A stretch of 64,000 nucleotides of DNA, from positions 2,056,939 through 2,120,938 of the forward strand of contig NZ_AP028056.1 of assembly GCF_030297015.1 (NCBI RefSeq), written 5' to 3'. Below the pieces are notes generated by a model. It was not told where the DNA came from. It was given only the letters and a program-made list of their open reading frames with translations, and did no database searches. A program made the position numbers and the translations under genes. The stretch is from Brooklawnia propionicigenes (GTDB lineage Bacteria; Actinomycetota; Actinomycetes; Propionibacteriales; Propionibacteriaceae). This document shows, piece by piece, positions 1-64,000 of this stretch. How positions within the stretch are numbered: the stretch's first letter is position 1; each line of letters begins with the position of its first letter.

Positions 1-422
1 GGCCGGTCGTGACCGATGTCATCGCCCCGAATGGGCTGGCATTCTCGCCGGACGAGTCGGTGCTGTACGTCTGCGATTCGTCGAATTCGGGAGGCGAAGA
101 TGGCCCGGGACGACATATCCGCGCCTACGACGTCATCGACGGACGCTTGGCCAAGTGGGGACGCACGATCATCGAGATCGACAACGAGGTACCCGACGGC
201 ATCAAGGTCGACCGTGACGGCCGCATCTGGTCGTCGGCAGGCGACGGTGTGCGCATCTTCGAACCCGATGGCACCGAGATCGGGCGCATCTTCACGCCGG
301 TGCGTGTCGCCAACCTGTGCTGGGGCGGCGCGGACGGCCAGACGCTGTACATGTGCGCGACCGACAAGCTGCTGAGCATCCGGACGACCACCACGGACGC
401 CACCTGGGCGCGCCGCGCCTGA
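1..422 (+). CDS. SMP-30/gluconolactonase-like protein, 3' part
   Basis: The open frame runs in from the left edge of the window, so the true start is missing; about 140 C-terminal residues are visible. They look like the last blades of an SMP-30/gluconolactonase/LRE beta-propeller. The motif PNGLAFSPDE and the later PDGIKVDRDGRIW carry the Asn and Asp that bind the catalytic metal in this family. Such enzymes hydrolyse sugar lactones; the substrate cannot be told here. A 45-bp palindrome lies 55 bp past the stop and could end transcription between this gene and the convergent phosphatase gene. Confidence 0.75.
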   Translation, partial: PVVTDVIAPNGLAFSPDESVLYVCDSSNSGGEDGPGRHIRAYDVIDGRLAKWGRTIIEIDNEVPDGIKVDRDGRIWSSAGDGVRIFEPDGTEIGRIFTPVRVANLCWGGADGQTLYMCATDKLLSIRTTTTDATWARRA

Positions 423-476
423 TCGCTTCGGACGCTGATCGCCGTTCTGAGCCGGCCGGTCGGTCCCCGGCAGGAT

Positions 477-521
477 CTTGGGTAGGGTTATCCGCAACCC
501 CTGCGGATAAACCTACCCAAG
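477..521. repeat. 45-bp palindromic repeat, copy 1
   Basis: Two arms of 20 bp with one mismatch surround a 5-base loop. The outer arm begins CTTGGGTAGGGTTATCCGCA and the other arm is its complement. The same 45-bp design, with compensating changes, occurs at 4026-4070 and 35775-35819. It lies between convergent genes, so a bidirectional terminator role is possible here, but the dispersed, equal-length copies suggest a REP-like family. Confidence 0.8.
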
Positions 522-559
522 GTCGGGGTGGCTAGGCGATTGACAAGAATGCCGCCCGT

Positions 560-1162
560 TCAGGCCCAGCTTTTCGCCACCAGATTGACGCTCAGATCCC
601 CATCCACGCGCTGGGCATCCATGACGACGATGCCGGTGTTGGGAACGAACCCCATTTGCGCGCCGAAGAAGTCGGTCAGGGTCAGCCGCATCAAGGTGCC
701 GTGGGTCGCGGCGATCACCTGCGCCTCCGGGAACTGGTCGACGAGTGTCGAGACACAGTAGCGTCCGCGCTCGACCACCAGGGACTTCGGCTCGGCGCCG
801 GGGATCAGCTCGCGGGCGGCGAATTCGTCGACTTCGGCCATCTTCGGCCACAGCTCGAGGCATTGCTCGAACGTCAGGCCCTCTGCTGCCGCCCAGTCCC
901 GCTCGGTCAGGCTGGGCAGCGGTATCCGCTTGTCAACCGACAGCGTGTCGGCGATGATCGCGGCGGTCTCTGCAGCCCTTGACAAGGGCGAATGGCGCAC
1001 GAAATCCCACTGCGCGTCCGGCAGGTTGTCGAGAAACCACGAGGCTGCTCGTCCGGCCTGGGCGCGCCCGAAGTCGTTGAGGGCGATGTCGGACGACCCC
1101 TGAAACCGGTCGGTCGCATTCCACGGGGTCTGGCCATGTCGCACAAACGCGATGCGGGTCAC
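560..1162 (-). CDS. Histidine phosphatase family protein
   Basis: The 200-residue product fits the phosphoglycerate mutase-like histidine phosphatase superfamily. The N-terminus carries the catalytic RHG motif (FVRHGQTPWN, residues 6-15), with the expected Arg in HSPLSRAAETA near residue 60 and the second catalytic His in ATHGTLMRL near 155. Members remove phosphate from small metabolites or sugar phosphates through a phosphohistidine intermediate in the cytoplasm. The substrate is not deducible. It stands alone, convergent with the lactonase gene and about 160 bp from the UDP-glucose dehydrogenase gene on the same strand. Confidence 0.88.
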   Translation of the reverse strand: MTRIAFVRHGQTPWNATDRFQGSSDIALNDFGRAQAGRAASWFLDNLPDAQWDFVRHSPLSRAAETAAIIADTLSVDKRIPLPSLTERDWAAAEGLTFEQCLELWPKMAEVDEFAARELIPGAEPKSLVVERGRYCVSTLVDQFPEAQVIAATHGTLMRLTLTDFFGAQMGFVPNTGIVVMDAQRVDGDLSVNLVAKSWA

Positions 1163-1320
1163 CGGGTACCTGCTTTCGTTGTCATTGAAGGTGAATCAAG
1201 CCACCGCCGATGTTCCCAGCGGTGTAGTCCTCGGGTGCCGGATGGCAAGGGAAGTTGCCAGCGGCAAGCGCCCCATGGGGGCTCGGCCCAGCGGCCTCGT
1301 CCGACAGCCACACCAGCACA

Positions 1321-2487
1321 TCAGTCACGACGGTAGATGTCTCGGGTGTAGACCTTGTCCTCCACATCGCGGAGCTCGTCGACGACGCGGTTGGACACGA
1401 TCACGTCCGAGCGGCGCTTGAACTCGTCCAGATCGCGCACGACCTCGGAGCGGTAAAACTCGTTGTCATGGAGATACGGCTCGTACACAATCACCGGGAC
1501 GCCCTTGGCCTTGATGCGTTTCATCACGCCCTGCACCGAGGACGCGCGGAAGTTGTCGGAGCCGGCCTTCATCGTCAGCCGGTAGATGCCCACCACGTGG
1601 GGGCTGCGGCGCAAGATGTCGTCGGCGATGAAGTCCTTGCGCGTCCGGTTGGCGTCCACGACCGCGGCGATGAGGTTCTGCGGCACCTCGGAATAGTTCG
1701 CCAGCAGCTGTTTGGTGTCTTTCGGCAGGCAGTATCCGCCGTAGCCGAATGAGGGATTGTTGTAGTGGGAGCCGATCCGGGGATCGAGCCCGACGCCCTC
1801 GATGATCTGCCCGGTGTTCAGCCCGCGGGTGGCCGCGTAGGTGTCGAGCTCGTTGAAGTACGCCACCCGCAGCGCCAGATAGGTGTTGGAGAACAGCTTG
1901 ATCGCCTCGGCCTCGGTCGCGTCGGTCAGCAGCACTGGTGCGTTGTGTTCGACCGTGCCTTCGAGCAGCAGATCGGCGAACAGCCGGCCGGCCTCGCCGC
2001 GGTCGCCGACCACGATCCGTGACGGGTGCAGGTTGTCGTACAGCGCGCGCCCCTCGCGCAGGAACTCCGGCGAGAAGATGATCGACCCCTTCGGGTGCCG
2101 GGCCCGCATCCGTTCGGTGAATCCGACCGGTACCGTCGACTTGATGACGATGGTCGCCGCGGGGTTGACCACCAGCGCGTCGGCGATGGTGGACTCGACC
2201 GAGCAGGTGTTGAAGAAGTTCGCGACCGGGTCGTAGTCGGTGGGGGTGGCCACTACGACGAACTGGGCGTCCTGGTAGGCCGAGGGTGCATCGGTCGTCG
2301 CCTCGAGTGACAGGGGGACATTCGCGAGATAGTCCTCAAGCTCCGCGTCCTCGATCGGCGACTTGCGGGCATTGATCAGTTGGACCTTCGAGGCGTTGAT
2401 ATCGACGGCGACCACATCGTGGTGCTGCGCCAGAATCACAGCGTTCGACAGGCCGACATAGCCGGTACCGACGACAACGATCTTCAC
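1321..2487 (-). CDS. ugd: UDP-glucose 6-dehydrogenase
   Basis: The 388-residue protein would oxidise UDP-glucose (or a related nucleotide sugar) twice with NAD to UDP-glucuronate, a precursor for cell-surface polysaccharide. It starts with the Rossmann motif VGTGYVGLS, has the middle-domain segment [12 protein letters not shown], and carries the catalytic Cys in [12 protein letters not shown] near residue 245. The length matches the short bacterial Ugd type. A GDP-mannose dehydrogenase is the main alternative, but spacing and motifs favour Ugd. The adjacent LCP gene is on the same strand, and further nucleotide-sugar genes lie at 12-17 kb. Confidence 0.9.
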
Positions 2488-2699
2488 ACTGACTCCTTCG
2501 GCTCACTCGGCGCCGAATGCGCCGGGAGGGGCTGCCTGTTCAGCAGACTACTGGACGACGCGAGCCGGCTGCGATGGTGCCCGCCAGCCGCCGCCGAGTT
2601 CAGCGGCTCGAGCGCGGGGAGTCTGATGGTGCCCGTGGTCCACGCGCTGAGCTGGCTCACGGCGTCTTGCCGAGGCGGCTCACAACTGAGTCCTACCCC

Positions 2700-3737
2700 T
2701 CACAGGGACGTATAGAACGTCTCCAGATCGTCGGCGCGCAGGGCCTGCTGCAGTTCGCCCAGCTTGGTCTGATCGACCAGGACGATCGACTGGCCGTCCG
2801 CTGTGGTGTCGAAACCGGCGGTGGGCAGCTGGAACGACTTGATGTCGTCCGGCCGGAAGCTGCGCAGCTGCCAGCCCAGATCGACGATCTCATTGTTCGT
2901 CAGTCCGGAATCGACGGTGAAGTTGGAGCCGAGGGTGCCGACCGCTTCACGGAAGGCGCCCGGGTCGCTCAGCACGCCGCGGGATGCCAGCTTCATGAGC
3001 ACTGCCTTGATGACGTCGCGCTGCCGCTCGGCGCGGCTGAAATCTCCCCCGGACAGGTCGTAGCGCTCGCGCACGTAGGCCAGCGCCGAATCGCCGGTCA
3101 GTGTGACGTTGCCGACGGGGAAGTTGTACCCGCCGTTGCTGGACTCTTCCTTGTTGAAGACCGTCACTCCGCCGACCGCATCGATGACGTTGACGAAGCC
3201 ATCGAAGTCGATGATCGCGGTGTGGTCGATGGGGACGTTGAGCATGCCCTCCACGGTCTCGATGGCCAGCGGCACCCCACCCCACGAATAGGCGGCGTTC
3301 ACCTTGGCCATCCCGTAACCCGGCACCGAGACATAGGAGTCGCGCGGAATGCTCATCAGGTAGACGTTCTTGCGGTCCCCGGAGATGTGCAGCAGCTGCA
3401 GCACGTCCGAGCGTCCGCGCTCGTCACCGCGGGTATCCGAACCCATCAGGAGAATATTGAGGGGGGCTTTGGATTGGTCTTCGGGCTCAACGGCAGATGG
3501 ACGCTGACCCGTGGGCATCAGGCCCGGGTCGCGCTGCACCTCGTTGAGGGCGTTGAGGGCCGACACTCCGTAGTAGATGGCGATTCCGGCGGCGCCCAGC
3601 AACAGCGCGCCCAGCACTGCGACCACCGTCACCAGCAGCCAACGGTTGCGGCGCTTCTCGTACTTCGGCACGTACGGTGTCTCCGGCGCGGAGGACCCGG
3701 TGCCTTCACCGGGGCTGGACAGCGGCTCGTCCGTCAT
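2700..3737 (-). CDS. LytR-CpsA-Psr family cell-wall glycopolymer ligase
   Basis: The product is about 345 residues when read from the ATG at 3737, which has an AGGAAGG ribosome site some 8 bases upstream; the frame stays open further upstream but that part is low-complexity Arg/Pro sequence. A short cytoplasmic tail is followed by one membrane helix (about residues 34-56) and an LCP domain. LCP hallmarks include LLMGSDTRGDERGRSD, the Arg in SIPRDSYV, and YVRERYDLSGGDFSRAERQ. LCP proteins move lipid-linked polymers onto peptidoglycan at the outer membrane face. It may act on polysaccharide made with the nearby nucleotide-sugar enzymes; that link is inference. Confidence 0.9.
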   Translation of the reverse strand: MTDEPLSSPGEGTGSSAPETPYVPKYEKRRNRWLLVTVVAVLGALLLGAAGIAIYYGVSALNALNEVQRDPGLMPTGQRPSAVEPEDQSKAPLNILLMGSDTRGDERGRSDVLQLLHISGDRKNVYLMSIPRDSYVSVPGYGMAKVNAAYSWGGVPLAIETVEGMLNVPIDHTAIIDFDGFVNVIDAVGGVTVFNKEESSNGGYNFPVGNVTLTGDSALAYVRERYDLSGGDFSRAERQRDVIKAVLMKLASRGVLSDPGAFREAVGTLGSNFTVDSGLTNNEIVDLGWQLRSFRPDDIKSFQLPTAGFDTTADGQSIVLVDQTKLGELQQALRADDLETFYTSL

Positions 3738-3855
3738 GAATCTCGACCTTCCTGACCGGGTGGGCATTGAGGGCAGTCTACGTGGACGCCGCAGTCGGCC
3801 GATCGTCCGGCCCCCGCCAGTCCCTCGCCCGAGGTCGGGGCAGTTCCCGCGCCGG

Positions 3856-3899
3856 AAATCTGAAGATGCGCCCGATATATCGGGCGCATCTTCAGATTT
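3856..3899. repeat. Perfect 44-bp palindrome
   Basis: Two arms of 22 bp are exact complements with no spacer. The left arm begins AAATCTGAAGATGCGCCCGA. It could extrude as a cruciform or form a hairpin in RNA. No second copy was found in the window. Confidence 0.85.
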
Positions 3900-3986
3900 G
3901 GGGCGCAAGAAGCCCGCGCTGTTGCGCAGCGGGCTCCCAACCCGCGGAGGGCACAGCCGCCCGCGGAGGGTGCGGCCACCGGCAGA

Positions 3987-4023
3987 GGGCACAGCGCGAC
4001 CTCCGCGCCGTCGCGTTGTGCCC
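3987..4023. repeat. 14-bp inverted repeat hairpin
   Basis: GGGCACAGCGCGAC and GTCGCGTTGTGCCC pair across a 9-base loop with one G-T pair. It lies 2 bp before the 45-bp family repeat. Confidence 0.65.
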
Positions 4024-4025
4024 GA

Positions 4026-4070
4026 CTTGGGTCTGGTTGTCTGCAGGCCCCGCGGATAACCCGACCCAAG
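4026..4070. repeat. 45-bp palindromic repeat, copy 2
   Basis: Same length and layout as copy 1: outer CTTGGGT / ACCCAAG ends, inner GGTT-TC / GGATAACC arms, and a short G+C-rich loop. More mismatches are present in the inner stem than in copies 1 and 3. It lies upstream of the DUF2277 gene rather than at a gene end, which argues against a simple terminator. Confidence 0.7.
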
Positions 4071-4224
4071 ATCAGCGGGTGCGGGGGATTTCCTGCCGCA
4101 GCCGGGGTCTGGAGGCGGATTTCGGGGTCGGAGACGGCACAACGAGGCGGCTTCTCGGTTCGCGCAAGTCGAGGCCGCGGAATGCGTCCTTGGATCAAGG
4201 GGCCGGCCGTGCAATCCTGGCGAC

Positions 4225-4506
4225 ATGTGCCGAAACATTCGACCCTTGTACAACTTCGAGCCGCACGCCACGTCCGACGAGGTATACGACGCAGCCCTCC
4301 AGTTCGTGCGCAAGGTGAGTGGAATGAACAAGCCGTCCGCGCGCAACCAGGAGGCGTTCGACCGGGCCGTCGCGGAGATCGCTCACACCACCCAGCACCT
4401 GCTGGACGACTTGGTCACCGCCGCGCCAGCGAAGAACCGCGAGGTCGAGGCGGCAAAGGCGCGGGAACGCAGCGCGAAGCGGTTCGCCGCCGAAGCCGCT
4501 TCCTAG
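4225..4506 (+). CDS. DUF2277 family protein
   Basis: A 93-residue protein opening with MCRNIRPLYNFEP, the signature start of DUF2277, a small conserved bacterial family of unknown function common in actinobacteria. The early Cys and the NFEP-AT segment are conserved in the family. The rest is helical and ends in an Ala/Lys/Arg-rich tail. It is a single-gene unit facing the convergent hydrolase gene. No role can be assigned from sequence. Confidence 0.85.
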   Translation: MCRNIRPLYNFEPHATSDEVYDAALQFVRKVSGMNKPSARNQEAFDRAVAEIAHTTQHLLDDLVTAAPAKNREVEAAKARERSAKRFAAEAAS

Positions 4507-4559
4507 CCGACCACAGCGCCGGGCAGTAACGTCCCTGGCCCTTGCCTAGCGCAGGGCCA

Positions 4560-5501
4560 TCACGCCGCGGCGGCGTCCAGCTGTTCGGTCCAAGCGAGGA
4601 CATCGCGTGGGATCCGGCCACTGCTCGCGGCACGCATGTGTCCCATGCCCTCGTACCAGATCAGCGTGCAATTCGGGATCAGCCCGGCAGTCTCGGCGAC
4701 GTCGTCCGGCGAGAAGAAGCGATCCTGATCGCCGCACAGCATCAGCACCGACGCCGTGATCTTGCCCAGCTCGGGGCGGGCATCGAACGTGACCTCTGCC
4801 TCGGCCTCTACGATCAAATCCCCGGGCGGAGTCTCGGGGTGCGCGAGGAAGCGTCCGACCAGTGGGCCGAGTCGTCGGCGGAGGTTGGCCATCTCGTCGC
4901 CGGGCGTGATGTACTCAAGGAAGGCCGCGCCGGCATCGTCGTAACGACCCTCCGCCTGCGCCCGCGCCATGTCGAGATCCACTTCGACACCCCATCCAGT
5001 GATCGTCCCAGCCGCGACAGCCAGCACTAGTCGGTCGGTCAGGGAGGGGTGATTGGCGGCCAGATACAGCGCGATCATCCCGCCGTAGGACTCGCCGATC
5101 ACGAGATCCACGTGCCCACCCAGTTCGTCGCGGACGAACTGCGCATAGTCGTCGGCCATCTCTGCGACGGTGTGGCCGACCGGCATATGGCGTCGTCGGA
5201 TCACATTCCATACGGTGTATCCGGCATCCACGTAGGGCGCGAACATCATCGACCGCAGCTTGCCCATCAACCCGGTGGATATCTCACTACCCGGCCCGCC
5301 GGGGATGAACAAAATCGTCCGCGCGCCGTCGCCGAGCACCTCGTAACCCATGCCGTTGGCCGCGACGCCCACACGGTGCGGCGGGGTCTCGGCGGCCCGC
5401 TTCCGCGCAATGATGGCGGCGACTGTACCTCCAACCAACGCAGCCGTGCCCAGCGCCCACGCGGCGCGTCGTCTGGGCGTCCAATTCCTAGGCTTGGTCA
5501 T
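4560..5501 (-). CDS. Alpha/beta hydrolase with N-terminal anchor
   Basis: Read from the ATG at 5501, the product is about 313 residues. A basic start (MTKPRNWTPRRRAAW) is followed by one hydrophobic helix (WALGTAALVGGTVAAIIA), probably a membrane anchor. The hydrolase core follows, with an oxyanion-loop-like FIPGGPGSE, nucleophile elbow GESYGG, late Asp in LCGDQDRFF and catalytic His in YEGMGHMRAA. The substrate is unknown; esterase or lipase-like activity is inferred from the fold. An upstream extension to 5618 is possible but lacks support. The start lies beside the degenerate repeats at 5600-5860. Confidence 0.82.
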   Translation of the reverse strand: MTKPRNWTPRRRAAWALGTAALVGGTVAAIIARKRAAETPPHRVGVAANGMGYEVLGDGARTILFIPGGPGSEISTGLMGKLRSMMFAPYVDAGYTVWNVIRRRHMPVGHTVAEMADDYAQFVRDELGGHVDLVIGESYGGMIALYLAANHPSLTDRLVLAVAAGTITGWGVEVDLDMARAQAEGRYDDAGAAFLEYITPGDEMANLRRRLGPLVGRFLAHPETPPGDLIVEAEAEVTFDARPELGKITASVLMLCGDQDRFFSPDDVAETAGLIPNCTLIWYEGMGHMRAASSGRIPRDVLAWTEQLDAAAA

Positions 5502-5599
5502 GGCATGCTCCCGGTACGTGGTCCTGCTTCCAGAGTAGGCACCGCGCGGCGACCCTCGTCCCGGCGACCGATTCGCCGGAACCTCCAGACGCACCTGAT

Positions 5600-5860
5600 C
5601 GACCGTCCCGAGGCTCACTGGAAGACCCGGTCACCAACTCGCAAGGCCCCCTCAGGCGCACCCCAGGGAGCAGGAGTCGTAGGCACCGAGGCGCACCAGA
5701 AATGCCCGGTGACCGACTCTCAGGCGCATCCCAGGGAGCAGGAGTCGCAGCCAAAGTCACACGCACCGAGGCAAACCGGATCACCCGGTGACCGGCTTTC
5801 ATGCACCCTCAGGCGCACCCCAGGGAGCAAGAGTCGCAGCCCAAGTCGCAGGCACCGAGG
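5600..5860 (-). repeat. Degenerate tandem repeats of the Cys-tail coding segment
   Basis: Three copies of a roughly 55-bp segment end at 5652, 5720 and 5809 (68 and 89 bp apart), joined by diverged spacers that share CCCGGTGACCG; a fourth, partial spacer-only copy lies near 5613-5640. The copy at 5809 is the true 3' end of the upstream gene on the minus strand. The copy at 5720 still encodes a Cys-rich tail ending CDSCSLGCA and a stop. The copy at 5652 has lost 12 bases inside the motif (now YDSCSLGCA). Confidence 0.8.
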
Positions 5861-6759
5861 CTGACGGTGTCGATGTCCGGCAGCGCGACGAAGCGGGTGT
5901 CGGTCAGCGAGAAGGTCTGGCACACCTCACCACTGTCGATGGTCACCTGGTCACCGTCGAAGAAGATCTCGATCGCCAGCTTGACGGGGATGTCCCTGGC
6001 GAGGGCGAGGCAAGTTCGTGAGGAGATGCGGTGCGTATCGGACGATTCGCTCGCGATGATGATGTCGCCCGAGGTGGCCACGTGGGTCAGCCGGCCGGCC
6101 TCGTCGAAGCGGACGGAGTTCTGGTCGCCGGCCATGGTGAGGGCGTCCACGTCATAGGCCTGGACGAAGCCGATGGGCGTCCGGATCGCGATCGGCATGG
6201 CCGGTTCGAACGAAGCCAGCGCGCCGCTGCGATGCAGCCGCAGACCCGCGCGCGCCGGGAAGATGCCGGCCGGGGTCGTGAGCTTGACGGTCTCGCCCGA
6301 CCACAGGGTGAGGCTCTTGACCTCGCCGGTGGGGTAGAAGCGCACGTTGATGATCTTGGCGGTGACTTGGCCGAACGAGAACGAGAACGTGAAGGGCCTG
6401 GCCAGCTTCAGCTCTTCGGCCTCGGTCCATCCGAAACCAATGTGTCCGTTCAGCGGGAAGACTCCGTCCAGCTGACCGTCCTCGTAGAAGGTGACCAGCT
6501 CGGCGGGGATGGCGCCGAGGGGGGTGGGAATGAGGGTCTGGCTCTCCAGATTGATGACGCGGATCGCTCCGGAGGGGTAGAAGGACATCGACTTGGCGTC
6601 CTTGGTTCGGACGTCCGGCTCGGTGTAGTGCGGGATGAGATCCCCGCAGCTGGTGGGCACGACATTCAGCTTGTCGAGCTTGCACTCGGCCATGACCCCG
6701 TCCGGGTAGTCGCTGTGCTGGGTGACGCCGCGGAGTTCGATGCGTGTGGCGGTGAGCAT
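5809..6759 (-). CDS. MORN-like repeat protein with CxxxCxxCxxxC tail
   Basis: The 316-residue protein is unrecognised by name. It contains at least six spaced beta-hairpin repeats built around an aromatic-x-x-x-G core: SFYPSGAIRVI, TFYEDGQLDG, RFYPTGEVKSL, RLHRSGALASF, RFDEAGRLTHV and FFDGDQVTI. This resembles MORN or YwqK-type repeats. There is no signal peptide or membrane helix. The last 13 residues form a Cys-rich motif (Cx3Cx2Cx3C) that could bind a metal or cluster; this is inference. The tail coding sequence is duplicated downstream of the stop. The gene is monocistronic with a long 5' gap ending at an IS256 element. Confidence 0.7.
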   Translation of the reverse strand: MLTATRIELRGVTQHSDYPDGVMAECKLDKLNVVPTSCGDLIPHYTEPDVRTKDAKSMSFYPSGAIRVINLESQTLIPTPLGAIPAELVTFYEDGQLDGVFPLNGHIGFGWTEAEELKLARPFTFSFSFGQVTAKIINVRFYPTGEVKSLTLWSGETVKLTTPAGIFPARAGLRLHRSGALASFEPAMPIAIRTPIGFVQAYDVDALTMAGDQNSVRFDEAGRLTHVATSGDIIIASESSDTHRISSRTCLALARDIPVKLAIEIFFDGDQVTIDSGEVCQTFSLTDTRFVALPDIDTVSLGACDLGCDSCSLGCA

Positions 6760-7113
6760 TCAAGGTCCCTTTCCTGGCGTCAGCGATCCGGAGCGTTGCA
6801 GTGGTGCATCTGCCTGCTCTGATCTGCTGACCGATCCTCGGGTGTGTTGGACGGCGTGGCCGCGCTTCCACCGGTTACGCCGTCCACGCTAGGGCGGCGC
6901 CGATCCGCGAGAGTCCTTGTCCCATGGACTTCAAGAGGTTGTAACAAGCTAGATACCTGGGCGGAACGGTCGAGCCCGTGAGACCGCCCGGAAACCTTGG
7001 CTGTCACGCGAGTCTCTGCACTGAATATCTTGGGCTGTGCGATCGAGCCTGCGGAGCCATCCCGCCCCCAAGGACGATGATCCACCCCAAGGACGACGGT
7101 CAAGCCCGCTCAG
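6760..7113. other. Intergenic region left of IS256
   Basis: About 350 bp with no supported gene. It must hold the promoter of the repeat-protein gene on the minus strand. Short repeats of CCCCAAGGACGA occur near 7065-7100. Nothing else stands out. Confidence 0.5.
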
Positions 7114-8510
7114 TAGAGCCCCCTAGAGTGGTGTAGCCCCCACAGTGGCCGTGGCCGTCGATGACGGCAGGGCGGTCACCGTGGGATCCTTCGAGTTCAC
7201 CTACCAAAGCTCTCTCAAAGGAAATCAACCACGATGACCGCTCCTCACATTGTCGACCCCGCCCGCGTGCTGGGCAACCTGCTGACCGAAGCCTCTCCGG
7301 ACATGATGCGCCAGCTGCTGCAGAACATGATCAACGCCCTCCTCTCGGCCGATGCCGACGCCGTGTGCGGCGCCGAATGGGGACAGCCCTCAACCGAGCG
7401 GGTCGCGCAGCGCAACGGCTACCGCCACCGCCCGCTGGACACCCGCGTCGGCACCATCGACGTGGCCGTCCCGAAGCTGCGCTCCGGCAGCTACTTTCCC
7501 GAGTGGCTGCTGGAGCGCCGCAAACGAGCCGAAGCGGCCCTGATCACGGTGATCGCTGACTGCTACCTCGCCGGCGTCAGTACTCGTCGGATGGACAAAC
7601 TCGTCAAGACCCTGGGCATCGACGGCCTGTCGAAGTCACAGGTCTCACGCATGGCCGCCGACCTCGACGAACACGTAGCGCAGTTCCGGCACCGCCCCCT
7701 GGGCGAGGCCGGGCCGTTCACGTTTGTTGCAGCTGACGCGTTGACGATGAAGGTCCGCGAAGGCGGACGCGTGATCAACGCCGTGGTCCTCGTCGCCACC
7801 GGCGTCAACGGCGACGGACACCGCGAGGTCCTGGGCCTGCAGGTCGTCACCTCCGAGACCAAACCGGCGTGGAACACGTTCTTCGCCGATCTGGTGGCCC
7901 GCGGCCTTGCGGGGGTCCGACTGGTCACCAGCGATGCCCACGCCGGGCTGGTGGAGGCGATCGCGGCGAACCTGCCTGGCGCGTCCTGGCAGCGCTGCCG
8001 AACCCACTACGCCGCGAACCTGATGTCCGTGACCCCGAAGAGCATGTGGCCCGCGGTCAAAGCGATGCTCCATTCGGTCTATGACCAACCCGACAAAAAG
8101 TCGGTCCAGGCGCAGTTCGACCGTCTGCTCGACTACACCGCCGAGAAGCTACCCGAGGTTGCAGAGCACCTCGAAGCCGCCCGGGCAGACGTGCTCGCGT
8201 TCACCGGCTTCCCCAAGGACGTGTGGACCCAGATCTGGTCGAACAACCCCGCCGAACGCCTGAACCGTGAGATCCGCCGCCGCACCGACGCGGTCGGGAT
8301 CTTCCCCAACCGGGAAGCGATCATCCGCCTCGTCGGCGCTGTCTTGGCCGAGCAGACCGATGAGTGGGCAGAAGGGCGCCGCTACCTCGGCCTCGACGTC
8401 CTCGCACGATGCCGACTCAGCACCATCACCAACGCCGTTGAGGAGGTGACCGAACCCCTCGCCCTCACCGCCTAGACGAAGGAACCGCTACACCACTCCA
8501 CTGGACTTGA
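7114..8510 (+). mobile_element. IS256-family insertion sequence
   Basis: About 1.4 kb. Inverted ends share GAGTGGTGTAGC at 7126-7137 with its complement at 8487-8498, and partial matches extend about 10 bp outward, so the outer limits are approximate. One intact transposase gene fills the element. I could not find a clear 8-bp target duplication, so the ends may be decayed or mis-set. Confidence 0.8.
7234..8475 (+). CDS. IS256-family (mutator-type) transposase
   Basis: An intact 413-residue DDE transposase. The N-terminus has the helical DNA-binding part with RNGYRHRPLDTRVGTIDVAVPKLR, typical of IS256 enzymes. Catalytic Asp are in VAADALTMKV (near 170) and LVTSDAHAGL (near 232), with the C(2)H-like RCRTHYAANL segment, and the Glu in NNPAERLNREIRRR (near 344). 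It has the usual family length and no stop or frameshift, so it may be active. It is a simple one-gene IS lying just upstream of the CHAT pair. Confidence 0.95.
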   Translation: MTAPHIVDPARVLGNLLTEASPDMMRQLLQNMINALLSADADAVCGAEWGQPSTERVAQRNGYRHRPLDTRVGTIDVAVPKLRSGSYFPEWLLERRKRAEAALITVIADCYLAGVSTRRMDKLVKTLGIDGLSKSQVSRMAADLDEHVAQFRHRPLGEAGPFTFVAADALTMKVREGGRVINAVVLVATGVNGDGHREVLGLQVVTSETKPAWNTFFADLVARGLAGVRLVTSDAHAGLVEAIAANLPGASWQRCRTHYAANLMSVTPKSMWPAVKAMLHSVYDQPDKKSVQAQFDRLLDYTAEKLPEVAEHLEAARADVLAFTGFPKDVWTQIWSNNPAERLNREIRRRTDAVGIFPNREAIIRLVGAVLAEQTDEWAEGRRYLGLDVLARCRLSTITNAVEEVTEPLALTA

Positions 8511-8674
8511 CCCTGCGTGGACGTGTTTGGCTGTGCACTCGTCCGTGGATCATCTGTATGAATTCTGGCCGGTGACGTTGGTCAGCGGGCTGGTTGTTGG
8601 GTTGGCGGGGGACGTTAGCCCAGTCAACTAGCAGGAATGAGGCGCTCTCCGCCGCTGACGCGTACTCTGAGTCC

Positions 8675-9088
8675 ATGGAGATCGCTGGCATGCCGGATGG
8701 ATCGGCTGTCATCTTCGCGGACATTGAGGCACCTGCAGATGTGGTCGACGCCCCCCAGAATGCGGATGGAGTTCTCGGCCTTCCCGTGGAGGTCGCCACC
8801 TGGTTGGTCGATGTCGTGGCGGCCGGGGTGACGTTCGATGTGCTCAAGTTGATCATGGCCACGCTGATCCGGCGAGGCTGGCGAAAGTCATCTGCGTCGG
8901 CCACGGCAGAATCCGTCACTCGAGCGATCAACCTCTACCTTCGTTCCTGCGGGTATGTCGACATCGTGTTCCTCGAAGTGAGGCTGGTTTCTGGGCACGG
9001 GTGGGCCCTGAACGGAACGGCCAACGGTGTGTTGTTCCAAGGTCTGACCGATGAAACCGGCAGCATCATCCATGTCCGCGTCCAGTGA
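8675..9088 (+). CDS. Small protein paired with a CHAT protease
   Basis: A 137-residue protein when read from the ATG at 8675 (a TTG at 8594 would add 27 residues). It has an acidic start, a hydrophobic central segment (LPVEVATWLVDVVAAGVTF), a basic RRGWRK turn, then an alpha/beta C-terminal part rich in Val and Gly. I do not recognise the family. The next gene starts inside its last codons, so the two are translationally coupled. In actinobacterial conflict systems small constant proteins are often paired with caspase- or CHAT-type peptidases; a role as adaptor, regulator or substrate is inference. Confidence 0.6.
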   Translation: MEIAGMPDGSAVIFADIEAPADVVDAPQNADGVLGLPVEVATWLVDVVAAGVTFDVLKLIMATLIRRGWRKSSASATAESVTRAINLYLRSCGYVDIVFLEVRLVSGHGWALNGTANGVLFQGLTDETGSIIHVRVQ

Positions 9089-11723
9089 TTCCGCGCCCAC
9101 GCCCGCCGAGCTTGGCGCGGTTCAGATGGCATTGATCCGGCTGGACGAGATCTGTGAAACCGAACCTCAAAAAGTCATCAATGACACCGAAGAGCTTCTC
9201 CGAGTGTGTGCTTCTTGGACCCGAAGCGATGCGTACGCCTGGGTGCTAGCCCTGCGAGCCAAGGCTTTCCGATTCCTCGACAGACTTACCGCCGTGCTGG
9301 AGGCCGCCAGCATTGCGCTGAGGTCAATTGATGGGGACGCGTCGTCCGTCGCCGCGCATCTGCATCTTGAGTCTGGCATGGCGCTGAATCAATTCGGGCT
9401 TGCGCGTGAGGCTGTGGGCCATCTGCAGGATGCGGAGAGGATCTTCGCGCGCGCCGGAGACGATGCCGGTCGAGCGTGGGTCTTGGTCTCTCTTGCAGAG
9501 GCATATGCGGACGGCGGCGGAAGCGAGGACCCAGAACCTATCGCCAGACTCGCAATCGAGCTCGCTCAACAGTCGGGCGATGGGCGGGCTGAGCGTCGAG
9601 GATGGAAGCAACTCGCGGTGATATGCAGGTATCGGGGCCGGCCGGTCGACGCCCTCGAGGCAATCGGTCACGCGCTGGCAGGAAACGTCTTACCGCATGC
9701 CCGCGCCAACTATCTGCTGGAACTCGGACATCTTGAGGCATGGCTGGGCCACTATGCCGTCTCCGACGATGCGTACCAAGAAGCAGCCGTCATCTACGCT
9801 GAATACGGTGATCAACTTGGCCAGGCGAATATCGAACGCGCCCTGGCGAGCAATGCCTTGATCCTCGGACGCAATGCACAAGGTCGGACCCGATTGGACC
9901 GGGCCGCCGGACTCTACCGCCAGATCGGCAACCGAACTGGTCTCGGCTACGTACTTCGAGATCGTTGCCTGGTGCGCCTCACCGAGGGCGACAAGCAAGG
10001 GGCGGTCGAAGACGTTGAGGAGGCATTGGGGTGCTTTCGCGACGGGCCCGGGGTAATCGGTCTGGCCGGCACACTGCGAACCGCTGCCAAGATCCGCCAG
10101 CTTGTCGGGGACATCAAGGGGAGCCGGGAGGCGTTTGGGGAAGCCGAAGCGCTGACGCAAGACTCAGATAATCCTCTCGCCGAAGCAGGGCTCCAGCTGC
10201 TTCTCGCGGAGATCGGGGGGACTCTGGATGCGCGGCTCGCTGCTGGGATGAAGGCGGCAGGCCTTTACAAGAAGATGGGTATTCAAGACGGCGAAGCCTA
10301 CGCTCTTTCGCACATTGCCGGGCTTCACGCGGGCGAGGGTCGAGTTGATGACGCCGTTGTGGTTCTGCGCGAGAGCCAGCGGGTGTTGCGCACTGCACGC
10401 GCTCAGGTACTGGACCCGGGTCGCCGCGGAGATCACGATTTCGCCCTTCGTGATGTCACGACCAACCTACTAACAGCTTCGCAGCGTTTGGGGGATGCGG
10501 GGCGCGACGTATTCGCCGACCTTGTTCTTGATGAGGCCCCGCTTGGCCTGCGTCGCGCCGTCAGCGATCAGCAAGTCAGCGCAGCGACCAGAGACTTCAT
10601 CGCACGCATCCAGGGGATCTCGCGTTGCTCCGACGACTTGGCGTTCCCAAGGACGCATCTCCTGCAGCGACTTGGATCCAGCATCGCCTCCGTCGATCTT
10701 GAGGAGGGACCTGCTTGGTGTGGGTTCAACGACTTCGCTGCAGCCCATCCTCGTGACGCGATCCTCGCTGTCGCGTCACCAACAAGGAACCACGCGCTGC
10801 CTGTGGTCTGGAAGCTTCCGGGGAGCGAGCCTGAGGTCCAGCTCGTCGGACTGGATAGCGAGGACGTTTCGCAGATCAATGCACTCAGTCATGCATTCGA
10901 CGCGGCCCGGACGGACATCTTGTGGAGACCCGAGCTACTCGAATGGCAGTCCCGTCTTGCGGGTGTGCTGGTGCCACGGCCCGTCCAGACCTGGTTGGTC
11001 GGTTCGGGGCCGCGGTCGATCTCCGTGCTTCTGCCGCCTGTCTTGACGCATGTCCCGATCGAAGCACTGCTCCTGGATGATCAACCTATCGGCGTGAGAG
11101 CAGCGATCACCAGGATTGTTGTGCCCACGGCGACCAGGCTTGTGGAGCAGCTTGGCGAGACGGTGGCCTATTTCGATCCGGGCCTGGAGTGGAGCAGCGA
11201 GCGGCAGGTGCTGGCGAATGTGTATCAGGATGCCGAGGACTTCCGCGCAGAGCTAGGGCCCGGTCAGCTGATCATTGCCGCTTGCCATGGGGAGTCGGCG
11301 CTGCGTGCTGAGGGCTCTTTGGTTGCCGCTTCCGGAGAGCGGGTCCTCGACGCTATCGATCTGCTTGCGCAGCCGCTGTCGAATAGTGTGCTGGTGCTGG
11401 AGGCCTGTTTCGCGGGACGATACATGGGACCGCGGACGGGAGAGCCGCTGAACCTCGCAACCGTGAGCCTGCTGTCCGGGGCGGCGTCCGTGGTGGCGGG
11501 GCTGTTCGCGATACCAGCGAGTGATCGATGTACCGGCGTCATCGTGGCAGAGCTGGTAGCCACGCTCTTGGAGGGTTACCCTGCGGCGGAGGCTCTCCGC
11601 CGTGCGCGAGAGCGCTACTGGCGCGCGCGCCCAGAGGTAGTAGGGGTTCCTGGAAAGCCGGGCATGACTATGTGCAGTTCCGCGCCATGGGCCTGGGCTG
11701 GGTTGTGTGCCTATTCGCGATGA
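9051..11723 (+). CDS. TPR-CHAT caspase-like protease
   Basis: An 890-residue protein from ATG 9051 (883 from ATG 9072). Residues about 20-460 are tandem helical TPR-like repeats (for example REAVGHLQDAERIF and VSDDAYQEAAVIYAEYGD). A linker leads to a C-terminal CHAT domain from about 610, with PVLTHVPIEALLL and the His-Cys dyad: His746 in AACHGES and Cys786 in LEACFAG. CHAT domains are caspase-fold Cys proteases; with TPR sensors they act in regulated proteolysis, including defence. It overlaps the small upstream gene by 38 bp. No signal peptide is seen. Target and trigger are unknown. Confidence 0.85.
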   Translation: MKPAASSMSASSDSAPTPAELGAVQMALIRLDEICETEPQKVINDTEELLRVCASWTRSDAYAWVLALRAKAFRFLDRLTAVLEAASIALRSIDGDASSVAAHLHLESGMALNQFGLAREAVGHLQDAERIFARAGDDAGRAWVLVSLAEAYADGGGSEDPEPIARLAIELAQQSGDGRAERRGWKQLAVICRYRGRPVDALEAIGHALAGNVLPHARANYLLELGHLEAWLGHYAVSDDAYQEAAVIYAEYGDQLGQANIERALASNALILGRNAQGRTRLDRAAGLYRQIGNRTGLGYVLRDRCLVRLTEGDKQGAVEDVEEALGCFRDGPGVIGLAGTLRTAAKIRQLVGDIKGSREAFGEAEALTQDSDNPLAEAGLQLLLAEIGGTLDARLAAGMKAAGLYKKMGIQDGEAYALSHIAGLHAGEGRVDDAVVVLRESQRVLRTARAQVLDPGRRGDHDFALRDVTTNLLTASQRLGDAGRDVFADLVLDEAPLGLRRAVSDQQVSAATRDFIARIQGISRCSDDLAFPRTHLLQRLGSSIASVDLEEGPAWCGFNDFAAAHPRDAILAVASPTRNHALPVVWKLPGSEPEVQLVGLDSEDVSQINALSHAFDAARTDILWRPELLEWQSRLAGVLVPRPVQTWLVGSGPRSISVLLPPVLTHVPIEALLLDDQPIGVRAAITRIVVPTATRLVEQLGETVAYFDPGLEWSSERQVLANVYQDAEDFRAELGPGQLIIAACHGESALRAEGSLVAASGERVLDAIDLLAQPLSNSVLVLEACFAGRYMGPRTGEPLNLATVSLLSGAASVVAGLFAIPASDRCTGVIVAELVATLLEGYPAAEALRRARERYWRARPEVVGVPGKPGMTMCSSAPWAWAGLCAYSR

Positions 11724-11793
11724 CGTTGCAGGCTATCGATGGACGCTCATCCGGGGACGTTGCGGCGGGGACTGACGTGCGTGACTTGGCATT

Positions 11794-12398
11794 GCGGCTG
11801 ATGGGTCAGCCGGGGAGCGGGCTTGCTTGTTGTTGATCTGCTGGTGCACGGCGACAGTCGTGGCTGGTTCAAGGAGAACTGGCAGCGGGCCAAGATGGTT
11901 GCCCTCGGGCTGCCGGATTTTCGGCCGGTTCAGCAGAATATGTCGTTCAACGCCGAGGCAGGGGTGACCCGTGGACTTCATGCCGAACCGTGGGACAAGT
12001 TGATCAGCCTGGCCAAGGGCCGCATCTTTGGTGCGCGGGTTGATCCGCGGCCGGGGAGACGTCTGGGGCGTCGTTCACTCTTGAGATGGGGAGAAGGCGG
12101 TCTTTGTGCCGCGAGGTGTCGCCAACGGTTACCAAGTGCTTGAACCAGATACGGCGTATTCCTATCTGGTCAATGAGCACTGGTCGCCACAGGCTCGGGC
12201 TTCTTACGCCTATCTGAATCTCGCTGACGAGACTGTTGGTATTGACTGGCCGATTCCGCTGTCGGAGGCGATCTTGTCTGATGCGGATCTTGCGCACCCG
12301 CGTTTGGCAGCGGTGGCTCCGATGCAGCCACGCCGGACGGTGATTGTGGGGGCGGGTGGTCAGCTTGGCCGGGCATTGCGTGAAGCGCTGCCGGGCAC
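11794..12398 (+). pseudogene. Decayed rmlB'-rmlC-rmlD' copy
   Basis: This is a degraded duplicate of the intact locus at 15.7-16.6 kb. About 26 bp (11794-11819) match rmlB around LRLMGQP, joined directly to the rmlC start (LVVDLLVHGDSRGWFKENW). The epimerase frame breaks near 12045-12100, with small deletions against the intact copy, then resumes at VPRGVANGYQ. It continues through the linker into the first residues of the RmlD part (VIVGAGGQLGRALREALPG) before joining a different gene near 12398. It cannot make an active enzyme. Confidence 0.85.
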
Positions 12399-12703
12399 CT
12401 CACTTCGTCCTGGCCACTGGGACCGGCATCACGGTGCGGAAGTTCATTGAGATTGCATTCAGTCACGCGGGGCTGAACTGGGAAGATCACGTGCGTTTCG
12501 ACGAGCGCTATCTGCGTCCCACTGAGGTGGATGCTCTGATCGGTGATCCGTCCAAGGCCAATGATCTGCTGGGCTGGAAGGCGACGATTCACGGTCCGGA
12601 GTTGGCGAGGCTGATGGTCGATGCTGACATTGAGGCGTTGAAGCATGCGGGGTCTGCGTGGATTGACAGGGTTTCACTTCCCTCTTGGCAGGTGGCTGCA
12701 TAA
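12399..12703 (+). pseudogene. gmd: 3' fragment of GDP-mannose 4,6-dehydratase gene
   Basis: About 100 codons remain, matching the C-terminus of GDP-mannose dehydratase: FVLATGTGITVRKFIEIAF, then RYLRPTEVDALIGDPSKAN and LLGWK. The 5' two thirds are gone, replaced by the rml duplicate. The stop overlaps the start of the GDP-fucose synthase gene (TAATG), the normal gmd-fcl arrangement, so the loss happened in place. Confidence 0.85.
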
Positions 12704-13680
12704 TGACGACCGATTCCGTGACATACACGCCTGAAGAACTCGACCGGGACGCCACGTTCTACGTGGCCGGGCATCGCGGGCTGGTAGGTTCCGCGATCTG
12801 GCGCAGGCTCGCGCGTGCCGGGTTCAACAACCTGGTGGGCCGGACGTCCAAAGAGCTTGATCTGAAGCAGCGTGAGAACGTGTTTGAGTTCTTCGCTGCT
12901 ACGAAACCGCGCTATGTGGTGCTTGCGGCCGCGAAGGTGGGCGGCATTCTGGCGAACAGCACGTACCCGGTTGACTTCCTGTCGGACAATCTGCGCATCC
13001 AGTTGAATGTGCTGGATGCGGCGTTGGCCAACGACGTGGAGCGGGTGTTGTTCCTCGGGTCGTCGTGCATCTACCCGAAGTTCGCTGAGCAGCCGATTCG
13101 TGAAGATGCTCTGCTGACTGGCTATCTGGAGCCGACGAATGATGCGTATGCGATTGCGAAGATCGCGGGCATCTTGCAGGTGCAGGCGGTGCGTCGGCAG
13201 TACGGGCTGCCGTGGATCAGTGCGATGCCGACCAATCTGTATGGCCCGAATGACAACTTCTCGCCCAAGGGGTCGCATGTGCTGCCGGCGTTGATTCGCC
13301 GTTACGACGAGGCAGCGCGTAGCGGTGCGGAGTCGGTGACGAATTGGGGGACCGGCACGCCGCGGCGTGAGTTCCTGCATTCCGATGACATGGCGGATGC
13401 GTGCTTCTATCTGATGGAGCATTACGACGGCCCGCAGCAGGTCAACGTTGGTACCGGAAGTGACGTGACTATCCGTGAGATCGCTGAGACGATCGCGCAG
13501 GTCACGGGCTTCACGGGGGAGACCTTGTGGGATACGAGCAAGCCTGATGGGACTCCGCAGAAGCTGCTGGATGTGTCCAAGCTGAAGAACGAGGGCTGGA
13601 CTGCCCAGATCTCCTTGGAGGAGGGCGTTCGGCGCACGGTGGACTGGTATCACGAGCACATCTTCGACATTCGGCAGTAG
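12703..13680 (+). CDS. fcl: GDP-L-fucose synthase
   Basis: The 325-residue enzyme, read from ATG 12703, would epimerise and reduce GDP-4-keto-6-deoxymannose to GDP-L-fucose with NADPH. It has the Rossmann start VAGHRGLVGSAIWRRL, the catalytic Ser-Ser-Cys region FLGSSCIYPKFAEQP, and the YxxxK pair in NDAYAIAKIAG. Later parts MPTNLYGPNDNF and RREFLHSDDMADA are typical of the family. It sits directly behind a broken gmd, so its substrate may no longer be made unless another gmd exists outside the window. Confidence 0.93.
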   Translation: MTTDSVTYTPEELDRDATFYVAGHRGLVGSAIWRRLARAGFNNLVGRTSKELDLKQRENVFEFFAATKPRYVVLAAAKVGGILANSTYPVDFLSDNLRIQLNVLDAALANDVERVLFLGSSCIYPKFAEQPIREDALLTGYLEPTNDAYAIAKIAGILQVQAVRRQYGLPWISAMPTNLYGPNDNFSPKGSHVLPALIRRYDEAARSGAESVTNWGTGTPRREFLHSDDMADACFYLMEHYDGPQQVNVGTGSDVTIREIAETIAQVTGFTGETLWDTSKPDGTPQKLLDVSKLKNEGWTAQISLEEGVRRTVDWYHEHIFDIRQ

Positions 13681-14024
13681 CTCGCGGGGGTGAGGAGTGC
13701 TCTCTTGAGGCCTTCCTTGAACCAATCGGCTCTTTCGGCGATCGCGTCACAGCTACGACGAACTCTTGGCGACTGTCGTTGGTCACGGGACGCAGGCGAT
13801 GGCGCTGCACTCACTGTGGGCTCAGCTAGCTGTCCACCCAGTTGCGAAGCATTTCTACCGCAACCCTATGCCAGCCATCTGCTGCCGTCAGAGACTCGTC
13901 AACGCAAGCGCCCGCAACAAACCTCAGTCGAAAGCCGACTTGCTGTGCGGTGCAAGGGCCTCAGCGCGATACCCTTGATGATCTGCACCCTGCTGGTTGT
14001 CGCCGACACTAGTGATTCGTTCTG
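13681..14024. other. Gap between convergent fcl and rmlA
   Basis: About 340 bp with only short overlapping frames on both strands and no recognisable product. It probably holds gene remnants or terminators. I see no clean terminator hairpin. Confidence 0.4.
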
Positions 14025-14894
14025 TCAGATCCGGTGTTCCAGTAGACCAAGAAGATAGGTTCCGTAGCCGGAGCTCTTGAGCCGTTCTGCCCGGGCCCGC
14101 AGATCCTGGCTTGAGAGGAAGCCTTTCCGCCACGCAACTTCCTCAGGGCATCCGATCTGTAGGCCTTGTCGTGCCTGGATGGTGCGCACGAAGTTGTTCG
14201 CGTCGTTCAGCGCATCAAATGTGCCCGTGTCTAGCCATGCCGTGCCGCGAGGGAGAACCTCGACATGCAGGCGTCCTTGGTTCATGTAGGCGCGGTTGAC
14301 ATCCGTGATCTCGTACTCGCCGCGTGGAGAAGGCGTGAGGGCGCTGGCGATCTCGACCACTTGCTCGTCATAGAAGTAGAGCCCTGGAATCGCATAGTTT
14401 GAACGCGGGCTCTTTGGTTTCTCTTCAAGAGAGACAGCACGATGATCCTGATCGAACTCGACGACGCCGTAGGCAGTCGGATTGGCAACCCAATAGGCGA
14501 AGACTGCTGCACCGTCCACGTCGCGGTATTTGGTCAGTTGCTGGCCGAGCCCAGGTCCGTAGAAGATGTTGTCTCCGAGAACAAGCGCGCTCTTGTGTCC
14601 GCTCACGAAGTCAGCACCGATAGTGAAGGCCTGCGCTAGGCCCTTGGGCTCGGGCTGCGTGGCATACGTGATGGAGATGCCGAACTGCGAGCCGTCCTGC
14701 AGTAGCCGTCGGAAGGCTTCGGCTTCGTGAGGGGTCGTGATCACGAGCACTTCTCTGATGCCGGCGATCATGAGGGTTGACAAGGGGTAGTAGATCATCG
14801 GCTTGTCGTAGACAGGCACAAGTTGCTTGGAAGTTGCTTGCGTGATGGGGTGAAGGCGGGTGCCCGCGCCGCCCGCCAGAATGATTCCGCGCAT
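14025..14894 (-). CDS. rmlA: Glucose-1-phosphate thymidylyltransferase
   Basis: The 289-residue enzyme joins dTTP and glucose-1-phosphate to dTDP-glucose, the first step to dTDP-L-rhamnose. It opens with the nucleotide-binding signature [16 protein letters not shown], followed by [26 protein letters not shown] with the metal Asp, and the sugar-site region [22 protein letters not shown]. Full length and intact. It diverges from rmlB across a 94-bp gap that must carry both promoters. Confidence 0.96.
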
Positions 14895-14979
14895 GTGCGT
14901 ATCCTGTCATACGCTGCGGCGCAGGCTTTGAGGGGCCCTGCGCGGGGCGGGTGCTGGCCGCAGTAAGGCGGCATACTAG

Positions 14980-15990
<1,011 letters not shown>

Positions 15991-15994
15991 ATTC

Positions 15995-17380
15995 ATGAGT
16001 GATCTCGCGATTCAGACCACTCCCATCCAGGGCCTGCTCGTTGTCGATCTGCCGGTGCACGGCGACAGTCGCGGCTGGTTCAAGGAGAACTGGCAGCGGG
16101 AAAAGATGGTTGCCCTCGGGCTGCCGGATTTTCGGCCGGTTCAGCAGAACATGTCGTTCAACGCCGAGGCAGGGGTGACCCGTGGGCTTCACGCCGAACC
16201 GTGGGACAAGTTGATCGGCCTGGCCAGGGGCCGCATCTTTGGTGCGTGGGTTGATCTGCGCCCGGGGGAGACGTTTGGGACGTCCTTCACTCTTGAGATG
16301 GGCCCGGAGAAGGCGGTCTTCGTGCCGCGAGGTGTCGCCAACGGTTACCAGGCGCTCGAACCAGATACTGCGTATTCCTATTTGGTCAATGAGCACTGGT
16401 CGCCACAGGCTCGGGCTTCGTACACCTATCTGAATCTCGCTGACGAGACGGTTGGTATTGACTGGCCGATTCCGCTGTCGGAGGCGATCTTGTCTGATGC
16501 GGATCTTGCGCACCCGCGTTTGGCAGCGGTGGCTCCGATGCAGCCACGCCGGACGGTGATTGTGGGGGCGGGTGGTCAGCTTGGCCTTGCGCTGCGGGAC
16601 GCTCTGCCGGGTGCTGTTGCGCTGAGTCGTGCGGAGCTTGATATCACCGACCGTGCCGCGGTTCAGTCGTTCGATTGGCAAGGTGTGGGCGTAATCGTCA
16701 ATGCTGCTGCCTGGACAGCTGTGGATGCTGCTGAAACTGGGGAGGGGCGTCGTGGAGCCTGGGCGGTGAACGTTGATGGGGTTAGGAACCTCGTCGATGT
16801 TGCAGCCAGGAACCGCATCACCCTTGTTCAGGTCTCCAGTGACTATGTGTTTGATGGTGTGGCCGAGATGCATGCCGAGGATGAGCCGTTCAGTCCGTTG
16901 AGCGTCTATGGGGCAACCAAGGCGGCTGGTGATTCGGTGGTGATGACGCTGCCTGATTATTACGTCGTGCGTACGAGCTGGGTGATTGGCGATGGCAAGA
17001 ACTTCGTGCGAACGATGGAGAGTCTCGCGGCCAGGGGAGTCTCACCCCGGGTTGTGAACGACCAGTTTGGCCGGCTCACGTTCGCGGCTGACTTGGCTGC
17101 TGGGATCGCGCATCTGCTGGCTGTGAGACCTGCGGTCGGCACCTACAACCTGACAAATGATGGACCGGTCACGTCGTGGTTCGAGATCGCGCGTGATGTC
17201 TTTGCGCTGTCTGGGCGAGATCCGGCGGATGTCGCTCCGCAGAGCACGGCCGAGTTTGGGGCGGGGAAGGTCGTGGCGCCGCGACCTGTTCATAGTGGGC
17301 TGGGGTTGGACAAGATCAAGTCCGTCGGGTTTGTGCCGCGGGATGCGGGTGGGGCGTTGCGGGAGTACCTGGGGGCGTGA
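15995..17380 (+). CDS. rmlCD: Fused dTDP-4-dehydrorhamnose 3,5-epimerase and reductase
   Basis: A 461-residue bifunctional protein. Residues about 1-185 are RmlC-like (GDSRGWFKENW, GVTRGLHAEPWDKL with the catalytic His, VPRGVANGYQ). From about 187 a RmlD-like reductase begins (RRTVIVGAGGQLGLAL), with VSSDYVFDG and the YxxxK pair in PLSVYGATKAAGD. It would complete dTDP-L-rhamnose synthesis from the RmlB product. Such fusions are known in some actinobacteria. The RmlC half was copied to 11.8-12.4 kb and decayed there. Confidence 0.93.
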   Translation: MSDLAIQTTPIQGLLVVDLPVHGDSRGWFKENWQREKMVALGLPDFRPVQQNMSFNAEAGVTRGLHAEPWDKLIGLARGRIFGAWVDLRPGETFGTSFTLEMGPEKAVFVPRGVANGYQALEPDTAYSYLVNEHWSPQARASYTYLNLADETVGIDWPIPLSEAILSDADLAHPRLAAVAPMQPRRTVIVGAGGQLGLALRDALPGAVALSRAELDITDRAAVQSFDWQGVGVIVNAAAWTAVDAAETGEGRRGAWAVNVDGVRNLVDVAARNRITLVQVSSDYVFDGVAEMHAEDEPFSPLSVYGATKAAGDSVVMTLPDYYVVRTSWVIGDGKNFVRTMESLAARGVSPRVVNDQFGRLTFAADLAAGIAHLLAVRPAVGTYNLTNDGPVTSWFEIARDVFALSGRDPADVAPQSTAEFGAGKVVAPRPVHSGLGLDKIKSVGFVPRDAGGALREYLGA

Positions 17381-17394
17381 TTTGGGTCTCCCAG

Positions 17395-17580
17395 TCACGC
17401 GATGACAGCCCAGAGGCTGTTCGCAGTATTCATGGGCCGTGCTGCGGGGTTCGTTGACCTTCTTGCGATCAGATGGATACCCGCGCCGGCCAGGCAACCA
17501 CGAAACCGCACGTAGATCGTCGACTGGTCGATCGGGGTGTCCGCGGTCCTGCTGTAGAAGACGTGATCACCGCGCTCGGG
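17395..17580 (-). pseudogene. Tyrosine recombinase fragment (minus strand)
   Basis: A short frame contains DHVFYSRTADTPIDQSTIYVRF, resembling the segment just before the catalytic motifs of phage-type integrases (a 'V-F-p-S-r-g-t-P-l' block). No catalytic residues remain. The call is tentative and rests on this one motif and on the second integrase scrap immediately to the right. Confidence 0.4.
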
Positions 17581-17599
17581 GGTCGGGTGCGCGGTCACG

Positions 17600-17812
17600 A
17601 TGTACGCGTGCAAAGGCGGCGTCAACCTGATCTGCATCCTCGACCTGCTCGGCCACGCCGACGTATTTGCCACTGAGATCTACGCCCGCGCAGACGCAGA
17701 AACCAAACGCAAAGCGATCGAGAGCGCCCACCAGCCGCTGACCCCAGACACCTTGCCGGACTGGACCACAGACACGTCGCTGATCGGCTGGCTCGACACC
17801 CTGGGACGGTGA
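17600..17812 (+). pseudogene. Tyrosine recombinase C-terminal fragment
   Basis: About 70 codons match the end of a phage/Xer-type integrase: LLGHADVFATEIYARADAETKRKAIE, the block around the catalytic Tyr (here Y in EIYARA). The upstream catalytic domain is absent. It lies next to an opposite-strand integrase scrap, so an element once inserted here and was scrambled. Confidence 0.65.
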
Positions 17813-17827
17813 CACCGGCCGCCAGGA

Positions 17828-18226
17828 TTGTACGACTCTCATCGGGCCGGGGAGCGCGGTCGCGCCATCTACGGCCACGGCCTGTGCAGATTTGCACCAT
17901 TAACTGTACAGTCCCGTGCAGTGCAGGTGACTCTCATCGGACGGGGGGGAGCAGCGCTTCACACTCCAGCGGCGATGCTCCGGGAGCTGCACACGCTTGC
18001 ATACGCGTTCGCACTTCATGATCAACTCGCGCAAGCCGGTGGTAGAGGTCTAGTCTGCTCGTGGGTTATCAGGCGGGGGACAACGAGACCACTTCCCATC
18101 ATTCACTTGACCCCCGAGGACGCGCCCGTCGAAGAGAGGCTAATGGTGTTTGCCCAGAGGATGAGTGACAGCCGGTTTGAGGCCTTAGCGGCTCTGCCTG
18201 ACGATGACGGTCGAAAAGTAGAATGA
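17828..18226 (+). CDS. Hypothetical protein, doubtful
   Basis: An open frame of 132 codons; a more natural start may be the ATG at 17975, giving about 83 residues (MLRELHTLAYAFALHDQ...). The C-terminal part contains LPIIHLTPEDAPVEERLMVFAQRM and ends acidic-basic. I recognise no family. It could be a gene remnant behind the integrase scar. The 310 bp after it hold no supported gene. Confidence 0.3.
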   Translation: MYDSHRAGERGRAIYGHGLCRFAPLTVQSRAVQVTLIGRGGAALHTPAAMLRELHTLAYAFALHDQLAQAGGRGLVCSWVIRRGTTRPLPIIHLTPEDAPVEERLMVFAQRMSDSRFEALAALPDDDGRKVE

Positions 18227-18536
18227 CGTCCCCGTGGTCGCTTCGCCGCGTGCGTGGTGCTAAGTGGTACTTGTCTCCGCGATCCGTTCGCGATCAATCG
18301 CAGCGAGCGCATGGCTGTTTGCGGTCGGCATAGTCAGTTCCTGCGGCTATCGCGCTGTGCCAGAGTTGAGAAGACGGTGACCGTGAGGAAGCTTGATGAA
18401 CGCCTCCACCATTTCGGGTGAACTTCGGTGAGTCTCCGGAGAGTCAACACGAATGTGCTGGTCGGACAGCATAGCTTTGCCACGAGAGAAGAGGAGAGGT
18501 GTCAAAATACTGCCCGCAGGTCGGGGGAACACAAAG

Positions 18537-18815
18537 ATGTCAGAGACTGACGCTACGGTTCGAGTCATGGAACGAGGAGGGGACGAAGAGATGACAGTTG
18601 CATGCCCTGATCGCGATCTGGAACGGGCGAGGCGTATGGCGAAGGCTGCGCTTGCCAACGGTCCAATCAATCGCGGGGAGTTGATTGACGAAGTTGCTCG
18701 TTCAGGGCCCTACTATCGAGATACAGTCAAGGTGGCGTTGGCCTCACTCGACTTGGTTGAGAAGCCAGATGGCCGAGTTCGCCTCCGCCGCAAGAATCGC
18801 AAGAGAAGGCTCTGA
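18537..18815 (+). CDS. Small protein upstream of HD phosphohydrolase
   Basis: A 92-residue protein from ATG 18537, preceded by a G-rich ribosome site. An acidic N-terminus is followed by a helical part that looks like a small winged-helix or DNA-binding fold (INRGELIDEVARSGPYYRDTVKVALASLDLVEK) and a very basic tail ending in a run of Arg/Lys. No family recognised. The next gene begins 6 bp after its stop, so they are probably one operon; it may regulate or accompany the HD enzyme. That is inference from spacing. Confidence 0.55.
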   Translation: MSETDATVRVMERGGDEEMTVACPDRDLERARRMAKAALANGPINRGELIDEVARSGPYYRDTVKVALASLDLVEKPDGRVRLRRKNRKRRL

Positions 18816-18821
18816 TGCGGA

Positions 18822-20339
18822 ATGCCAAGCCCTGCCGCACAGCGGCCAGCCGACGCACCTAGAGCCAACGCATCCAGAGCCAGCTCTGCCACCCACGCCG
18901 GTGCGAAGCCCCGCACTACTGCAGCCCGCGCGGCAGCGAAAGTCACCCCAGATGTGGCCCGTAAGAGAGATCGGCGAGAGAGCGGTAGAGCCAAGGGCGA
19001 GGGTGACGTACGTTCCGAGTCCTCTCGCGATTGCGACCGAATTACCTACTCCTGGGCTTGGCGGCGTCTTGATGGGGTCACTCAGGTGCTCACCCCCTAT
19101 AGCGACTACCCGACTTGGCACAATCGGCTGACGCATTCCGAGAAAGTAGCGCAGGTATCAAGGACGATTGCTGCAACTGTTTTACAACGCGAACGCTCGG
19201 CATTGATTCGAAAGCTCGGAGGGATAGATGTCTACGTGTGCGAGGCTGCCGGCCTGGCTCACGATTTGGGCCATCCGCCTTTTGGCCATATAGGCGAGGA
19301 AACGCTAGATCAGATCGCTCGAGAGGAGTGGCATCTAGATGACGGCTTTGAGGGCAACGCGCAGACGATGCGAATAGTTACAACCGGAAATGTTCGATCG
19401 ATTGAATATTTGGGTCTCGATTTAACATCCGCCACTCTCGCGGCCATTGCCAAGTATCCCTGGGTTAGAGCTAAACGCCACAAGAATCATGACGATCAAA
19501 TCGACAACGATTCGGACTATCGCAAGAAATGGAGCAAATTCAGCTTTTATAATAGTCAAGCTTACCTGTTGCCACGTGTCAGAGAGTTTGCGACCGGCAT
19601 TGGCGCGGGGACGCAGACCGTGGAAGCCTCCATCATGGATATTGCTGATGACATCACATATGCGATTCATGATCTTGAAGATTTCTACTTATCCGGTCTT
19701 CTAGACAGCTCGCTCGTGGTTGAGGAACTGCGCCACCTGGTTTCGGAAAAGCCCCCCCAGTCGCCGAGCCCTATTGAGAAGCTTGAGTCCAGTCTTTCGC
19801 AGAATAATGTGGAGTACTACGACCACAGCATGTTCTTAGAGGCTGCAGATTATGTCCGGTCCAAACTGACCGACGAATTCCCGCGCCTGACTAGCCCAAA
19901 AGTGGAGCCGACAGTCCGTCAAGCCACCTCTGATTTAATTGGCAGGTATATTCTGGCGGTTAAACTGTCGGAGCAGCCCTTGTGGGTCGGGGGACCGCAC
20001 TTGTCGGTCGATAGGCGACAGTGGCATGAGCTTCAGATATTCAAGGCCATCACAATGAACTACGTAATCTCAAGATCCGATATTGCGGTGATTCAGCGCG
20101 GGCAGGCTGCGGCACTCAAGACACTTGCTGGACTACTTGATAAGTGGATAAACGACTCAAAGGATCGTAGGCGCGCACCGAGGCGTCTTCAGGATTTGTA
20201 CGCGCTTGCGCAAACAGAGGAAGAAAGGAAACGGTGCGTGTTGGACTACCTCTGCTCGCTGACTGACCTCCAGTGCCTTTCTTTGCTGGATGCATTACTT
20301 GGCTCTAGGGCACCTCGAGTTGGGCTCCCGTTCATGTAG
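18822..20339 (+). CDS. dGTPase-like HD-domain phosphohydrolase
   Basis: A 505-residue protein. Residues 1-65 are low-complexity Ala/Arg; the enzyme begins with SSRDCDRITYSWAWRRLDGVTQVL, the classic dGTPase opening. HD metal ligands are visible: His105 in NRLTHSEKV, His147-Asp148 in LAHDLGHPPFGH, and a later Asp in IMDIADDITYAIHD. Members hydrolyse dNTPs to nucleoside plus triphosphate, and some dGTPases protect bacteria against phage by draining dNTPs. The 3' half is clearly lower in G+C than its neighbours, suggesting transfer. It is flanked by an integrase scar and an IS1634-like relic. A defence role is inference. Confidence 0.85.
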   Translation: MPSPAAQRPADAPRANASRASSATHAGAKPRTTAARAAAKVTPDVARKRDRRESGRAKGEGDVRSESSRDCDRITYSWAWRRLDGVTQVLTPYSDYPTWHNRLTHSEKVAQVSRTIAATVLQRERSALIRKLGGIDVYVCEAAGLAHDLGHPPFGHIGEETLDQIAREEWHLDDGFEGNAQTMRIVTTGNVRSIEYLGLDLTSATLAAIAKYPWVRAKRHKNHDDQIDNDSDYRKKWSKFSFYNSQAYLLPRVREFATGIGAGTQTVEASIMDIADDITYAIHDLEDFYLSGLLDSSLVVEELRHLVSEKPPQSPSPIEKLESSLSQNNVEYYDHSMFLEAADYVRSKLTDEFPRLTSPKVEPTVRQATSDLIGRYILAVKLSEQPLWVGGPHLSVDRRQWHELQIFKAITMNYVISRSDIAVIQRGQAAALKTLAGLLDKWINDSKDRRRAPRRLQDLYALAQTEEERKRCVLDYLCSLTDLQCLSLLDALLGSRAPRVGLPFM

Positions 20340-20608
20340 GCAGGTACGCTGGTATCAGCTCTGAGCCGAGGTTGAGCCAGCCCAGAGCACATTCAGGTCT
20401 CGACTGCACCGCGTGTGTGAATTCTTCTCGTGCCTCTTCATGTTCTCCGGAGCGGGATAGTAGAACCCGACTTGGGCCAATTTAGTGCGCATCCGAGTTC
20501 TTAATCTCCTGACTTTTACAGGTGCGCGTGTTTCGTGAGTGTTTGTGCTTGTCAGAGGCTCGCGGTTGGTGCTCTTCGAGCACTAACGGGCGGTTAGAAT
20601 CGGGCTTG

Positions 20609-21110
20609 TGAGCCCGTATCTGCGGAAAGTGAAGACCCGGTCTGGTGCACCGCGGTGCAGATCGTGGAGACCAAGCACGGCCAGCGAGTGATCGTGGAGC
20701 ATCTGGGGTCGGCCCATACCGACGCCGAGCTCGCGGCGTTGATGCGGGCCGGCCACGACAAGCTTCACGCCGGCCAGCCCGCCTTGGAGTTGGGTATCGA
20801 TCCCCACGGTGCGCCGGTGGGTGCGGTCGCGGTAGTCGCCGGGACACGATCGAAACTCCTGATGGATGCGATCCGGGCCTCCTGGGGCCGGCTCGGGTTC
20901 ACCGTGATCGATGACGAGGCGTTCTTCCAGCTGGTCGCAGCCCGGCTCGTCGAGCCGACCTCGAAACGCGACAGCATCCGGGTGATCAACCAACTCGGCA
21001 TGCACGCGTTCCACGAGAACACCTACTACGCCGCGCTGCGTCGTTGCATGGCTGGTGACTACCGCGAACAGATCGCGAAGGCCTGCTTCACCCACGTCCG
21101 GACCGACGCC
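20609..21110 (+). pseudogene. IS1634-type transposase, 5' fragment
   Basis: The frame opens VSPYLRKVKTRSGA, the usual start of IS1634/IS1549-type transposases, shifts frame near 20650, and continues as VQIVETKHGQRVIVEHLGSAHTDAELA to about AKACFTHVRTDAG. It then loses similarity near 21108, before the catalytic core. Only the N-terminal third survives, so it cannot transpose. Confidence 0.8.
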
Positions 21111-21349
21111 GGCGAGAGCCCGCCGAGAGATACGCTTCTGTGTCGGCTTGGACTTCGGTCGGCGGGTGTCGACAGGCGAATCCATCGCGACAGGCCAGCC
21201 TCCTCCACGAAGTTGGAGAATGAACCCTGTGGACCTTCTTCCCCCGGCGGAAAGGGCTGGCTCGAGCGGCTTCAGTTCTAACGATTGGGGGAAGCGCCCA
21301 CCACCATTTAAGAACTCGGGCTGGCGCCAAATTGGCCAAGCCGGGCTCA

Positions 21350-23050
21350 CTAAGACTCGCGGTGAGATCCAGCCGGCGATCTTTCTAGTAATGACCTGTA
21401 TCTAGCATTGGCGGAAACTGCGGATGCTACCGAACATAGGCAAGCAGCTATAGACGCTAATGTCACCAACAACCAGATCGGGTCGGAAATGAAAAACACG
21501 GAGTCTGACCCACATATCCAGATCGGCATCATTGTGGTACAGGTCTGGCCTCGCCCTGCGGACACATATAGGACTGTGGAGGCTATGCTGATTGCTGCGC
21601 TCATGGCCATCGAAACAAGGGCAGATCCAGAGATGAATCCGGCTGCACGCCTGTGTAGCGAGTAGAACGCGAGCAACATTGCTGGCGCTGCCAACATGAA
21701 CTGGACCCACTCGGGGGCGTTGATACCTGTGTCTCCTGTCTTCCGTCCAACCTCTATAGAGGTGGCGACCATCCATACTTCTAGCGCGACAAGCAGCGCA
21801 AGCGCGGCTGCTATGCCGCGAGAACCCCATGGTGTCTCGGCAAGGCGGATGACTAGCTGCAAGGAATCTAGCTGCAAAGGATACCCATTAGTTATATTCC
21901 ATCGACAGTGCACGCGATCCGGTGCGATCTCCACGCTACTGAATGTGCTATAATGCAGTTCGCGATTCATGTTCGGAAACCAGCGTCCCGATGCGGATGA
22001 ATGTCTGTTAGGGGTTGCGCGCCCGGCAGCATCTTGAATGTACATCCCCGAAGGCGCTTGGACATCAAGTTGGAAGCGACCGCTCAGTCGCCCGCGATCG
22101 GTCGCAATCCGAAAAGTACTACGCCTGATGCCAAGTCGACGTGCGACCCATTCTTTTAGTGTTGGCCATGATGTCAGGCAAGCAGGATAGTCGTTAAGCC
22201 TTGTTTCGCCGATGCTCTGCGAGTATGAAAACGAGACGGTTGAATGACCGGCACCTGTGCGCTGAGCCACGATCGGTCGAACTTGAGAAAGCATGCTGAG
22301 CAGTCGTGCAAAGCGTACTTCCTTGGCATTTCTTCCCTTTTCTGACCCCAAGTAGCTTACAGCGAGATTGAACGACTCATCGGGGTTGGCATATCCTTCG
22401 GTAACCATGCGGGCGAAGTCGTAGACCAGTCTGCGAGTAATGGGGCGTCCGGTCTGCTTCCAGCAGCCCACGAGCGCCGCCAAACATAATGCCTGCGTCT
22501 TTACAAATGGAAGTACGCTGAAGTCCTCACTGCCGGGCTTGAATGCCCGATATGTCTCTCCCTTTCGGGGGCGAGTCAATACTATGAACGTTTGGCGTGG
22601 ATGACATTCTATCCGAACAGTGCGGCTTAGCGACCAGCGATCGATCTCGACAGACTCGCGGACCGCCGATCTGGCCTGCTGATCTAAGAGGTCGCTGATG
22701 AACTTGTCGAGTTCTCCAGGGTCTGTGGTTGGTGCGACGTCCTGATAGCGAGATGCAAGCTGCTTGGCCACGTCGCAGTGGGGTAGAGGGACGAGGTTAG
22801 AGTGCTTGAGCTCATCCGCCGTCGCCCTAAGGGGTCGTTGCCTATTACGTGCTGCCCAGGTGGAGGTTGTATAGGTGATAACCAGTGCCGCAGTCAAGAG
22901 AATTACTCTGATGGGTGTGATGTACAACGGTGGTTGGACATCTGCCCAGGTTTGGTCATGAATGTACTCATAGTAGCGAAGTGGCATGGCTGCCCCAACA
23001 ACTAGCGCGATGACAGCGAATGCCGCAACAATCGCTTTGATGATCTTCAT
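21350..23050 (-). CDS. Membrane protein of unknown function
   Basis: A 566-residue protein not recognised by name. Two N-terminal helices (IVAAFAVIALVVGAA and VILLTAALVITYT) are followed by a soluble part of some 350 residues with beta-rich segments (FIVLTRPRKGE, RFQLDVQAPSGMYI), then four or so C-terminal helices (GIAAALALLVALEVWMVA to LLVTLASIAACLCSVASAV). The layout suggests a membrane-embedded protein with one large cytoplasmic or external domain. Its base composition is lower in G+C than the surroundings and it lies between IS relics, so it is probably acquired. A conflict or phage-linked role is possible but unproven. Confidence 0.65.
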   Translation of the reverse strand: MKIIKAIVAAFAVIALVVGAAMPLRYYEYIHDQTWADVQPPLYITPIRVILLTAALVITYTTSTWAARNRQRPLRATADELKHSNLVPLPHCDVAKQLASRYQDVAPTTDPGELDKFISDLLDQQARSAVRESVEIDRWSLSRTVRIECHPRQTFIVLTRPRKGETYRAFKPGSEDFSVLPFVKTQALCLAALVGCWKQTGRPITRRLVYDFARMVTEGYANPDESFNLAVSYLGSEKGRNAKEVRFARLLSMLSQVRPIVAQRTGAGHSTVSFSYSQSIGETRLNDYPACLTSWPTLKEWVARRLGIRRSTFRIATDRGRLSGRFQLDVQAPSGMYIQDAAGRATPNRHSSASGRWFPNMNRELHYSTFSSVEIAPDRVHCRWNITNGYPLQLDSLQLVIRLAETPWGSRGIAAALALLVALEVWMVATSIEVGRKTGDTGINAPEWVQFMLAAPAMLLAFYSLHRRAAGFISGSALVSMAMSAAISIASTVLYVSAGRGQTCTTMMPIWICGSDSVFFISDPIWLLVTLASIAACLCSVASAVSANARYRSLLERSPAGSHRES

Positions 23051-23099
23051 TTCTGTTCCTTCTGGGCTGCAGTATCTGGGGTTGTGGTCTGATGCTGTC

Positions 23100-23664
23100 T
23101 TGTGGCTGACGTTCTCGAGTGCTGTCGGGGGTTTGGTTCAAACTAAGGAGTGTTTGCTGTTTTGCCGGGGGTATAGCTCCGCGAGTTTGCGAACGCGTTC
23201 TGAGGTGTCTGGCCGCCGATGCCGGTGTGGGGCCGGTGATGATTGTAGCGGTGAAGCCAGGTGGCGTAGGCCTTGCTCGCGTTCGGCTTCGCTGGTGTAG
23301 GGACATGAGTGGGCCCATTCGTTGACCAGGGTCCGGTTGAATCGTTCGACTTTCCGGTTGGTCAGGGGCTGGTAGGGCCCGGTCTGGCGGTGTCTGGTCA
23401 GGACGTTGTCGAACAGGGAGGAGCGGTGGCAGGAGCCCTTGTCACGCGCCGCCCGATACTGGTGAAGAACGCCAAGGCCCGGTCCGTGAATCGGGCAGCG
23501 GTCTGTTTCCGCCCGTCGCTAGGGATTTCGGAGCAGGCGAGGGCGGCGAGACCGGGGTGACTCAACTGAATGAGACGTGCCTGAAGTTCCTTCAGGTTTC
23601 GGATTGGTGCGTCACGGATGACATAGTCAACGGCCAACGGCCGCTCGGTGCGCGTGTCTGTCAA
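23100..23664 (-). pseudogene. IS481-type transposase relic
   Basis: On the minus strand, pieces of an IS481 transposase are spread over several frames: LACSEIPSDGRKQTAARFTDRALAFF, then GSCHRSSLFDNVLTRHRQTGPYQPLTNRKVERFNRTL (two blocks; the second holds the usual T-N-K-V-E-R-F-N core with N to N-R change), NEWAHSCPYTSEAE and a final NLAELYP-like tail. At least two frameshifts separate them. The catalytic DDE set is incomplete. Confidence 0.75.
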
Positions 23665-24305
23665 GATAGCGATGGAAGGTAGTCATAGCGGGCGACGGTG
23701 TTCGCGGTCTGAGTGAGGAAGTGATCAGTGTGGCGTCATGCAATTGCCAGTGTGCCTGGTGCAAAGAGGCGCGGGCGAACAAGTACTCGACACATAGCTG
23801 CAGTCAGATTCCGAAGTGCTCGGGGTCTAAGTAGCAGGCATACGGTTGCGCTTTGCAGCCGCATGCCCGGCGGTAGGTTGATTCGCGGAGTCGATCTTCT
23901 GACTGGCGACCTGGTGAGTGGGGGACCCAGTGACGGGGGTCGGGCGCTTGGCTTCGGTGTGTCGGTGAACTGCCTCCGCGCCGAATCATGCGGAGGGCTG
24001 AGTGAGCGGCGTCGCCGGGGCGGCTTCGTGCCTGGCGGCGGGCGCTCGCTCGCACTCGCGTTGCGGACTGTGAATTCGCTCAGCTAGCGGGTCGCCTTTT
24101 GGAGGTCTCCTCCGGGGGCTTGATGGTCTCTGAACAGACATCGTGGTCATCGTCCGCGCAGGCGCCACGAAACCAATCCTGAAACCGGCACCGCTTTGCG
24201 TGCAGGCCCACCATGAGTCACCTGGCCGCACTTGATTGACCGGACAATCGATAGCATTGATTCAGCTCCGGAGAACGGGCAAAGCCCACCGACTACCTGA
24301 ACGGG
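23665..24305. other. Region without a supported gene
   Basis: About 640 bp between the IS481 relic and the glycosyltransferase gene. Frames on both strands are short, overlap each other and show no recognisable motif. Likely scrambled remnants plus the glycosyltransferase promoter. Confidence 0.4.
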
Positions 24306-25214
24306 GTGGTGGCTTTGAAGGCCGTTGTGGTTATCGCAACAGTGGGTCGGGTGTCGGCTTGCGAGCAAGCCTTGGCCGCTATTGACGGTCGGATTCATGA
24401 TGCGAGCGTGGAGGTGCGCGGTATTGTCTCCGCCCCGACGGAGGCCGATCTTCCGCGGGTGTCGGGCCCGGCTTGGCAACTCATAACTGGGAGTCGGGGT
24501 GCGTCGGCCCAGAGAAATGCTGCGCTTGACCTGGTTCCCGCTGACACCGACGTTGTTTTCTTCTTCGACGATGACACGATTCCTCGGGCTGATTACATTG
24601 CGCGTACCTGCGAATTCTTCGCGTCGAATCCTGGTGTGATTGCGACGACGGGAACTCTCCTGGCGGACGGCGCTGGCGAAAAGCGAGAGGTTCCGCTGGA
24701 GGAGGCTGTGGCGCTCCTTGATCTGAGCTGGGAGACCACGCCCGCTGACTCGCCAACAACTGGAGTCGAGCACTTCGAACTTTATGGCTGCAACGCCGCG
24801 GTGCGCTGGACAGCCGCGCGAGATTTGCGGTTTGACGAGCGATTGCCGCTCTACTCGTGGCTTGAGGATTTCGATCTTGCCCGGCAGCTGCTGGTTCGGG
24901 GCGAGATTCGAAAGCTGCGCGAGGCGGTGGCTGTGCATCGTGGATCCGACTCGGGCGGACGCACCGCTCATCTGAGATTCGGCTACTCTCAGGTCGCCAA
25001 TCCGCTCTGGTTGCTGGAGAAAGGGACCTTCACCAAGAGACTCGTGGCTCGGGTGATGCTGCGTCCCATGGCCATGAACGTGATTCTGGCGCCAATCCCC
25101 GGCCAGAGGTATGCCATGCGGCGACAGCGGCTCATCGGTAACTGTCTGGCGCTGTGGGACGACATGAAGGGTGGCGGTCATGCCACCCCTGAACGGATTC
25201 TTGATCTGCGCTAG
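24306..25214 (+). CDS. Family 2-like glycosyltransferase
   Basis: A 302-residue protein starting at GTG 24306. It has a GT-A fold opening (VVVIATVGRV), the diphosphate/metal motif in VVFFFDDDTIPRADY near residue 92, an acceptor-side WLEDFDLARQLLVRGE (the ED-x-D of GT2 enzymes), and a basic C-terminus. No membrane helix. It would add a sugar from a nucleotide donor to a surface glycan or lipid; donor and acceptor are unknown, though dTDP-rhamnose made by the rml genes nearby is a candidate. It is followed by the PLP enzyme 114 bp downstream on the same strand. Confidence 0.8.
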   Translation: MVALKAVVVIATVGRVSACEQALAAIDGRIHDASVEVRGIVSAPTEADLPRVSGPAWQLITGSRGASAQRNAALDLVPADTDVVFFFDDDTIPRADYIARTCEFFASNPGVIATTGTLLADGAGEKREVPLEEAVALLDLSWETTPADSPTTGVEHFELYGCNAAVRWTAARDLRFDERLPLYSWLEDFDLARQLLVRGEIRKLREAVAVHRGSDSGGRTAHLRFGYSQVANPLWLLEKGTFTKRLVARVMLRPMAMNVILAPIPGQRYAMRRQRLIGNCLALWDDMKGGGHATPERILDLR

Positions 25215-25328
25215 GGCGGGAGTCCTCGGCTCGAGGCATGAGCCCGGATCGTGGCAGGAGCTGCAACTGCTCGTAGATGGCCGTCCGCTGTCTGCTACAA
25301 CGGGTGTACCCGGGAAGAAGGAGCGAAG

Positions 25329-26546
25329 ATGATCGTCCCAGACAGGCATGATCCGCGGACGGTGGGGGATGCCACCTGGGCGGTGCATGGTGGCAATGCC
25401 GTGGATGGCGGATCGGGGGCGATCCGTACCCCGATCATCATGGCCAATGCGTACCTCTTGCCTGATGATCCGAGCGGTATCGACTGGTCGAACCCTGAGC
25501 AGTTGTTGTATACCCGCACGACCGGCGCCAATCAGCAGGCGTTGGAGGCAAAGCTTGCGGCGATGGACGGCGGTGCGGCTGCAGCTGTGTTCGCCTCAGG
25601 GGTGGCCGCATTGCACGGGGTGTTCTTCTGTTTCTTGGCCAGCGGTGATCATGCGATCGTGTCCGACGTTGCCTATGAGGCGACGTGGCGGCTGTTCACC
25701 GAACTGTTGCCGGCGAAGTACGGCATCGAGGCGACCTTCGTCGACACATCCGATCTGGACGCGGTGCGCTCAGCGTTGCGTCCGAACACCCGGTTGATCC
25801 ACACCGAGGTGATCGCCAACCCGACGACGCGGGTGGCCGACATCACCGAGTTGGCCGGTATCGCGCACAATGCCGGGGCCGTGCTGAGCGTGGATTCGAC
25901 GTTTTCTCCGCCGCCGTTGTACCGGCCGTTGGCCGATGGTGCTGATCTGGTGGTGCATTCGCTCACGAAGTACATCAACGGGCACGGGGACGCGATGGGT
26001 GGGGCGGTGATCGGCTCTGCTGCCGACATCGCAACGCTGCGTCATGATGCGCTGACCGATGTGGGTGGGGTGATCTCGCCGTTCAATGCGTGGTTGATCA
26101 TGCGCGGTTCGGTGACCTTGCCGTTGCGCTTGGCGCAGCATCAGGCGAACGCCCAGCGCATTGCGGAGTTCTTGGCCGGTGACCCACGGGTGGCTTTCGT
26201 CGAGTACCCGGGCTTGTCGTCCCATGCGCAGCATGATCTTGCGTTGCGCCAGTTCGGGCGCCGGGGTTTTGGTGGCATGCTGGCGTTCGCGCTTGCCGGG
26301 GACGGTGAGCTTCAGAATCGGTTCGTGGCGCGGCTTCGGGTGATCACGTCAGCGGTCTCGCTCGGCCATGACGAGTCGCTGATCGTCCATGTGGGGCCGA
26401 CCGGCCGGGGTGGGTGGGAGCACTACCCTGAACACTTCCGCCGGTTCGGTCATTTGCGGCTATCTGTCGGACTCGAAGACGCCGATGATCTTATCGCTGA
26501 CCTGCGGCAGGCCCTGGATGCCGTCATGCCTGCTGGGGGCGCGTGA
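25329..26546 (+). CDS. Cys/Met metabolism PLP-dependent enzyme (cystathionine gamma-synthase/lyase-like)
   Basis: A 405-residue enzyme from ATG 25329, with a GAAGGAGCGA ribosome site. Family marks: YTRTTGANQQALEAKLAAMDGG, FASGVAALHGVFF, and the PLP-binding Lys in DLVVHSLTKYINGHGDAMGG. These enzymes make or break C-S bonds in methionine and cysteine metabolism; the exact reaction (gamma-synthase, gamma-lyase, sulfhydrylase) cannot be fixed by eye. The last 210 bp are copied at 27699-27910, and the DNA between the two copies carries a HicAB-like toxin-antitoxin pair. Confidence 0.88.
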   Translation: MIVPDRHDPRTVGDATWAVHGGNAVDGGSGAIRTPIIMANAYLLPDDPSGIDWSNPEQLLYTRTTGANQQALEAKLAAMDGGAAAAVFASGVAALHGVFFCFLASGDHAIVSDVAYEATWRLFTELLPAKYGIEATFVDTSDLDAVRSALRPNTRLIHTEVIANPTTRVADITELAGIAHNAGAVLSVDSTFSPPPLYRPLADGADLVVHSLTKYINGHGDAMGGAVIGSAADIATLRHDALTDVGGVISPFNAWLIMRGSVTLPLRLAQHQANAQRIAEFLAGDPRVAFVEYPGLSSHAQHDLALRQFGRRGFGGMLAFALAGDGELQNRFVARLRVITSAVSLGHDESLIVHVGPTGRGGWEHYPEHFRRFGHLRLSVGLEDADDLIADLRQALDAVMPAGGA

Positions 26547-26549
26547 ACG
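26339..26549 (+). repeat. Direct repeat A1: 3' end of PLP-enzyme gene
   Basis: The end of the PLP-enzyme gene from about RVITSAVSLGHDES to the stop region. A near-identical copy lies at 27699-27910 in the same orientation, about 1.36 kb away. Confidence 0.85.
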
Positions 26550-26713
26550 AGTTCACTACGCGAAATCGCTAGCTCGGTGCCTCGGTCGGTGTCTGTCCCA
26601 TGCTCGATCACGGTGGTCAGTGGCTGACTCTGGCAGGCATGTCGTTCATGCGGATAACAGACCAAGGCGCTTCACGGTCGCGGCGCGCACCTCGTCGCTA
26701 TGGGCGTGTCGCT

Positions 26714-27082
26714 TCAGCCCGCCAGCTGAGACACGCGCTGCGGTGTAACACCCATCAGCGCCGCAACATCTCGCACACTCAGACCCTCGGCGCGCAACCG
26801 CGACACCGCAGCCCGCGAGGCCAGGGACGCCTGCGCCTTCGCTTGCGCGGCCGCCTCGGCAGCTTCGCGATAGCTAACGACTGCTTCCATCTCGACATCG
26901 CCGACAACCGGATCGACCTGAACCGCATCAACCTCAACGCCGTCCATGTCGCAGATATCGCGAACCATCGCCTCTACCTGATCCAAACGCTTGGCCTGAG
27001 TGAAGCGCTGGCCAGCTGGTCCCTCGAACTCCACCGCCCACCACTCGCCCGAGCGAGTGGCCTTCGCAATGATGGTCGCCAT
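26714..27082 (-). CDS. HicB-like antitoxin with C-terminal HTH
   Basis: A 122-residue protein (ATG 27082). The N-terminal half is HicB-like (MATIIAKATRSGEWWAVEFEG...TQAKRLDQVEAMVRDIC), followed by an Ala/Gln-rich helix and a small helix-turn-helix (AVSRLRAEGLSVRDVAALMGVTPQRVSQLAG) for operator binding. Its start overlaps the stop of the toxin gene by one base (TGATG), so the toxin is encoded first. It should neutralise the HicA-like partner and repress the operon. No ribosome site of its own stands out, consistent with coupling. Confidence 0.8.
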   Translation of the reverse strand: MATIIAKATRSGEWWAVEFEGPAGQRFTQAKRLDQVEAMVRDICDMDGVEVDAVQVDPVVGDVEMEAVVSYREAAEAAAQAKAQASLASRAAVSRLRAEGLSVRDVAALMGVTPQRVSQLAG

Positions 27083-27270
27083 CACATCCCCTTCGCTTGC
27101 TTGATGATCGCCTTGGCTGTCATCTCGTTGACCTCGCTGTGACGAGGCACATAGGTGACGTTCTCACCGATCTGGACTCGAGTGTGGCTTCCGCCCTCAG
27201 TAATGGCCATCGTCTGGTTCGCATCCTTGGCGATCACCGCGAGCTGCTTCATCAAGTCCCTGCGCTTCAC
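27082..27270 (-). CDS. HicA-like mRNA interferase toxin
   Basis: A 62-residue double-stranded RNA-binding-fold toxin candidate. It has the HicA layout MKRRDLMKQLAVIA...TEGGSHTRVQIGENVTYVPRHSEVN, with the catalytic His in GGSHTRV and the conserved P-R-H near residue 43, then a closing helix. HicA toxins cleave mRNA when free of HicB. Upstream the DNA is A+T-rich, likely promoter. The pair lies between two direct copies of the PLP-enzyme gene end. Confidence 0.8.
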   Translation of the reverse strand: MKRRDLMKQLAVIAKDANQTMAITEGGSHTRVQIGENVTYVPRHSEVNEMTAKAIIKQAKGM

Positions 27271-27698
27271 GACTATAAGTCTAGGGCACTTTAGTATTCA
27301 AGTCAAGCCATCTTTACTTACTAACTTCGGTTGGTGCGTCAACGCTGGCCCGGCACTGACCAAGAGCCAGCGAAGGCGTCTCGAGCGAGTTCATGCCGGG
27401 TTCCTTCGGCGCATTTGTCCGCCGCCCAAGCTCCACCGCCGAGGATGGCCAGGCGGACCAGTCCTTCGGTCTCGGAGGGGTGATCACGGCATGCGCGCCG
27501 TCAACGACGAGCTTGATGCGTTCCTCGGACAGTAACCGCACCGAATTGATACCAAGTTCCCGGGGCGGAAGGCGCGATGCTTCGCGACACGAGAATCCAT
27601 CTGACCTCCCTTGCGCCATTTCCTCCCAATTGGATCCCGTGCTAGAGGCCGTGCAGAAGTGCAAGTCTGCCCCAGCGATGTGTGGCACTGGTATTTCG
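27271..27698. other. Region between HicA-like gene and repeat A2
   Basis: About 430 bp. It must carry the toxin-antitoxin promoter. A frame on the minus strand (27314-27706) is open but has no recognisable family and an uneven composition, so I do not call it a gene. Confidence 0.4.
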
Positions 27699-27910
27699 GT
27701 GATCATGTCAGCGGTTTCGCTCGGCCATGACGAGTCGCTGATCGTCCAGGTGGGTCCGACCGGCCGGGGTGGGTGGGAGCACTACCCTGAACACTTCCGT
27801 CGGTTCGGTCATTTGCGGCTTTCTGTCGGGCTCGAGGATGCCGACGATCTTCTCGCTGATCTGCGGCAGGCCGTGGATGCCGTGATGCCTGCTGGGGGGC
27901 GCGTGAACAA
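27699..27910 (+). pseudogene. Duplicated 3' end of PLP-enzyme gene (repeat A2)
   Basis: About 70 codons repeat the C-terminus of the enzyme at 25329-26546 (SAVSLGHDESLIV-VGPTGRGGWEHYPEHF, RLSVGLEDADDL), with a few substitutions and one extra G near the stop so that the frame runs on. No upstream coding part is present. It marks the right edge of a roughly 1.15-kb insertion carrying the HicAB-like pair. Confidence 0.85.
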
Positions 27911-28050
27911 GTCGCGGTGTCGCGGCTGCGATCCCAAGGTTGACCCGGTCGTGCAGCCCGGATCGCGATGACTTCTGGGTGCGAGGGCTGGCTTGTGCAT
28001 CGGCAGCTTAGAATCATCGCGGGTGGCGAGAGAATGGGAGGGAACATGAC

Positions 28051-28563
28051 ATGAATCCCGCGAGGTTTCTGAGGGCCGTCAGTCTGGTCGACAGATTCAG
28101 CCAGACTCGCTACCGTCAGCTGACGGTCATTCTCTTAAGGAGATGTGGAGTCGAAGTCGACGGCAGTCCGCTGTGGGTGAGTCCTCAGACAAACTTTGAT
28201 CTTGGCTTTCCCGGGGCCATATCTCTCGGAAACCGTTGCGTGATCTGCCACGGTGTCTTCTTGCTCACGCACGACTTCAGTTTGGACCGGGTTGCAGAGA
28301 GTCGATTCGGGGAATCGGAGCGGGAGATAAGCCGCACGGCGCCCATCCGCATCGGTGCTCGCGCGTTCCTGGGAATCGGCACGATCGTGCTTCCAGGCAT
28401 CACAATCGGAGACGGCGCCATCGTGGGTGCGGGTTCCGTGGTCACGAAAGACGTCGCACCGAACACGGTCGTTGCAGGTAATCCTGCACACCCTATATGC
28501 GCGACCGATGATCTCTGGGATCGGCGTTCGTCGCTGTACGAATGGGGACTCAGGCGTCGTTGA
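28051..28563 (+). CDS. Left-handed beta-helix acyltransferase
   Basis: A 170-residue protein of the hexapeptide-repeat acetyltransferase family. The middle holds LGNRCVICHGVFLLTHD with a catalytic-type His, then hexapeptide turns IRIGARAFLGIGTIVLPGITIGDGAIVGAGSVVTKDV and the end mark VVAGNPAHPI. These trimeric enzymes acetylate sugars or antibiotics using acetyl-CoA. In this neighbourhood, modification of a surface glycan is the likely use (inference). The frame is intact, with the start 140 bp after repeat A2. Confidence 0.85.
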   Translation: MNPARFLRAVSLVDRFSQTRYRQLTVILLRRCGVEVDGSPLWVSPQTNFDLGFPGAISLGNRCVICHGVFLLTHDFSLDRVAESRFGESEREISRTAPIRIGARAFLGIGTIVLPGITIGDGAIVGAGSVVTKDVAPNTVVAGNPAHPICATDDLWDRRSSLYEWGLRRR

Positions 28564-28772
28564 CCAGATTCTTCGCGCTCAGTGGCCCTCACGAGTGCGA
28601 ATACTCAGGCCGGTGATCGGAGGCGCCGCTTGTGCTCATGAGGGGCTTCCATCTTGAGCCAGTTCAGGCGACTGTTGAATTTGGCGCGGGCGGACTCGCG
28701 TTGCTTCTCTAATCGCCCACGTCGACCTTTGCTTTCGCTGAGTGACCCGCGAGGACCCGATAAGATCGTCTT

Positions 28773-29246
28773 ATGACCCTCCTGGCGGAGTATCAGAACG
28801 CTCGGCGCGATGAAGACGCCGCGCGGCTTCGGCGTGCTATCGCACTGCGGGCCATGCTTGCCACTGGGATGAGCCAGCGCCAAGTCGCCGAAGCGCTCCG
28901 GATCAGTCAGCCAGCAGTGAGTCAGCAGCTCAAGTTCGCGCCCGGGCTCGGCGAGGTCCATCCCGAGACTCTGCTTGATGCCGCTGGGCCGGTTCTTAGG
29001 GCTTTGGCTGCTGAACACGGCTACTCCAAGTTGGCTGTCTTCGGATCGGTCGCCCGCCGTCAAGCTCGACCCGACTCCGACATCGACCTCCTGGTCGAAG
29101 CACCTGCGGGCACGAGTGGGTTCGCGTTCGCGCGCTTCAAGGCGCTCCTTGAACAGGTACTGGATCGCGAGATCGACCTCGTGACGTGGGGCGGCCTGAA
29201 GCCGAGGATCGATGACGACATCCGCCGTGAGGCGGTGCTCTTGTGA
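28773..29246 (+). CDS. HTH-fused MNT-type nucleotidyltransferase antitoxin
   Basis: A 157-residue protein. Residues about 25-60 form an XRE-like helix-turn-helix (MSQRQVAEALRISQPAVSQQLKF). The C-terminal half is a minimal nucleotidyltransferase: LAVFGSVARRQARPDSDIDLLVEA, with the GSxxR and SDxD catalytic marks. MNT proteins inactivate HEPN RNase toxins by AMPylation or binding. A HEPN gene should follow; an ATG overlaps the stop (TGATG) and starts MDRKVRQRR, but it is cut after about a dozen codons by repeat B1. The antitoxin is therefore orphaned here. Confidence 0.82.
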   Translation: MTLLAEYQNARRDEDAARLRRAIALRAMLATGMSQRQVAEALRISQPAVSQQLKFAPGLGEVHPETLLDAAGPVLRALAAEHGYSKLAVFGSVARRQARPDSDIDLLVEAPAGTSGFAFARFKALLEQVLDREIDLVTWGGLKPRIDDDIRREAVLL

Positions 29247-29280
29247 TGGACCGCAAGGTTCGACAGCGGCGAGGTGAACA
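29246..29280 (+). pseudogene. Truncated start of a HEPN toxin gene
   Basis: About 12 codons (MDRKVRQRRGEQ) follow the MNT gene with a 1-base overlap. Sequence then turns into the 259-bp direct repeat. The HEPN identity is inferred from position, since too little remains to identify the fold. Confidence 0.45.
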
Positions 29281-29538
29281 GGTGGCCGACTCGTCGTCCT
29301 CGATGAGTTCCTCGCTCATCGTTCCATGATGTCAGACGATGTACTACGTTTGATTTCGATCGTTTATCGCCAAACCTCCCATGCTCCGCGATCGGTTAGG
29401 AGACTCGGGATCGGATGCGATCGCGGTGGCGTGACAGATCTTCTTCAGTTGAGTCCACAACTGCCGATTTGGTGGGTTTGGATCGATCCAATGCCGCAGG
29501 TGAAGAAGATTAGGCACGCCGCCGCTTCGAGCCCTGGC
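29280..29538. repeat. 259-bp direct repeat B1
   Basis: Same orientation and about 85-90% alike by eye to 30134-30392. It contains the first codons of the BrnT-like toxin gene on the minus strand (MSEELI-DDESAT, then broken), its upstream DNA, and one copy of the 91-bp inverted-repeat element. Confidence 0.85.
29429..29519. repeat. 91-bp inverted-repeat element, copy 1
   Basis: Ends GCGTGACAGATCTTCTTCA and TGAAGAAGATTAGGCACGC pair over 16 of 19 positions. The same ends occur at 30284-30374, 50953-51055 and 53768-53870. The interior (CAACTGCCGATTTGGTGGG...) differs from the 103-bp copies. Confidence 0.85.
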
Positions 29539-29620
29539 ATGGCCGAGGCATTGAAGGAGCGCGTCGCGTCCGGCGCGTACGCGAGCGATAGTGAGGTTGT
29601 CCGGGAGACGGACATGATCA
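29535..29620 (+). pseudogene. ParD-like antitoxin fragment
   Basis: About 28 codons read GMAEALKERVASGAYASDSEVVRE, the conserved ribbon-helix-helix part of ParD-type antitoxins. No start, DNA-contact strand or C-terminal toxin-binding tail is intact. It is an isolated scrap right after repeat B1. Confidence 0.55.
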
Positions 29621-29626
29621 GCCGTA

Positions 29627-29866
29627 TCAGGCGCTCTCTTGTTCGAGCCGTTCGAGTATCCAAGCCCTCACGAGTGTCGAGGGCGGGAGGTGCTTGTCGC
29701 GGGCGGCCTTTTCTACGCGGGTTTGTTCTTCGGGGCTGAGGCGGATGGAGTAGACCCGAGACCTGTTCGGTCGGGTCGGTGTGATGTCGGGGTAGGGCTC
29801 GTCCCTTGTGTGCTCGGACTCCTCGCGGAGCGCGTCCCTGAACGCTGGGTCAATCGTCTTGGCCAT
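29627..29866 (-). CDS. CopG/BrnA-like ribbon-helix-helix antitoxin
   Basis: A 79-residue protein from ATG 29866. An acidic N-terminal part (DPAFRDALREESEHTRDEPYPD) precedes a ribbon-helix-helix domain (SRVYSIRLSPEEQTRVEKAARDKHLPPSTLVRAWILERLEQ). This is the antitoxin side of a BrnT/BrnA-like pair and should bind the toxin and the operon promoter. Its start overlaps the end of the toxin gene by 17 bp, and toxin-first order is typical of brnTA. Confidence 0.8.
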   Translation of the reverse strand: MAKTIDPAFRDALREESEHTRDEPYPDITPTRPNRSRVYSIRLSPEEQTRVEKAARDKHLPPSTLVRAWILERLEQESA

Positions 29867-30173
29867 TGGTTGCTTCTTTCCGGTAGATCTTGAGGTCCGC
29901 GCCGCTGGCTGGCCACGCGTTGATGCCATGTAGGTCTCCGTCGGTGTCGCGGAACGCGATCACCACTAATACCCGGCCTGCAGTCGGGGAGTAGCCGACG
30001 AATCGTGAGGCGCCCATTCGTGACTTCGGGTCCGGCTCCAATGCCGCTAGGTCGGCGTCCGCCATCACCTCTTGCGTCCAAGCCGGTTGGATGCCTATGG
30101 CGCCGGGGTAGCGGTTCTGTCGTAGGCGGATGTAGGTGGCCGACTCGTCGTCCCAGATGAGTTCCTCACTCAT
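29850..30173 (-). CDS. BrnT-like toxin
   Basis: A 107-residue protein. It opens MSEELIWDDESATYI and has the central strand set RFVGYSPTAGRVLVVIAFRDTDGDLHGINAWPAS with a closing Tyr-Arg-Lys segment, similar in layout to BrnT RNases ('grvlvVif.rd...riInAw.as..e...Y'). The match is by pattern only, and another RelE-like family is possible. The gene's first codons are also present, broken, in repeat B1, so the whole unit has been partly duplicated. Confidence 0.65.
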   Translation of the reverse strand: MSEELIWDDESATYIRLRQNRYPGAIGIQPAWTQEVMADADLAALEPDPKSRMGASRFVGYSPTAGRVLVVIAFRDTDGDLHGINAWPASGADLKIYRKEATNGQDD

Positions 30174-30392
30174 CGTTCCATGATACCTGATGTCAGACGA
30201 TGTAGTACGTCTGATTTCGACCGGCTGCGGCCGAACCTTCCACGTTCCGGCCAGGAGACTCGGGATCGGATGCGATCGCGGTGGCGTGACAGATCTTCTT
30301 CAGTTGAGCCCAGAACTGCCGATTTAGCGGGTTTGGATCGATCCAATGCCGCAGGTGAAGAAGATTAGGCACGCCGCCGCTTCGAGCCCTGG
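30134..30392. repeat. 259-bp direct repeat B2
   Basis: Contains the intact start of the BrnT-like gene, its promoter region and the second 91-bp element. Homology with B1 stops at CGAGCCCTGGC. B1 lacks a few bases present here (CCATGATACCTGATGTC against CCATGATGTC). Confidence 0.85.
30284..30374. repeat. 91-bp inverted-repeat element, copy 2
   Basis: Same ends and nearly the same interior as copy 1 (CAGAACTGCCGATTTAGCGGG). It was probably copied together with repeat B2/B1. Confidence 0.85.
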
Positions 30393-30524
30393 GCAAAGTG
30401 GCCCAGAACAGGGTTAATCAGTCTGTTCCCCAAGAGATCCAGCAGCGCGTTCTTCGAGGGCCGAACGGGCCCGTCAGCTCCGCGGGTGACCCCTGGAAGC
30501 GCCAGGACCCAGCTCGCGGAACTC

Positions 30525-31082
30525 CTATCGTGGCGCCGATGGGTGGCTCATCGGGTGAGTTCCACCCAGCTGCGCGACCTGGTCCACGGCCCAGGGGCTG
30601 AAGCCCGCGGGAAAGGCACGGATTGCAGTCACGAAGTCGTCCCACTGCGCCCAGCTGACTTCGGCGACTTCGTTGGTATTGGGCTGAATGTCGGCCGGAT
30701 CAATGATGCCTGCCCATACCGGGCAGATCTCGTTCTCCACCAGTCCATTGGCGTCACGCGCCCGATATCTGAATTCTGGAAGCAGACACCACAGTTCAGT
30801 TGGATGCACTTGCAGCTCGACTACTACACGGCGCCGGATTGCGTCGGCCATTTGTTCGGCTGGGCGAGGATGTCCGCAGCAGGAGTTCGTCCACACCCCT
30901 GGCCAAGTCCGTTTGCTCAGCGCTCGGCGTGTCAGTAGCAACCGGCCAGCAGGATCGAACAGATAGGACGAGAAAGCCAAATGCAACGGTGTCTCGGAAC
31001 TGTGAACCTTCTGCCGCGGGTAGCTGCCGATCGGCTGGCCGTCCTCGTTGAGCAGCACCACCTGGTCCAGGGGGTCTTCCAT
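30525..31082 (-). CDS. idi: Isopentenyl-diphosphate delta-isomerase, type I
   Basis: A 185-residue enzyme that interconverts IPP and DMAPP for isoprenoid synthesis. The Nudix-like type I fold shows the active-site Cys in TNSCCGHPRPAE, Mg/His residues in HLAFSSYLF, and the catalytic Glu in GLVENEICPVW. The ATG at 31082 is preferred because GGGAG precedes it; ATG 31094 or GTG 31097 are possible. The length fits the family. It is transcribed in the same direction as the SAP/ParA/helicase operon, 100 bp downstream of it. Confidence 0.92.
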   Translation of the reverse strand: MEDPLDQVVLLNEDGQPIGSYPRQKVHSSETPLHLAFSSYLFDPAGRLLLTRRALSKRTWPGVWTNSCCGHPRPAEQMADAIRRRVVVELQVHPTELWCLLPEFRYRARDANGLVENEICPVWAGIIDPADIQPNTNEVAEVSWAQWDDFVTAIRAFPAGFSPWAVDQVAQLGGTHPMSHPSAPR

Positions 31083-31184
31083 TTGAACTCCCATCACGAA
31101 TGGCGACCGAGTGAGCAGCCTAGCCGGTCGGGTTCCTCCCTTGTGCTCCTGAGCAGGTGCCGAACGTGCTGGTGAGTGACGTGG

Positions 31185-31928
31185 TTACGGGTTCTCCGGG
31201 AGCGCCGCGTCTCGGAAGGCCGATCCCTGCGTGGTACCGAAGTCGACTCGTTCGATGATGCGGCCGATCAGGCGTTGCTGGTCGGTCCAGCGCATCGCTC
31301 GGTGGTCGTAGTCCATCCCGTAGTCGTGCACCAGATCCTTGAGTTGGTCGACGTCGAGGTCGCCAAGCCGTGCCCGGAGCGCGGCCTCGCCCTCTTGGCG
31401 GGCCAGCGCGTACGGGTCGAGCACGCTGGGCATACGTTTGCGCTTGCCGCCAGCTTGTTGGCCGGCCAGCGGTGTATCTGCGGCGATGGTCTCGATCAGG
31501 TCCGCCTTCTTGGCCTTGGACAGAGCTGAGATCTGCGGGTGCGGGATCCTCTGCTCCTTGATCAGCGCCCGCAGCTGTGCCACGGTCATCGCATTCAGTC
31601 GGCGCCGCTGATCATCGACTGCCTCGTCCTGACCGGATGCCTGGGACACCGTCGTCGCATCGGGTGCAGCTGCTACGTCCGGTGCTTCGGCGGCCTTCGC
31701 GACGTGGGTTTCGCCGGCCACTTTCGGGCCCACCGGCCCCGCGAGCGCTGTGACGAGTCCAGCGTTGAACTGCGTCCCATCGGTGGCTGTTTCGGCGAGT
31801 ACGGCCACCAAGCCGGCGAGCTGGGCAGCGAGAACCGCACTCTGCTCATCGCGTTCGGCAAGCGCATTCAGTGCTGCGGTTGCCCGCCGGATCTGCGCTT
31901 TGGCTTGCCGCTTCGATGCCGAACTCAT
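31185..31928 (-). CDS. SAP/Rho-N-like domain protein of ParA operon
   Basis: A 247-residue protein. The N-terminus is a basic helical region (MSSASKRQAKAQIRRATAALNALAERDEQ). The centre is Ala-rich and flexible. A SAP/Rho-N-like helix-extended-helix follows at about 110-150 (LNAMTVAQLRALIKEQRIPHPQISALSKAKKADLIETI), suited to nucleic-acid binding, and a second, similar segment LGDLDVDQLKDLVHDYGMDY near 190-210. The start overlaps the parA stop (ATGA). It looks like the DNA- or RNA-contacting partner of the ParA ATPase, in the position a ParB would have; that is inference, since no ParB motifs are present. Confidence 0.65.
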   Translation of the reverse strand: MSSASKRQAKAQIRRATAALNALAERDEQSAVLAAQLAGLVAVLAETATDGTQFNAGLVTALAGPVGPKVAGETHVAKAAEAPDVAAAPDATTVSQASGQDEAVDDQRRRLNAMTVAQLRALIKEQRIPHPQISALSKAKKADLIETIAADTPLAGQQAGGKRKRMPSVLDPYALARQEGEAALRARLGDLDVDQLKDLVHDYGMDYDHRAMRWTDQQRLIGRIIERVDFGTTQGSAFRDAALPENP

Positions 31929-32785
31929 TCGCCCTCCTCAATGCGCTGCCGAAATGCCTCGGCCAGATCAAACAGGTCGTCGTAGTTGTTTCGGCTGTAC
32001 TTGCTCTTCAGGGTTCTGTAATCGCCTTCGACTGATCCGGCGATCTGATTGCTCTGCGGTATTGGCGGATACAGTAGCGGCGGAATATCGGGATCGTTCT
32101 TCAGCCGGGCGAGCTGACCTTTGTGCACCCCGATGCCTCGTTGATTCTTGGTGATGATCGTGCCGAGTGCTTCCGGCTCCGCGATGCCCGCGGTCTTGGC
32201 GAATCTCTTCACCTCGCGTTGCACGGCCGAGATGCCGTAGGTCGACAGCACATCCGGGATGGTTGGAATGACGTAGCCAGCACTGATTCGCAGCGCGCTC
32301 ATCGTCATCACCCCAAGGTTGGGCGGGCAGTCGACCAGCACATAGTCATAGTCGTCCAAGATCGGCTCGATACCCTGACGGAAGATCTCCCAGACCGGCG
32401 GGTCCGCCGACCGCGCCGCGGCGCTGATCGCCTCCAGGTGGGGCAGTTCCGGGATGATGTCCAGGGACGACGGCAGCAGGTCGAGGTCGCAGACGTTCTT
32501 GACATTCGAGGCATCGCGCTGCAGCGTCTGGCCAAGGTTGAAGCGGGGCTCGTCGTCCTCGTGCAGAGCGTCGACGAACAACTGCGCCAGTGTGAAGCGG
32601 TTCCCGTTGAGGAGCAGCCACTGCTTCTCGCCCAGCATCGTGATCGACAGGCTGATCTGCGGATCCATGTCGATCAGCAGCACCTTGCGCCCGAGCTCTC
32701 CGGCGAGGAACTCGCCCAAGATAACGGTGCTGGTGGTCTTGCCGACCCCGCCTTTCATATTCAGCAGGGATATCACGTGCGTCAT
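31925..32785 (-). CDS. ParA/Soj-type ATPase
   Basis: A 286-residue Walker-type ATPase. The deviant Walker A is LLNMKGGVGKTTS (residues 7-19), Walker A' is VLLIDMDPQISLS, and Walker B is YVLVDCPPNLGV. Such ATPases polymerise on DNA and position plasmids, chromosomes or large complexes. It sits 36 bp behind the HelD-like helicase gene and overlaps the SAP-domain gene by 4 bp. There is no parB or plasmid origin nearby and the surroundings look chromosomal, so classical partition is doubtful. Confidence 0.88.
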   Translation of the reverse strand: MTHVISLLNMKGGVGKTTSTVILGEFLAGELGRKVLLIDMDPQISLSITMLGEKQWLLLNGNRFTLAQLFVDALHEDDEPRFNLGQTLQRDASNVKNVCDLDLLPSSLDIIPELPHLEAISAAARSADPPVWEIFRQGIEPILDDYDYVLVDCPPNLGVMTMSALRISAGYVIPTIPDVLSTYGISAVQREVKRFAKTAGIAEPEALGTIITKNQRGIGVHKGQLARLKNDPDIPPLLYPPIPQSNQIAGSVEGDYRTLKSKYSRNNYDDLFDLAEAFRQRIEEGE

Positions 32786-32821
32786 CGTCGCTGACGTCTC
32801 CTTTGATCGGCTTTGGGGTGG

Positions 32822-34612
32822 TCAGAATCGGTCGGAATGCTCGCGGATGTAGCGGATCAGCGGCGGCGGCAGCGAACGGCGGTGCACCACGGTCAACTCC
32901 AGGTTGGCCCGGGTCAGCGCCGTGTACAGGGGCCCGAAATCCCCGGCCCGCTCCCGGAACGCCGCGGGCTCGGCAACCACGACGGCGTCGAATTCCAACC
33001 CCCGGGCCTGCTCGGAGCTCAGTAGGCTGAATCGCCGGCCGTGATCGTCCGTCCAGATCTGGCTTCCCTCGGTCTGCCAGCCATGGTCGTACGCGCAGTT
33101 CGCGACTTCCTCGACCAGCTCGGTGATCACCGCGACCGTTCCGTCAGGATGCGCATCCACTAGGAGAATTGCCTCGTCCAGCACTACCTGCGGAAGGCTC
33201 GGCTCGGCGGCGGACGCGTTCACCACGCGGGGCGGCGTCCCCGCGCCCAGCATCGCCGGGTTGCGCCGCGCGGCCGACCTCGGCAGCAGCGAACCCGCGA
33301 AGTCGATGATCGCCTGAGTGCTGCGGTACCCACCCGAAAGCTGTTCTTCGGGGCTGTCGTCGATGCCGAGCAGCTTGCAGACCCGCTTCCACGAGCCGGG
33401 GGTGTGGCTGGTGCGCCGTTGCCGCATGTCGCCGATCAATGTCCAGCTGCCTGCATTGAGCCGGGCCAGCACCATCAACTCCAGCGGACGAAGGTCTTGC
33501 GCTTCGTCCACAATCACATGCGCGTGGCCCTCGGGTTCGCCCAGCAGGACGACCAGGTATGCCAGCAGCGGCCACAGGCGGTCGTCGGCCAGCGCCTCGT
33601 CGAACCTACGAGGCAGGGCCTCGCGCCATTCGAGGAAGTCCTGGCGGGTGCCGCTCGGCGGCGCCACCCGATTGGTCTTGAGGAACGCGGTGTACGCCTT
33701 GGCGGGAGTGAGTTCGGGATCGGTACGCAACTGATTGGCGACCACGGTGGCGAGCGTCCTGCCCAGCTGCTCTGATGTGGCGTGCACCACGTCTGCGCTG
33801 CGAGATGGCTTGTGCGGCGGATTCGAGTTCGCGCTGAGTACCTGGGCGAGTACCTGCCCAAACGAGCGGACGATGACGGTGTCCGGTGTAGCCAGCTCGC
33901 TGATGACCGGCGCGATGTGACTGGCCCAGGTGGGGGTGGGCCCCAGCAACAGGACGTTTCTGAGCCGCTGCTCTCGCTCGGCGTGAGTCAGCCAGGCGGC
34001 TCGGTGGGTGGCCACTACGGTCTTGCCGGTGCCGGCGTGGCCCTGCACCACCAGGGACGAAGTCGGGTCGGCGGCCACCAGCGCGTACTGCTCGGGCTGC
34101 AGCATGCCGAGCAGCGCGGTGAGCGGGGTTCGCGGGGCAAGTAGCCGCTCACGCAATGCGTCCTCGGCCGTCGAGGCGGTGCCGGGTTCCTCCGTTTGCG
34201 CGACCGGGTCGCCGTCGAAGGCGATGCCGTCGGGGTCGGTCAGCCATTCGTCCCAGGCGCGTGTCAGGTCGTGGCCGTCCGAGTCGAGGTGCCGGCGGAC
34301 CTTGACCAACCCGGCCTCGTAGTGCCGCTCGAAGAAGGCCGCCGCCGCCGGGGCCACCCAGCTGACCACCTGCGTTTCGCGGCCCCCGCCCAGGTCGATG
34401 CGCGCATGGGTCGGTCCCACGTAGAAGCTGTCGTCCTCATCGTCTCCCGGGTAGCGCATTCGCACCCGTCCGGTGAGCGGGCCAGGCACCGCACGATGTA
34501 ACTGCACCCGAGCATCGTCGATCGCGATGTACTCCGGCATGGTCGCCAAGACCTCTTGGTACCTCCGGTTGATCGCCTGCTCGCATTGCAGAACTTCGCC
34601 CTGCTCGGACAC
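32822..34612 (-). CDS. HelD-like UvrD-superfamily helicase
   Basis: About 596 residues from GTG 34612 (an ATG at 34717 would add 35 unconvincing residues). A coiled N-terminal start (SEQGEVLQCEQAINRRYQEVL) and a beta-rich insert precede the superfamily 1 core: Walker A VVQGHAGTGKTVVATHRAAWL, Walker B HVIVDEAQDLRPLEL, ERLNGGYRS-like GGYRSTQAI, SSEQARGLEFDAVVVAEP and LYTALTRANLELTVVH. The order resembles HelD, which strips RNA polymerase from DNA, but the protein is shorter than usual HelD. First gene of a three-gene operon with ParA and the SAP protein. Confidence 0.82.
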   Translation of the reverse strand: MSEQGEVLQCEQAINRRYQEVLATMPEYIAIDDARVQLHRAVPGPLTGRVRMRYPGDDEDDSFYVGPTHARIDLGGGRETQVVSWVAPAAAAFFERHYEAGLVKVRRHLDSDGHDLTRAWDEWLTDPDGIAFDGDPVAQTEEPGTASTAEDALRERLLAPRTPLTALLGMLQPEQYALVAADPTSSLVVQGHAGTGKTVVATHRAAWLTHAEREQRLRNVLLLGPTPTWASHIAPVISELATPDTVIVRSFGQVLAQVLSANSNPPHKPSRSADVVHATSEQLGRTLATVVANQLRTDPELTPAKAYTAFLKTNRVAPPSGTRQDFLEWREALPRRFDEALADDRLWPLLAYLVVLLGEPEGHAHVIVDEAQDLRPLELMVLARLNAGSWTLIGDMRQRRTSHTPGSWKRVCKLLGIDDSPEEQLSGGYRSTQAIIDFAGSLLPRSAARRNPAMLGAGTPPRVVNASAAEPSLPQVVLDEAILLVDAHPDGTVAVITELVEEVANCAYDHGWQTEGSQIWTDDHGRRFSLLSSEQARGLEFDAVVVAEPAAFRERAGDFGPLYTALTRANLELTVVHRRSLPPPLIRYIREHSDRF

Positions 34613-34850
34613 GCTCCCGCCTACCCCCGGTCCATCTGGTGCGCGCCGCTTCGTCGTACACCTCGTCGTCGGAAGCCAGTCTAGGGGCGGGCTGTGACAG
34701 CGGAGGTCGGCGGTCATCGTCCGCGTCGCCTGGGAGACCTCTGATGAATACAGGCTCCTCCGCGGGGACCAGGTTAAGGTGCCGATCGCGTGGGTTCACG
34801 CCGATCGCCCGCACGCTTCAGGAGCGCACGGGCTCATATTCCTGATGGTC

Positions 34851-35198
34851 TCAGGAGGCTTCTGAGAGGCGTCGCACGACGTACTGGTTGAGGCTGAGGT
34901 GTTCCTCGGCGGCTTGGATCGCGAGCCGGCGATGCAGGCTTTCCCCGACCCGGAGGTTGAACTTGCCCGAGTAGCTCCGTTCCGACAGCGGTTCCGGGAC
35001 GGCCGCGCCCTCTGCCGTGAGATCGGCCACGGTGTCGGCGATCAGGTCGACGAGCCCCTGGAGTGCGGCCGCTTGGGAGTCGGCGAGCCATGACAGCGAG
35101 GGGAACTCGGCGCAGGTGGCGACGAACTCACCGTCTTCGATCGACCACGTCACCCGGTAGGTGTAGCGGGACACGTCGGCAGTCTGGGTCTGGGCCAT
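34851..35198 (-). CDS. hicB: HicB antitoxin
   Basis: A 115-residue protein with the HicB pattern: YRVTWSIEDGEFVATCAEFPSLSWLADSQAAALQGLVDLI, then a linker and a C-terminal ribbon-helix-helix-like part (GKFNLRVGESLHRRLAIQAAEEHLSLNQYVVRRL). It should bind HicA and the promoter. The ATG at 35198 overlaps the last base of the hicA stop, so the two are coupled. Confidence 0.88.
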   Translation of the reverse strand: MAQTQTADVSRYTYRVTWSIEDGEFVATCAEFPSLSWLADSQAAALQGLVDLIADTVADLTAEGAAVPEPLSERSYSGKFNLRVGESLHRRLAIQAAEEHLSLNQYVVRRLSEAS

Positions 35199-35443
35199 CA
35201 CTTCGCCTCCTTCTTGTCGATTGCGGCCAGTACCTGGTGCACCTGATAGGCCTTGGCCTTGCCGTTGCTGTTCTGGATGTTCACCCGGGGATCGCCCGGC
35301 CAAGGAGTCTTGAACACCGCGTGCGATCCGCCGGTTCGACGGGGTGGACCGAAGTAGTGCTCGCAGACCTTGTGGAGGTCGTCGTAGCGCACGTTTTGTG
35401 GGTTTTCCCGCATCGCTTTCACGAGCTTGTCGACGGTCGCCAC
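35198..35443 (-). CDS. hicA: HicA mRNA interferase toxin
   Basis: An 81-residue protein. HicA marks: VRYDDLHKVCEHYFGPPRRTGGSHAVFKTPWPGDPRVNIQN, with the catalytic His in GGSHAVF, and a closing helix (AYQVHQVLAAIDKKEAK). HicA cleaves mRNA unless bound by HicB. The toxin-first order is usual. This pair is unrelated in sequence to the shorter HicAB-like pair at 26.7-27.3 kb. Confidence 0.88.
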   Translation of the reverse strand: MATVDKLVKAMRENPQNVRYDDLHKVCEHYFGPPRRTGGSHAVFKTPWPGDPRVNIQNSNGKAKAYQVHQVLAAIDKKEAK

Positions 35444-35977
35444 ATCCCCATGGTACCGCGGGCAGTACCGTGGTCAAGGGTGCTGGGGCCAGACTGCAGT
35501 GGCCAGATCTCCTCAGGGGCGGTAGATAAGGTCGTCGCCGGGCTACCGAACAGCCTGGAATTCCTCGCGGCGCGCATCAAGAAGCCCGCGGAGGGCGAGC
35601 GTCTCGGGCGTTGCCGCGGTCATGGACATGCACCAATATTGCCGGGGATTCGACCGGCCACCCTGGGCGATCGCGGCGACGTAGTCGGCGCGGGTCGACC
35701 CGCTGGCGAATCGCAGGGGCGGAGTTCTGCCACGATCTGGCGCGGACGCCGGTTGGGGATGGCCAATCCGCATTCTTGGGTCTGATTATCTGCGACTGTC
35801 GTAGATAACCTGACCCAAGGATCGCGACTTCAGCGTGCTGCAGGGTTTTCCTCGGGTTGGCGGACCGGGTGTGGGTGGGGGTGGTCGTCTGGTTGGGGGC
35901 GGCCGTCTGGGGTGGGGTGTTCGTCCGCCCGTAGTGAGGTGGAGTTTGTGGCGCCAGCGTCCGACTAGCCTGGGGAG
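35444..35977. other. Region between hicA and the broken vanZ-like gene
   Basis: About 530 bp. A short minus-strand frame near 35543-35625 (MTAATPETLALRGLLDARREEF) resembles the N-terminus of small nucleotidyltransferase genes but ends after about 26 codons. A 45-bp palindromic repeat lies at 35775-35819. A G-rich stretch with repeated GGTCGTCTGG / GGCCGTCTGG follows to 35915. No intact gene. Confidence 0.5.
35775..35819. repeat. 45-bp palindromic repeat, copy 3
   Basis: Arms beginning CTTGGGTCTGATTATCTGCG pair with the second half across a very short loop, with a few mismatches. Same 45-bp length and end sequences as copies at 477 and 4026. Confidence 0.8.
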
Positions 35978-36059
35978 GTGACTTCAGCCCGACGCGCGAG
36001 TGTCGTGGGCTTTCTTGTGCTCCTCGGGCTGGTGCTTGCGATCACGCTGAGCCTGGACC
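35978..36059 (+). pseudogene. VanZ-like gene, 5' piece
   Basis: A GTG start behind GGGGAGG opens VTSARRASVVGFLVLLGLVLAITLSL, the first membrane helix of a VanZ-family protein. It is interrupted by the IS3 element at about 36059. The rest resumes at 37350. Confidence 0.75.
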
Positions 36060-36122
36060 GTTCCCGGTTTGGTGGACACTGGTGAGGTTTGCGGTTCCCG
36101 ATAGGGTGAAGGGGACCTAATT

Positions 36123-36443
36123 ATGGGATCTACGCGGAGGCATTTCACGGCGGAGTACAAAGCTAACGCGGTGGCGTTGGTGTTGGATGATGGGCGGTCG
36201 ATCGCTGAGGCGGCACGGAATATCGGCGTCCTCGAGAAGACGTTAGGGAAATGGGTGAAGAAAGAACGAGACTTGCGCGATGAGCAGCGTGACCCGGACG
36301 AGCCTTTGACCCGCTCGGAACGGGCCGAGCTCGAACAGCTCCGCGCGGATTACCAGAGACTGCTGGACGAAAACGCTCATCTCCAGATGCAGGCCAGTTT
36401 CGCAAAAAAAGTGGCGACCTGGTTCGCGAAAGACCAGCAGTGA
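36123..36443 (+). CDS. IS3-family transposase OrfA
   Basis: A 106-residue DNA-binding subunit. A helix-turn-helix (AEYKANAVALVLDDGRSIAEAARNIGVLEKTLGKWVKKE) is followed by a leucine-zipper-like coiled coil (SERAELEQLRADYQRLLDENAHLQMQ). It ends four bases into orfB (GTGA overlap). A run of seven A followed by G at 36404-36411 allows a -1 shift into the orfB frame, giving the OrfAB transposase. Confidence 0.92.
   Translation: MGSTRRHFTAEYKANAVALVLDDGRSIAEAARNIGVLEKTLGKWVKKERDLRDEQRDPDEPLTRSERAELEQLRADYQRLLDENAHLQMQASFAKKVATWFAKDQQ
36404..36411 (+). promoter_or_regulatory. A7G slippage site for -1 frameshift in IS3
   Basis: AAAAAAAG lies 33 bp before the end of orfA. The -1 frame (KKSGDLVRERPAVK) is open from here into orfB. 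Such A6G-type sites produce the OrfAB fusion in IS3-family elements. Confidence 0.75.
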
Positions 36444-37324
36444 AGTTTGCTGCGATCGCGGACTGGGCTGATCAGGGCGTTTATCCGGTGGTGTTCATGT
36501 GTCGGGAACTCCAGGTGTCGACCTCGGGCTATTACAAGTGGCGGGGCCATCGGGTTTCGGCCAGGCACGACCAAGACGATCTGCTGATGGGATTGATTCG
36601 ACATTTTCACGCCAGCAGCCCGGGCCGGCCTGGGGTCCGACGCATTCATGCCGAACTCGCTGCTGGCGGGCACCGGGTATCGCGCAAGCGGGTATGGCGG
36701 CTGATGCGGGCGCTGGGTGTCCAGGGCCGTCATCCCGCGGCGTGGCGGCGAACCACGGTGGCTGGCGAGCATCCGGTGCCAGCCCCAGACCTGATCGGTC
36801 GAAGGTTCGAGGCGTCGGCACCGAACGAGAAGTGGTGCGGTGATATCACGTATGTCAAGACGTGGAATGGCTGGGCTTATCTGGCGACGGTGATCGACCT
36901 GTATTCCAGGAAGGTGGTGGGCTGGGCTGTCGATGACCATATGCGTACCTCGTTGGTCACTGATGCTTTAGATATGGCTCGGGTTCATCGCCAGCCTCGG
37001 ACACGCGTGATTTTTCATTCGGACCGTGGGACGCAGTATACGTCGACGGATTTTGCTAAGTACTGTCGGAAACACAAGATTCGTCGATCATTGGGCCGTA
37101 CCGGGATTTGTTACGATAACGCCGTCGCGGAATCGTTCTTCGCGACCTACAAGAAGGAACTCATCCATACCCGGCCTTGGCCAGACCTCAAGACTCTGAA
37201 GAAGTACACGTTTTCTTGGATTGAGGAATACTACAACCAGACTCGTCGCCATTCAACGCTCGGATACTTGACACCGCAAGAATATGAGCTAGGCTACAGA
37301 AACATACTTGAACTCGCAGCCTAA
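36440..37324 (+). CDS. IS3-family transposase OrfB (DDE integrase)
   Basis: A 294-residue catalytic subunit. An HTH_21-like part (HASSPGRPGVRRIHAELAAGGHRVSRKRVWRLMRALGV) is followed by an rve integrase core with Asp in WCGDITYVKTWNG, Asp in FHSDRGTQYTS and Glu in YDNAVAESFFATYKKE. The end YYNQTRRHSTLGYLTPQEYE is typical of the family. Intact, so the element may be active. GTG 36440 is the formal start, but the active form is probably the OrfAB frameshift product. Confidence 0.94.
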   Translation: MKFAAIADWADQGVYPVVFMCRELQVSTSGYYKWRGHRVSARHDQDDLLMGLIRHFHASSPGRPGVRRIHAELAAGGHRVSRKRVWRLMRALGVQGRHPAAWRRTTVAGEHPVPAPDLIGRRFEASAPNEKWCGDITYVKTWNGWAYLATVIDLYSRKVVGWAVDDHMRTSLVTDALDMARVHRQPRTRVIFHSDRGTQYTSTDFAKYCRKHKIRRSLGRTGICYDNAVAESFFATYKKELIHTRPWPDLKTLKKYTFSWIEEYYNQTRRHSTLGYLTPQEYELGYRNILELAA

Positions 37325-37349
37325 ACAGCTATCCACTTTATCGGGAACA

Positions 37350-37713
37350 CTCCAGCCCTACGCCGGTCGATCAGGGGCGCGGTGCCTGGGTTGCGGCTGT
37401 GTTGTCAGTTCTTCACCGGATCGGGGTTTCGGAGTCGTTCGGCTACAGCGAGCTGGAGACGGTGTCGAACATTGTCATGTTCATCCCGCTCGGGGTGGTG
37501 CTGGCGCTGGCGTTACCGCCCGCGCGACGGTGGATCGGGTTCGTCGTGCTGCCGTTGTTGTCTGCGGTCATTGAGTGTGCGCAGTTCGTGGTGTTGCCGC
37601 GGCGGTACTCCAGCTTTGGCGACGTGGTGGCGAATTCGATCGGGGGCTGGATCGGAGTCAGCCTGGTCATCGTGATCGCCGAGTTCGTTGCCGAGGGGCG
37701 GCAGGGCCAGTGA
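37350..37713 (+). pseudogene. VanZ-like gene, 3' piece
   Basis: Continuation of the gene begun at 35978: SPTPVDQGRGAWVAAVLSVLHRIGV, then NIVMFIPLGVVLALALPPARRW, LLSAVIECAQFVVLPRRYSSFGDVVANSIGGWIGV and a last helix. These are the conserved membrane blocks of VanZ-like proteins, linked in some bacteria to glycopeptide tolerance or lipid handling. With the IS in place no full protein can be made. Confidence 0.8.
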
Positions 37714-37761
37714 GGGGCATGGGGGAGCGCGGGTGAGCGCGTCCATGCTGAAGGCTGTCGG

Positions 37762-37855
37762 TCCCAAACGCTCGCCGTCCGTACAATCCGCTCGCCGTAA
37801 GGCAGTTCGCTTCTGTTGGAACGTGAGCGAACTTACTTACGGCGAGCGTTTGGGA
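37762..37855. repeat. 94-bp element with 17-bp inverted ends
   Basis: The ends TCCCAAACGCTCGCCGT and ACGGCGAGCGTTTGGGA are perfect complements. Inside, AGTTCGCT and AGCGAACT form a second stem, and CGCTCGCCGTAAG repeats part of the end. It lies between the broken vanZ-like gene and the end of nadC, which converge, so it may be a MITE or a bidirectional terminator. Confidence 0.8.
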
Positions 37856-38016
37856 GGTGGTGGACGGGGGACGCGACGGGGACGGACTCGCGCTTCGTGG
37901 GCAGCAGCACCGTCCAAATCGCCATCGCCAACGAATGGCTCAGACAGCAGCTGTCCATCGACCCGTGCCCGTTCGTCGATGCAGGCTCTGCGGCAGACAG
38001 CAGCGGGGCCTGGGCC

Positions 38017-38913
38017 TCAAACCATGTCCAGGCCGAGATCGAGGACGACGGCCGAGTGGGTCAACGCGCCCACAGCGACGTAGTCGACGCCGGTGGCTGC
38101 GACCGCGGGGGCGTCGGGCAGGGTGAGCCCTCCGGATGCCTCGGTCATCACGCCGGCCGGCCGGGCGATCTGCACGGCCTGGGCCATTTCGTCCGCGGGC
38201 ATGTTGTCGAGCAGCACCAACTGGGCACCTGCCGCCACTGCTTCGCGGACCTGGTCGAGGGTGTCGCACTCCACCTCGCAGGTCACGCCGGGAGCATGAG
38301 CGCGAACCGCCTCAAGTGCCGCGGTGATGGACCCCGCGGCGGCCACGTGATTGTCCTTGATGAGGGCCGCATCTCCCAGTCCCATCCGATGGTTGACGCC
38401 ACCGCCGCACCGCACCGCATACTTCTGCAGCACGCGCAGCCCCGGGACGGTCTTGCGGGTATCCCGCACGCGGACCCCCGAGTCTCCGAGGGCGTCGACC
38501 CAGGCAGCGGTGGCGGTGGCCACCCCCGACAACTGTCCGAGCAGGTTGAGCAGCGTGCGCTCGGCAGTCAGCAGGGTCCGAAGCGGGGCCTCGATCTCCA
38601 AGACCGCGTCTCCTGGACGCACCCTGTTGCCATCGCTGATCAATATCGAGGTGGACGCGTCATCGCCATTGCGGTCGGCGAGCACATGCAGGGCAGCGGC
38701 GGCTACCGGGACCCCGGCCAGGCAGCCGGCCTGCCGGGAGACCACCCGCGCCCGGCCACGCTGCGTGGGCCCGAAGATGGCGCCGGTCGTGACGTCCGGG
38801 CCCCAGGACAGGTCCTCGTCCAGCGTCCGGTTGATGACCTCGAGGACGAGGGCGGTATCGAGGCCGGCGTCCTCCAGAGCGACCCCCCAGGCGCCGACGC
38901 GCTGGCGGGTCAT
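38017..38913 (-). CDS. nadC: Nicotinate-nucleotide pyrophosphorylase (QPRTase)
   Basis: A 298-residue enzyme joining quinolinate and PRPP to nicotinate mononucleotide with loss of CO2, the last de novo step before NAD assembly. Marks are LDEDLSWGPDVTTGAIF, AERTLLNLLGQLSGVAT, RDTRKTVPGLRVLQKYAVRCGGGVNHRMGLGDAALIKDNH and the C-terminal VDYVAVGALTHS. Start ATG 38913 overlaps the nadB stop (ATGA). Third gene of nadABC. Confidence 0.95.
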   Translation of the reverse strand: MTRQRVGAWGVALEDAGLDTALVLEVINRTLDEDLSWGPDVTTGAIFGPTQRGRARVVSRQAGCLAGVPVAAAALHVLADRNGDDASTSILISDGNRVRPGDAVLEIEAPLRTLLTAERTLLNLLGQLSGVATATAAWVDALGDSGVRVRDTRKTVPGLRVLQKYAVRCGGGVNHRMGLGDAALIKDNHVAAAGSITAALEAVRAHAPGVTCEVECDTLDQVREAVAAGAQLVLLDNMPADEMAQAVQIARPAGVMTEASGGLTLPDAPAVAATGVDYVAVGALTHSAVVLDLGLDMV

Positions 38914-40544
38914 GCCGCCACCTGGTGACCGCAGATCGGGTCGGTGAAGCTGAGGACGACCTGGCCGGCCTCGTCGAGCTGCTGATCGATGTGAAGTCGC
39001 CACGTCTCGCGGCGCTGCGTGTAATCACTGCGCCGGTGGCAGCCGCGCGACTCGGTGCGTTCGGCGGCAGCCGTCGCGACGAGCTGGGCTACCTGCGCCG
39101 CATTGGTTGCGGTCAGCACGGCATCGTCGAGTCGAGGGGCAGCAGGCAGATCGGCCAGCACCCTGAGGGCATCAGCCAGTCCGACGGCATCCCGCAGCAC
39201 CGACACATGATCAGCCATGGCCTCCCGGATGTCGTCGACCACCTCGGCAGCTCGCAATCCGGCGGCCGGGCGGGCGGAAGCCGGTCCGGGCAGCGGACGC
39301 GAACGAAGATCGACCGCGAGTTCGGCCGCCGCACGTTCGCCCATCACCAATGCTTCGGTCAGCGAATTGGACGCCAGCCGGTTGGCCCCCTGGACACCGG
39401 TGCAGGCCGCCTCGCCGATCACCCGGAGCCCCGGCACGCTGGTGACGCCCGACATCGTGGCCGCCACCCCGCCGCAATGGTAATGCGCGCCCGGCCTTAC
39501 TGGGATGGGCTCAGTAACCGGGTCCACTCCGCGCTCGCGGCACATGGCCAGAATCGACGGGAAAGAGGTCTCCCAGCGCTCGGCTCCGAAGCCGGTGGCG
39601 TCGAGGAACAGATGGTCTTCTCCGGTGGCGGCCATGTGGGCCTGCTCGGCGGCGGAGACCACATCGCGCGGCGCGAGATCGGCGAGCGGGTGGACCCCGG
39701 CCATCACCCGGCGTCCGGCGCTGTCGATGAGGAATGCGCCTTCGCCGCGCACGGCCTCAGAGATCAGGACGCCACGGTCACCGGGAATCCGATGCGCCGG
39801 CGGCACCACCAGGATCGTCGGATGGAATTGCATGAACTCGGCGTCGCGGATCACCGCGCCGGCACGCAGCGCCGCCGCCAACCCGTCGCCAGTCGAGACC
39901 TCCGGGTTGGTGGTGGTCGGCCACAGCTGACCGATGCCGCCGGTCGCCAGCAGCACGGCGCGGGCGCTGACCTCCCCGATGCGCGACTGATCGTCCAGAA
40001 CACGGACGCCGCAGGCCTGGTGGCCGGCATCGGTGAGCACATCGACGAGCCGGGTGCCGGTCAGCACGTCAAGCTTCCCGAGCACGGAATCGATGAGGGT
40101 ACGTTCCACCTCGTGACCGGACTGATCCCCGCCGGCGTGCAGAATCCGGCGGGCGTGGTGGCCGCCCTCCAGGTGCAGGTCGATGGCACCGCTGGCGTCG
40201 GTATCGAAGTGGGCGCCCAGCCCGATCAGCCGCCGCAACGCATCCGGGGCATGGACGACCAGATCGCGCACAGCGTCCTCGTCGCACAGCCCGGCCCCGG
40301 CGACCAGAGTGTCATTGAGGTGAAGCTCGGCATCGTCATCGGGCGACCAGACCGCGGCCAGCCCGCCTTGGGCCCAATCGGTGCTGGAGTCGGTGATCTC
40401 GCCGCGAGTGACGACTGCGACATCAAGTCCCGCCGCAAGCAGGCCGACCACCGCCGACAAGCCGGCAGCGCCGGTGCCTACCACCACGACATCGCAGTGG
40501 CGCGTCCACGAGACCTCTGCGCTCGGCAGTTGCGCGCCGTTCAT
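38910..40544 (-). CDS. nadB: L-aspartate oxidase
   Basis: A 544-residue flavoenzyme oxidising L-aspartate to iminoaspartate, which NadA condenses to quinolinate. The FAD motif is [15 protein letters not shown] near the start, followed by [41 protein letters not shown] and [40 protein letters not shown]. The ATG at 40544 overlaps the nadA stop (TGATG); the GTG at 40547 is an alternative. Middle gene of the operon. Confidence 0.95.
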   Translation of the reverse strand: [544 protein letters not shown]

Positions 40545-41593
40545 CACTCACCACCGCCCGGGTTGCCGATGCTGATCATTCGCTCGACGGCCCGGCGCGC
40601 CTTGGCGGCGATTGCCGGGTCGACGGTGACCTCGTCGTGGCCCTCCTCGATGCAGCTCAGCAGCTTGTCGCGGGTGGTCATCTTCATGAACGGGCAGATC
40701 GCGCGAGGATTGACCGGCTCGAAGTCGGTGAGCCCGTTGACCTGGCGCAGCTGATGCAGCATGCCCACCTCGGTGGCCACCAGCACCGTCGCCGAGGTGG
40801 TGGCGCGGGCTGCGGTCAGCATGCCCCCGGTGGACAGGATGTGGGTGCGCTCGGCGGGCAACTCGCCCCGTCCGGCCAGCCATAGCGCGCTGGTGGTGCA
40901 GCCGCACTCGGGGTGGACGAACAACTCGGCGTCCGGGTTGGCGTGCACCTGATCGATGAGATCGCTGGGCGAGATGTCGGCGTGCACGTGGCATTCGCCC
41001 ATCCAGGTGTGGATGTTGTCGCGGCCCAGCGTGCGGCGCACATGCGCGCCGAGGAACTGGTCGGGGCAGAACAGCACCTCGGTGTCCGCCGGAATCGAGC
41101 GGACCACCTCAAGAGCATTCGACGACGTGCAGCAGATGTCGGTCTCGGCCTTCACGGCAGCGGTGGTGTTGACGTAGCTGACCACCACTGCGCCGGGGTG
41201 CTGGGCCTTCCATTCGCGCAGCTGATCGGCGGTGATGCAATCGGCCAGTGAGCAGCCGGCTTTCGCGTCCGGGATGAGCACCCGCTTGTCAGGGGAGAGA
41301 ATCTTGGCGGTCTCGGCCATGAAGTGCACACCGGCGAAGACGATCGTGGACGCATCGCACTCGGCAGCGATCCGCGACAGCGCCAAGGAATCACCCACGT
41401 GATCGGCGACGTCTTGAATCGCGGGGTCCTGGTAGTTGTGCGCCAAGATGACCGCGTCCTGCTTGCGTGCTGCCCGGCGTACCCGGTCGGCCCACTGCTC
41501 GAAGTCGTTGTCGATGGTTGGTGCTGAAGGTGTCGAGGTTGGCGCCGAAGGTGTCACATTTGGCGCCGAGGGCGGCAGAACTGTGGTCGTCAT
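40544..41593 (-). CDS. nadA: Quinolinate synthase
   Basis: A 349-residue [4Fe-4S] enzyme making quinolinate from iminoaspartate and dihydroxyacetone phosphate. Read from ATG 41593. The first 30 residues are low-complexity (Ala/Pro/Ser/Thr, from a short GGCGCCGA-type DNA repeat) and not family-typical. Core marks are [38 protein letters not shown], the cluster Cys in [14 protein letters not shown] and [11 protein letters not shown]. First gene of the nad operon, 79 bp from the divergent nrtR gene. Confidence 0.95.
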
Positions 41594-41627
41594 CAGAAGG
41601 CTCCCTATCCGATTCAGAGACGAGAAC

Positions 41628-41648
41628 TTTTCGACGGATAGTCGAAAA
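41628..41648. promoter_or_regulatory. Palindromic candidate NrtR operator
   Basis: TTTTCGAC-GGATA-GTCGAAAA has perfect 8-bp arms and a 5-bp spacer. It lies between the divergent nadA and nrtR starts, where a shared operator is expected. A possible -10 for nrtR (TAGCAT) follows at about 41660. The binding partner is inferred from position. Confidence 0.6.
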
Positions 41649-41672
41649 CATCTGAACTGTAGCATATGCGTC

Positions 41673-42398
41673 GTGAAGAGAGCACCTTTCAGAGACCGGA
41701 CGGGGGTGGCGAAGTATCGCCACGAGGTGCTCGCCGTCGTGCTCCGTGCCGCGGATGGTGAGCAGGCGCGGCTCAAGGTGCTCGTCCGGCGCCGCGAACA
41801 TGAGCCGTTCGCCGGTGAGCTGGCCCTGCCCAGTGGCCCCGTCGAGGTGGACGAGTCGATGGAGGACGCGGTTACCCGCCATCTGGCCAGTCAGCTCGGG
41901 CTTGCCGGACTCGCGCACCGCGAGCAGCTGGAGACCTACTCCGATCCCGAACGGGACCCCTTCGAACGCACCATCGCCACCGCGTATCTGGGCCTGGTGC
42001 CGAGCGACGCCGAGCTGTCGTTGGTTTCTGAAGCGGTCTGGGTGGACGTGACCGATCTGCCGGAGATGGCTTTCGATCACCACCTGGTCATCGAGAGCGC
42101 GCTGAAGCGGCTTCGCGGCAAGTTCTCATACACAAATATCGCGTTCGCGCTGGCTCCGGCCGAGTTCACGATGGCGAGCCTGCGTGGCATCTACGAGGCA
42201 GCCCTCGGTCACGAGGTGGACGTCACCAACCTCCTGCGGGTGCTCCAGCGCCGCGGGCAGATCGAACGGGTCGGCACTCTCGCCGGGTCTGGGGCCCGCG
42301 GCGGGCGTCCGCCGAGCACCTGGAAGTTCACTTCGAACGAGTACCAGGTCACTGATCCGTTCGCAGCGCTGGGTCCCGGTCGGCGGACGACGGTCTAG
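41673..42398 (+). CDS. nrtR: NrtR-type NUDIX transcriptional regulator
   Basis: A 241-residue protein from GTG 41673. The N-terminal two thirds are NUDIX-like ([45 protein letters not shown]) with a degenerate catalytic box, fitting a sensor that binds ADP-ribose-type ligands. The C-terminal part is a winged helix ([37 protein letters not shown]). NrtR proteins repress NAD synthesis genes, and the divergent nadABC operon here is the obvious target. A local palindrome fits. Confidence 0.9.
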
Positions 42399-42448
42399 TT
42401 TCGACCTGGCCGCGAGTGTTGGACGCCGCGGAGTCGCAACCACTGGTC

Positions 42449-43600
42449 TCAGACGCGAGGATTCGGCTCTGGATTGGCGGGGTCGGACTGGCCGTTCTTC
42501 GAAGCGTCGGCAGCGTTCGTGTTGAGTGCCTGCTGGACGGCCTCCTGCACGCGTGCGTCCTCGCGTTCCTGGCGACGCGCGGCCGATTCCCGGCGAAGAC
42601 GAATACCTAGCCACACGAGCGCTCCGACTGCCGCGAGAGTAAGCAGCAGCATCCACGAGATGGCTAGCGTGCCGGCCTTCGCATAGACGGGGTCGAACTG
42701 TGACGTGGTCCCCGCGGCGTCGAGTGCCAGCGGAATGACGGTGGCGGTGCCGGTCAACCACACCAGAGGAGCGACGTGGACGACCGTGGTGACGTCCCAG
42801 GTCTCCCCGGGCAACAGCTGCGGGAGATCGTCCTCAGCCTCCACTTCGGAGGAGAAGAGGCCGAACGGGCCGGACACGTCGGTGCCGTGGAGGGCCGCAA
42901 TGACGGTGTTTCCGGTGTTGCGGATGGTGTAGCTGAGCGTGGCGTCGCCGCCGGCGAACGGATTCATGCTGCCCGCCCAGTCCAGCTGCGCATTCTCGAC
43001 GGCAATGCCGGGGGCGAGATCTCCGCTGACGCGCAACGCCATCTTGATGCCGAGGCGCCTGTCGGTGTTGACCTGGCTCGCGTCCGACGACGACGTGAGC
43101 GAGGTGAGGATGCCGCCGACGTAGTCGCCCGGGGTGGCGTTGTCCGGCACGCTCACGGTGAATGCGTACTCGACCGAGGAACCCGGATCGATGCTCAGAT
43201 GATCGCCCTCGCCGTGCACCCAGGCGCCGACGCCTGTCGGTGTCGCGCCGGCCTCGTTGAGATCGAGCTGGCCGTCTTCATTGGTGTAGCCGTCGGCGGC
43301 GTAGATGCCGAGTTCGAGCGATTCGCTGCCGCGGTTGGTGATGACGATGGAATCACTCAGTTCGTTTCCCGGATTGATGCTGTAGCTGTAGCTGCTGCGC
43401 TGCGCCCCGAATCCGTTGTCGCCGGTGCGCACCGTCCACGTCACCTCGCCGTCGGCAAATGCCTGCGTGGGGATGGCCAGACCAATGCCCACGACGGCGG
43501 CCAGCACGGCTATGAGGGCGGTGACGATCGCGTGGGCGGGGGGCCGGTGAGTCTGGAGGTGGGGGCGGATGCGGACAAGATGACGGGTATGAGCGCTCAT
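42449..43600 (-). CDS. DUF916-type cell-surface protein
   Basis: A 383-residue exported protein. A signal peptide (about 1-49, ending QAFADGE) leads to an Ig-like DUF916 domain (VTWTVRTGDNGFGAQRSSYSYSINPG-ELSDSIVITNRGSESLELGIYAADGYT), a second beta domain, one membrane helix near 310-335 (LAISWMLLLTLAAVGALVWL) and a charged cytoplasmic tail. DUF916 proteins accompany WxL-domain surface proteins and bind them or peptidoglycan. The neighbouring phosphatase ends in a WxL-like domain, so the two may form a surface complex. Confidence 0.8.
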   Translation of the reverse strand: MSAHTRHLVRIRPHLQTHRPPAHAIVTALIAVLAAVVGIGLAIPTQAFADGEVTWTVRTGDNGFGAQRSSYSYSINPGNELSDSIVITNRGSESLELGIYAADGYTNEDGQLDLNEAGATPTGVGAWVHGEGDHLSIDPGSSVEYAFTVSVPDNATPGDYVGGILTSLTSSSDASQVNTDRRLGIKMALRVSGDLAPGIAVENAQLDWAGSMNPFAGGDATLSYTIRNTGNTVIAALHGTDVSGPFGLFSSEVEAEDDLPQLLPGETWDVTTVVHVAPLVWLTGTATVIPLALDAAGTTSQFDPVYAKAGTLAISWMLLLTLAAVGALVWLGIRLRRESAARRQEREDARVQEAVQQALNTNAADASKNGQSDPANPEPNPRV

Positions 43601-43819
43601 GGAAGGTCCTCAGCGTGTTGCGATATCTGGTAGTCAGTGCGAAGTAGTGAGTTGTGGTGCGGACGAGCGATGGTTCCTTGGTTCGGGGGACTGCTCGATC
43701 CGCCCGATCCGCTCGATTCCACCGGAACGGACCAGGACGGCCGGCCGATGTGCGCGCCGACCGCCCTGGTCTGTCGTCCGGTCAGATGATGATCATGCAA
43801 GTAGTTCGGCGAGTGTTGT

Positions 43820-45844
43820 TCACTGAGCCAACGAGGTGATCGTCAAGGTGGTGCGGTAGCTGCCGGACGAGACCGTGCCCGGAATCTTCAGATTCAGGTC
43901 GGCGCCCAGAACTGCCTGGCCGATGTCGTGGCCCTGAGCGGCCGCTCCGAGAACGCGGGAGGACGAAAGCCCCGAGCCGCTGTCATAGCCGGAGGCGACG
44001 GCGTTACCGGCGGTTGCCCCGGCACCGGCTTCCTGCACGTTGGGAGCCCAGCCGAGGTACTTTCCGCTGAAGCTCTTGTCACCGTCGGTGAAATCGCCCA
44101 CCTTGCTGGAAAGCGACCACGGCGACTTCGGGCGCCGGGTGTCGGTGACGGTGATCGGGTTGATCTGGCCGCTGGCCAGGTAGTACTCGGCGTTGTGGTC
44201 CTCAGCAGTCCCCAGGTCGACCAGGCGGTTGGTGCCGTTGATCGTCCAGCCGAACTCGCCGGGGGTTTCGTTGACGCTGACCTGGATGGTCTGGCTGCCT
44301 TCGCCGTTGTTCGGGTAGACGGTGAACTCGTCGACGATGGTGCCCTTGGCAAGGGTCTGTGACTGGCCATTCTGCGAGACCGTGCCCTGCCACTTCACGT
44401 TGCCACGGTCAAAGGCCGGGTTGACGTCACCGGTCGCGCTGGCGCGAATGTTCTGCACCGTCAGGGAGTCACCCTTCACCGCGACCTTAACGTAGGTGCG
44501 TACGTTCTCTTGATTCTCGACCGAGTTCGCCCAGTGGCGAGTGTGGCCGTTGGAGTCGGGGGTTGCGGTCGGATCTGCGCCGAAGTCGCCACCGTTCTTG
44601 CTGGAGTCCGGCTCGGTGAGGCCGTAGTACTTCGACCCCGAGGCCGAGTTGCCCGTCACGTAGATCACGCCGCCGACACCGGTGAAGATGTCAGCGTCGC
44701 CGGCCTGCTCGTCCGGGTTGGCCTTCTCGCCGTTCTTGATCTCGTAGCTGCGCGAGTAGCTGTGGTCATGTCCCTGCAGGACGAGGTCCACGCCCAGCTC
44801 CGAGAATGCCGTCGGGAAGTCGACGCGGCGAATCGCGTTGTCGGTGTCGTTGGCGTGGTCGGCCGGCGAGTAGATCGCGTGGTGGTAGACGAGCACCGTG
44901 TGCTTGGCCTGGTAGCCGTGGTTGTTGATGACGTCGGTCACGAAGCCGAGATGTGCCTCGTCGCCGCCACTTCCGGCAGCCGAGCTCGCGTAGCTGTTGC
45001 TGTTGAGGTCGATGAACAGCACATCCTTGTAGATGTACCAGTAGTCGCCGCCCGAGGTGGTCGCGGTCTTGTCGGCGTCCTTATAGTACTTGGGTGCGCG
45101 ATCGGTGTTGGGGGTGTAGAAGTGCTGGTCGTAGGCCCGGCCACCCACATCGTGGTTACCGATGGTGGCCGCCCATGGGTACTGACGCAGGTTGTCATTG
45201 GCCAGGAACTGGTCCCACTGGGTCTCGATGTTGGCCTTCTCGACCTGGTCGCCGCCGGAGACCAGCAACTCGGCATCGGGGTTGACGCTCAGGGCGTAGT
45301 CGAGGGTCTCGGACCAACCCAGGCCGTCGGCCACCTCGTCGCCGGAGGATCCGATCTGCGGGTCCCCGAAGAACAAGAAGTCGTAGTCACCCTCGAAGCT
45401 CTGCGTCCTGAAGGTGTAGGCCGGTGACCAGTTGTTGTCCGAGCCCACCCGGTAGGTGTACTCGACGTTCTCCTGAAGGCCGGTGATGACGGCGTGACGG
45501 TTGTGGGTGCCGGCGCTTTCCGTGGTGGTGTTCGCATTGCCGGAAGCTGCGAAGCTCGTGGCATTTCCAGGGAACTGACCGTTGATAACCGATGCGGAGG
45601 GGGCGAGTTGCACCAGCTGGCTGGTGTCTTCGCTGGTGTACCACGAGAGGATGCGCTGTGATTCGTTGGCGCCGACCCCGAGGACGATGGCAGTGGGGGC
45701 GGTTGACACTTCTTCGGCCATGGCCGGTGCCGTGAGGAGCGAGCTGGAGGCGAATGTGAGTCCGAGCGTGGCTGCTGAGAGCCAGGCGATCAGGTGTCTT
45801 TTGGCGCCTTGTTGAGAGGTCGCGCGTGAAGCAGACGGGGACAT
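43820..45844 (-). CDS. Exported purple-acid-type phosphatase with WxL-like C-terminus
   Basis: A 674-residue protein from ATG 45844, behind AGGAAAGAAGA. A signal peptide ends near PAMAEE. An Ig-like N-terminal domain (RILSWYTSEDTSQLVQ) precedes a calcineurin-type phosphoesterase: FFGDPQIG, SGGDQVEK, TIGNHDVGG, VYHHAIYSPADH and LQGHDHSYSR supply the metal ligands. The last 190 or so residues form beta domains; PWSLSSKVGDFTDGDKSFSG and TLTITSLAQ look like a WxL domain that binds cell wall. It probably takes phosphate from organic esters outside the cell, held at the wall. Confidence 0.88.
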   Translation of the reverse strand: MSPSASRATSQQGAKRHLIAWLSAATLGLTFASSSLLTAPAMAEEVSTAPTAIVLGVGANESQRILSWYTSEDTSQLVQLAPSASVINGQFPGNATSFAASGNANTTTESAGTHNRHAVITGLQENVEYTYRVGSDNNWSPAYTFRTQSFEGDYDFLFFGDPQIGSSGDEVADGLGWSETLDYALSVNPDAELLVSGGDQVEKANIETQWDQFLANDNLRQYPWAATIGNHDVGGRAYDQHFYTPNTDRAPKYYKDADKTATTSGGDYWYIYKDVLFIDLNSNSYASSAAGSGGDEAHLGFVTDVINNHGYQAKHTVLVYHHAIYSPADHANDTDNAIRRVDFPTAFSELGVDLVLQGHDHSYSRSYEIKNGEKANPDEQAGDADIFTGVGGVIYVTGNSASGSKYYGLTEPDSSKNGGDFGADPTATPDSNGHTRHWANSVENQENVRTYVKVAVKGDSLTVQNIRASATGDVNPAFDRGNVKWQGTVSQNGQSQTLAKGTIVDEFTVYPNNGEGSQTIQVSVNETPGEFGWTINGTNRLVDLGTAEDHNAEYYLASGQINPITVTDTRRPKSPWSLSSKVGDFTDGDKSFSGKYLGWAPNVQEAGAGATAGNAVASGYDSGSGLSSSRVLGAAAQGHDIGQAVLGADLNLKIPGTVSSGSYRTTLTITSLAQ

Positions 45845-45994
45845 CGTTCTTCTTTCCTGTGTTCGTGCAGGGCTGTGAGTAACGCACGGTCCCTTGGGCC
45901 GATGCCTCTGCAGACTGTCAATCCGATGTGAATTCACAGTGAGTGTCGGCCGGACTCTTCGTGTCCAAGAAGGAAACTCTCGTTGGCCTGTTGT

Positions 45995-47227
45995 TTACCC
46001 CGCAACTACACGTTCCACGAACCAGTACAGACCTGTGATGGCGACAAGGGCGGCGAGCCCGCCGGTCACCCACAGGGCGGCCTGCGGGGCGCGGCGGCGC
46101 AACAGCGCGAGCAGGGGGAAGATCATCACGATGATGCCGACCTGCACCGCCTCGATGCCGAGGTTGAATACGAGTAGCGACCACAGCAGGGTCCACGACC
46201 ACGGCTCGTCGATGCCGAGCGCTCCGGCGAATCCCAGGCCGTGGATGAGCCCGAAACAGAAGACGACGCCGAGGCGCAACCATCCGGCTCGGTCGATACC
46301 AATCGGGCCGGCTGACCTGTCCAACTCGTTCGCGTGGGCGCGACGCTGCCAGATCAACCACAGGTACCAGGCGGCGACCAAGCTGATCGAGAGCGCGATG
46401 ACGGGCTCGACGACGGCGTCCGGCACCTTGACCACACCGGTGGCGGCCAGAATGAAGGTCACCGAGTGGGCCAGCGTGAACGCCGACGCCGCCAGGATGA
46501 CTTCGCGCAGCCGTCTCGAACCGGCGATCAAGGCGAGCAGGAACAAGATGTGGTCGATACCGGTGAGCAGATGCTCCGCGCCCAGCGTGAAGAATTGGAC
46601 GAATCGCTGCCCGGCGCTCTGTTCGGTGCTGAACAAGGGCTGCTGTGCACTGAGCGCCGCGCTGCCGGACTGGCCGTCGAGTTCGTAGGTGACGATCGTC
46701 TCGGTGTCGCGCACGTAGCCCTCGTCGTCCGGAAACAGCGTGGCGGTGACCTCGTGGGCGCTCGCGTCGGATGCGCAGGTGTAGTCAAGCGTCACCACCG
46801 CGTAGGGCACGCCCTGCTGCACCGTCATCGTCACATCCCTGCCGGCGCTCGACCGGCAGGACTGCCCGGACGCGGTGGCGATGGTGAAGCGCTCGGTGAC
46901 ATAGCTCTCCACTGCGTCCGTGTGGTCCTGCAGCGCCTTCGCCTGGGCGGAGGTGTCCGCTCGTTCGAAGGCTGCGGTGCCGTCTCGGAACAGCTGGTCC
47001 ACCTGCTGCATGTCGGCCGCCGAAACCACCAGCAGGTCGTATTCGAGTTGCAGTTCTGCGGTGATGCGGCCGGTTTCGTCCGATGTCAGATTGGCGTAGA
47101 CGACGGAGGAAAAGCCGTGGGCGACCGCCGGCTGCGCAGTGAGAGACGCCAGGATGGCCGCCAGCAGCACGAGCAGCGGCGCGATGAGCGCGCAGCGTTC
47201 GACTCGGCGTTCGCGGGGACGGGGCAT
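45995..47227 (-). CDS. HupE/UreJ-like membrane protein with exported N-domain
   Basis: A 410-residue protein from ATG 47227. A signal peptide (to about AVAHGF) precedes an exported domain of some 180 residues with two Cys (QSCRSS, YTCASD) that could pair. Six or seven membrane helices then follow, opening GAEHLLTGIDHILFLLALIAG, with FTLAHSVTFILA and FGLIHGLGFAGALG. His in HLLTGIDH and LAHS, LIHG fits the HupE/UreJ_2 family, often linked to metal (Ni/Co) uptake or to surface processing. Role uncertain. Same strand as the two surface genes downstream. Confidence 0.8.
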   Translation of the reverse strand: MPRPRERRVERCALIAPLLVLLAAILASLTAQPAVAHGFSSVVYANLTSDETGRITAELQLEYDLLVVSAADMQQVDQLFRDGTAAFERADTSAQAKALQDHTDAVESYVTERFTIATASGQSCRSSAGRDVTMTVQQGVPYAVVTLDYTCASDASAHEVTATLFPDDEGYVRDTETIVTYELDGQSGSAALSAQQPLFSTEQSAGQRFVQFFTLGAEHLLTGIDHILFLLALIAGSRRLREVILAASAFTLAHSVTFILAATGVVKVPDAVVEPVIALSISLVAAWYLWLIWQRRAHANELDRSAGPIGIDRAGWLRLGVVFCFGLIHGLGFAGALGIDEPWSWTLLWSLLVFNLGIEAVQVGIIVMIFPLLALLRRRAPQAALWVTGGLAALVAITGLYWFVERVVAG

Positions 47228-47483
47228 GGTGGTTCTCCTCATTGGTCGGTGGGCGGGTTGTTCTGGGGTCATCAGCAGACGGGGCTGCAGGTGCCCTGTC
47301 GACAATGCGCCGGGCCCATGATCGGCAGGTGTGCGTCGCGTTGATGCCGAGTTAACCCGGCCTGAACTCTGGGAGACATCGCCGTGTAAACGGGCCTCTG
47401 GCGGAGCGATCCCGTCGGCGGTTGGTTAGCATGCCGATGGGTTCGCCAGTCGTTCCCGTGCGCTTGCCGGAAAGGACTCAGAC

Positions 47484-48143
47484 TTGTCTCGTCGTCTGCG
47501 GATCGCCATCGCATCACTGGTTCTGTTGATGGTTGCCATGCTCGCAACGGGGTGTTCGGATCCATGGCAGCGGCCGCATGCCTCGCCGTCGGCCGTGGGT
47601 GAGCCTGGTGCGGGTTTTCTTCCGGAGGGCACACCGGGCCCGGAAACCACGGTCACGCCGTCGCCGGGTTCGTGGAGCGACGTGCGTCCATCGGCCGGCT
47701 ACCGCGTGGTGTTGGTGTCCGGCGGCGCCGACGACCAGACGCGAGTTCTGACTGCCGGGGTGCAGGAGTGGGCCAAGGACGAGCGTGTCGATCTGCGTAC
47801 CGTGCAGGCTACCGGGGATCCGATCGACGACATATCCCGAGCCATCGACCTGGGTCCGGATCTGATCGTGAGCGCGGGCAACGGTGTCATCGATGCGCTC
47901 GCGCTGATCACGGCAAGTCATCTCGATCAGGACTTCCTCATCATCGGTGCTGAGGTGGCGGAGCCAACCCACAACGTCACGGCGGTCTGCTGGGAGGGAG
48001 CATCGTTTCGCGGTGAGGGACTCCCCATGGCCTCGGCGTACGATCCGGACTCGTTCACGCCCGAACGGGTGGGTCGTGCGATCACGGCCGGGACGACAGC
48101 AGTGCTGACCGGCACCACGGGGATCATCGTCTGGATTGACTGA
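47484..48143 (+). CDS. Substrate-binding-like lipoprotein
   Basis: A 219-residue protein starting at TTG 47484. A lipoprotein signal ends in the lipobox MLATGC (Cys near residue 24), followed by a Pro/Ser-rich linker and a domain like a periplasmic-binding lobe (YRVVLVSGGADDQTRVLTAGVQEWAKDERV, DPIDDISRAIDLGPDLIVSAGNGVIDAL). That resembles BMP-family binding proteins cut short. No transporter genes adjoin it. Ligand unknown. Confidence 0.75.
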   Translation: MSRRLRIAIASLVLLMVAMLATGCSDPWQRPHASPSAVGEPGAGFLPEGTPGPETTVTPSPGSWSDVRPSAGYRVVLVSGGADDQTRVLTAGVQEWAKDERVDLRTVQATGDPIDDISRAIDLGPDLIVSAGNGVIDALALITASHLDQDFLIIGAEVAEPTHNVTAVCWEGASFRGEGLPMASAYDPDSFTPERVGRAITAGTTAVLTGTTGIIVWID

Positions 48144-48479
48144 GCGGTTCTTGGTGGACGCGTAGGCCCGGGGCCGCGAGTGCTCGCCATGGGCGGGGTA
48201 GTTCGTCCGCTTGAGGGGCGGTACGTGTGGAAAGCCGTGCCGTGCCCCCACCGCGTTCGGAAATCTATCTCATCAAAGCGGGAGAAGACTACACCCGAAA
48301 GGGTGGAATTCCGATTCAAATTCCTGATGTAGCGGGATGGGTTGTTCGACTCGGTGTTGAGCTGGGCTGAAAGTGATATCGCGACAGGTACGCTCGGAGT
48401 GTAGGGCCTTTGGCGACTCGCTGTGTGTGGTGCGCGCGGTTAGCCGCCGAGTCGAGGTCAGTGACCACGAGGAGAGATC
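48144..48479. other. Intergenic region before DUF4235 gene
   Basis: About 336 bp. No supported gene. An A+T-richer stretch near 48260-48350 may hold the promoter of the DUF4235 gene, with GAGGAGAG just ahead of its start. Confidence 0.4.
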
Positions 48480-48773
48480 ATGATGACCAAGAAGGAAAAA
48501 GGCAGCAAATCCGCGAAGATGCTGTACCGGCCGATCGGCCTAGCCAGCAGCATTCTGAGTGGCGTCATTGCCGGGATTGTCTTCAAGAAGGTATGGGAAA
48601 AGGTCTCCCATTCGGACGGTGCCCCAAAGGCTCTGAAATCCGAATTCGGATTGGGACAGGTGCTGGTGGCCGCCGCTGTGCAGGGCGCTATCTACGCGGG
48701 CGTCAAGGCCCTCGTGGATCGCGGTGGCGCGAGATTGTTCCAGCGGGCAACCGGTGAATGGCCGGGTGACTAG
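48480..48773 (+). CDS. DUF4235 family membrane protein
   Basis: A 97-residue protein with the DUF4235 pattern: SAKMLYRPIGLASSILSGVIAGIVFKKVWEKV, then LGQVLVAAAVQGAIYAGVKALVDRGGARLFQRATGEWPGD. It has two hydrophobic helices and a basic N-terminus. Function unknown; the family is common in actinobacteria, often near YihY or stress genes. A good ribosome site (GAGGAGAG) precedes the start. It precedes the YihY gene by about 100 bp. Confidence 0.88.
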   Translation: MMTKKEKGSKSAKMLYRPIGLASSILSGVIAGIVFKKVWEKVSHSDGAPKALKSEFGLGQVLVAAAVQGAIYAGVKALVDRGGARLFQRATGEWPGD

Positions 48774-48880
48774 AGGCTGATCGCGGGTGTCATTTCGGGC
48801 GGCTCATCGTCCGGAACTGGGCGACCTCGTCCTCGCGTTGCGTGTCAGTGAATGTGAGATAGAACTCGAAAGGTACCATC

Positions 48881-50062
48881 ATGAAATTCCCTTTCCGTCG
48901 GCGCGACGACAGCGACGGGAGCGATGTTCCTGAAGCCGATGACAGTAGGAAGCCCGCAGCCGATGACAGTGGGAAACCGGCAGCCGATGACAGTGGGAAG
49001 CCCGCAGCCGATGACAGTGGGAAGCCCGCAGCCGATGACAGCAGGAAGCCCGATTCGCCTACTCAGATCACCAAGCCCTCATGGGTGTACGTCATGCGAG
49101 CGAGCGTGCGTGAGTTCTCCGCGGACGGGTGCACAGATCTTGCCGCCGGCCTGACCTATCGGACGATCATGTCGATGTTCCCCGGCCTCATCGCCCTGGT
49201 GTCGATCCTGAGCCTGTTGGGCCAGAGCGGTCAGGCGCTGACCGACGTCCTCGATCAGCTCAAGGGGGCAGTACCTGCTGACACCTGGGCATCCGTGCAA
49301 CCCGTGCTGGACGCGGTGCTGACCGCTCCTGCTCCCGGCGTCGGGCTGATCGTCGGCTTGCTGATCGCGATGTGGTCTGCATCGGGATATGTGAAGGCCG
49401 TGGGTCGCGCGATGAACGTCATCTATGGCGTGGACGAGGGACGAAGCGCGATCAAGCTCAACGCTCAGATGTACCTGCTGACGGCCATCATCTTGGCTCT
49501 GGGCGCGGTGTCGTTGGTGGCACTCGTGATCTCGGGCCCCATCGCCCAAGCCGTCGGCACCGCTCTGGGAATCGGATCGTTCGCCGTCGCAGCGTGGGAC
49601 ATCGCCAAATGGTTCATCTTGGCATTCATCGTGGTCTTCGTCATCGCGCTGCTCTATTACGCGACGCCGAATGTAAAGCAGCCCAAGTTCCGTTGGATCA
49701 GCGTGGGCGCGCTCGTTGTCATCGTCGTCACAGTGCTGGCCACGGCCGGGTTCTTCTTCTACGTGTCGAACTTCGGCAAGTACAACGCCACCTATGGTGC
49801 GCTGGCGGGGGTTATCGTCCTGCTGTTGTGGCTCTACATCGTCAACGCGATATTGCTGTTCGGGGCCGAAGTCGATGCCGAGTTGGAGCGTGTTCGTGAA
49901 CTCCAGGCCGGAATGCCCGCCGAGAGGGACCTTCAGCTTCCCGTCCGTGACACCAAGGCCAGCGACAAGCGGGCGCGTAAGTACGAGAAGGACATGGAAA
50001 GGGCCGAGACGCTGCGCAAATCAGGTGGGCGGACGCAGGAGGCCGGTGAGGCGGGGGAATGA
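48881..50062 (+). CDS. YihY/BrkB family membrane protein
   Basis: A 393-residue inner-membrane protein. Residues about 19-58 are five tandem 8-residue repeats (ADDSGKPA type). The YihY core follows: SVREFSADGCTDLAAGLTYRTIMSMFPGLIALVS, then further helices to WLYIVNAILLFGAEVDAELERVREL and a charged C-terminal tail. About six helices. The old RNase BN assignment for this family is withdrawn; it is best called a YihY membrane protein of unknown role. Confidence 0.9.
   Translation: MKFPFRRRDDSDGSDVPEADDSRKPAADDSGKPAADDSGKPAADDSGKPAADDSRKPDSPTQITKPSWVYVMRASVREFSADGCTDLAAGLTYRTIMSMFPGLIALVSILSLLGQSGQALTDVLDQLKGAVPADTWASVQPVLDAVLTAPAPGVGLIVGLLIAMWSASGYVKAVGRAMNVIYGVDEGRSAIKLNAQMYLLTAIILALGAVSLVALVISGPIAQAVGTALGIGSFAVAAWDIAKWFILAFIVVFVIALLYYATPNVKQPKFRWISVGALVVIVVTVLATAGFFFYVSNFGKYNATYGALAGVIVLLLWLYIVNAILLFGAEVDAELERVRELQAGMPAERDLQLPVRDTKASDKRARKYEKDMERAETLRKSGGRTQEAGEAGE
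48935..49054 (+). repeat. Five tandem 24-bp coding repeats
   Basis: In-frame units of GCCGATGACAGTGGGAAGCC-type sequence encode ADDS(G/R)KPA five times in the N-terminal tail of the YihY protein. Units differ at only one to three bases, so copy number probably varies between strains. Confidence 0.9.
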
Positions 50063-50148
50063 TTGGGCCGGACGCCGGTCCGCGGTTTGATGGTCTGGCT
50101 AGGCCTACCAGCGCACGCAGACGTGTGTTGAACGCTCCCGCTCTGGCC

Positions 50149-50700
50149 TCACAGCACGTACTCGAACAGGTGAAACTCGGTCACCTCGATGCCCTCGTAG
50201 TGCAACGTGTGGCGACCCAGATCGGTGAAGCCGTAGCGCGCGTACAGCGCGCGAGCAGGGGTGTTGCCAACGTAGGTGTCCAGCCGGATCGCGCGGCAAC
50301 CCAGCTGACGGGCCACCTCGATCACGCCGGCCAGCAGGAATCTGGCGACGCCCTTGCCTCGGTGGTCGGGCGAGACCCCGAGCACATGGACGATCAGCAC
50401 TTCGTCTGGGCCGGCCTCGATCGCCCAGTCGGGCTTTTCGTATCCACCGGGCGCCTCATGATCCAGCATCACCGCGCCGACGATGCCCCCATCGGCATCC
50501 GCGGCCAGGTAGAGGTTGCCGGCCTCCACCCAGTCGGCCACCTCTTGGGGCGTCGGATGGTTCTCGGCGTGCCAGCGGGAGAAATCCACCGTTTCACCCG
50601 AGTAGTCGATGATCCGCCGGTAGACCTGCTGCGCAGCGGGGATCGCGCCCGCCTCGGCGCGCCGGAAACTCAAGGTCACGTGGATGCCCATCCTTCTCAT
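50149..50700 (-). CDS. GNAT-family acetyltransferase
   Basis: A 183-residue protein from ATG 50700 (ATG 50691 is also possible). The acetyl-CoA motif is VLGVSPDHRGKGVARFLL, followed by IRLDTYVGNTPARALYARYGFTDLG, both typical of GNAT enzymes. The substrate is unknown. It stands alone between the YihY gene and a 103-bp repeat element. Confidence 0.88.
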   Translation of the reverse strand: MRRMGIHVTLSFRRAEAGAIPAAQQVYRRIIDYSGETVDFSRWHAENHPTPQEVADWVEAGNLYLAADADGGIVGAVMLDHEAPGGYEKPDWAIEAGPDEVLIVHVLGVSPDHRGKGVARFLLAGVIEVARQLGCRAIRLDTYVGNTPARALYARYGFTDLGRHTLHYEGIEVTEFHLFEYVL

Positions 50701-51145
50701 ATCAGGCTCGTCAGCGCCGCCACCGCCCTGCACGGCTGTGTTCCCTCCAGCATGCCGTAGCCTGGCAGGCGTCGTCCAAACGCCCCTTGTCATCGACATT
50801 CGGCAGCAGGCCGCAGTCTACGAGAACATTCGGCAGGTCAGCGGTCTTGGGAGCTGGCCCGTCGTAGCGAGGGCTCGATCTGTGCAGAAGCCCTTGTCTT
50901 TGCAGAATGAGCCTTCGAGCGACGACGCTCGCAGGCCCGGCACTGGGCGCGAGCGTGACAGATCTTCTTCAGTTGGCCCCCAAAATGCGGGTTTCGGCAG
51001 TCGCTGAGCGTGGCCGGGTGGGCTGAGGGCCCACACTCAAGAAGATGAGGCACGCGAGACGGGGTAGCCGGCTCGAGGCCCGAGCACCTGGAGGGTCGCG
51101 GAACGCGACTCATGGCTCTCCATGATCGGGGTCGTCCTCGTTGAG
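50701..51145. other. Intergenic region with repeat element
   Basis: About 445 bp. It holds one 103-bp inverted-repeat element (50953-51055). A CGACATTCGGCAG-type motif recurs near 50796 and 50826. No supported gene. Confidence 0.5.
50953..51055. repeat. 103-bp inverted-repeat element, copy 3
   Basis: Same ends as the 91-bp copies (GCGTGACAGATCTTCTTCA ... GAAGATGAGGCACGC). The interior (AATGCGGGTTTCGGCAGTCGCTGAGCGTGGCC in two blocks, then GGGCCCACA) is closely shared with copy 4 but not with copies 1 and 2. Confidence 0.85.
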
Positions 51146-52438
51146 TCAGTCTTGAGGTGCCGCCGGCACATCACGGTTGGGTGGCGAAATCCGGGTGTCG
51201 AACTGTGTGCTGGCCAAGGCGCGCTCCGACACGGTGACGAGATCGAGAACCTCGCGCGCCAGGTACGCTTTCGCGCCGCGCTCGATGGCCTTTCCAGTGA
51301 GGATTCCCGCCCGCGTCAGTTCGTCCAGCGCCGATCCGGCGGCGGGCGCCGACACTCCGAGGATCTTTGTCAGCGTTGTCGTCGTGACTACTGGTGCCTC
51401 GGGCAGGTGGTTGAGCAACCGTGCAACAGCCGAATCGGCCCGCGGTGAGGGTCGCAGGCCGACCGAGGCTCGATGCTCGGTAAGGCGTTGTGTCCAGGAC
51501 TCTCGCAGTTCCTGGATGCCCGCTGCGAGCGTCTTGGATTGCTCGACGGCTATGGCGGCGGCGTCAATGAACGTGGCCAGCCAGATGCCGATCGCCTCGC
51601 TCGCTTCGGTGCTGGTCGCTGGGCGTGCATGCCGGAAGGAGGTCAGCCCGTCGAGATAGCGATCGCGCAGCGTCGCCAGGACCAGGCTGACGGGCAGCAC
51701 GGCACGGTCGGTGAGGCCGCGTCGTGCGAGCACAGTGTGGATGAGTGCGCGTCCGACGCGGCCGTTGCCATCGGTGAAGGGATGAATGGTCTCGAACTGT
51801 GCGTGAACCATCGCTGCCTGAATCAACGGCGCATGGGCAGCTCCGTTGAGGTAGTCGACCAGGTCGTGCATGAGCTCCGGTACCCGTCCTGGGTCGGGCG
51901 GCACGAACGCGGCGCCGACCGGCGTCGAACTCGACGTACCGATCCAATTCTGGACCGTGCGCAACCCGTGATGCTGCAGCTCATCGGGCAGCAGCGAGCG
52001 ATGAAGACCGACAATGTCATCAACGCTCACCGACTCGGCTTCGACAAGCGCCGTTGTTGCCTCCCGCACGACGGTCATGTTGTTGGCGACCAGCCTCGCC
52101 TGCTCGCTGACTCCGCGCACGGATTCCGACTGGCCAAGTTCGGCCAGGGCTACTTGCTGGGTCGAAGGCGCAATGCCTTCGATCTGTGAACTGGCAATCG
52201 CCTCTGACCGCAACAAGAACCGGGCGATTCCAGCCAATCCTTCGGCCCCTGGCCCATTGAGCGTTAGAAGGTTCCTCTCAACCTTCATCACGCGACGTGA
52301 CAGCTCTCCATCAACGGTCAAACCAACACCATCGAGAAGATCCGGGACATAGCGGCGGTACAGACCCGATCGTTGCTCGGACTTGGGTGCTCCTGATTCG
52401 ATCCTGGATTCCCAGTGCACACCCTCCCATGTGGCCAT
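51146..52438 (-). CDS. Fic family AMP-transferase with wHTH tail
   Basis: A 430-residue protein from ATG 52438. An N-terminal Fic_N helix region holds SSQIEGI, fitting the autoinhibitory (S/T)xxxE(G/N) motif. The Fic motif HPFTDGNGRVGR lies in the core, preceded by the flap region VGAAFVPPDP. The C-terminal 130 residues look like a winged helix (VVTTTTLTKILGVSAPAAGSALDELTRAGIL). Fic proteins transfer AMP from ATP to target proteins; targets are unknown and some act as toxins or in conflict. Single gene. Confidence 0.92.
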   Translation of the reverse strand: MATWEGVHWESRIESGAPKSEQRSGLYRRYVPDLLDGVGLTVDGELSRRVMKVERNLLTLNGPGAEGLAGIARFLLRSEAIASSQIEGIAPSTQQVALAELGQSESVRGVSEQARLVANNMTVVREATTALVEAESVSVDDIVGLHRSLLPDELQHHGLRTVQNWIGTSSSTPVGAAFVPPDPGRVPELMHDLVDYLNGAAHAPLIQAAMVHAQFETIHPFTDGNGRVGRALIHTVLARRGLTDRAVLPVSLVLATLRDRYLDGLTSFRHARPATSTEASEAIGIWLATFIDAAAIAVEQSKTLAAGIQELRESWTQRLTEHRASVGLRPSPRADSAVARLLNHLPEAPVVTTTTLTKILGVSAPAAGSALDELTRAGILTGKAIERGAKAYLAREVLDLVTVSERALASTQFDTRISPPNRDVPAAPQD

Positions 52439-52740
52439 CCGCCGTATCCTTTCTTCGGTCGCGCCCTGACTTAAAGATAGGTGCTTAAAGTTTACTAGGC
52501 GTGCCGTCGGCGTAAGGATACGTCGCACTGGTGCCTTCGCATCGGAAGTGCGCCAGCACGACACAACGGTGTCCCCGCCGACTCGTCGCGCGCCGTTGTT
52601 GGGCACTACACCCTCGATTGTGAAGAGCCGGAAAACCGGCAGCGCACCCTAGGACTCCGCTGTGTCTTCTGCGCAGCGCGGCTACCGTGGAGGACGTGAT
52701 CCCGGGGCATCGGTCCGGGGACCTGGCAAGGAGGTCAGAT
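52439..52740. other. Intergenic region between Fic and AKR genes
   Basis: About 300 bp between divergent genes. It must carry both promoters. An AAGGAGG ribosome site lies just before 52741. No gene supported. Confidence 0.5.
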
Positions 52741-53691
52741 ATGGCTGATGGTGCTCTTGCGCGCGCCGGCACACGTAGGTCGTTGCGTTTCGATGAAGTG
52801 CCGGAGGTGACGACGGGCACCGGGTCGCCGGCGCCGGTGCCGCTTGTCACCTTCAACAATGGGGTCCGGATTCCGCAGCTGGGTCTTGGCGTGTGGCAGG
52901 CCAGTGACGAGGACACAGAGCGTGCGGTGCGTTTCGCGATCGACGAGGCCGGCTACCGGCACATCGATACCGCGCGCATCTACGGTAACGAGGCGGCGGT
53001 GGGCAAGGGTCTGCGGGAATCGTCCGTACCGCGCGACGAGATCTTCGTCACCACCAAACTGTGGAACGCCGATCAGGGCTACGACTCGACGCTGGCGGCT
53101 TTCGATGCGAGTCTGGAGCGTCTCGGCCTCGACTACATCGATCTGTACCTGATTCACTGGCCGCTGGGGAACACTGAGCGTTTCCTCGAGACGTGGCGCG
53201 CGTTCGAGGTGATCGCGAAGTCCGGGCGTGCTCGCGCGATCGGCGTGGCGAATAACAAGCCGCACCATCTGCAGACTCTGCTGGATCACGGGACGATCGC
53301 CCCGGCGATCAATCAGATCGAGCTGCATCCCCATCTTCCGCAGTACCTGACAAGGGCATTCGATGATGATCACGGTATCGTGACCCAGTCGTGGAGCCCG
53401 CTCGGGGGCAGTGACCGTGCGGGTTGGGGGCCTGCGTCCAAGCCGAACACGTTGTTGCACGACTCGTTGCTGACCGAGATCGGGGAGGCCCACGGCAAGA
53501 CTGCCGCGCAGGTGATGATCCGCTGGCATCTGCAGAACGGCTTGGTCGTGATTCCGAAGTCGGTGCACGAGGAGCGGATTCGCCAGAACATCGACGTGTT
53601 CGACTTCGAGCTCACCGGTGAGGAGTTCGAGCGCATCGCGAGCCTCGACACCGGCCAGCGTGTCGGCAAGGACCCAGACGAATTCGTCTGA
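52741..53691 (+). CDS. Aldo/keto reductase
   Basis: A 316-residue protein from ATG 52741, with a strong AAGGAGGTC ribosome site. About 40 extra N-terminal residues precede the usual family start (LVTFNNGVRIPQLGLGVWQ). Catalytic tetrad: Asp and Tyr in HIDTARIYGNE, Lys in FVTTKLWN, His in LYLIHWPLG. Later GVANNKPHHLQ and VVIPKSVHEERI are typical of AKR5-like NADPH reductases. Substrate unknown. Confidence 0.93.
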   Translation: MADGALARAGTRRSLRFDEVPEVTTGTGSPAPVPLVTFNNGVRIPQLGLGVWQASDEDTERAVRFAIDEAGYRHIDTARIYGNEAAVGKGLRESSVPRDEIFVTTKLWNADQGYDSTLAAFDASLERLGLDYIDLYLIHWPLGNTERFLETWRAFEVIAKSGRARAIGVANNKPHHLQTLLDHGTIAPAINQIELHPHLPQYLTRAFDDDHGIVTQSWSPLGGSDRAGWGPASKPNTLLHDSLLTEIGEAHGKTAAQVMIRWHLQNGLVVIPKSVHEERIRQNIDVFDFELTGEEFERIASLDTGQRVGKDPDEFV

Positions 53692-53767
53692 TGGCGTCGT
53701 GGGCGGTCTGTGGGCAGTGGCCCGCAGGCCGCCTTTGCCATGCCGTCAGCCGCGGTACTTGGCGCGG

Positions 53768-53870
53768 GCGTGACAGATCTTCTTCAGTTGGCGCCCAGAA
53801 TGCCGGTTTCGGCGGTTGCTGAGCGTGGCCGGCCGGGCCGAGGGCCCACAGTGAAGAAGATGAGGCACGC
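53768..53870. repeat. 103-bp inverted-repeat element, copy 4
   Basis: Ends GCGTGACAGATCTTCTTCA and TGAAGAAGATGAGGCACGC. It lies 44 bp past the end of jetD, between convergent genes, and is almost identical in length and core to copy 3, 2.8 kb away in the same orientation. Confidence 0.85.
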
Positions 53871-53914
53871 GAGCCCAGGCTGCCGTCCCGGGATTCGTGT
53901 TTGTGGCCATGCCG

Positions 53915-55057
53915 TCAGCCGCGGTCCTCGGCGAGGCGGATGATCGTCGCTACGGCGGCTGTCAGCTCGGCATGCGCGTATGCCTTGTCGATGCGTTCTT
54001 GCTCCAGACGAAGGTCGCCACGACGAATCTCGGCGACGACACTCCGTTCTGCGGCACTCAGGTAACCGATCTCACCGCGATATGGATGAGGCTCAGCAAT
54101 GATCAGCTCAGCGTGACGGTGCAGGGTCCTTGCGTCCATCAGCACAGACCGGACGTTCGGCAATACCTGCCGCAGCTGACCCAGAATGCGGAAGCCATAG
54201 CTGTCGAGATCGCCCCAATACAGCTGGGGCGCATCCCTGATCCAGGCCACCTTGGCCAGGTTGACGGCAGCGAATCCCATGCTGTGGATGCCCACAACCC
54301 CAGGCAGCGCCGGAAGTCTCAAGACGGGCACCTGATTCTCGCTCATCAGCACCACGCGGGGGACCAGCCTCGCAGCGTTCAGGCCGGCCACCCCGGCAGT
54401 GAACTGCTGCGGGCCATCCGACAAGCCAGGATCGAGCACCCGCACCCCGAACACCGGATCGTTCGGCGGCGCGGCGGCGTCCTGCTGGCCGGTGAGTGCA
54501 AGCGCGAATGGTTCCACCAACGACCGGTGCTGCTCCCACCATTTCGTGTCGATCCCTGGCACCGGCAGCTCGCGCTCCCACAAATCCGACCCCGGGTGTT
54601 CAATCAGCCAGGCCAGCACTGCAATCAGCTGTTCGGTCTGATGGTCATCAAGACGGCTCAGTGCCCGTGCTGCCAGTCGGGTCGCCGCGCTGAGGTCAAG
54701 GCCCGGCCATTGCTCGCGCAGCCGGGCAACGTTCGCGTTGGCCCGCCGCCACTCGGACGCATGCCCCGCTAGCCCGGCGATGGCCTCCGGCGAGGCGATG
54801 AGCCGCTGCGGGAGCAGTTGGCGGCCATAGGCAGGCCACTGTCGCTCGACCCACTCCACCTCGACTCCCGCGACCCGAATGTCGCGCCACGACCTCGCCC
54901 AGCGAGCAACTGCCTCGGGATCGGCCGCGAACTGAGCTTGGCTGGGCGGGTGAAGCGGCCACGATTTCGCGTCCGTTTCTGTTGCTGTCAGCCACCGCTT
55001 CCAGTTGCGCTGCCACTGGCCCTCCGCCCATTCCCGGGCATCGGCAAGCGTTCTCAC
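53915..55057 (-). CDS. jetD: Wadjet nuclease subunit JetD
   Basis: A 380-residue protein with the DUF3322-DUF2220 layout of JetD. The N-terminal half is helical (W-rich, RTLADAREWAEGQWQRNWKRW). The C-terminal half is Toprim-like: Glu240 in LMSENQVP, then YWGDLDSYGFRIL with Asp283 and Asp285, and late LRLEQERID. JetD cuts plasmid DNA after the SMC-like JetABC complex has reeled in a closed circle. The gene overlaps jetC by 4 bp and is last in the operon. Confidence 0.92.
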   Translation of the reverse strand: MRTLADAREWAEGQWQRNWKRWLTATETDAKSWPLHPPSQAQFAADPEAVARWARSWRDIRVAGVEVEWVERQWPAYGRQLLPQRLIASPEAIAGLAGHASEWRRANANVARLREQWPGLDLSAATRLAARALSRLDDHQTEQLIAVLAWLIEHPGSDLWERELPVPGIDTKWWEQHRSLVEPFALALTGQQDAAAPPNDPVFGVRVLDPGLSDGPQQFTAGVAGLNAARLVPRVVLMSENQVPVLRLPALPGVVGIHSMGFAAVNLAKVAWIRDAPQLYWGDLDSYGFRILGQLRQVLPNVRSVLMDARTLHRHAELIIAEPHPYRGEIGYLSAAERSVVAEIRRGDLRLEQERIDKAYAHAELTAAVATIIRLAEDRG

Positions 55058-58000
55058 AGCAGCCGATCCTGCACCGTGGTGCCAGGGTTGTCGTCCACAT
55101 CGTCGTTGTCGAAGATGAGCTGGTGCAGCTGCGAGCTGTTCCCGGCCTCATTGCTCACCATCACCACACCCCCGACATAGTCCTCAATGGTCTGCAACAT
55201 CTTCAAGGGAGTGGCCAGCAACAACTGGAAGCCGAATTGGCGGAACACTTCGAGCCCGGCCTTGGTGAAGTTGTGATCCGCCTTGTCGAATGCCTCGTCG
55301 ATGACCACCAGGGCGTACTCCGGCCGCTCCTGATCTGCCGGTGCCAATTGGAAACGCAGCGCAGCAGCAAGGCAGAAGGTGACCAGTCGCTGCCGTTCGC
55401 CGCCCGATCGTCCACCCGACCCGGTGTAGTGATCGAGCGCGTTGCGCTCGGCATCTTGCACCCGAGCCTGGAACGAGACGTGCTGGCGGGTGTCGAGGCA
55501 GAGCCGCCGCCAGTTCTTGTCGGCAGGATCGGCCGAGCGCAGCCGGTCCAGCAACGCCTGCATCAACTCGAAGCGGCGCTCCGCTGCTTCACGATCGTCC
55601 TGATCCTCAAGCGTGCCGGCCAGCGAACCCGAAGTGATCTTGGCCAGGTTCGCCAGGAACTCCTCCACTTGGGGAAGGGTGCGATCCCGCACTTCGATCT
55701 GCAAGTACGACGCCGGCGCGAACTCGGTCATCAGCAGCGACCTGTTGACCTCGTCAACCCGTATCCGCACATCCCGACGGGCCCCCTTGATGACAAGCGC
55801 CAGCTGGCTGATGTTGTTGCGTGCCTGTCGCTGCAGGAGATCGAAGAAGCGATTCTCGAAGGCGGGCAGTCCGTCGTCCTCCAACGAACGCAATCGGGCG
55901 AGATAGTCCGCGAGGTACTCGGTGTCGTCGCCCCAGTCGGCTGAGGGCACCGGCCAGTTCTGGCGATAGTGACTCATCGCGCGCACCGCCGACTGCTGTG
56001 TCTTTCGAACGGCATCGTCCAGTTTCTTGTGCTGCTGACCGAGTTCGCGGCGCAGCCTGAGTTCGTCGGCACCGACGCTGGTGTCGGCCGCCAGTTCCTC
56101 AAGATCCGCGGCGACTTCGGCGGGGACAGGCGCAGCTTGGGCGATCTGATCGGCGAGGCTCGCGATGAGCTCGCCGAGTTCGGCGAGCCTGTGGTCGACC
56201 TGTGCGCTGCGCAGCGCGAGTTGCTGCCGGATCTGTTCGGCGCGATCGGCGCGCTGTTGCAGCTGGGCTCGCACCGATTCCAGTCTGGCCAGGTCGGGCT
56301 GGGCCTGGTGAAGCTGCGCCAGCCGCGCGTCCAACTCGGTCACCTTCTGCTGGGCCGCCGCGACATCGATGGCAGCCCACGAGCACCTCTGCAGTTCGTC
56401 CAGCACGCGTTGGCGTTGCCGCAGAGCCTCGTTCTGGTCATCGTCTGCCTGCAACTCGGCCTCCGCGGCGCGCAGTTCGTCCTCGGCTTGCCTCAACCGG
56501 GCCTCCAACTCGGCCTCCTTCGCCTCAGTGGTGAAGCCCAGGACCCAGTTCGCACGATCGTTCAGCCGAGACCGATCGTCCTTCTCATGGCGGTATTCGC
56601 TGTGCTTCATCTGGCCGTTGATGGTGACCGCCCGCCGAACCCCGGCAAATCCGTCGGGGTGGTCGACACAGGCGTAGTCGTAACGGTTGCACAGCCGCTC
56701 CCACAGCCAGCCGTTGAACGGGCCATCGGCCAGTGCCAGTTTGTGGACGAGCGAGCGCGGGTCGTCGGGAACGTTCCCGCTGGCAGGCTGCCCTGGAAAC
56801 ACCCGTTCGTAAACCAGGCGAGTGTGCAGGTTCTCTTCGTCGATGATCTCGGCGGCAGCACGGTAGTGCGCATCCGGGACGACCAGCGTGCGGGCGAACG
56901 ACCCGAGCACCCGCTCGATCGCCCCACTCCAGGCCCGCTCGGCCGCGCGGACTTCCAGCAGTTCACCAACGAAAGGCAGCCGGGACTCATCTACCTGCAG
57001 TCGCTCGGCCAGCAGGGAACGCACGTTCAGCAGCATCCGGTCCAGGTTCGAATGGTGTTGTCGGAGCCCCTTGAGCGCATCAACTAATGCGGCTCTGCGT
57101 TGGCTTGCCTGGCTGCGCCGGGCGTGCCTGTCGTGGGTCGACGTCTTGCGTTGCCGGAGTTGCGCGCTCACTTCGGCCTCGCGTGCCGCCGCCTCGCGCG
57201 CGAAGCGCTCTGTGTCGATTTCGCTGGTGGGAAGGCCGAGCCGTTCGCCTGCCGCCAGGTCGGACAATCTGGAGCGCTCCGCCCGGCGCTGGCCGAGAAC
57301 AGCGATTTGGACCGCGCGAAGCTCGAGCAGCTGTTCGCCCTCGGCTCCGCCCGCCCCGTCCAGGGCCCGCTCGGCATCCCGCAGTGCAGTGTCGGCGGCC
57401 AGCTTGGCCTGCTCGGCGGACGACAACTCCGCCGCCGTCGATCTCAGTTCTTGCTGGAGCCGGTGTTCTTGCCCGCGGTATTCGGCCAGCCGCTTATCGC
57501 GCACCCAGGTGCCCACCTGGTCTTCGAGGTTCGACAGGTGGGTGAGCTGGGCGTTGAGCCTTGTCAACTCCTGATCCGAGATCCGCAGGGGGGTCAGCGC
57601 TTCCACCTGACGACGGGCGTCAACCACCGCGCTGTGTGCGGTGGAAAGCTCGGTGAACTGCACGACAGTCTCGTCCGCAAGCTCGAATGACCTCGGCTCA
57701 TCTAGCATGAACTCCCGAAAGAGAGAATCAAGGCTGGTCAAGTTCTTCGCCGACTGGGTCTTGTGCAGCAGGAGCTGCGCCTGCTCCGAGGTGATGCCCA
57801 GGCGCCGCCGGAATTTGTTCGCGAATGACGCGTACGCGTCGCCGCTGTACACATCGTGACTTGGGAATTCGCGCTTGAGGCGGCGCACCTCGAGGCCGTT
57901 TTCCACGTAAGGCGCGAGCGCCAGCAACTCAACATCGCCGTCTGCGAGCATGAAGACCGATTTCAGGTCCTTGGCATCGTTTGTCGCCCTGGCGATATGG

Positions 58001-58380
58001 AAGAGCCGGACCAAGGTGACGCGCTGCTGCTGGCCATCACCGAACGTGAGCGCAATACCGCTCCAAGTGGCACCGATGCGAAGATATGCGGTCTGGATTT
58101 CGCCGGTCTGCTCGTCAGTCTGACGCTTGTAGGCGCCGCGGACATAGGTCAGCAGGTTGCGATCCCGGTCGCCGGTATCGGTGCCTTGTGCGGCCGCATT
58201 GAACCGTGCCCGCGCAGGCTTGACGAGAATGGCTGCCATCGCGTCCAACAATGACGACTTGCCCGACCCGGACGGACCGGTCAACAACAGGCCCGCGCGC
58301 GGCACATCGAATTGCCTCGCCCCCTGGAACGTCCCCCAGTTCACCAACTGCACCTTGCAGAGGCGTTGCTGGCCGATCAC
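55054..58380 (-). CDS. jetC: Wadjet SMC-like ATPase JetC
   Basis: About 1108 residues from GTG 58380, which overlaps the jetB stop (GTGA). The N-terminal lobe has Walker A LLLTGPSGSGKSSLLDAM (about 30-47). Two long coiled-coil stretches surround a hinge region in the middle. The C-terminal lobe has the ABC signature SGGRSGGERQRLVTF near 990 and Walker B YALVVIDEAFDKADHNFTKAG near 1030. As a MksB/MukB-like motor it extrudes DNA loops and checks circle size. Full length and intact. Confidence 0.94.
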   Translation of the reverse strand: MIGQQRLCKVQLVNWGTFQGARQFDVPRAGLLLTGPSGSGKSSLLDAMAAILVKPARARFNAAAQGTDTGDRDRNLLTYVRGAYKRQTDEQTGEIQTAYLRIGATWSGIALTFGDGQQQRVTLVRLFHIARATNDAKDLKSVFMLADGDVELLALAPYVENGLEVRRLKREFPSHDVYSGDAYASFANKFRRRLGITSEQAQLLLHKTQSAKNLTSLDSLFREFMLDEPRSFELADETVVQFTELSTAHSAVVDARRQVEALTPLRISDQELTRLNAQLTHLSNLEDQVGTWVRDKRLAEYRGQEHRLQQELRSTAAELSSAEQAKLAADTALRDAERALDGAGGAEGEQLLELRAVQIAVLGQRRAERSRLSDLAAGERLGLPTSEIDTERFAREAAAREAEVSAQLRQRKTSTHDRHARRSQASQRRAALVDALKGLRQHHSNLDRMLLNVRSLLAERLQVDESRLPFVGELLEVRAAERAWSGAIERVLGSFARTLVVPDAHYRAAAEIIDEENLHTRLVYERVFPGQPASGNVPDDPRSLVHKLALADGPFNGWLWERLCNRYDYACVDHPDGFAGVRRAVTINGQMKHSEYRHEKDDRSRLNDRANWVLGFTTEAKEAELEARLRQAEDELRAAEAELQADDDQNEALRQRQRVLDELQRCSWAAIDVAAAQQKVTELDARLAQLHQAQPDLARLESVRAQLQQRADRAEQIRQQLALRSAQVDHRLAELGELIASLADQIAQAAPVPAEVAADLEELAADTSVGADELRLRRELGQQHKKLDDAVRKTQQSAVRAMSHYRQNWPVPSADWGDDTEYLADYLARLRSLEDDGLPAFENRFFDLLQRQARNNISQLALVIKGARRDVRIRVDEVNRSLLMTEFAPASYLQIEVRDRTLPQVEEFLANLAKITSGSLAGTLEDQDDREAAERRFELMQALLDRLRSADPADKNWRRLCLDTRQHVSFQARVQDAERNALDHYTGSGGRSGGERQRLVTFCLAAALRFQLAPADQERPEYALVVIDEAFDKADHNFTKAGLEVFRQFGFQLLLATPLKMLQTIEDYVGGVVMVSNEAGNSSQLHQLIFDNDDVDDNPGTTVQDRLL

Positions 58381-59042
58381 GTTTGATCTCCTTGAGCTCT
58401 TTGATCGTGCAGCAGTCGCTGCAACTCGTCGGTGATGGCGGCTACCTCGTCCGCGCCGACGACCAGGGCGAGCACAGGTGAGATCTCCCACCGGTCATCG
58501 TCCCCGCTCACCGACAGCAGCACCGAGTACTTCTTCATCTTGTTGACTGCCGCTTCAATGCGGCGGTCGAATCCGCGCTTGTCGCTGATGTCGGCGGCGC
58601 GATAGCTACGCAGTTGATCTTCGATCTCGTCGCGGCCCACGAAAACCCGCACCGCACCGCTGTCGCGTTTCAGCAGCGTTCGGCGAAGATACAGCACCAG
58701 CGCGGTCTCGATCAGTGTCAGCGGCTGGGTGCGGATCGCCTTGACGGCCCCTTCAACATCGAGATGGCGGACGAAGGCGACTCCCGCCTCGTCGTCGACC
58801 ACCAAGTCAAGATAGACATCTGCGAGCCGGGAGCGGACGAGTGGTTCTTGCGCCTTCAGCTGCTCCCACAGCCGGGCGTTGGCGTCGGCGCGAAGGTACG
58901 GACCCTGCATCATGTAGATGAGGACGCGGCGCACGCCCGGAGGGAGCGGGCTCGGATCGGCAATGTCGATCGGTTCGACGGCGATCTCGAGATCTCCGTC
59001 GCCGGTGTCTTCTGCGCGGCGGGGCGCAGGCTGCAGCGTCAT
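58377..59042 (-). CDS. jetB: Wadjet accessory subunit JetB
   Basis: About 221 residues from ATG 59042, overlapping the jetA stop (ATGA); a TTG at 59054 is possible. It fits DUF4194/MksE-type proteins in size, position and winged-helix-like content (VKAIRTQPLTLIETALVLYLRRTLLKRDSG, INKMKKYSVLLSVSGDDDRWEISPVLALVV-like end). JetB bridges the kleisin JetA and the motor. Identity rests partly on gene order. Confidence 0.88.
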   Translation of the reverse strand: MTLQPAPRRAEDTGDGDLEIAVEPIDIADPSPLPPGVRRVLIYMMQGPYLRADANARLWEQLKAQEPLVRSRLADVYLDLVVDDEAGVAFVRHLDVEGAVKAIRTQPLTLIETALVLYLRRTLLKRDSGAVRVFVGRDEIEDQLRSYRAADISDKRGFDRRIEAAVNKMKKYSVLLSVSGDDDRWEISPVLALVVGADEVAAITDELQRLLHDQRAQGDQT

Positions 59043-60511
59043 CTCTTCGTCCAATCGGCAGGAACAGTACTAAAGAGATATCGCGGGCCACTGACATTTT
59101 TCGATCTGCCTGATCGGGACTGCCACGTCCAAACCTCTGAGCCGGGCACCCGGATTGCGTACTCGACTGCCAGGACGAGCAGCCCCACGATCGATGCCAG
59201 GCCCTGCGACGCGGGAAAGCGCTCCAGCACCTCGCCAACGGTGGCGGTCGCTCGTTCGTCCACCACCGCGGCCACATTGCCGTGCAGTTCGCCGAAATCG
59301 ATCTCGGTGAGACGCACCATCTCGCGCAGATTCTCCAGATTGAGCGGCTGGGTGTCGTGCTCGTCGACCGTCTCCGCGGTGCGGACGTCCGCGGGGTTGT
59401 GCAGCGCCCACGACCCGATGGACGAGAACCTCATTGATGTCAGGTCCAATCCCACGCCGATCTTGTGGGTTGTGGGCAGGCTGTGGAGCAACCCCATGAG
59501 GGCCTGCTCGCAGGTGTTGATTGCCGTCGCCAGTCTTTGCTGCTCGCGGTACTCCTGGGTCTCGACGAACCGTCGCAGGCTGCGGGACAGGTCGGTCAGC
59601 GTGCCGCGCACTTGTGCGCTCTCGCTTTGCAGCGTGGTGAGGTACTGCCGCAAGAAGGCGATCCCGGCCAGCGGGAGGTCGGCCGCGAAATCGCGATCCA
59701 GCACGGCATCCACGGATGCGTCGAATCGTTCGACGAGTTCGGGGTCAAGCAGCAGACGGTAGAAGGCGTCGAAGGTGCGTCCAGCGTCGGAACTCTCGAT
59801 CAGATCAACTCCGGCGAAGATCTCGTCGAGCACCTCCCCGCGTTGTCCTTCGTGGTTGATGATCTGCTCCCGTAGACCCTGGTTGAGTCGCTCGAAGGAG
59901 TCGGCCACTTTGGCGAAGTCCCTGGGTACGGCCTCGGCCAGGCGCAGAATCTCAGCCAGGCGTTCGCTCGCCGCGGCGTCATCGGCGGGCACTGATCCTT
60001 CGGACTCAACCCGAGCGATCTCAGCATCGAGGCGATCGCGCTCGGCTTGCAGGGCTGCGATTCGAGTTGACGGATCGGGATCGGTGTCGCGGGCCAGCGA
60101 AGCCAAGAGATCGGAGACGTTGGCGAGCCGCGACGATGTCACTGTTGCCACCGGACGATCGATCGCGTCGAGGAAGGCGATGGCGTCGGCGGCGGTGGGA
60201 GACAGCTCAATGCTCTCGTCCCGGGCTGCGGTTGCGCGGCGGATGAGGATTCCGTCCCGGATCCAGTCAGCGATGTACTCCTGGGCAGTGCGCGGCAGGG
60301 CGATGCCTTCGTCTCGTAGCTCGCTGAGATCGTCGGCAACCAAGGTCACGAACTCGGGATACGCGATGATCCGCCGATCGACAAGGTGGCGGCCGCAGGT
60401 GGCCACGATCACGGGCATGTTGTTGGCTCGAAGAAGTCTGAGGGCAGCGGTGTCGAGCGCGCGGTAGGCCCCCGTGGCGGCACCGACTGCTCCGGCCATG
60501 GAGCCAAGCAT
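59039..60511 (-). CDS. jetA: Wadjet kleisin-like subunit JetA (DUF3375)
   Basis: 490 residues from ATG 60511 (ATG 60499 is equally plausible). DUF3375/MksF-like: an N-terminal winged-helix part (ALDTAALRLLRANNMPVIVA...DDLSELRDEGI), coiled coil at about 150-190 (IAALQAERDRLDAEIARVESEG), and a kleisin-type helical rest with RRFVETQEYREQQRLATAI. It closes the ring with JetC. First gene of a four-gene operon in the order A-B-C-D, the order of type I Wadjet. Confidence 0.92.
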   Translation of the reverse strand: MLGSMAGAVGAATGAYRALDTAALRLLRANNMPVIVATCGRHLVDRRIIAYPEFVTLVADDLSELRDEGIALPRTAQEYIADWIRDGILIRRATAARDESIELSPTAADAIAFLDAIDRPVATVTSSRLANVSDLLASLARDTDPDPSTRIAALQAERDRLDAEIARVESEGSVPADDAAASERLAEILRLAEAVPRDFAKVADSFERLNQGLREQIINHEGQRGEVLDEIFAGVDLIESSDAGRTFDAFYRLLLDPELVERFDASVDAVLDRDFAADLPLAGIAFLRQYLTTLQSESAQVRGTLTDLSRSLRRFVETQEYREQQRLATAINTCEQALMGLLHSLPTTHKIGVGLDLTSMRFSSIGSWALHNPADVRTAETVDEHDTQPLNLENLREMVRLTEIDFGELHGNVAAVVDERATATVGEVLERFPASQGLASIVGLLVLAVEYAIRVPGSEVWTWQSRSGRSKNVSGPRYLFSTVPADWTKR

Positions 60512-60644
60512 AGGTTGCCGGCTGGGGAAGCTGTGCCCAGGCGCGCATCCGGCCCGATCGTCGGGTCCGACATTTGCGAAGACACAGCCCTCTAGCGGGC
60601 GCGTTTCATGCTCGCCTGTCCGTAGACACCTTGTCGCAGCGTGC

Positions 60645-61060
60645 TCAGCGGGCGGCTACGTAGCCTTGGACGAGGGCGGCGTAGCCTTTGTCGGCCGTGC
60701 CGCAGATGCTGTCGGTTCGTGCCGTGAATTGAAGGTCTCGCACGCCGAAGACATCGAGTTCTAAGCGTTCGAAGGGATCCCCAGGCTTGGCTGTACCTGA
60801 GTAGATCGTCGCGCCGTCTGCGATCACGGTCCATTCCACGACAAGATCGGGCGGCGTGTGTGACTGCAACGCAAATGCGAATGACAACGTGCTCCATTGC
60901 GCTTGCAGTCTGTAGCTCGCAGTGTTGACGGCTCCGTTGCAGCCGACCCACTGGTTGGTGCTCAGCGGGAAGGATTCGTAGTCTGAACCGATCTGCACGA
61001 CAGCGATGTCAGCATTGCCGCTCGTCTGTCCACCGGAGTGCGGGATCTTGTAGAGCCAGG
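60645..61060 (-). pseudogene. NPCBM-like domain fragment
   Basis: The C-terminal 135 or so residues match an NPCBM/NEW2-like carbohydrate-binding domain: VVQIGSDYESFPLSTNQWVGCNGAVNTASYRLQ, TVIADGATIYSGTAKPGDPFERLELDVFGV. The frame continues upstream into antisense of the ABC gene, so the real 5' end is lost near 61050-61070. It is a truncated gene left at a rearrangement point. Confidence 0.65.
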
Positions 61061-61074
61061 CTGTCGATATCACC

Positions 61075-61797
61075 ATGCAGTTCGGTGGTCTCACCGCCTT
61101 GGAGCGTGTTTCGATCTGTGCGGCAGACAACGAGTTCGTATCGATCGTCGGCCCGTCTGGTTGCGGGAAGAGCACATTGCTCGCCGTGCTGGCCGGGCTG
61201 CGCGAGCAGACCTCTGGACGAGTCCTGGTCGATGGGACCGAGATCGACGGACCTGGACGCGACCGGGGAGTGGTCTTTCAGAATTACACGCTGCTGCCGT
61301 GGAAGACGGTTCTGGAGAACGTGGAGTTCGGGCTGCTCGACGAGCCGATGACGAAACCGGAGCGTGCCGCGGTGGCTCGCGAGGCGCTGGCCAGGGTCGG
61401 GCTGGAAGACTTCGAGACCCATCGTCCAGCACAGCTCTCTGGGGGCATGCAACAGCGAGTCGCGATCGCTCGCTCACTCGCCTACCACCCGGGCATGCTC
61501 CTGATGGACGAGCCGTTCGGGGCGCTCGACGCGCTTACCCGCAGATCCATGCAGGAACTCCTCATCTCGGTGTGGGAGAAACACCGACTGACGGTGGTCT
61601 TCATTACCCATGACATTGACGAGGCAGTACTGCTGTCTGATCGGGTGCTCGTGATGGCTTCCAAACCGGGAAGAATGGTCGCCGAGCATCTGGTCGATCT
61701 GCCCCGGCCGCGGAATTCGGACACCCTCTTCGAGCCCGGCGCCCGCACGCTGTTACGCGAGATTATGTCCGAAGTGATGGAGGACAGCCACCCATGA
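61075..61797 (+). CDS. ABC transporter ATP-binding protein (nitrate/taurine type)
   Basis: 240 residues from ATG 61075. Walker A VGPSGCGKSTLLAVLAG, Q-loop VVFQNYTLLPWKTVLENV, signature LSGGMQQRVAIARSLAYHPGMLLMDEPFGALD and HDIDEAVLLSDRV fit the SsuB/TauB/NrtD group. The reading frame upstream (AVDITMQFGG) resembles the missing first strand but meets a stop at 61049, where the NPCBM scar begins, so the 5' end may be truncated. No permease or binding protein adjoins. Overlaps the next gene by 4 bp. Confidence 0.85.
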   Translation: MQFGGLTALERVSICAADNEFVSIVGPSGCGKSTLLAVLAGLREQTSGRVLVDGTEIDGPGRDRGVVFQNYTLLPWKTVLENVEFGLLDEPMTKPERAAVAREALARVGLEDFETHRPAQLSGGMQQRVAIARSLAYHPGMLLMDEPFGALDALTRRSMQELLISVWEKHRLTVVFITHDIDEAVLLSDRVLVMASKPGRMVAEHLVDLPRPRNSDTLFEPGARTLLREIMSEVMEDSHP

Positions 61798-62796
61798 CAT
61801 CCGTGGCCATGGGCCAGATGCGAGCGATCCTGCTGGGTCGCGATCTGAAGCTCTCGCTCGGCACAGCGGAGGTTCGAAGGCCAGAAGCGGGCGAGGTGCT
61901 GGTACGGGTCGAGTACTGCGGGATCTGTGGATCTGATCGGCACGCCATCGCCTCAGGCGATTGGATCGAGTATTGGCCGGCGATTCTTGGGCATGAGGCG
62001 GTGGGAGTGGTCGAGGAATCTGTGGACCCCGCGATCCGCATCGGCGAACGTGTGGTCATCGATTCTCGGCGTCCGTGCGAACAATGTGCGCTGTGCCGAA
62101 GGGGTGCGCGCGGGCTGTGCGGAGAGTCTCACGTGGATGGGCGAATCAGCACCCGGCGGCTACGCCGAATACGTTGTTGTGCCCAGTTGGACGCTACACC
62201 GGATCCCAGACAGATTGCAGTCCGAAGTCGCAGTCTTGGCGGAGCCTCTCGCTGTTGTCGACAGTACTCTCGATCACTTACCCGCGACTGCGGGAACGGT
62301 GCGGATACTCGGTGGTGGACCCATCGGCGTGTTGGCCGCGCTGCGTGTGGCCCAGCGGTTCGCAGGCGTGGAGGTGGAAATCGTGGAAGTTGTGCCCGAA
62401 CGCGTCGGATTGGTTCGGCAGCTGTCGGTAGACGCCGTTCAGCATTCTTCCGGATCCAGGGTGGACGCAGTCATTGACGCGGCCGGATATGTGAGGTCGG
62501 TGGACGACGCATTTGCAGGCTTAACCAACGGCGGCACGGTGATCGCGATTGCGCTGGGCGAATCGGAGCTTCAGCTACCGGTGCGCGAGCTGGTGGAACA
62601 CGGCTGGAGCCTGGTGGGCTCGATCGGATTTGAGGCAGTCCATCTGGATCGCAGCCTGGCGGCCTTGGCCGAAGCGCCCGAGACGTATCGGGGTGTCGTG
62701 ACCGAGATCATGGATTTCGCTGTGGCCAGGGACTTTCTGGCTGGCCGAACAACACTGCCAGGAGTGAAGATGGTGGTGAAGCCGAGTCATGTGTGA
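61794..62796 (+). pseudogene. Zinc-type alcohol/polyol dehydrogenase, frameshifted
   Basis: The first part (to about 62130) reads VLVRVEYCGICGSDRHAI, ILGHEAVGVVEESVD, and the structural zinc loop CEQCALCRRGARGLC. Near 62130-62136 the frame changes and the enzyme goes on as MGESAPGGYAEYVVVPSWTLHRIPD, TVRILGGGPIGVLAALRVAQRF and a normal C-terminus. One base is missing or two are extra. Both halves look otherwise well kept, so this is either a recent mutation or a sequence error. Catalytic Cys and His are present. Confidence 0.82.
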
Positions 62797-63523
62797 TCAT
62801 CAGGGGCGCAAGTATCTGATAACTGGCGGTACGTCGGGAATCGGAGCATACGTGGCCAAGGCATTGACTTCCGCTGGTGCCACGGTGACAGTGACCGGAC
62901 GTGATGAAGGCCGGGTTGCGGAGGCCATCCGGGCAGGGCTCGCAGAGTTCAGTCTGGTCTGCGACGTTTCCGATACCCGGGCTGCGAAGCAGGGTGTCTA
63001 TGCGGCCTGCGAACAAATGGACGGACTTGATGCGGTATTCGCCAATGCGGGCGGCGACGGCCAGGCACTACCGGCGCAAGAGTTGGATCTGGACTGTTTT
63101 GCGGACGTGCTGGCCACCAATGTCATCGGCATACTGGCCACTTGTCAGGCCGCGTTCCAGGTACTGAATCGGCCCGGTGCGATTGTGGTGAACTCATCGG
63201 TGAATGCGCTGCGTCCAGAGAAGAACTTCGCGGACTACAACGCGTCCAAGGCCGCATCGCTGAGCATCGCGCAGAGTCTCGCGCTGGATTGGGCAGACGA
63301 GCGCATCACGGTGAATGCGGTCTGTCCCGGCTACTTCAGGAGCCGGATGACGGAGTCATATCTGGACGATCCCAAGACCGCGGGGGAGTTGCTGGCGCGT
63401 ATTCCGCAGGGCAGATTCGGCAGCGCGGACGAGATCGCGTCCCTGGTCGGCTTTCTGATGCTGGGCAGTGTGCCCTTCTTGGCCGGGGCCGGAATTCCCA
63501 TCGCGGGCGCCTCACATTTGTGA
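62789..63523 (+). CDS. Short-chain dehydrogenase/reductase
   Basis: A 244-residue SDR. The NAD(P) motif is TGGTSGIGAYVAKAL, followed by CDVSD, NAGG and the catalytic Ser in VNSSVNALRP, Tyr-Lys in YNASKAAS, and NAVCPGYFRSRM. Its start overlaps the end of the zinc dehydrogenase by 8 bp, so ABC ATPase, dehydrogenase and SDR form one operon, perhaps for uptake and oxidation of a polyol or sugar. Substrate unknown. Confidence 0.9.
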   Translation: MCDHQGRKYLITGGTSGIGAYVAKALTSAGATVTVTGRDEGRVAEAIRAGLAEFSLVCDVSDTRAAKQGVYAACEQMDGLDAVFANAGGDGQALPAQELDLDCFADVLATNVIGILATCQAAFQVLNRPGAIVVNSSVNALRPEKNFADYNASKAASLSIAQSLALDWADERITVNAVCPGYFRSRMTESYLDDPKTAGELLARIPQGRFGSADEIASLVGFLMLGSVPFLAGAGIPIAGASHL

Positions 63524-63661
63524 CGCGTCGCGGGCCAGGAGAGCGCCTCCATGTCCCCGATCCCTGCCCACACGTGTGCGCCACGGACTGTCAGCGAGGC
63601 GTGCGCATTCTCCGGACGGCCCGCGGTCGCTACTGAAGGGAATAGTCGTCTCCACAAAGTG

Positions 63662-63675
63662 GTTGAGTATTCAAC
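63662..63675. promoter_or_regulatory. Palindrome GTTGAGTATTCAAC upstream of VOC gene
   Basis: Five-base arms with a 4-base spacer, 20 bp before the start of the VOC gene. TTGAATATTCAA-like boxes are bound by MarR-type redox or quinone sensors ahead of such dioxygenase genes in other bacteria. No regulator gene is visible in the window. Confidence 0.5.
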
Positions 63676-63695
63676 TACTTAGGAGTGGACGAGCT

Positions 63696-64000
63696 ATGAA
63701 CGCACCAACCGAGCGGCTGGATCCGGCCACCCACATGGACATGCTGAGCTTGCGCGTCCGTCATCTGCCGGGCCTGCTCGCCTACTACACCGATGGGGTG
63801 GGACTCGTTCCGCTGTCCGAGGGGAGCGGGCGCATTGTGCTCGGGCTGGGAGATCGGGCGGTGCTCGAGCTGGTGCACGCCCCCGAGTTGCGTCCGGCGC
63901 CATCCAACTCGGCTGGGCTGTATCACACTGCGGTTCTCTTCGATACCCGCAGCGATCTTGCGGCCAGCCTGCACAGCATGGCCTCCCGGTACCCGCAGAC
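63696..64000 (+). CDS. VOC-family (glyoxalase/extradiol dioxygenase-like) protein, 5' part
   Basis: The first 101 residues are visible before the window ends. HMDMLSLRVRHLPGLLAYYTDGVGLVPLSEG and GRIVLGLGDRAVLELVHAPEL, then AGLYHTAVLFDTRSDLAASL match VOC metalloenzymes, with metal ligands His and Glu at the usual sites. The layout resembles CatE-like catechol 2,3-dioxygenases. AGGAG lies just upstream, and a MarR-type palindrome lies ahead of it. The C-terminal repeat is outside the window. Confidence 0.8.
   Translation, partial: MNAPTERLDPATHMDMLSLRVRHLPGLLAYYTDGVGLVPLSEGSGRIVLGLGDRAVLELVHAPELRPAPSNSAGLYHTAVLFDTRSDLAASLHSMASRYPQ

Follow-up and report, generated by a model that had tools for sequence, protein, structure and literature searches.

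Within a 64,000-nucleotide stretch of Brooklawnia propionicigenes DNA (contig NZ_AP028056.1, positions 2,056,939 to 2,120,938; hereafter, the window), a gene encoding a TPR-CHAT protein, a putative cysteine protease, is directly preceded and overlapped by a small gene whose 137-aa product matches no known family. The same pair recurs, with its overlap, in every intact full-length copy of this protease lineage that was recovered, supporting the small gene as a probable dedicated partner of this CHAT lineage. The best reading of the pair is a rare variant of the arrangement "small cognate partner plus TPR-CHAT protease". The explanation that we tentatively prefer is an accessory two-gene module in which the small protein would serve as a bound regulator or sensor of the TPR-CHAT protease.

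Architecture of the TPR-CHAT protease

Both open reading frames proposed in a sequence-only reading of this DNA were recovered on the forward strand, one of 137 residues (8675-9088) and one of 890 residues (9051-11723). The gene overlap proposed in that reading is also real and conserved, but its length of 38 bp, counted from the ATG at 9051, had to be revised to 17 bp: comparison with homologues places the conserved protease start at Met8 (ATG 9072), the start common to the window and to genome G967. The features of the region are as follows.

7113-8511, + strand: IS256-family element just upstream of the pair (transposase 7234-8475; Transposase_mut, 2.7e-132)
8675-9088, + strand: small partner gene, 137 aa, without known family
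9072-9088, + strand: overlap of the small gene and the TPR-CHAT gene, 17 bp (also 17 bp in G967; 4-bp ATGA in G208)
9072-11723, + strand: TPR-CHAT gene; 883 aa counted from the conserved start, 890 aa if ATG 9051 is used
9228-10400, + strand: helical region of TPR-like character with TPR_12 matches, residues 60-450 in the 890-aa protein (approximate bounds, chosen by us)
11190-11708, + strand: CHAT domain match, residues 714-886 (PF12770, 5.4e-12)
11819-12395, + strand: incomplete, decayed copy of the rmlC portion of rmlCD (93.3% to 16030-16611 over 582 columns)
12344-12703, + strand: GDP-mannose 4,6-dehydratase gene fragment (GDP_Man_Dehyd, 7.1e-15, covering just positions 241-332 of a 332-position profile)

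CHAT proteases are kin of caspases and separase and, to our knowledge, the trigger or substrate is known for few of them. The TPR-like repeats and the CHAT core that had been recognized by eye were both detected by Pfam (TPR_12, 1.7e-7; CHAT, 5.4e-12), with PF12770 bit scores of 46.2 in the window protein (curated cut-off 24), 51 in its G967 homologue and 38.2 in its G208 homologue. The His746-Cys786 dyad (codons 11286-11288 and 11406-11408), previously described as intact, is invariant in the alignment of the three proteins. The window protein carries the dyad expected of the CHAT family and is a putative cysteine protease. Identity to the G967 and G208 proteins, respectively, was 62% and 42% in the TPR region, 46% and 34% in the middle region, and 65% and 45% in the CHAT region, so that the TPR region and the catalytic domain show much the same degree of conservation. 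The NG86 dN/dS values of the protease gene were 0.36/2.20 (window-G967), 0.67/2.86 (window-G208) and 0.68/1.40 (G967-G208), with dS near saturation. The window genome contains a single CHAT gene (Pfam model, E 1e-10 or better), no second copy of the window protease was found in it, and the protease profile gave no match at E 0.01 among PDB sequences.

The small protein

Homologues of the small protein were located at locus L009 (100% identity; the G005 contig), at L135 (8129-8536, 51%; G967) and at L010 (3367-2957, 37-40%; G208). The corresponding NG86 dN/dS values, in which dS is likewise near saturation, were 0.39/1.20 (window-G967), 0.66/1.74 (window-G208) and 0.66/2.33 (G967-G208); dN is lower than dS in all three distinct comparisons, which points to a coding frame under purifying selection. 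Identity to G967 and G208, respectively, was 30% and 38% over residues 1-35, 60% and 42% over residues 36-70, and 58% and 39% over residues 71-137. The higher identity to G967 of residues 36-137 (58-60%) relative to residues 1-35 (30%), together with the conservation of the protease's TPR region, would agree with a conserved binding interface.

The small protein had not been recognized from any named system in the sequence-only reading, and the searches agree: no significant match was obtained with Pfam (best E 0.21), PADLOC, PHROGs (best 0.13), PDB sequences (best 1.2), Foldseek or the EACC1 proteins considered below, nor with NCBIfam, for which only the window protein served as query. A single-sequence structure model of low confidence (pLDDT 47.9) contained three helices and four strands, and the predicted order of secondary-structure elements is a hint only; the Foldseek search with this model found nothing at E 0.001 or better. 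The protein is probably soluble. The best 19-residue hydropathy values were 2.0 (window), 1.45 (G967) and 1.37 (G208), compared with 2.2 and 1.8 for two EACC1 proteins, and the small-protein segments contain charged residues. Just 5' of the small gene lies a separate short frame (window approximately 8513-8631; L009:3-233) that appears membrane-like by eye.

Pairing of the two genes

The small gene lies directly upstream of, and overlaps, the protease gene in 4/4 intact full-length copies (the window, the G005 contig, G967 and G208), among which only the three divergent pairs of the window, G967 and G208 are clearly independent. This supports the proposal that the small gene is a dedicated partner of this protease lineage. 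CHAT genes of this kind occurring without the small gene, and a small frame devoid of coding conservation, had been named beforehand as arguments against such a partnership; all four copies are paired, and dN is below dS, but G952 retains a broken protease with no small gene detected. The co-occurrence survey in actinobacteria that had been suggested gave the same picture: the small family accompanies the four intact copies of this lineage and is absent from all 59 other sampled CHAT loci, the only member found among the 60 loci being L113, which is G208 itself.

The gene overlap suggests translational coupling of the two genes. An all-against-all blastp comparison of the window, L135, and L113 with L137 revealed only two genes common to the three contexts, namely those of the pair; the remaining matches either link at most two contexts or are shadow frames within the pair. 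Since no third gene is common to the three contexts, the pair looks complete.

Distribution of the pair

The copy closest to that of the window lies on a contig of the metagenome-assembled genome G005 (protease 99% and small protein 100% identical; also JALHFX010000133.1, Propionibacterium sp. MAG). Divergent intact pairs are present in G967, from another genus of the same family (small protein 51%, protease 58% identity), and in G208, from another order of the same class (37-40% and 39%). In G952, only broken protease pieces are left (L136:6738-7179, - strand), and the small gene is not detectable.

Among genomes of the class, the window protease (P0002) matched 2/394 at E 1e-20 (best 2 candidates per genome scored), and a profile of the CHAT part matched 2/296 at 1e-15 (best 6 candidates per genome scored). 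At the level of the order, a full-length protease profile matched 32/391 genomes at 1e-6 (best 2 candidates per genome scored), comprising 3 full-length matches, the decayed copy of G952 and 28 partial matches scoring at most 45.5 bits. The small-protein profile detected one genome in each search: the window's own in the phylum (1/396; best 10 candidates per genome scored), G967 in its genus (1/39) and G208 in its order (1/13). When the single small-protein sequence was searched against relatives, 7/196 genomes gave a match at E 0.01, two of them real (the window's own and G005) and five weak; four of the weak matches (L003, L004, L005 and L007, with L006 left out) proved to lie inside unrelated ORFs. 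Significant matches in the small-protein searches (196, 13, 396 and 39 genomes) thus correspond to the known pairs only; the genome samples of the searches overlap each other.

In mobile elements, the protease, the only query used for phages, had no match there, and no full homologue was found in viral contigs. Plasmids likewise contained no full homologue; three partial matches to P0002 were confined to the TPR region (24-27% identity), and neither the G208 protease nor the window and G967 small proteins matched any plasmid. The pair is therefore rare and patchily distributed in a few actinobacteria. No description of it was found in open-licence papers.

Genomic context and accessory status

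As originally noted, the pair lies between an IS256-type element (Transposase_mut, 2.7e-132, upstream) and a decayed duplication, here the rmlC copy downstream. The element has imperfect end repeats (19/26), and its bounds are approximate, the match to genome G1087 stopping at 7112 and that to L009 starting at 8513; it is absent 5' of the pair in the G005 contig. The intact rmlCD gene, in which the dTDP_sugar_isom match is found, is located at 15995-17380. Between the pair and an epimerase-family gene that is intact (12685-13680) lie the decayed rmlC and dehydratase fragments (11819-12703), which point to recombination in the polysaccharide locus. The pair sits within a dTDP-rhamnose/GDP-fucose region containing IS and duplicated fragments.

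Genome G1087, listed as the same species, gave no match to the full-length protease profile, and the pair is therefore regarded as accessory; given an assembly of about 50 contigs with 6% contamination, the evidence for its absence is good, not absolute. Identity between G1087 and the window is 97-98% as far as 7112, where the IS starts, and 94% from 14044 on another contig, so that the stretch from 7113 to approximately 14043 appears variable. Over 8513-12188, the G005 contig and the window are 98.9% identical, whereas other G005 contigs reach 78% in ugd (1321-2486) and 77% over 14062-17351. Two explanations fit this match equally well: it could reflect a recent transfer or a misbinned contig of the window's species. 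The G005 copy is weak evidence for transfer because the pair-bearing contig is short (3791 bases), its MAG has 4% contamination, and the identity is like the 97-98% seen within the species.

In G967, only 55 bp separate the small gene from the end of an upstream integrase-core transposase gene, which we take to be IS3-like. Downstream of the pair follow integrase-core, partial tyrosine-recombinase and Schlafen AlbA_2 genes. The G208 pair is located at a contig end, its downstream side falling outside the contig. Approximately 1.5 kb upstream of it, a DUF4365 gene begins on the other strand (PADLOC Aga_REase-PNTD1-PNTD2, 3e-20), and the nearest genes that we recognized by eye as presumably housekeeping (argS-like and others) start about 15 kb from the pair. 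A 269-aa ORF (L113:3471-4280, - strand) lies about 100 bp upstream of the G208 small gene on the same strand; its assignment by eye, from a motif, as a nucleotide cyclase was discarded, no Pfam, PADLOC or significant PDB match being obtained.

Small genes at other actinobacterial CHAT loci

A survey of CHAT genes was positive in 72/148 genomes, with 130 matches, and 60 of these loci (L056-L115), selected for the length of the ORF and so as to cover a range of genomes, were examined; five of them (L061, L094, L103, L105 and L107) are cut by a contig end, L061 having almost nothing upstream. A different small-protein family, which we named after its DPVP...VTSWV motif, was found near the CHAT gene in 31/60 loci (E < 1e-3), using a profile seeded on four of those sequences (example loci L058, L063, L064, L065, L066 and L068). 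Its gene is on the CHAT strand in 23 of the 31 loci; in 13, it lies close upstream, ending within 450 nt of where the CHAT open frame starts. The family has no strong Pfam match, with a weak CarboxypepD_reg match in one of the two proteins run. The window small protein was tried as a member and rejected (hhalign probability 0.1%). The presence of a different small family beside CHAT genes implies that an unrelated small protein at CHAT occurs more than once. In one locus, L066, an upstream Sigma70_r2 gene was confirmed, and a pathway linking sigma factor, small protein and CHAT protease is possible in the DPVP...VTSWV loci.

Comparison with known systems

Neither window protein matched a system model of PADLOC-DB 2.0.0, and four homologous proteins gave a single weak, generic TPR match (E 2e-4). 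A close likeness in features is to Csx29, the TPR-CHAT protein of type III-E CRISPR Craspase/CASP, which is kept inactive, is allosterically activated and cleaves Csx30, an operon partner that inhibits a sigma factor (PMC10028731). Like the window protease, Csx29 combines TPR with a C-terminal CHAT domain, a His-Cys dyad and a partner gene, the His-Cys spacing being 43 in Csx29 (H615/C658; PMC10028731) and 40 in the window protein. The window partner, in contrast, is a 137-aa protein that matches no model searched, and the likeness is one of features. A Craspase locus would, in addition, contain Cas7-11, Csx30, Csx31 and CASP-sigma.

EACC1 systems, as described by Kaur et al. 2020 (PMC7159879), consist of a 5' single-TM protein and a 3' caspase protein, and EACC2 and further adaptors are described in PMC8195603. 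In EACC1 systems as in the window pair, an actinobacterial caspase-superfamily gene is preceded by a small gene on its 5' side. The domain order of the window protein is reversed, TPR preceding a CHAT domain at residues 714-886 of 890, whereas the EACC1 caspase domain is N-terminal, with a variable effector at the C-terminus.

Possible function of the pair

The pair looks like a candidate stress or anti-invader switch. The overlapping genes would probably be translated together and the two proteins would probably form a complex, with the TPR arm holding the small protein. Once bound, the small protein may keep the caspase-like site latent and/or sense a trigger. Phage, invading DNA or stress, as the trigger, would lead to alignment of the site, which would then cut the partner or a cell protein and result in growth arrest or an altered response. 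Csx29, inactive until activated and then cutting Csx30 (PMC10028731), was counted as a precedent for such a bound-regulator module.

The same precedent also serves a substrate model, since Csx29 cuts its operon partner, a sigma-factor inhibitor (PMC10028731). In this model, resembling Craspase, the small protein would be the cognate substrate, and its cleavage would release an active fragment or free a third protein. The different small family near 31/60 CHAT genes, beside a Sigma70_r2 gene in one checked locus, agrees with such a role, and the variable N-terminal 35 residues of the small protein could hold the cut site. Against it, no third gene recurs across the three contexts compared, the G208 pair lying at a contig end, and the core of the small protein is conserved as if it were a folded unit; overall, we regard the substrate model as somewhat unlikely, and a bound regulator or sensor as likelier than a pure substrate. 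A more specific proposal, which we put forward as speculative and rather improbable, is that the small protein is an inhibitor-sensor of new fold dedicated to a caspase-like TPR-CHAT protease. The pair would then represent a new type of conflict module, and the small protein one of several unrelated partners occupying the same slot beside actinobacterial CHAT proteases, where a swap of partners would rewire the response. The lack of a PADLOC match for the window proteins counts against the preferred module, as do the low-confidence fold of the small protein and the conservation of the TPR region, contrary to what would be expected of a diversifying phage sensor. The strongly conserved TPR and the absence of matches to known defence models would instead suit a physiological, non-conflict regulator of envelope, stress or development, whose patchiness would reflect a polysaccharide locus with IS elements, as the dTDP-rhamnose/GDP-fucose surroundings of the window pair suggest. 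The pairs of G967 and G208, however, lie in other contexts, the former with a transposase gene 55 bp upstream and a partial tyrosine-recombinase gene downstream, the latter about 15 kb from the nearest housekeeping genes presumed by eye, and we consider this explanation quite unlikely.

Membership of the EACC1 two-gene membrane conflict system is largely refuted and, in our estimate, highly improbable. The outline is the same, in that the 5' small gene encodes a hydrophobic stretch that includes glycine and the 3' gene belongs to the caspase superfamily, but the small protein has no EACC1 Pfam match and an hhalign profile-profile probability of 0.1% against six EACC1 sequences, PF19953 (EACC1) was not found in genomes G000 or G208, and the protease domain of the window protein is C-terminal. 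Even less credible is a chance adjacency in which the small frame is no gene. The small ORF does lack a significant family match, yet the protein, start, overlap and pairing are conserved in three lineages with dN below dS; since each frame is preserved at the protein level in distant genomes, both genes are real and their adjacency is not chance, and this explanation is refuted.

Being compact, apparently complete with two genes and shared by different lineages, the pair makes partner binding, latency and substrate directly testable. Together with the unrelated small family near 31/60 sampled actinobacterial CHAT genes, it suggests that CHAT proteases may generally be wired by the exchange of partners.

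Other features of the window

An Rfam scan of 6500-13000 returned nothing usable. At 18822-20339, in a lower-GC stretch, the window encodes an HD-domain protein with a match to PADLOC's dGTPase model (7.5e-76); this protein may be defence-related or ordinary. A short repeat at approximately 3804-4089 has 39 match rows in G1087, which span about 40-107 bases each and often fall at the same place on both strands; it looks like a dispersed palindromic repeat.
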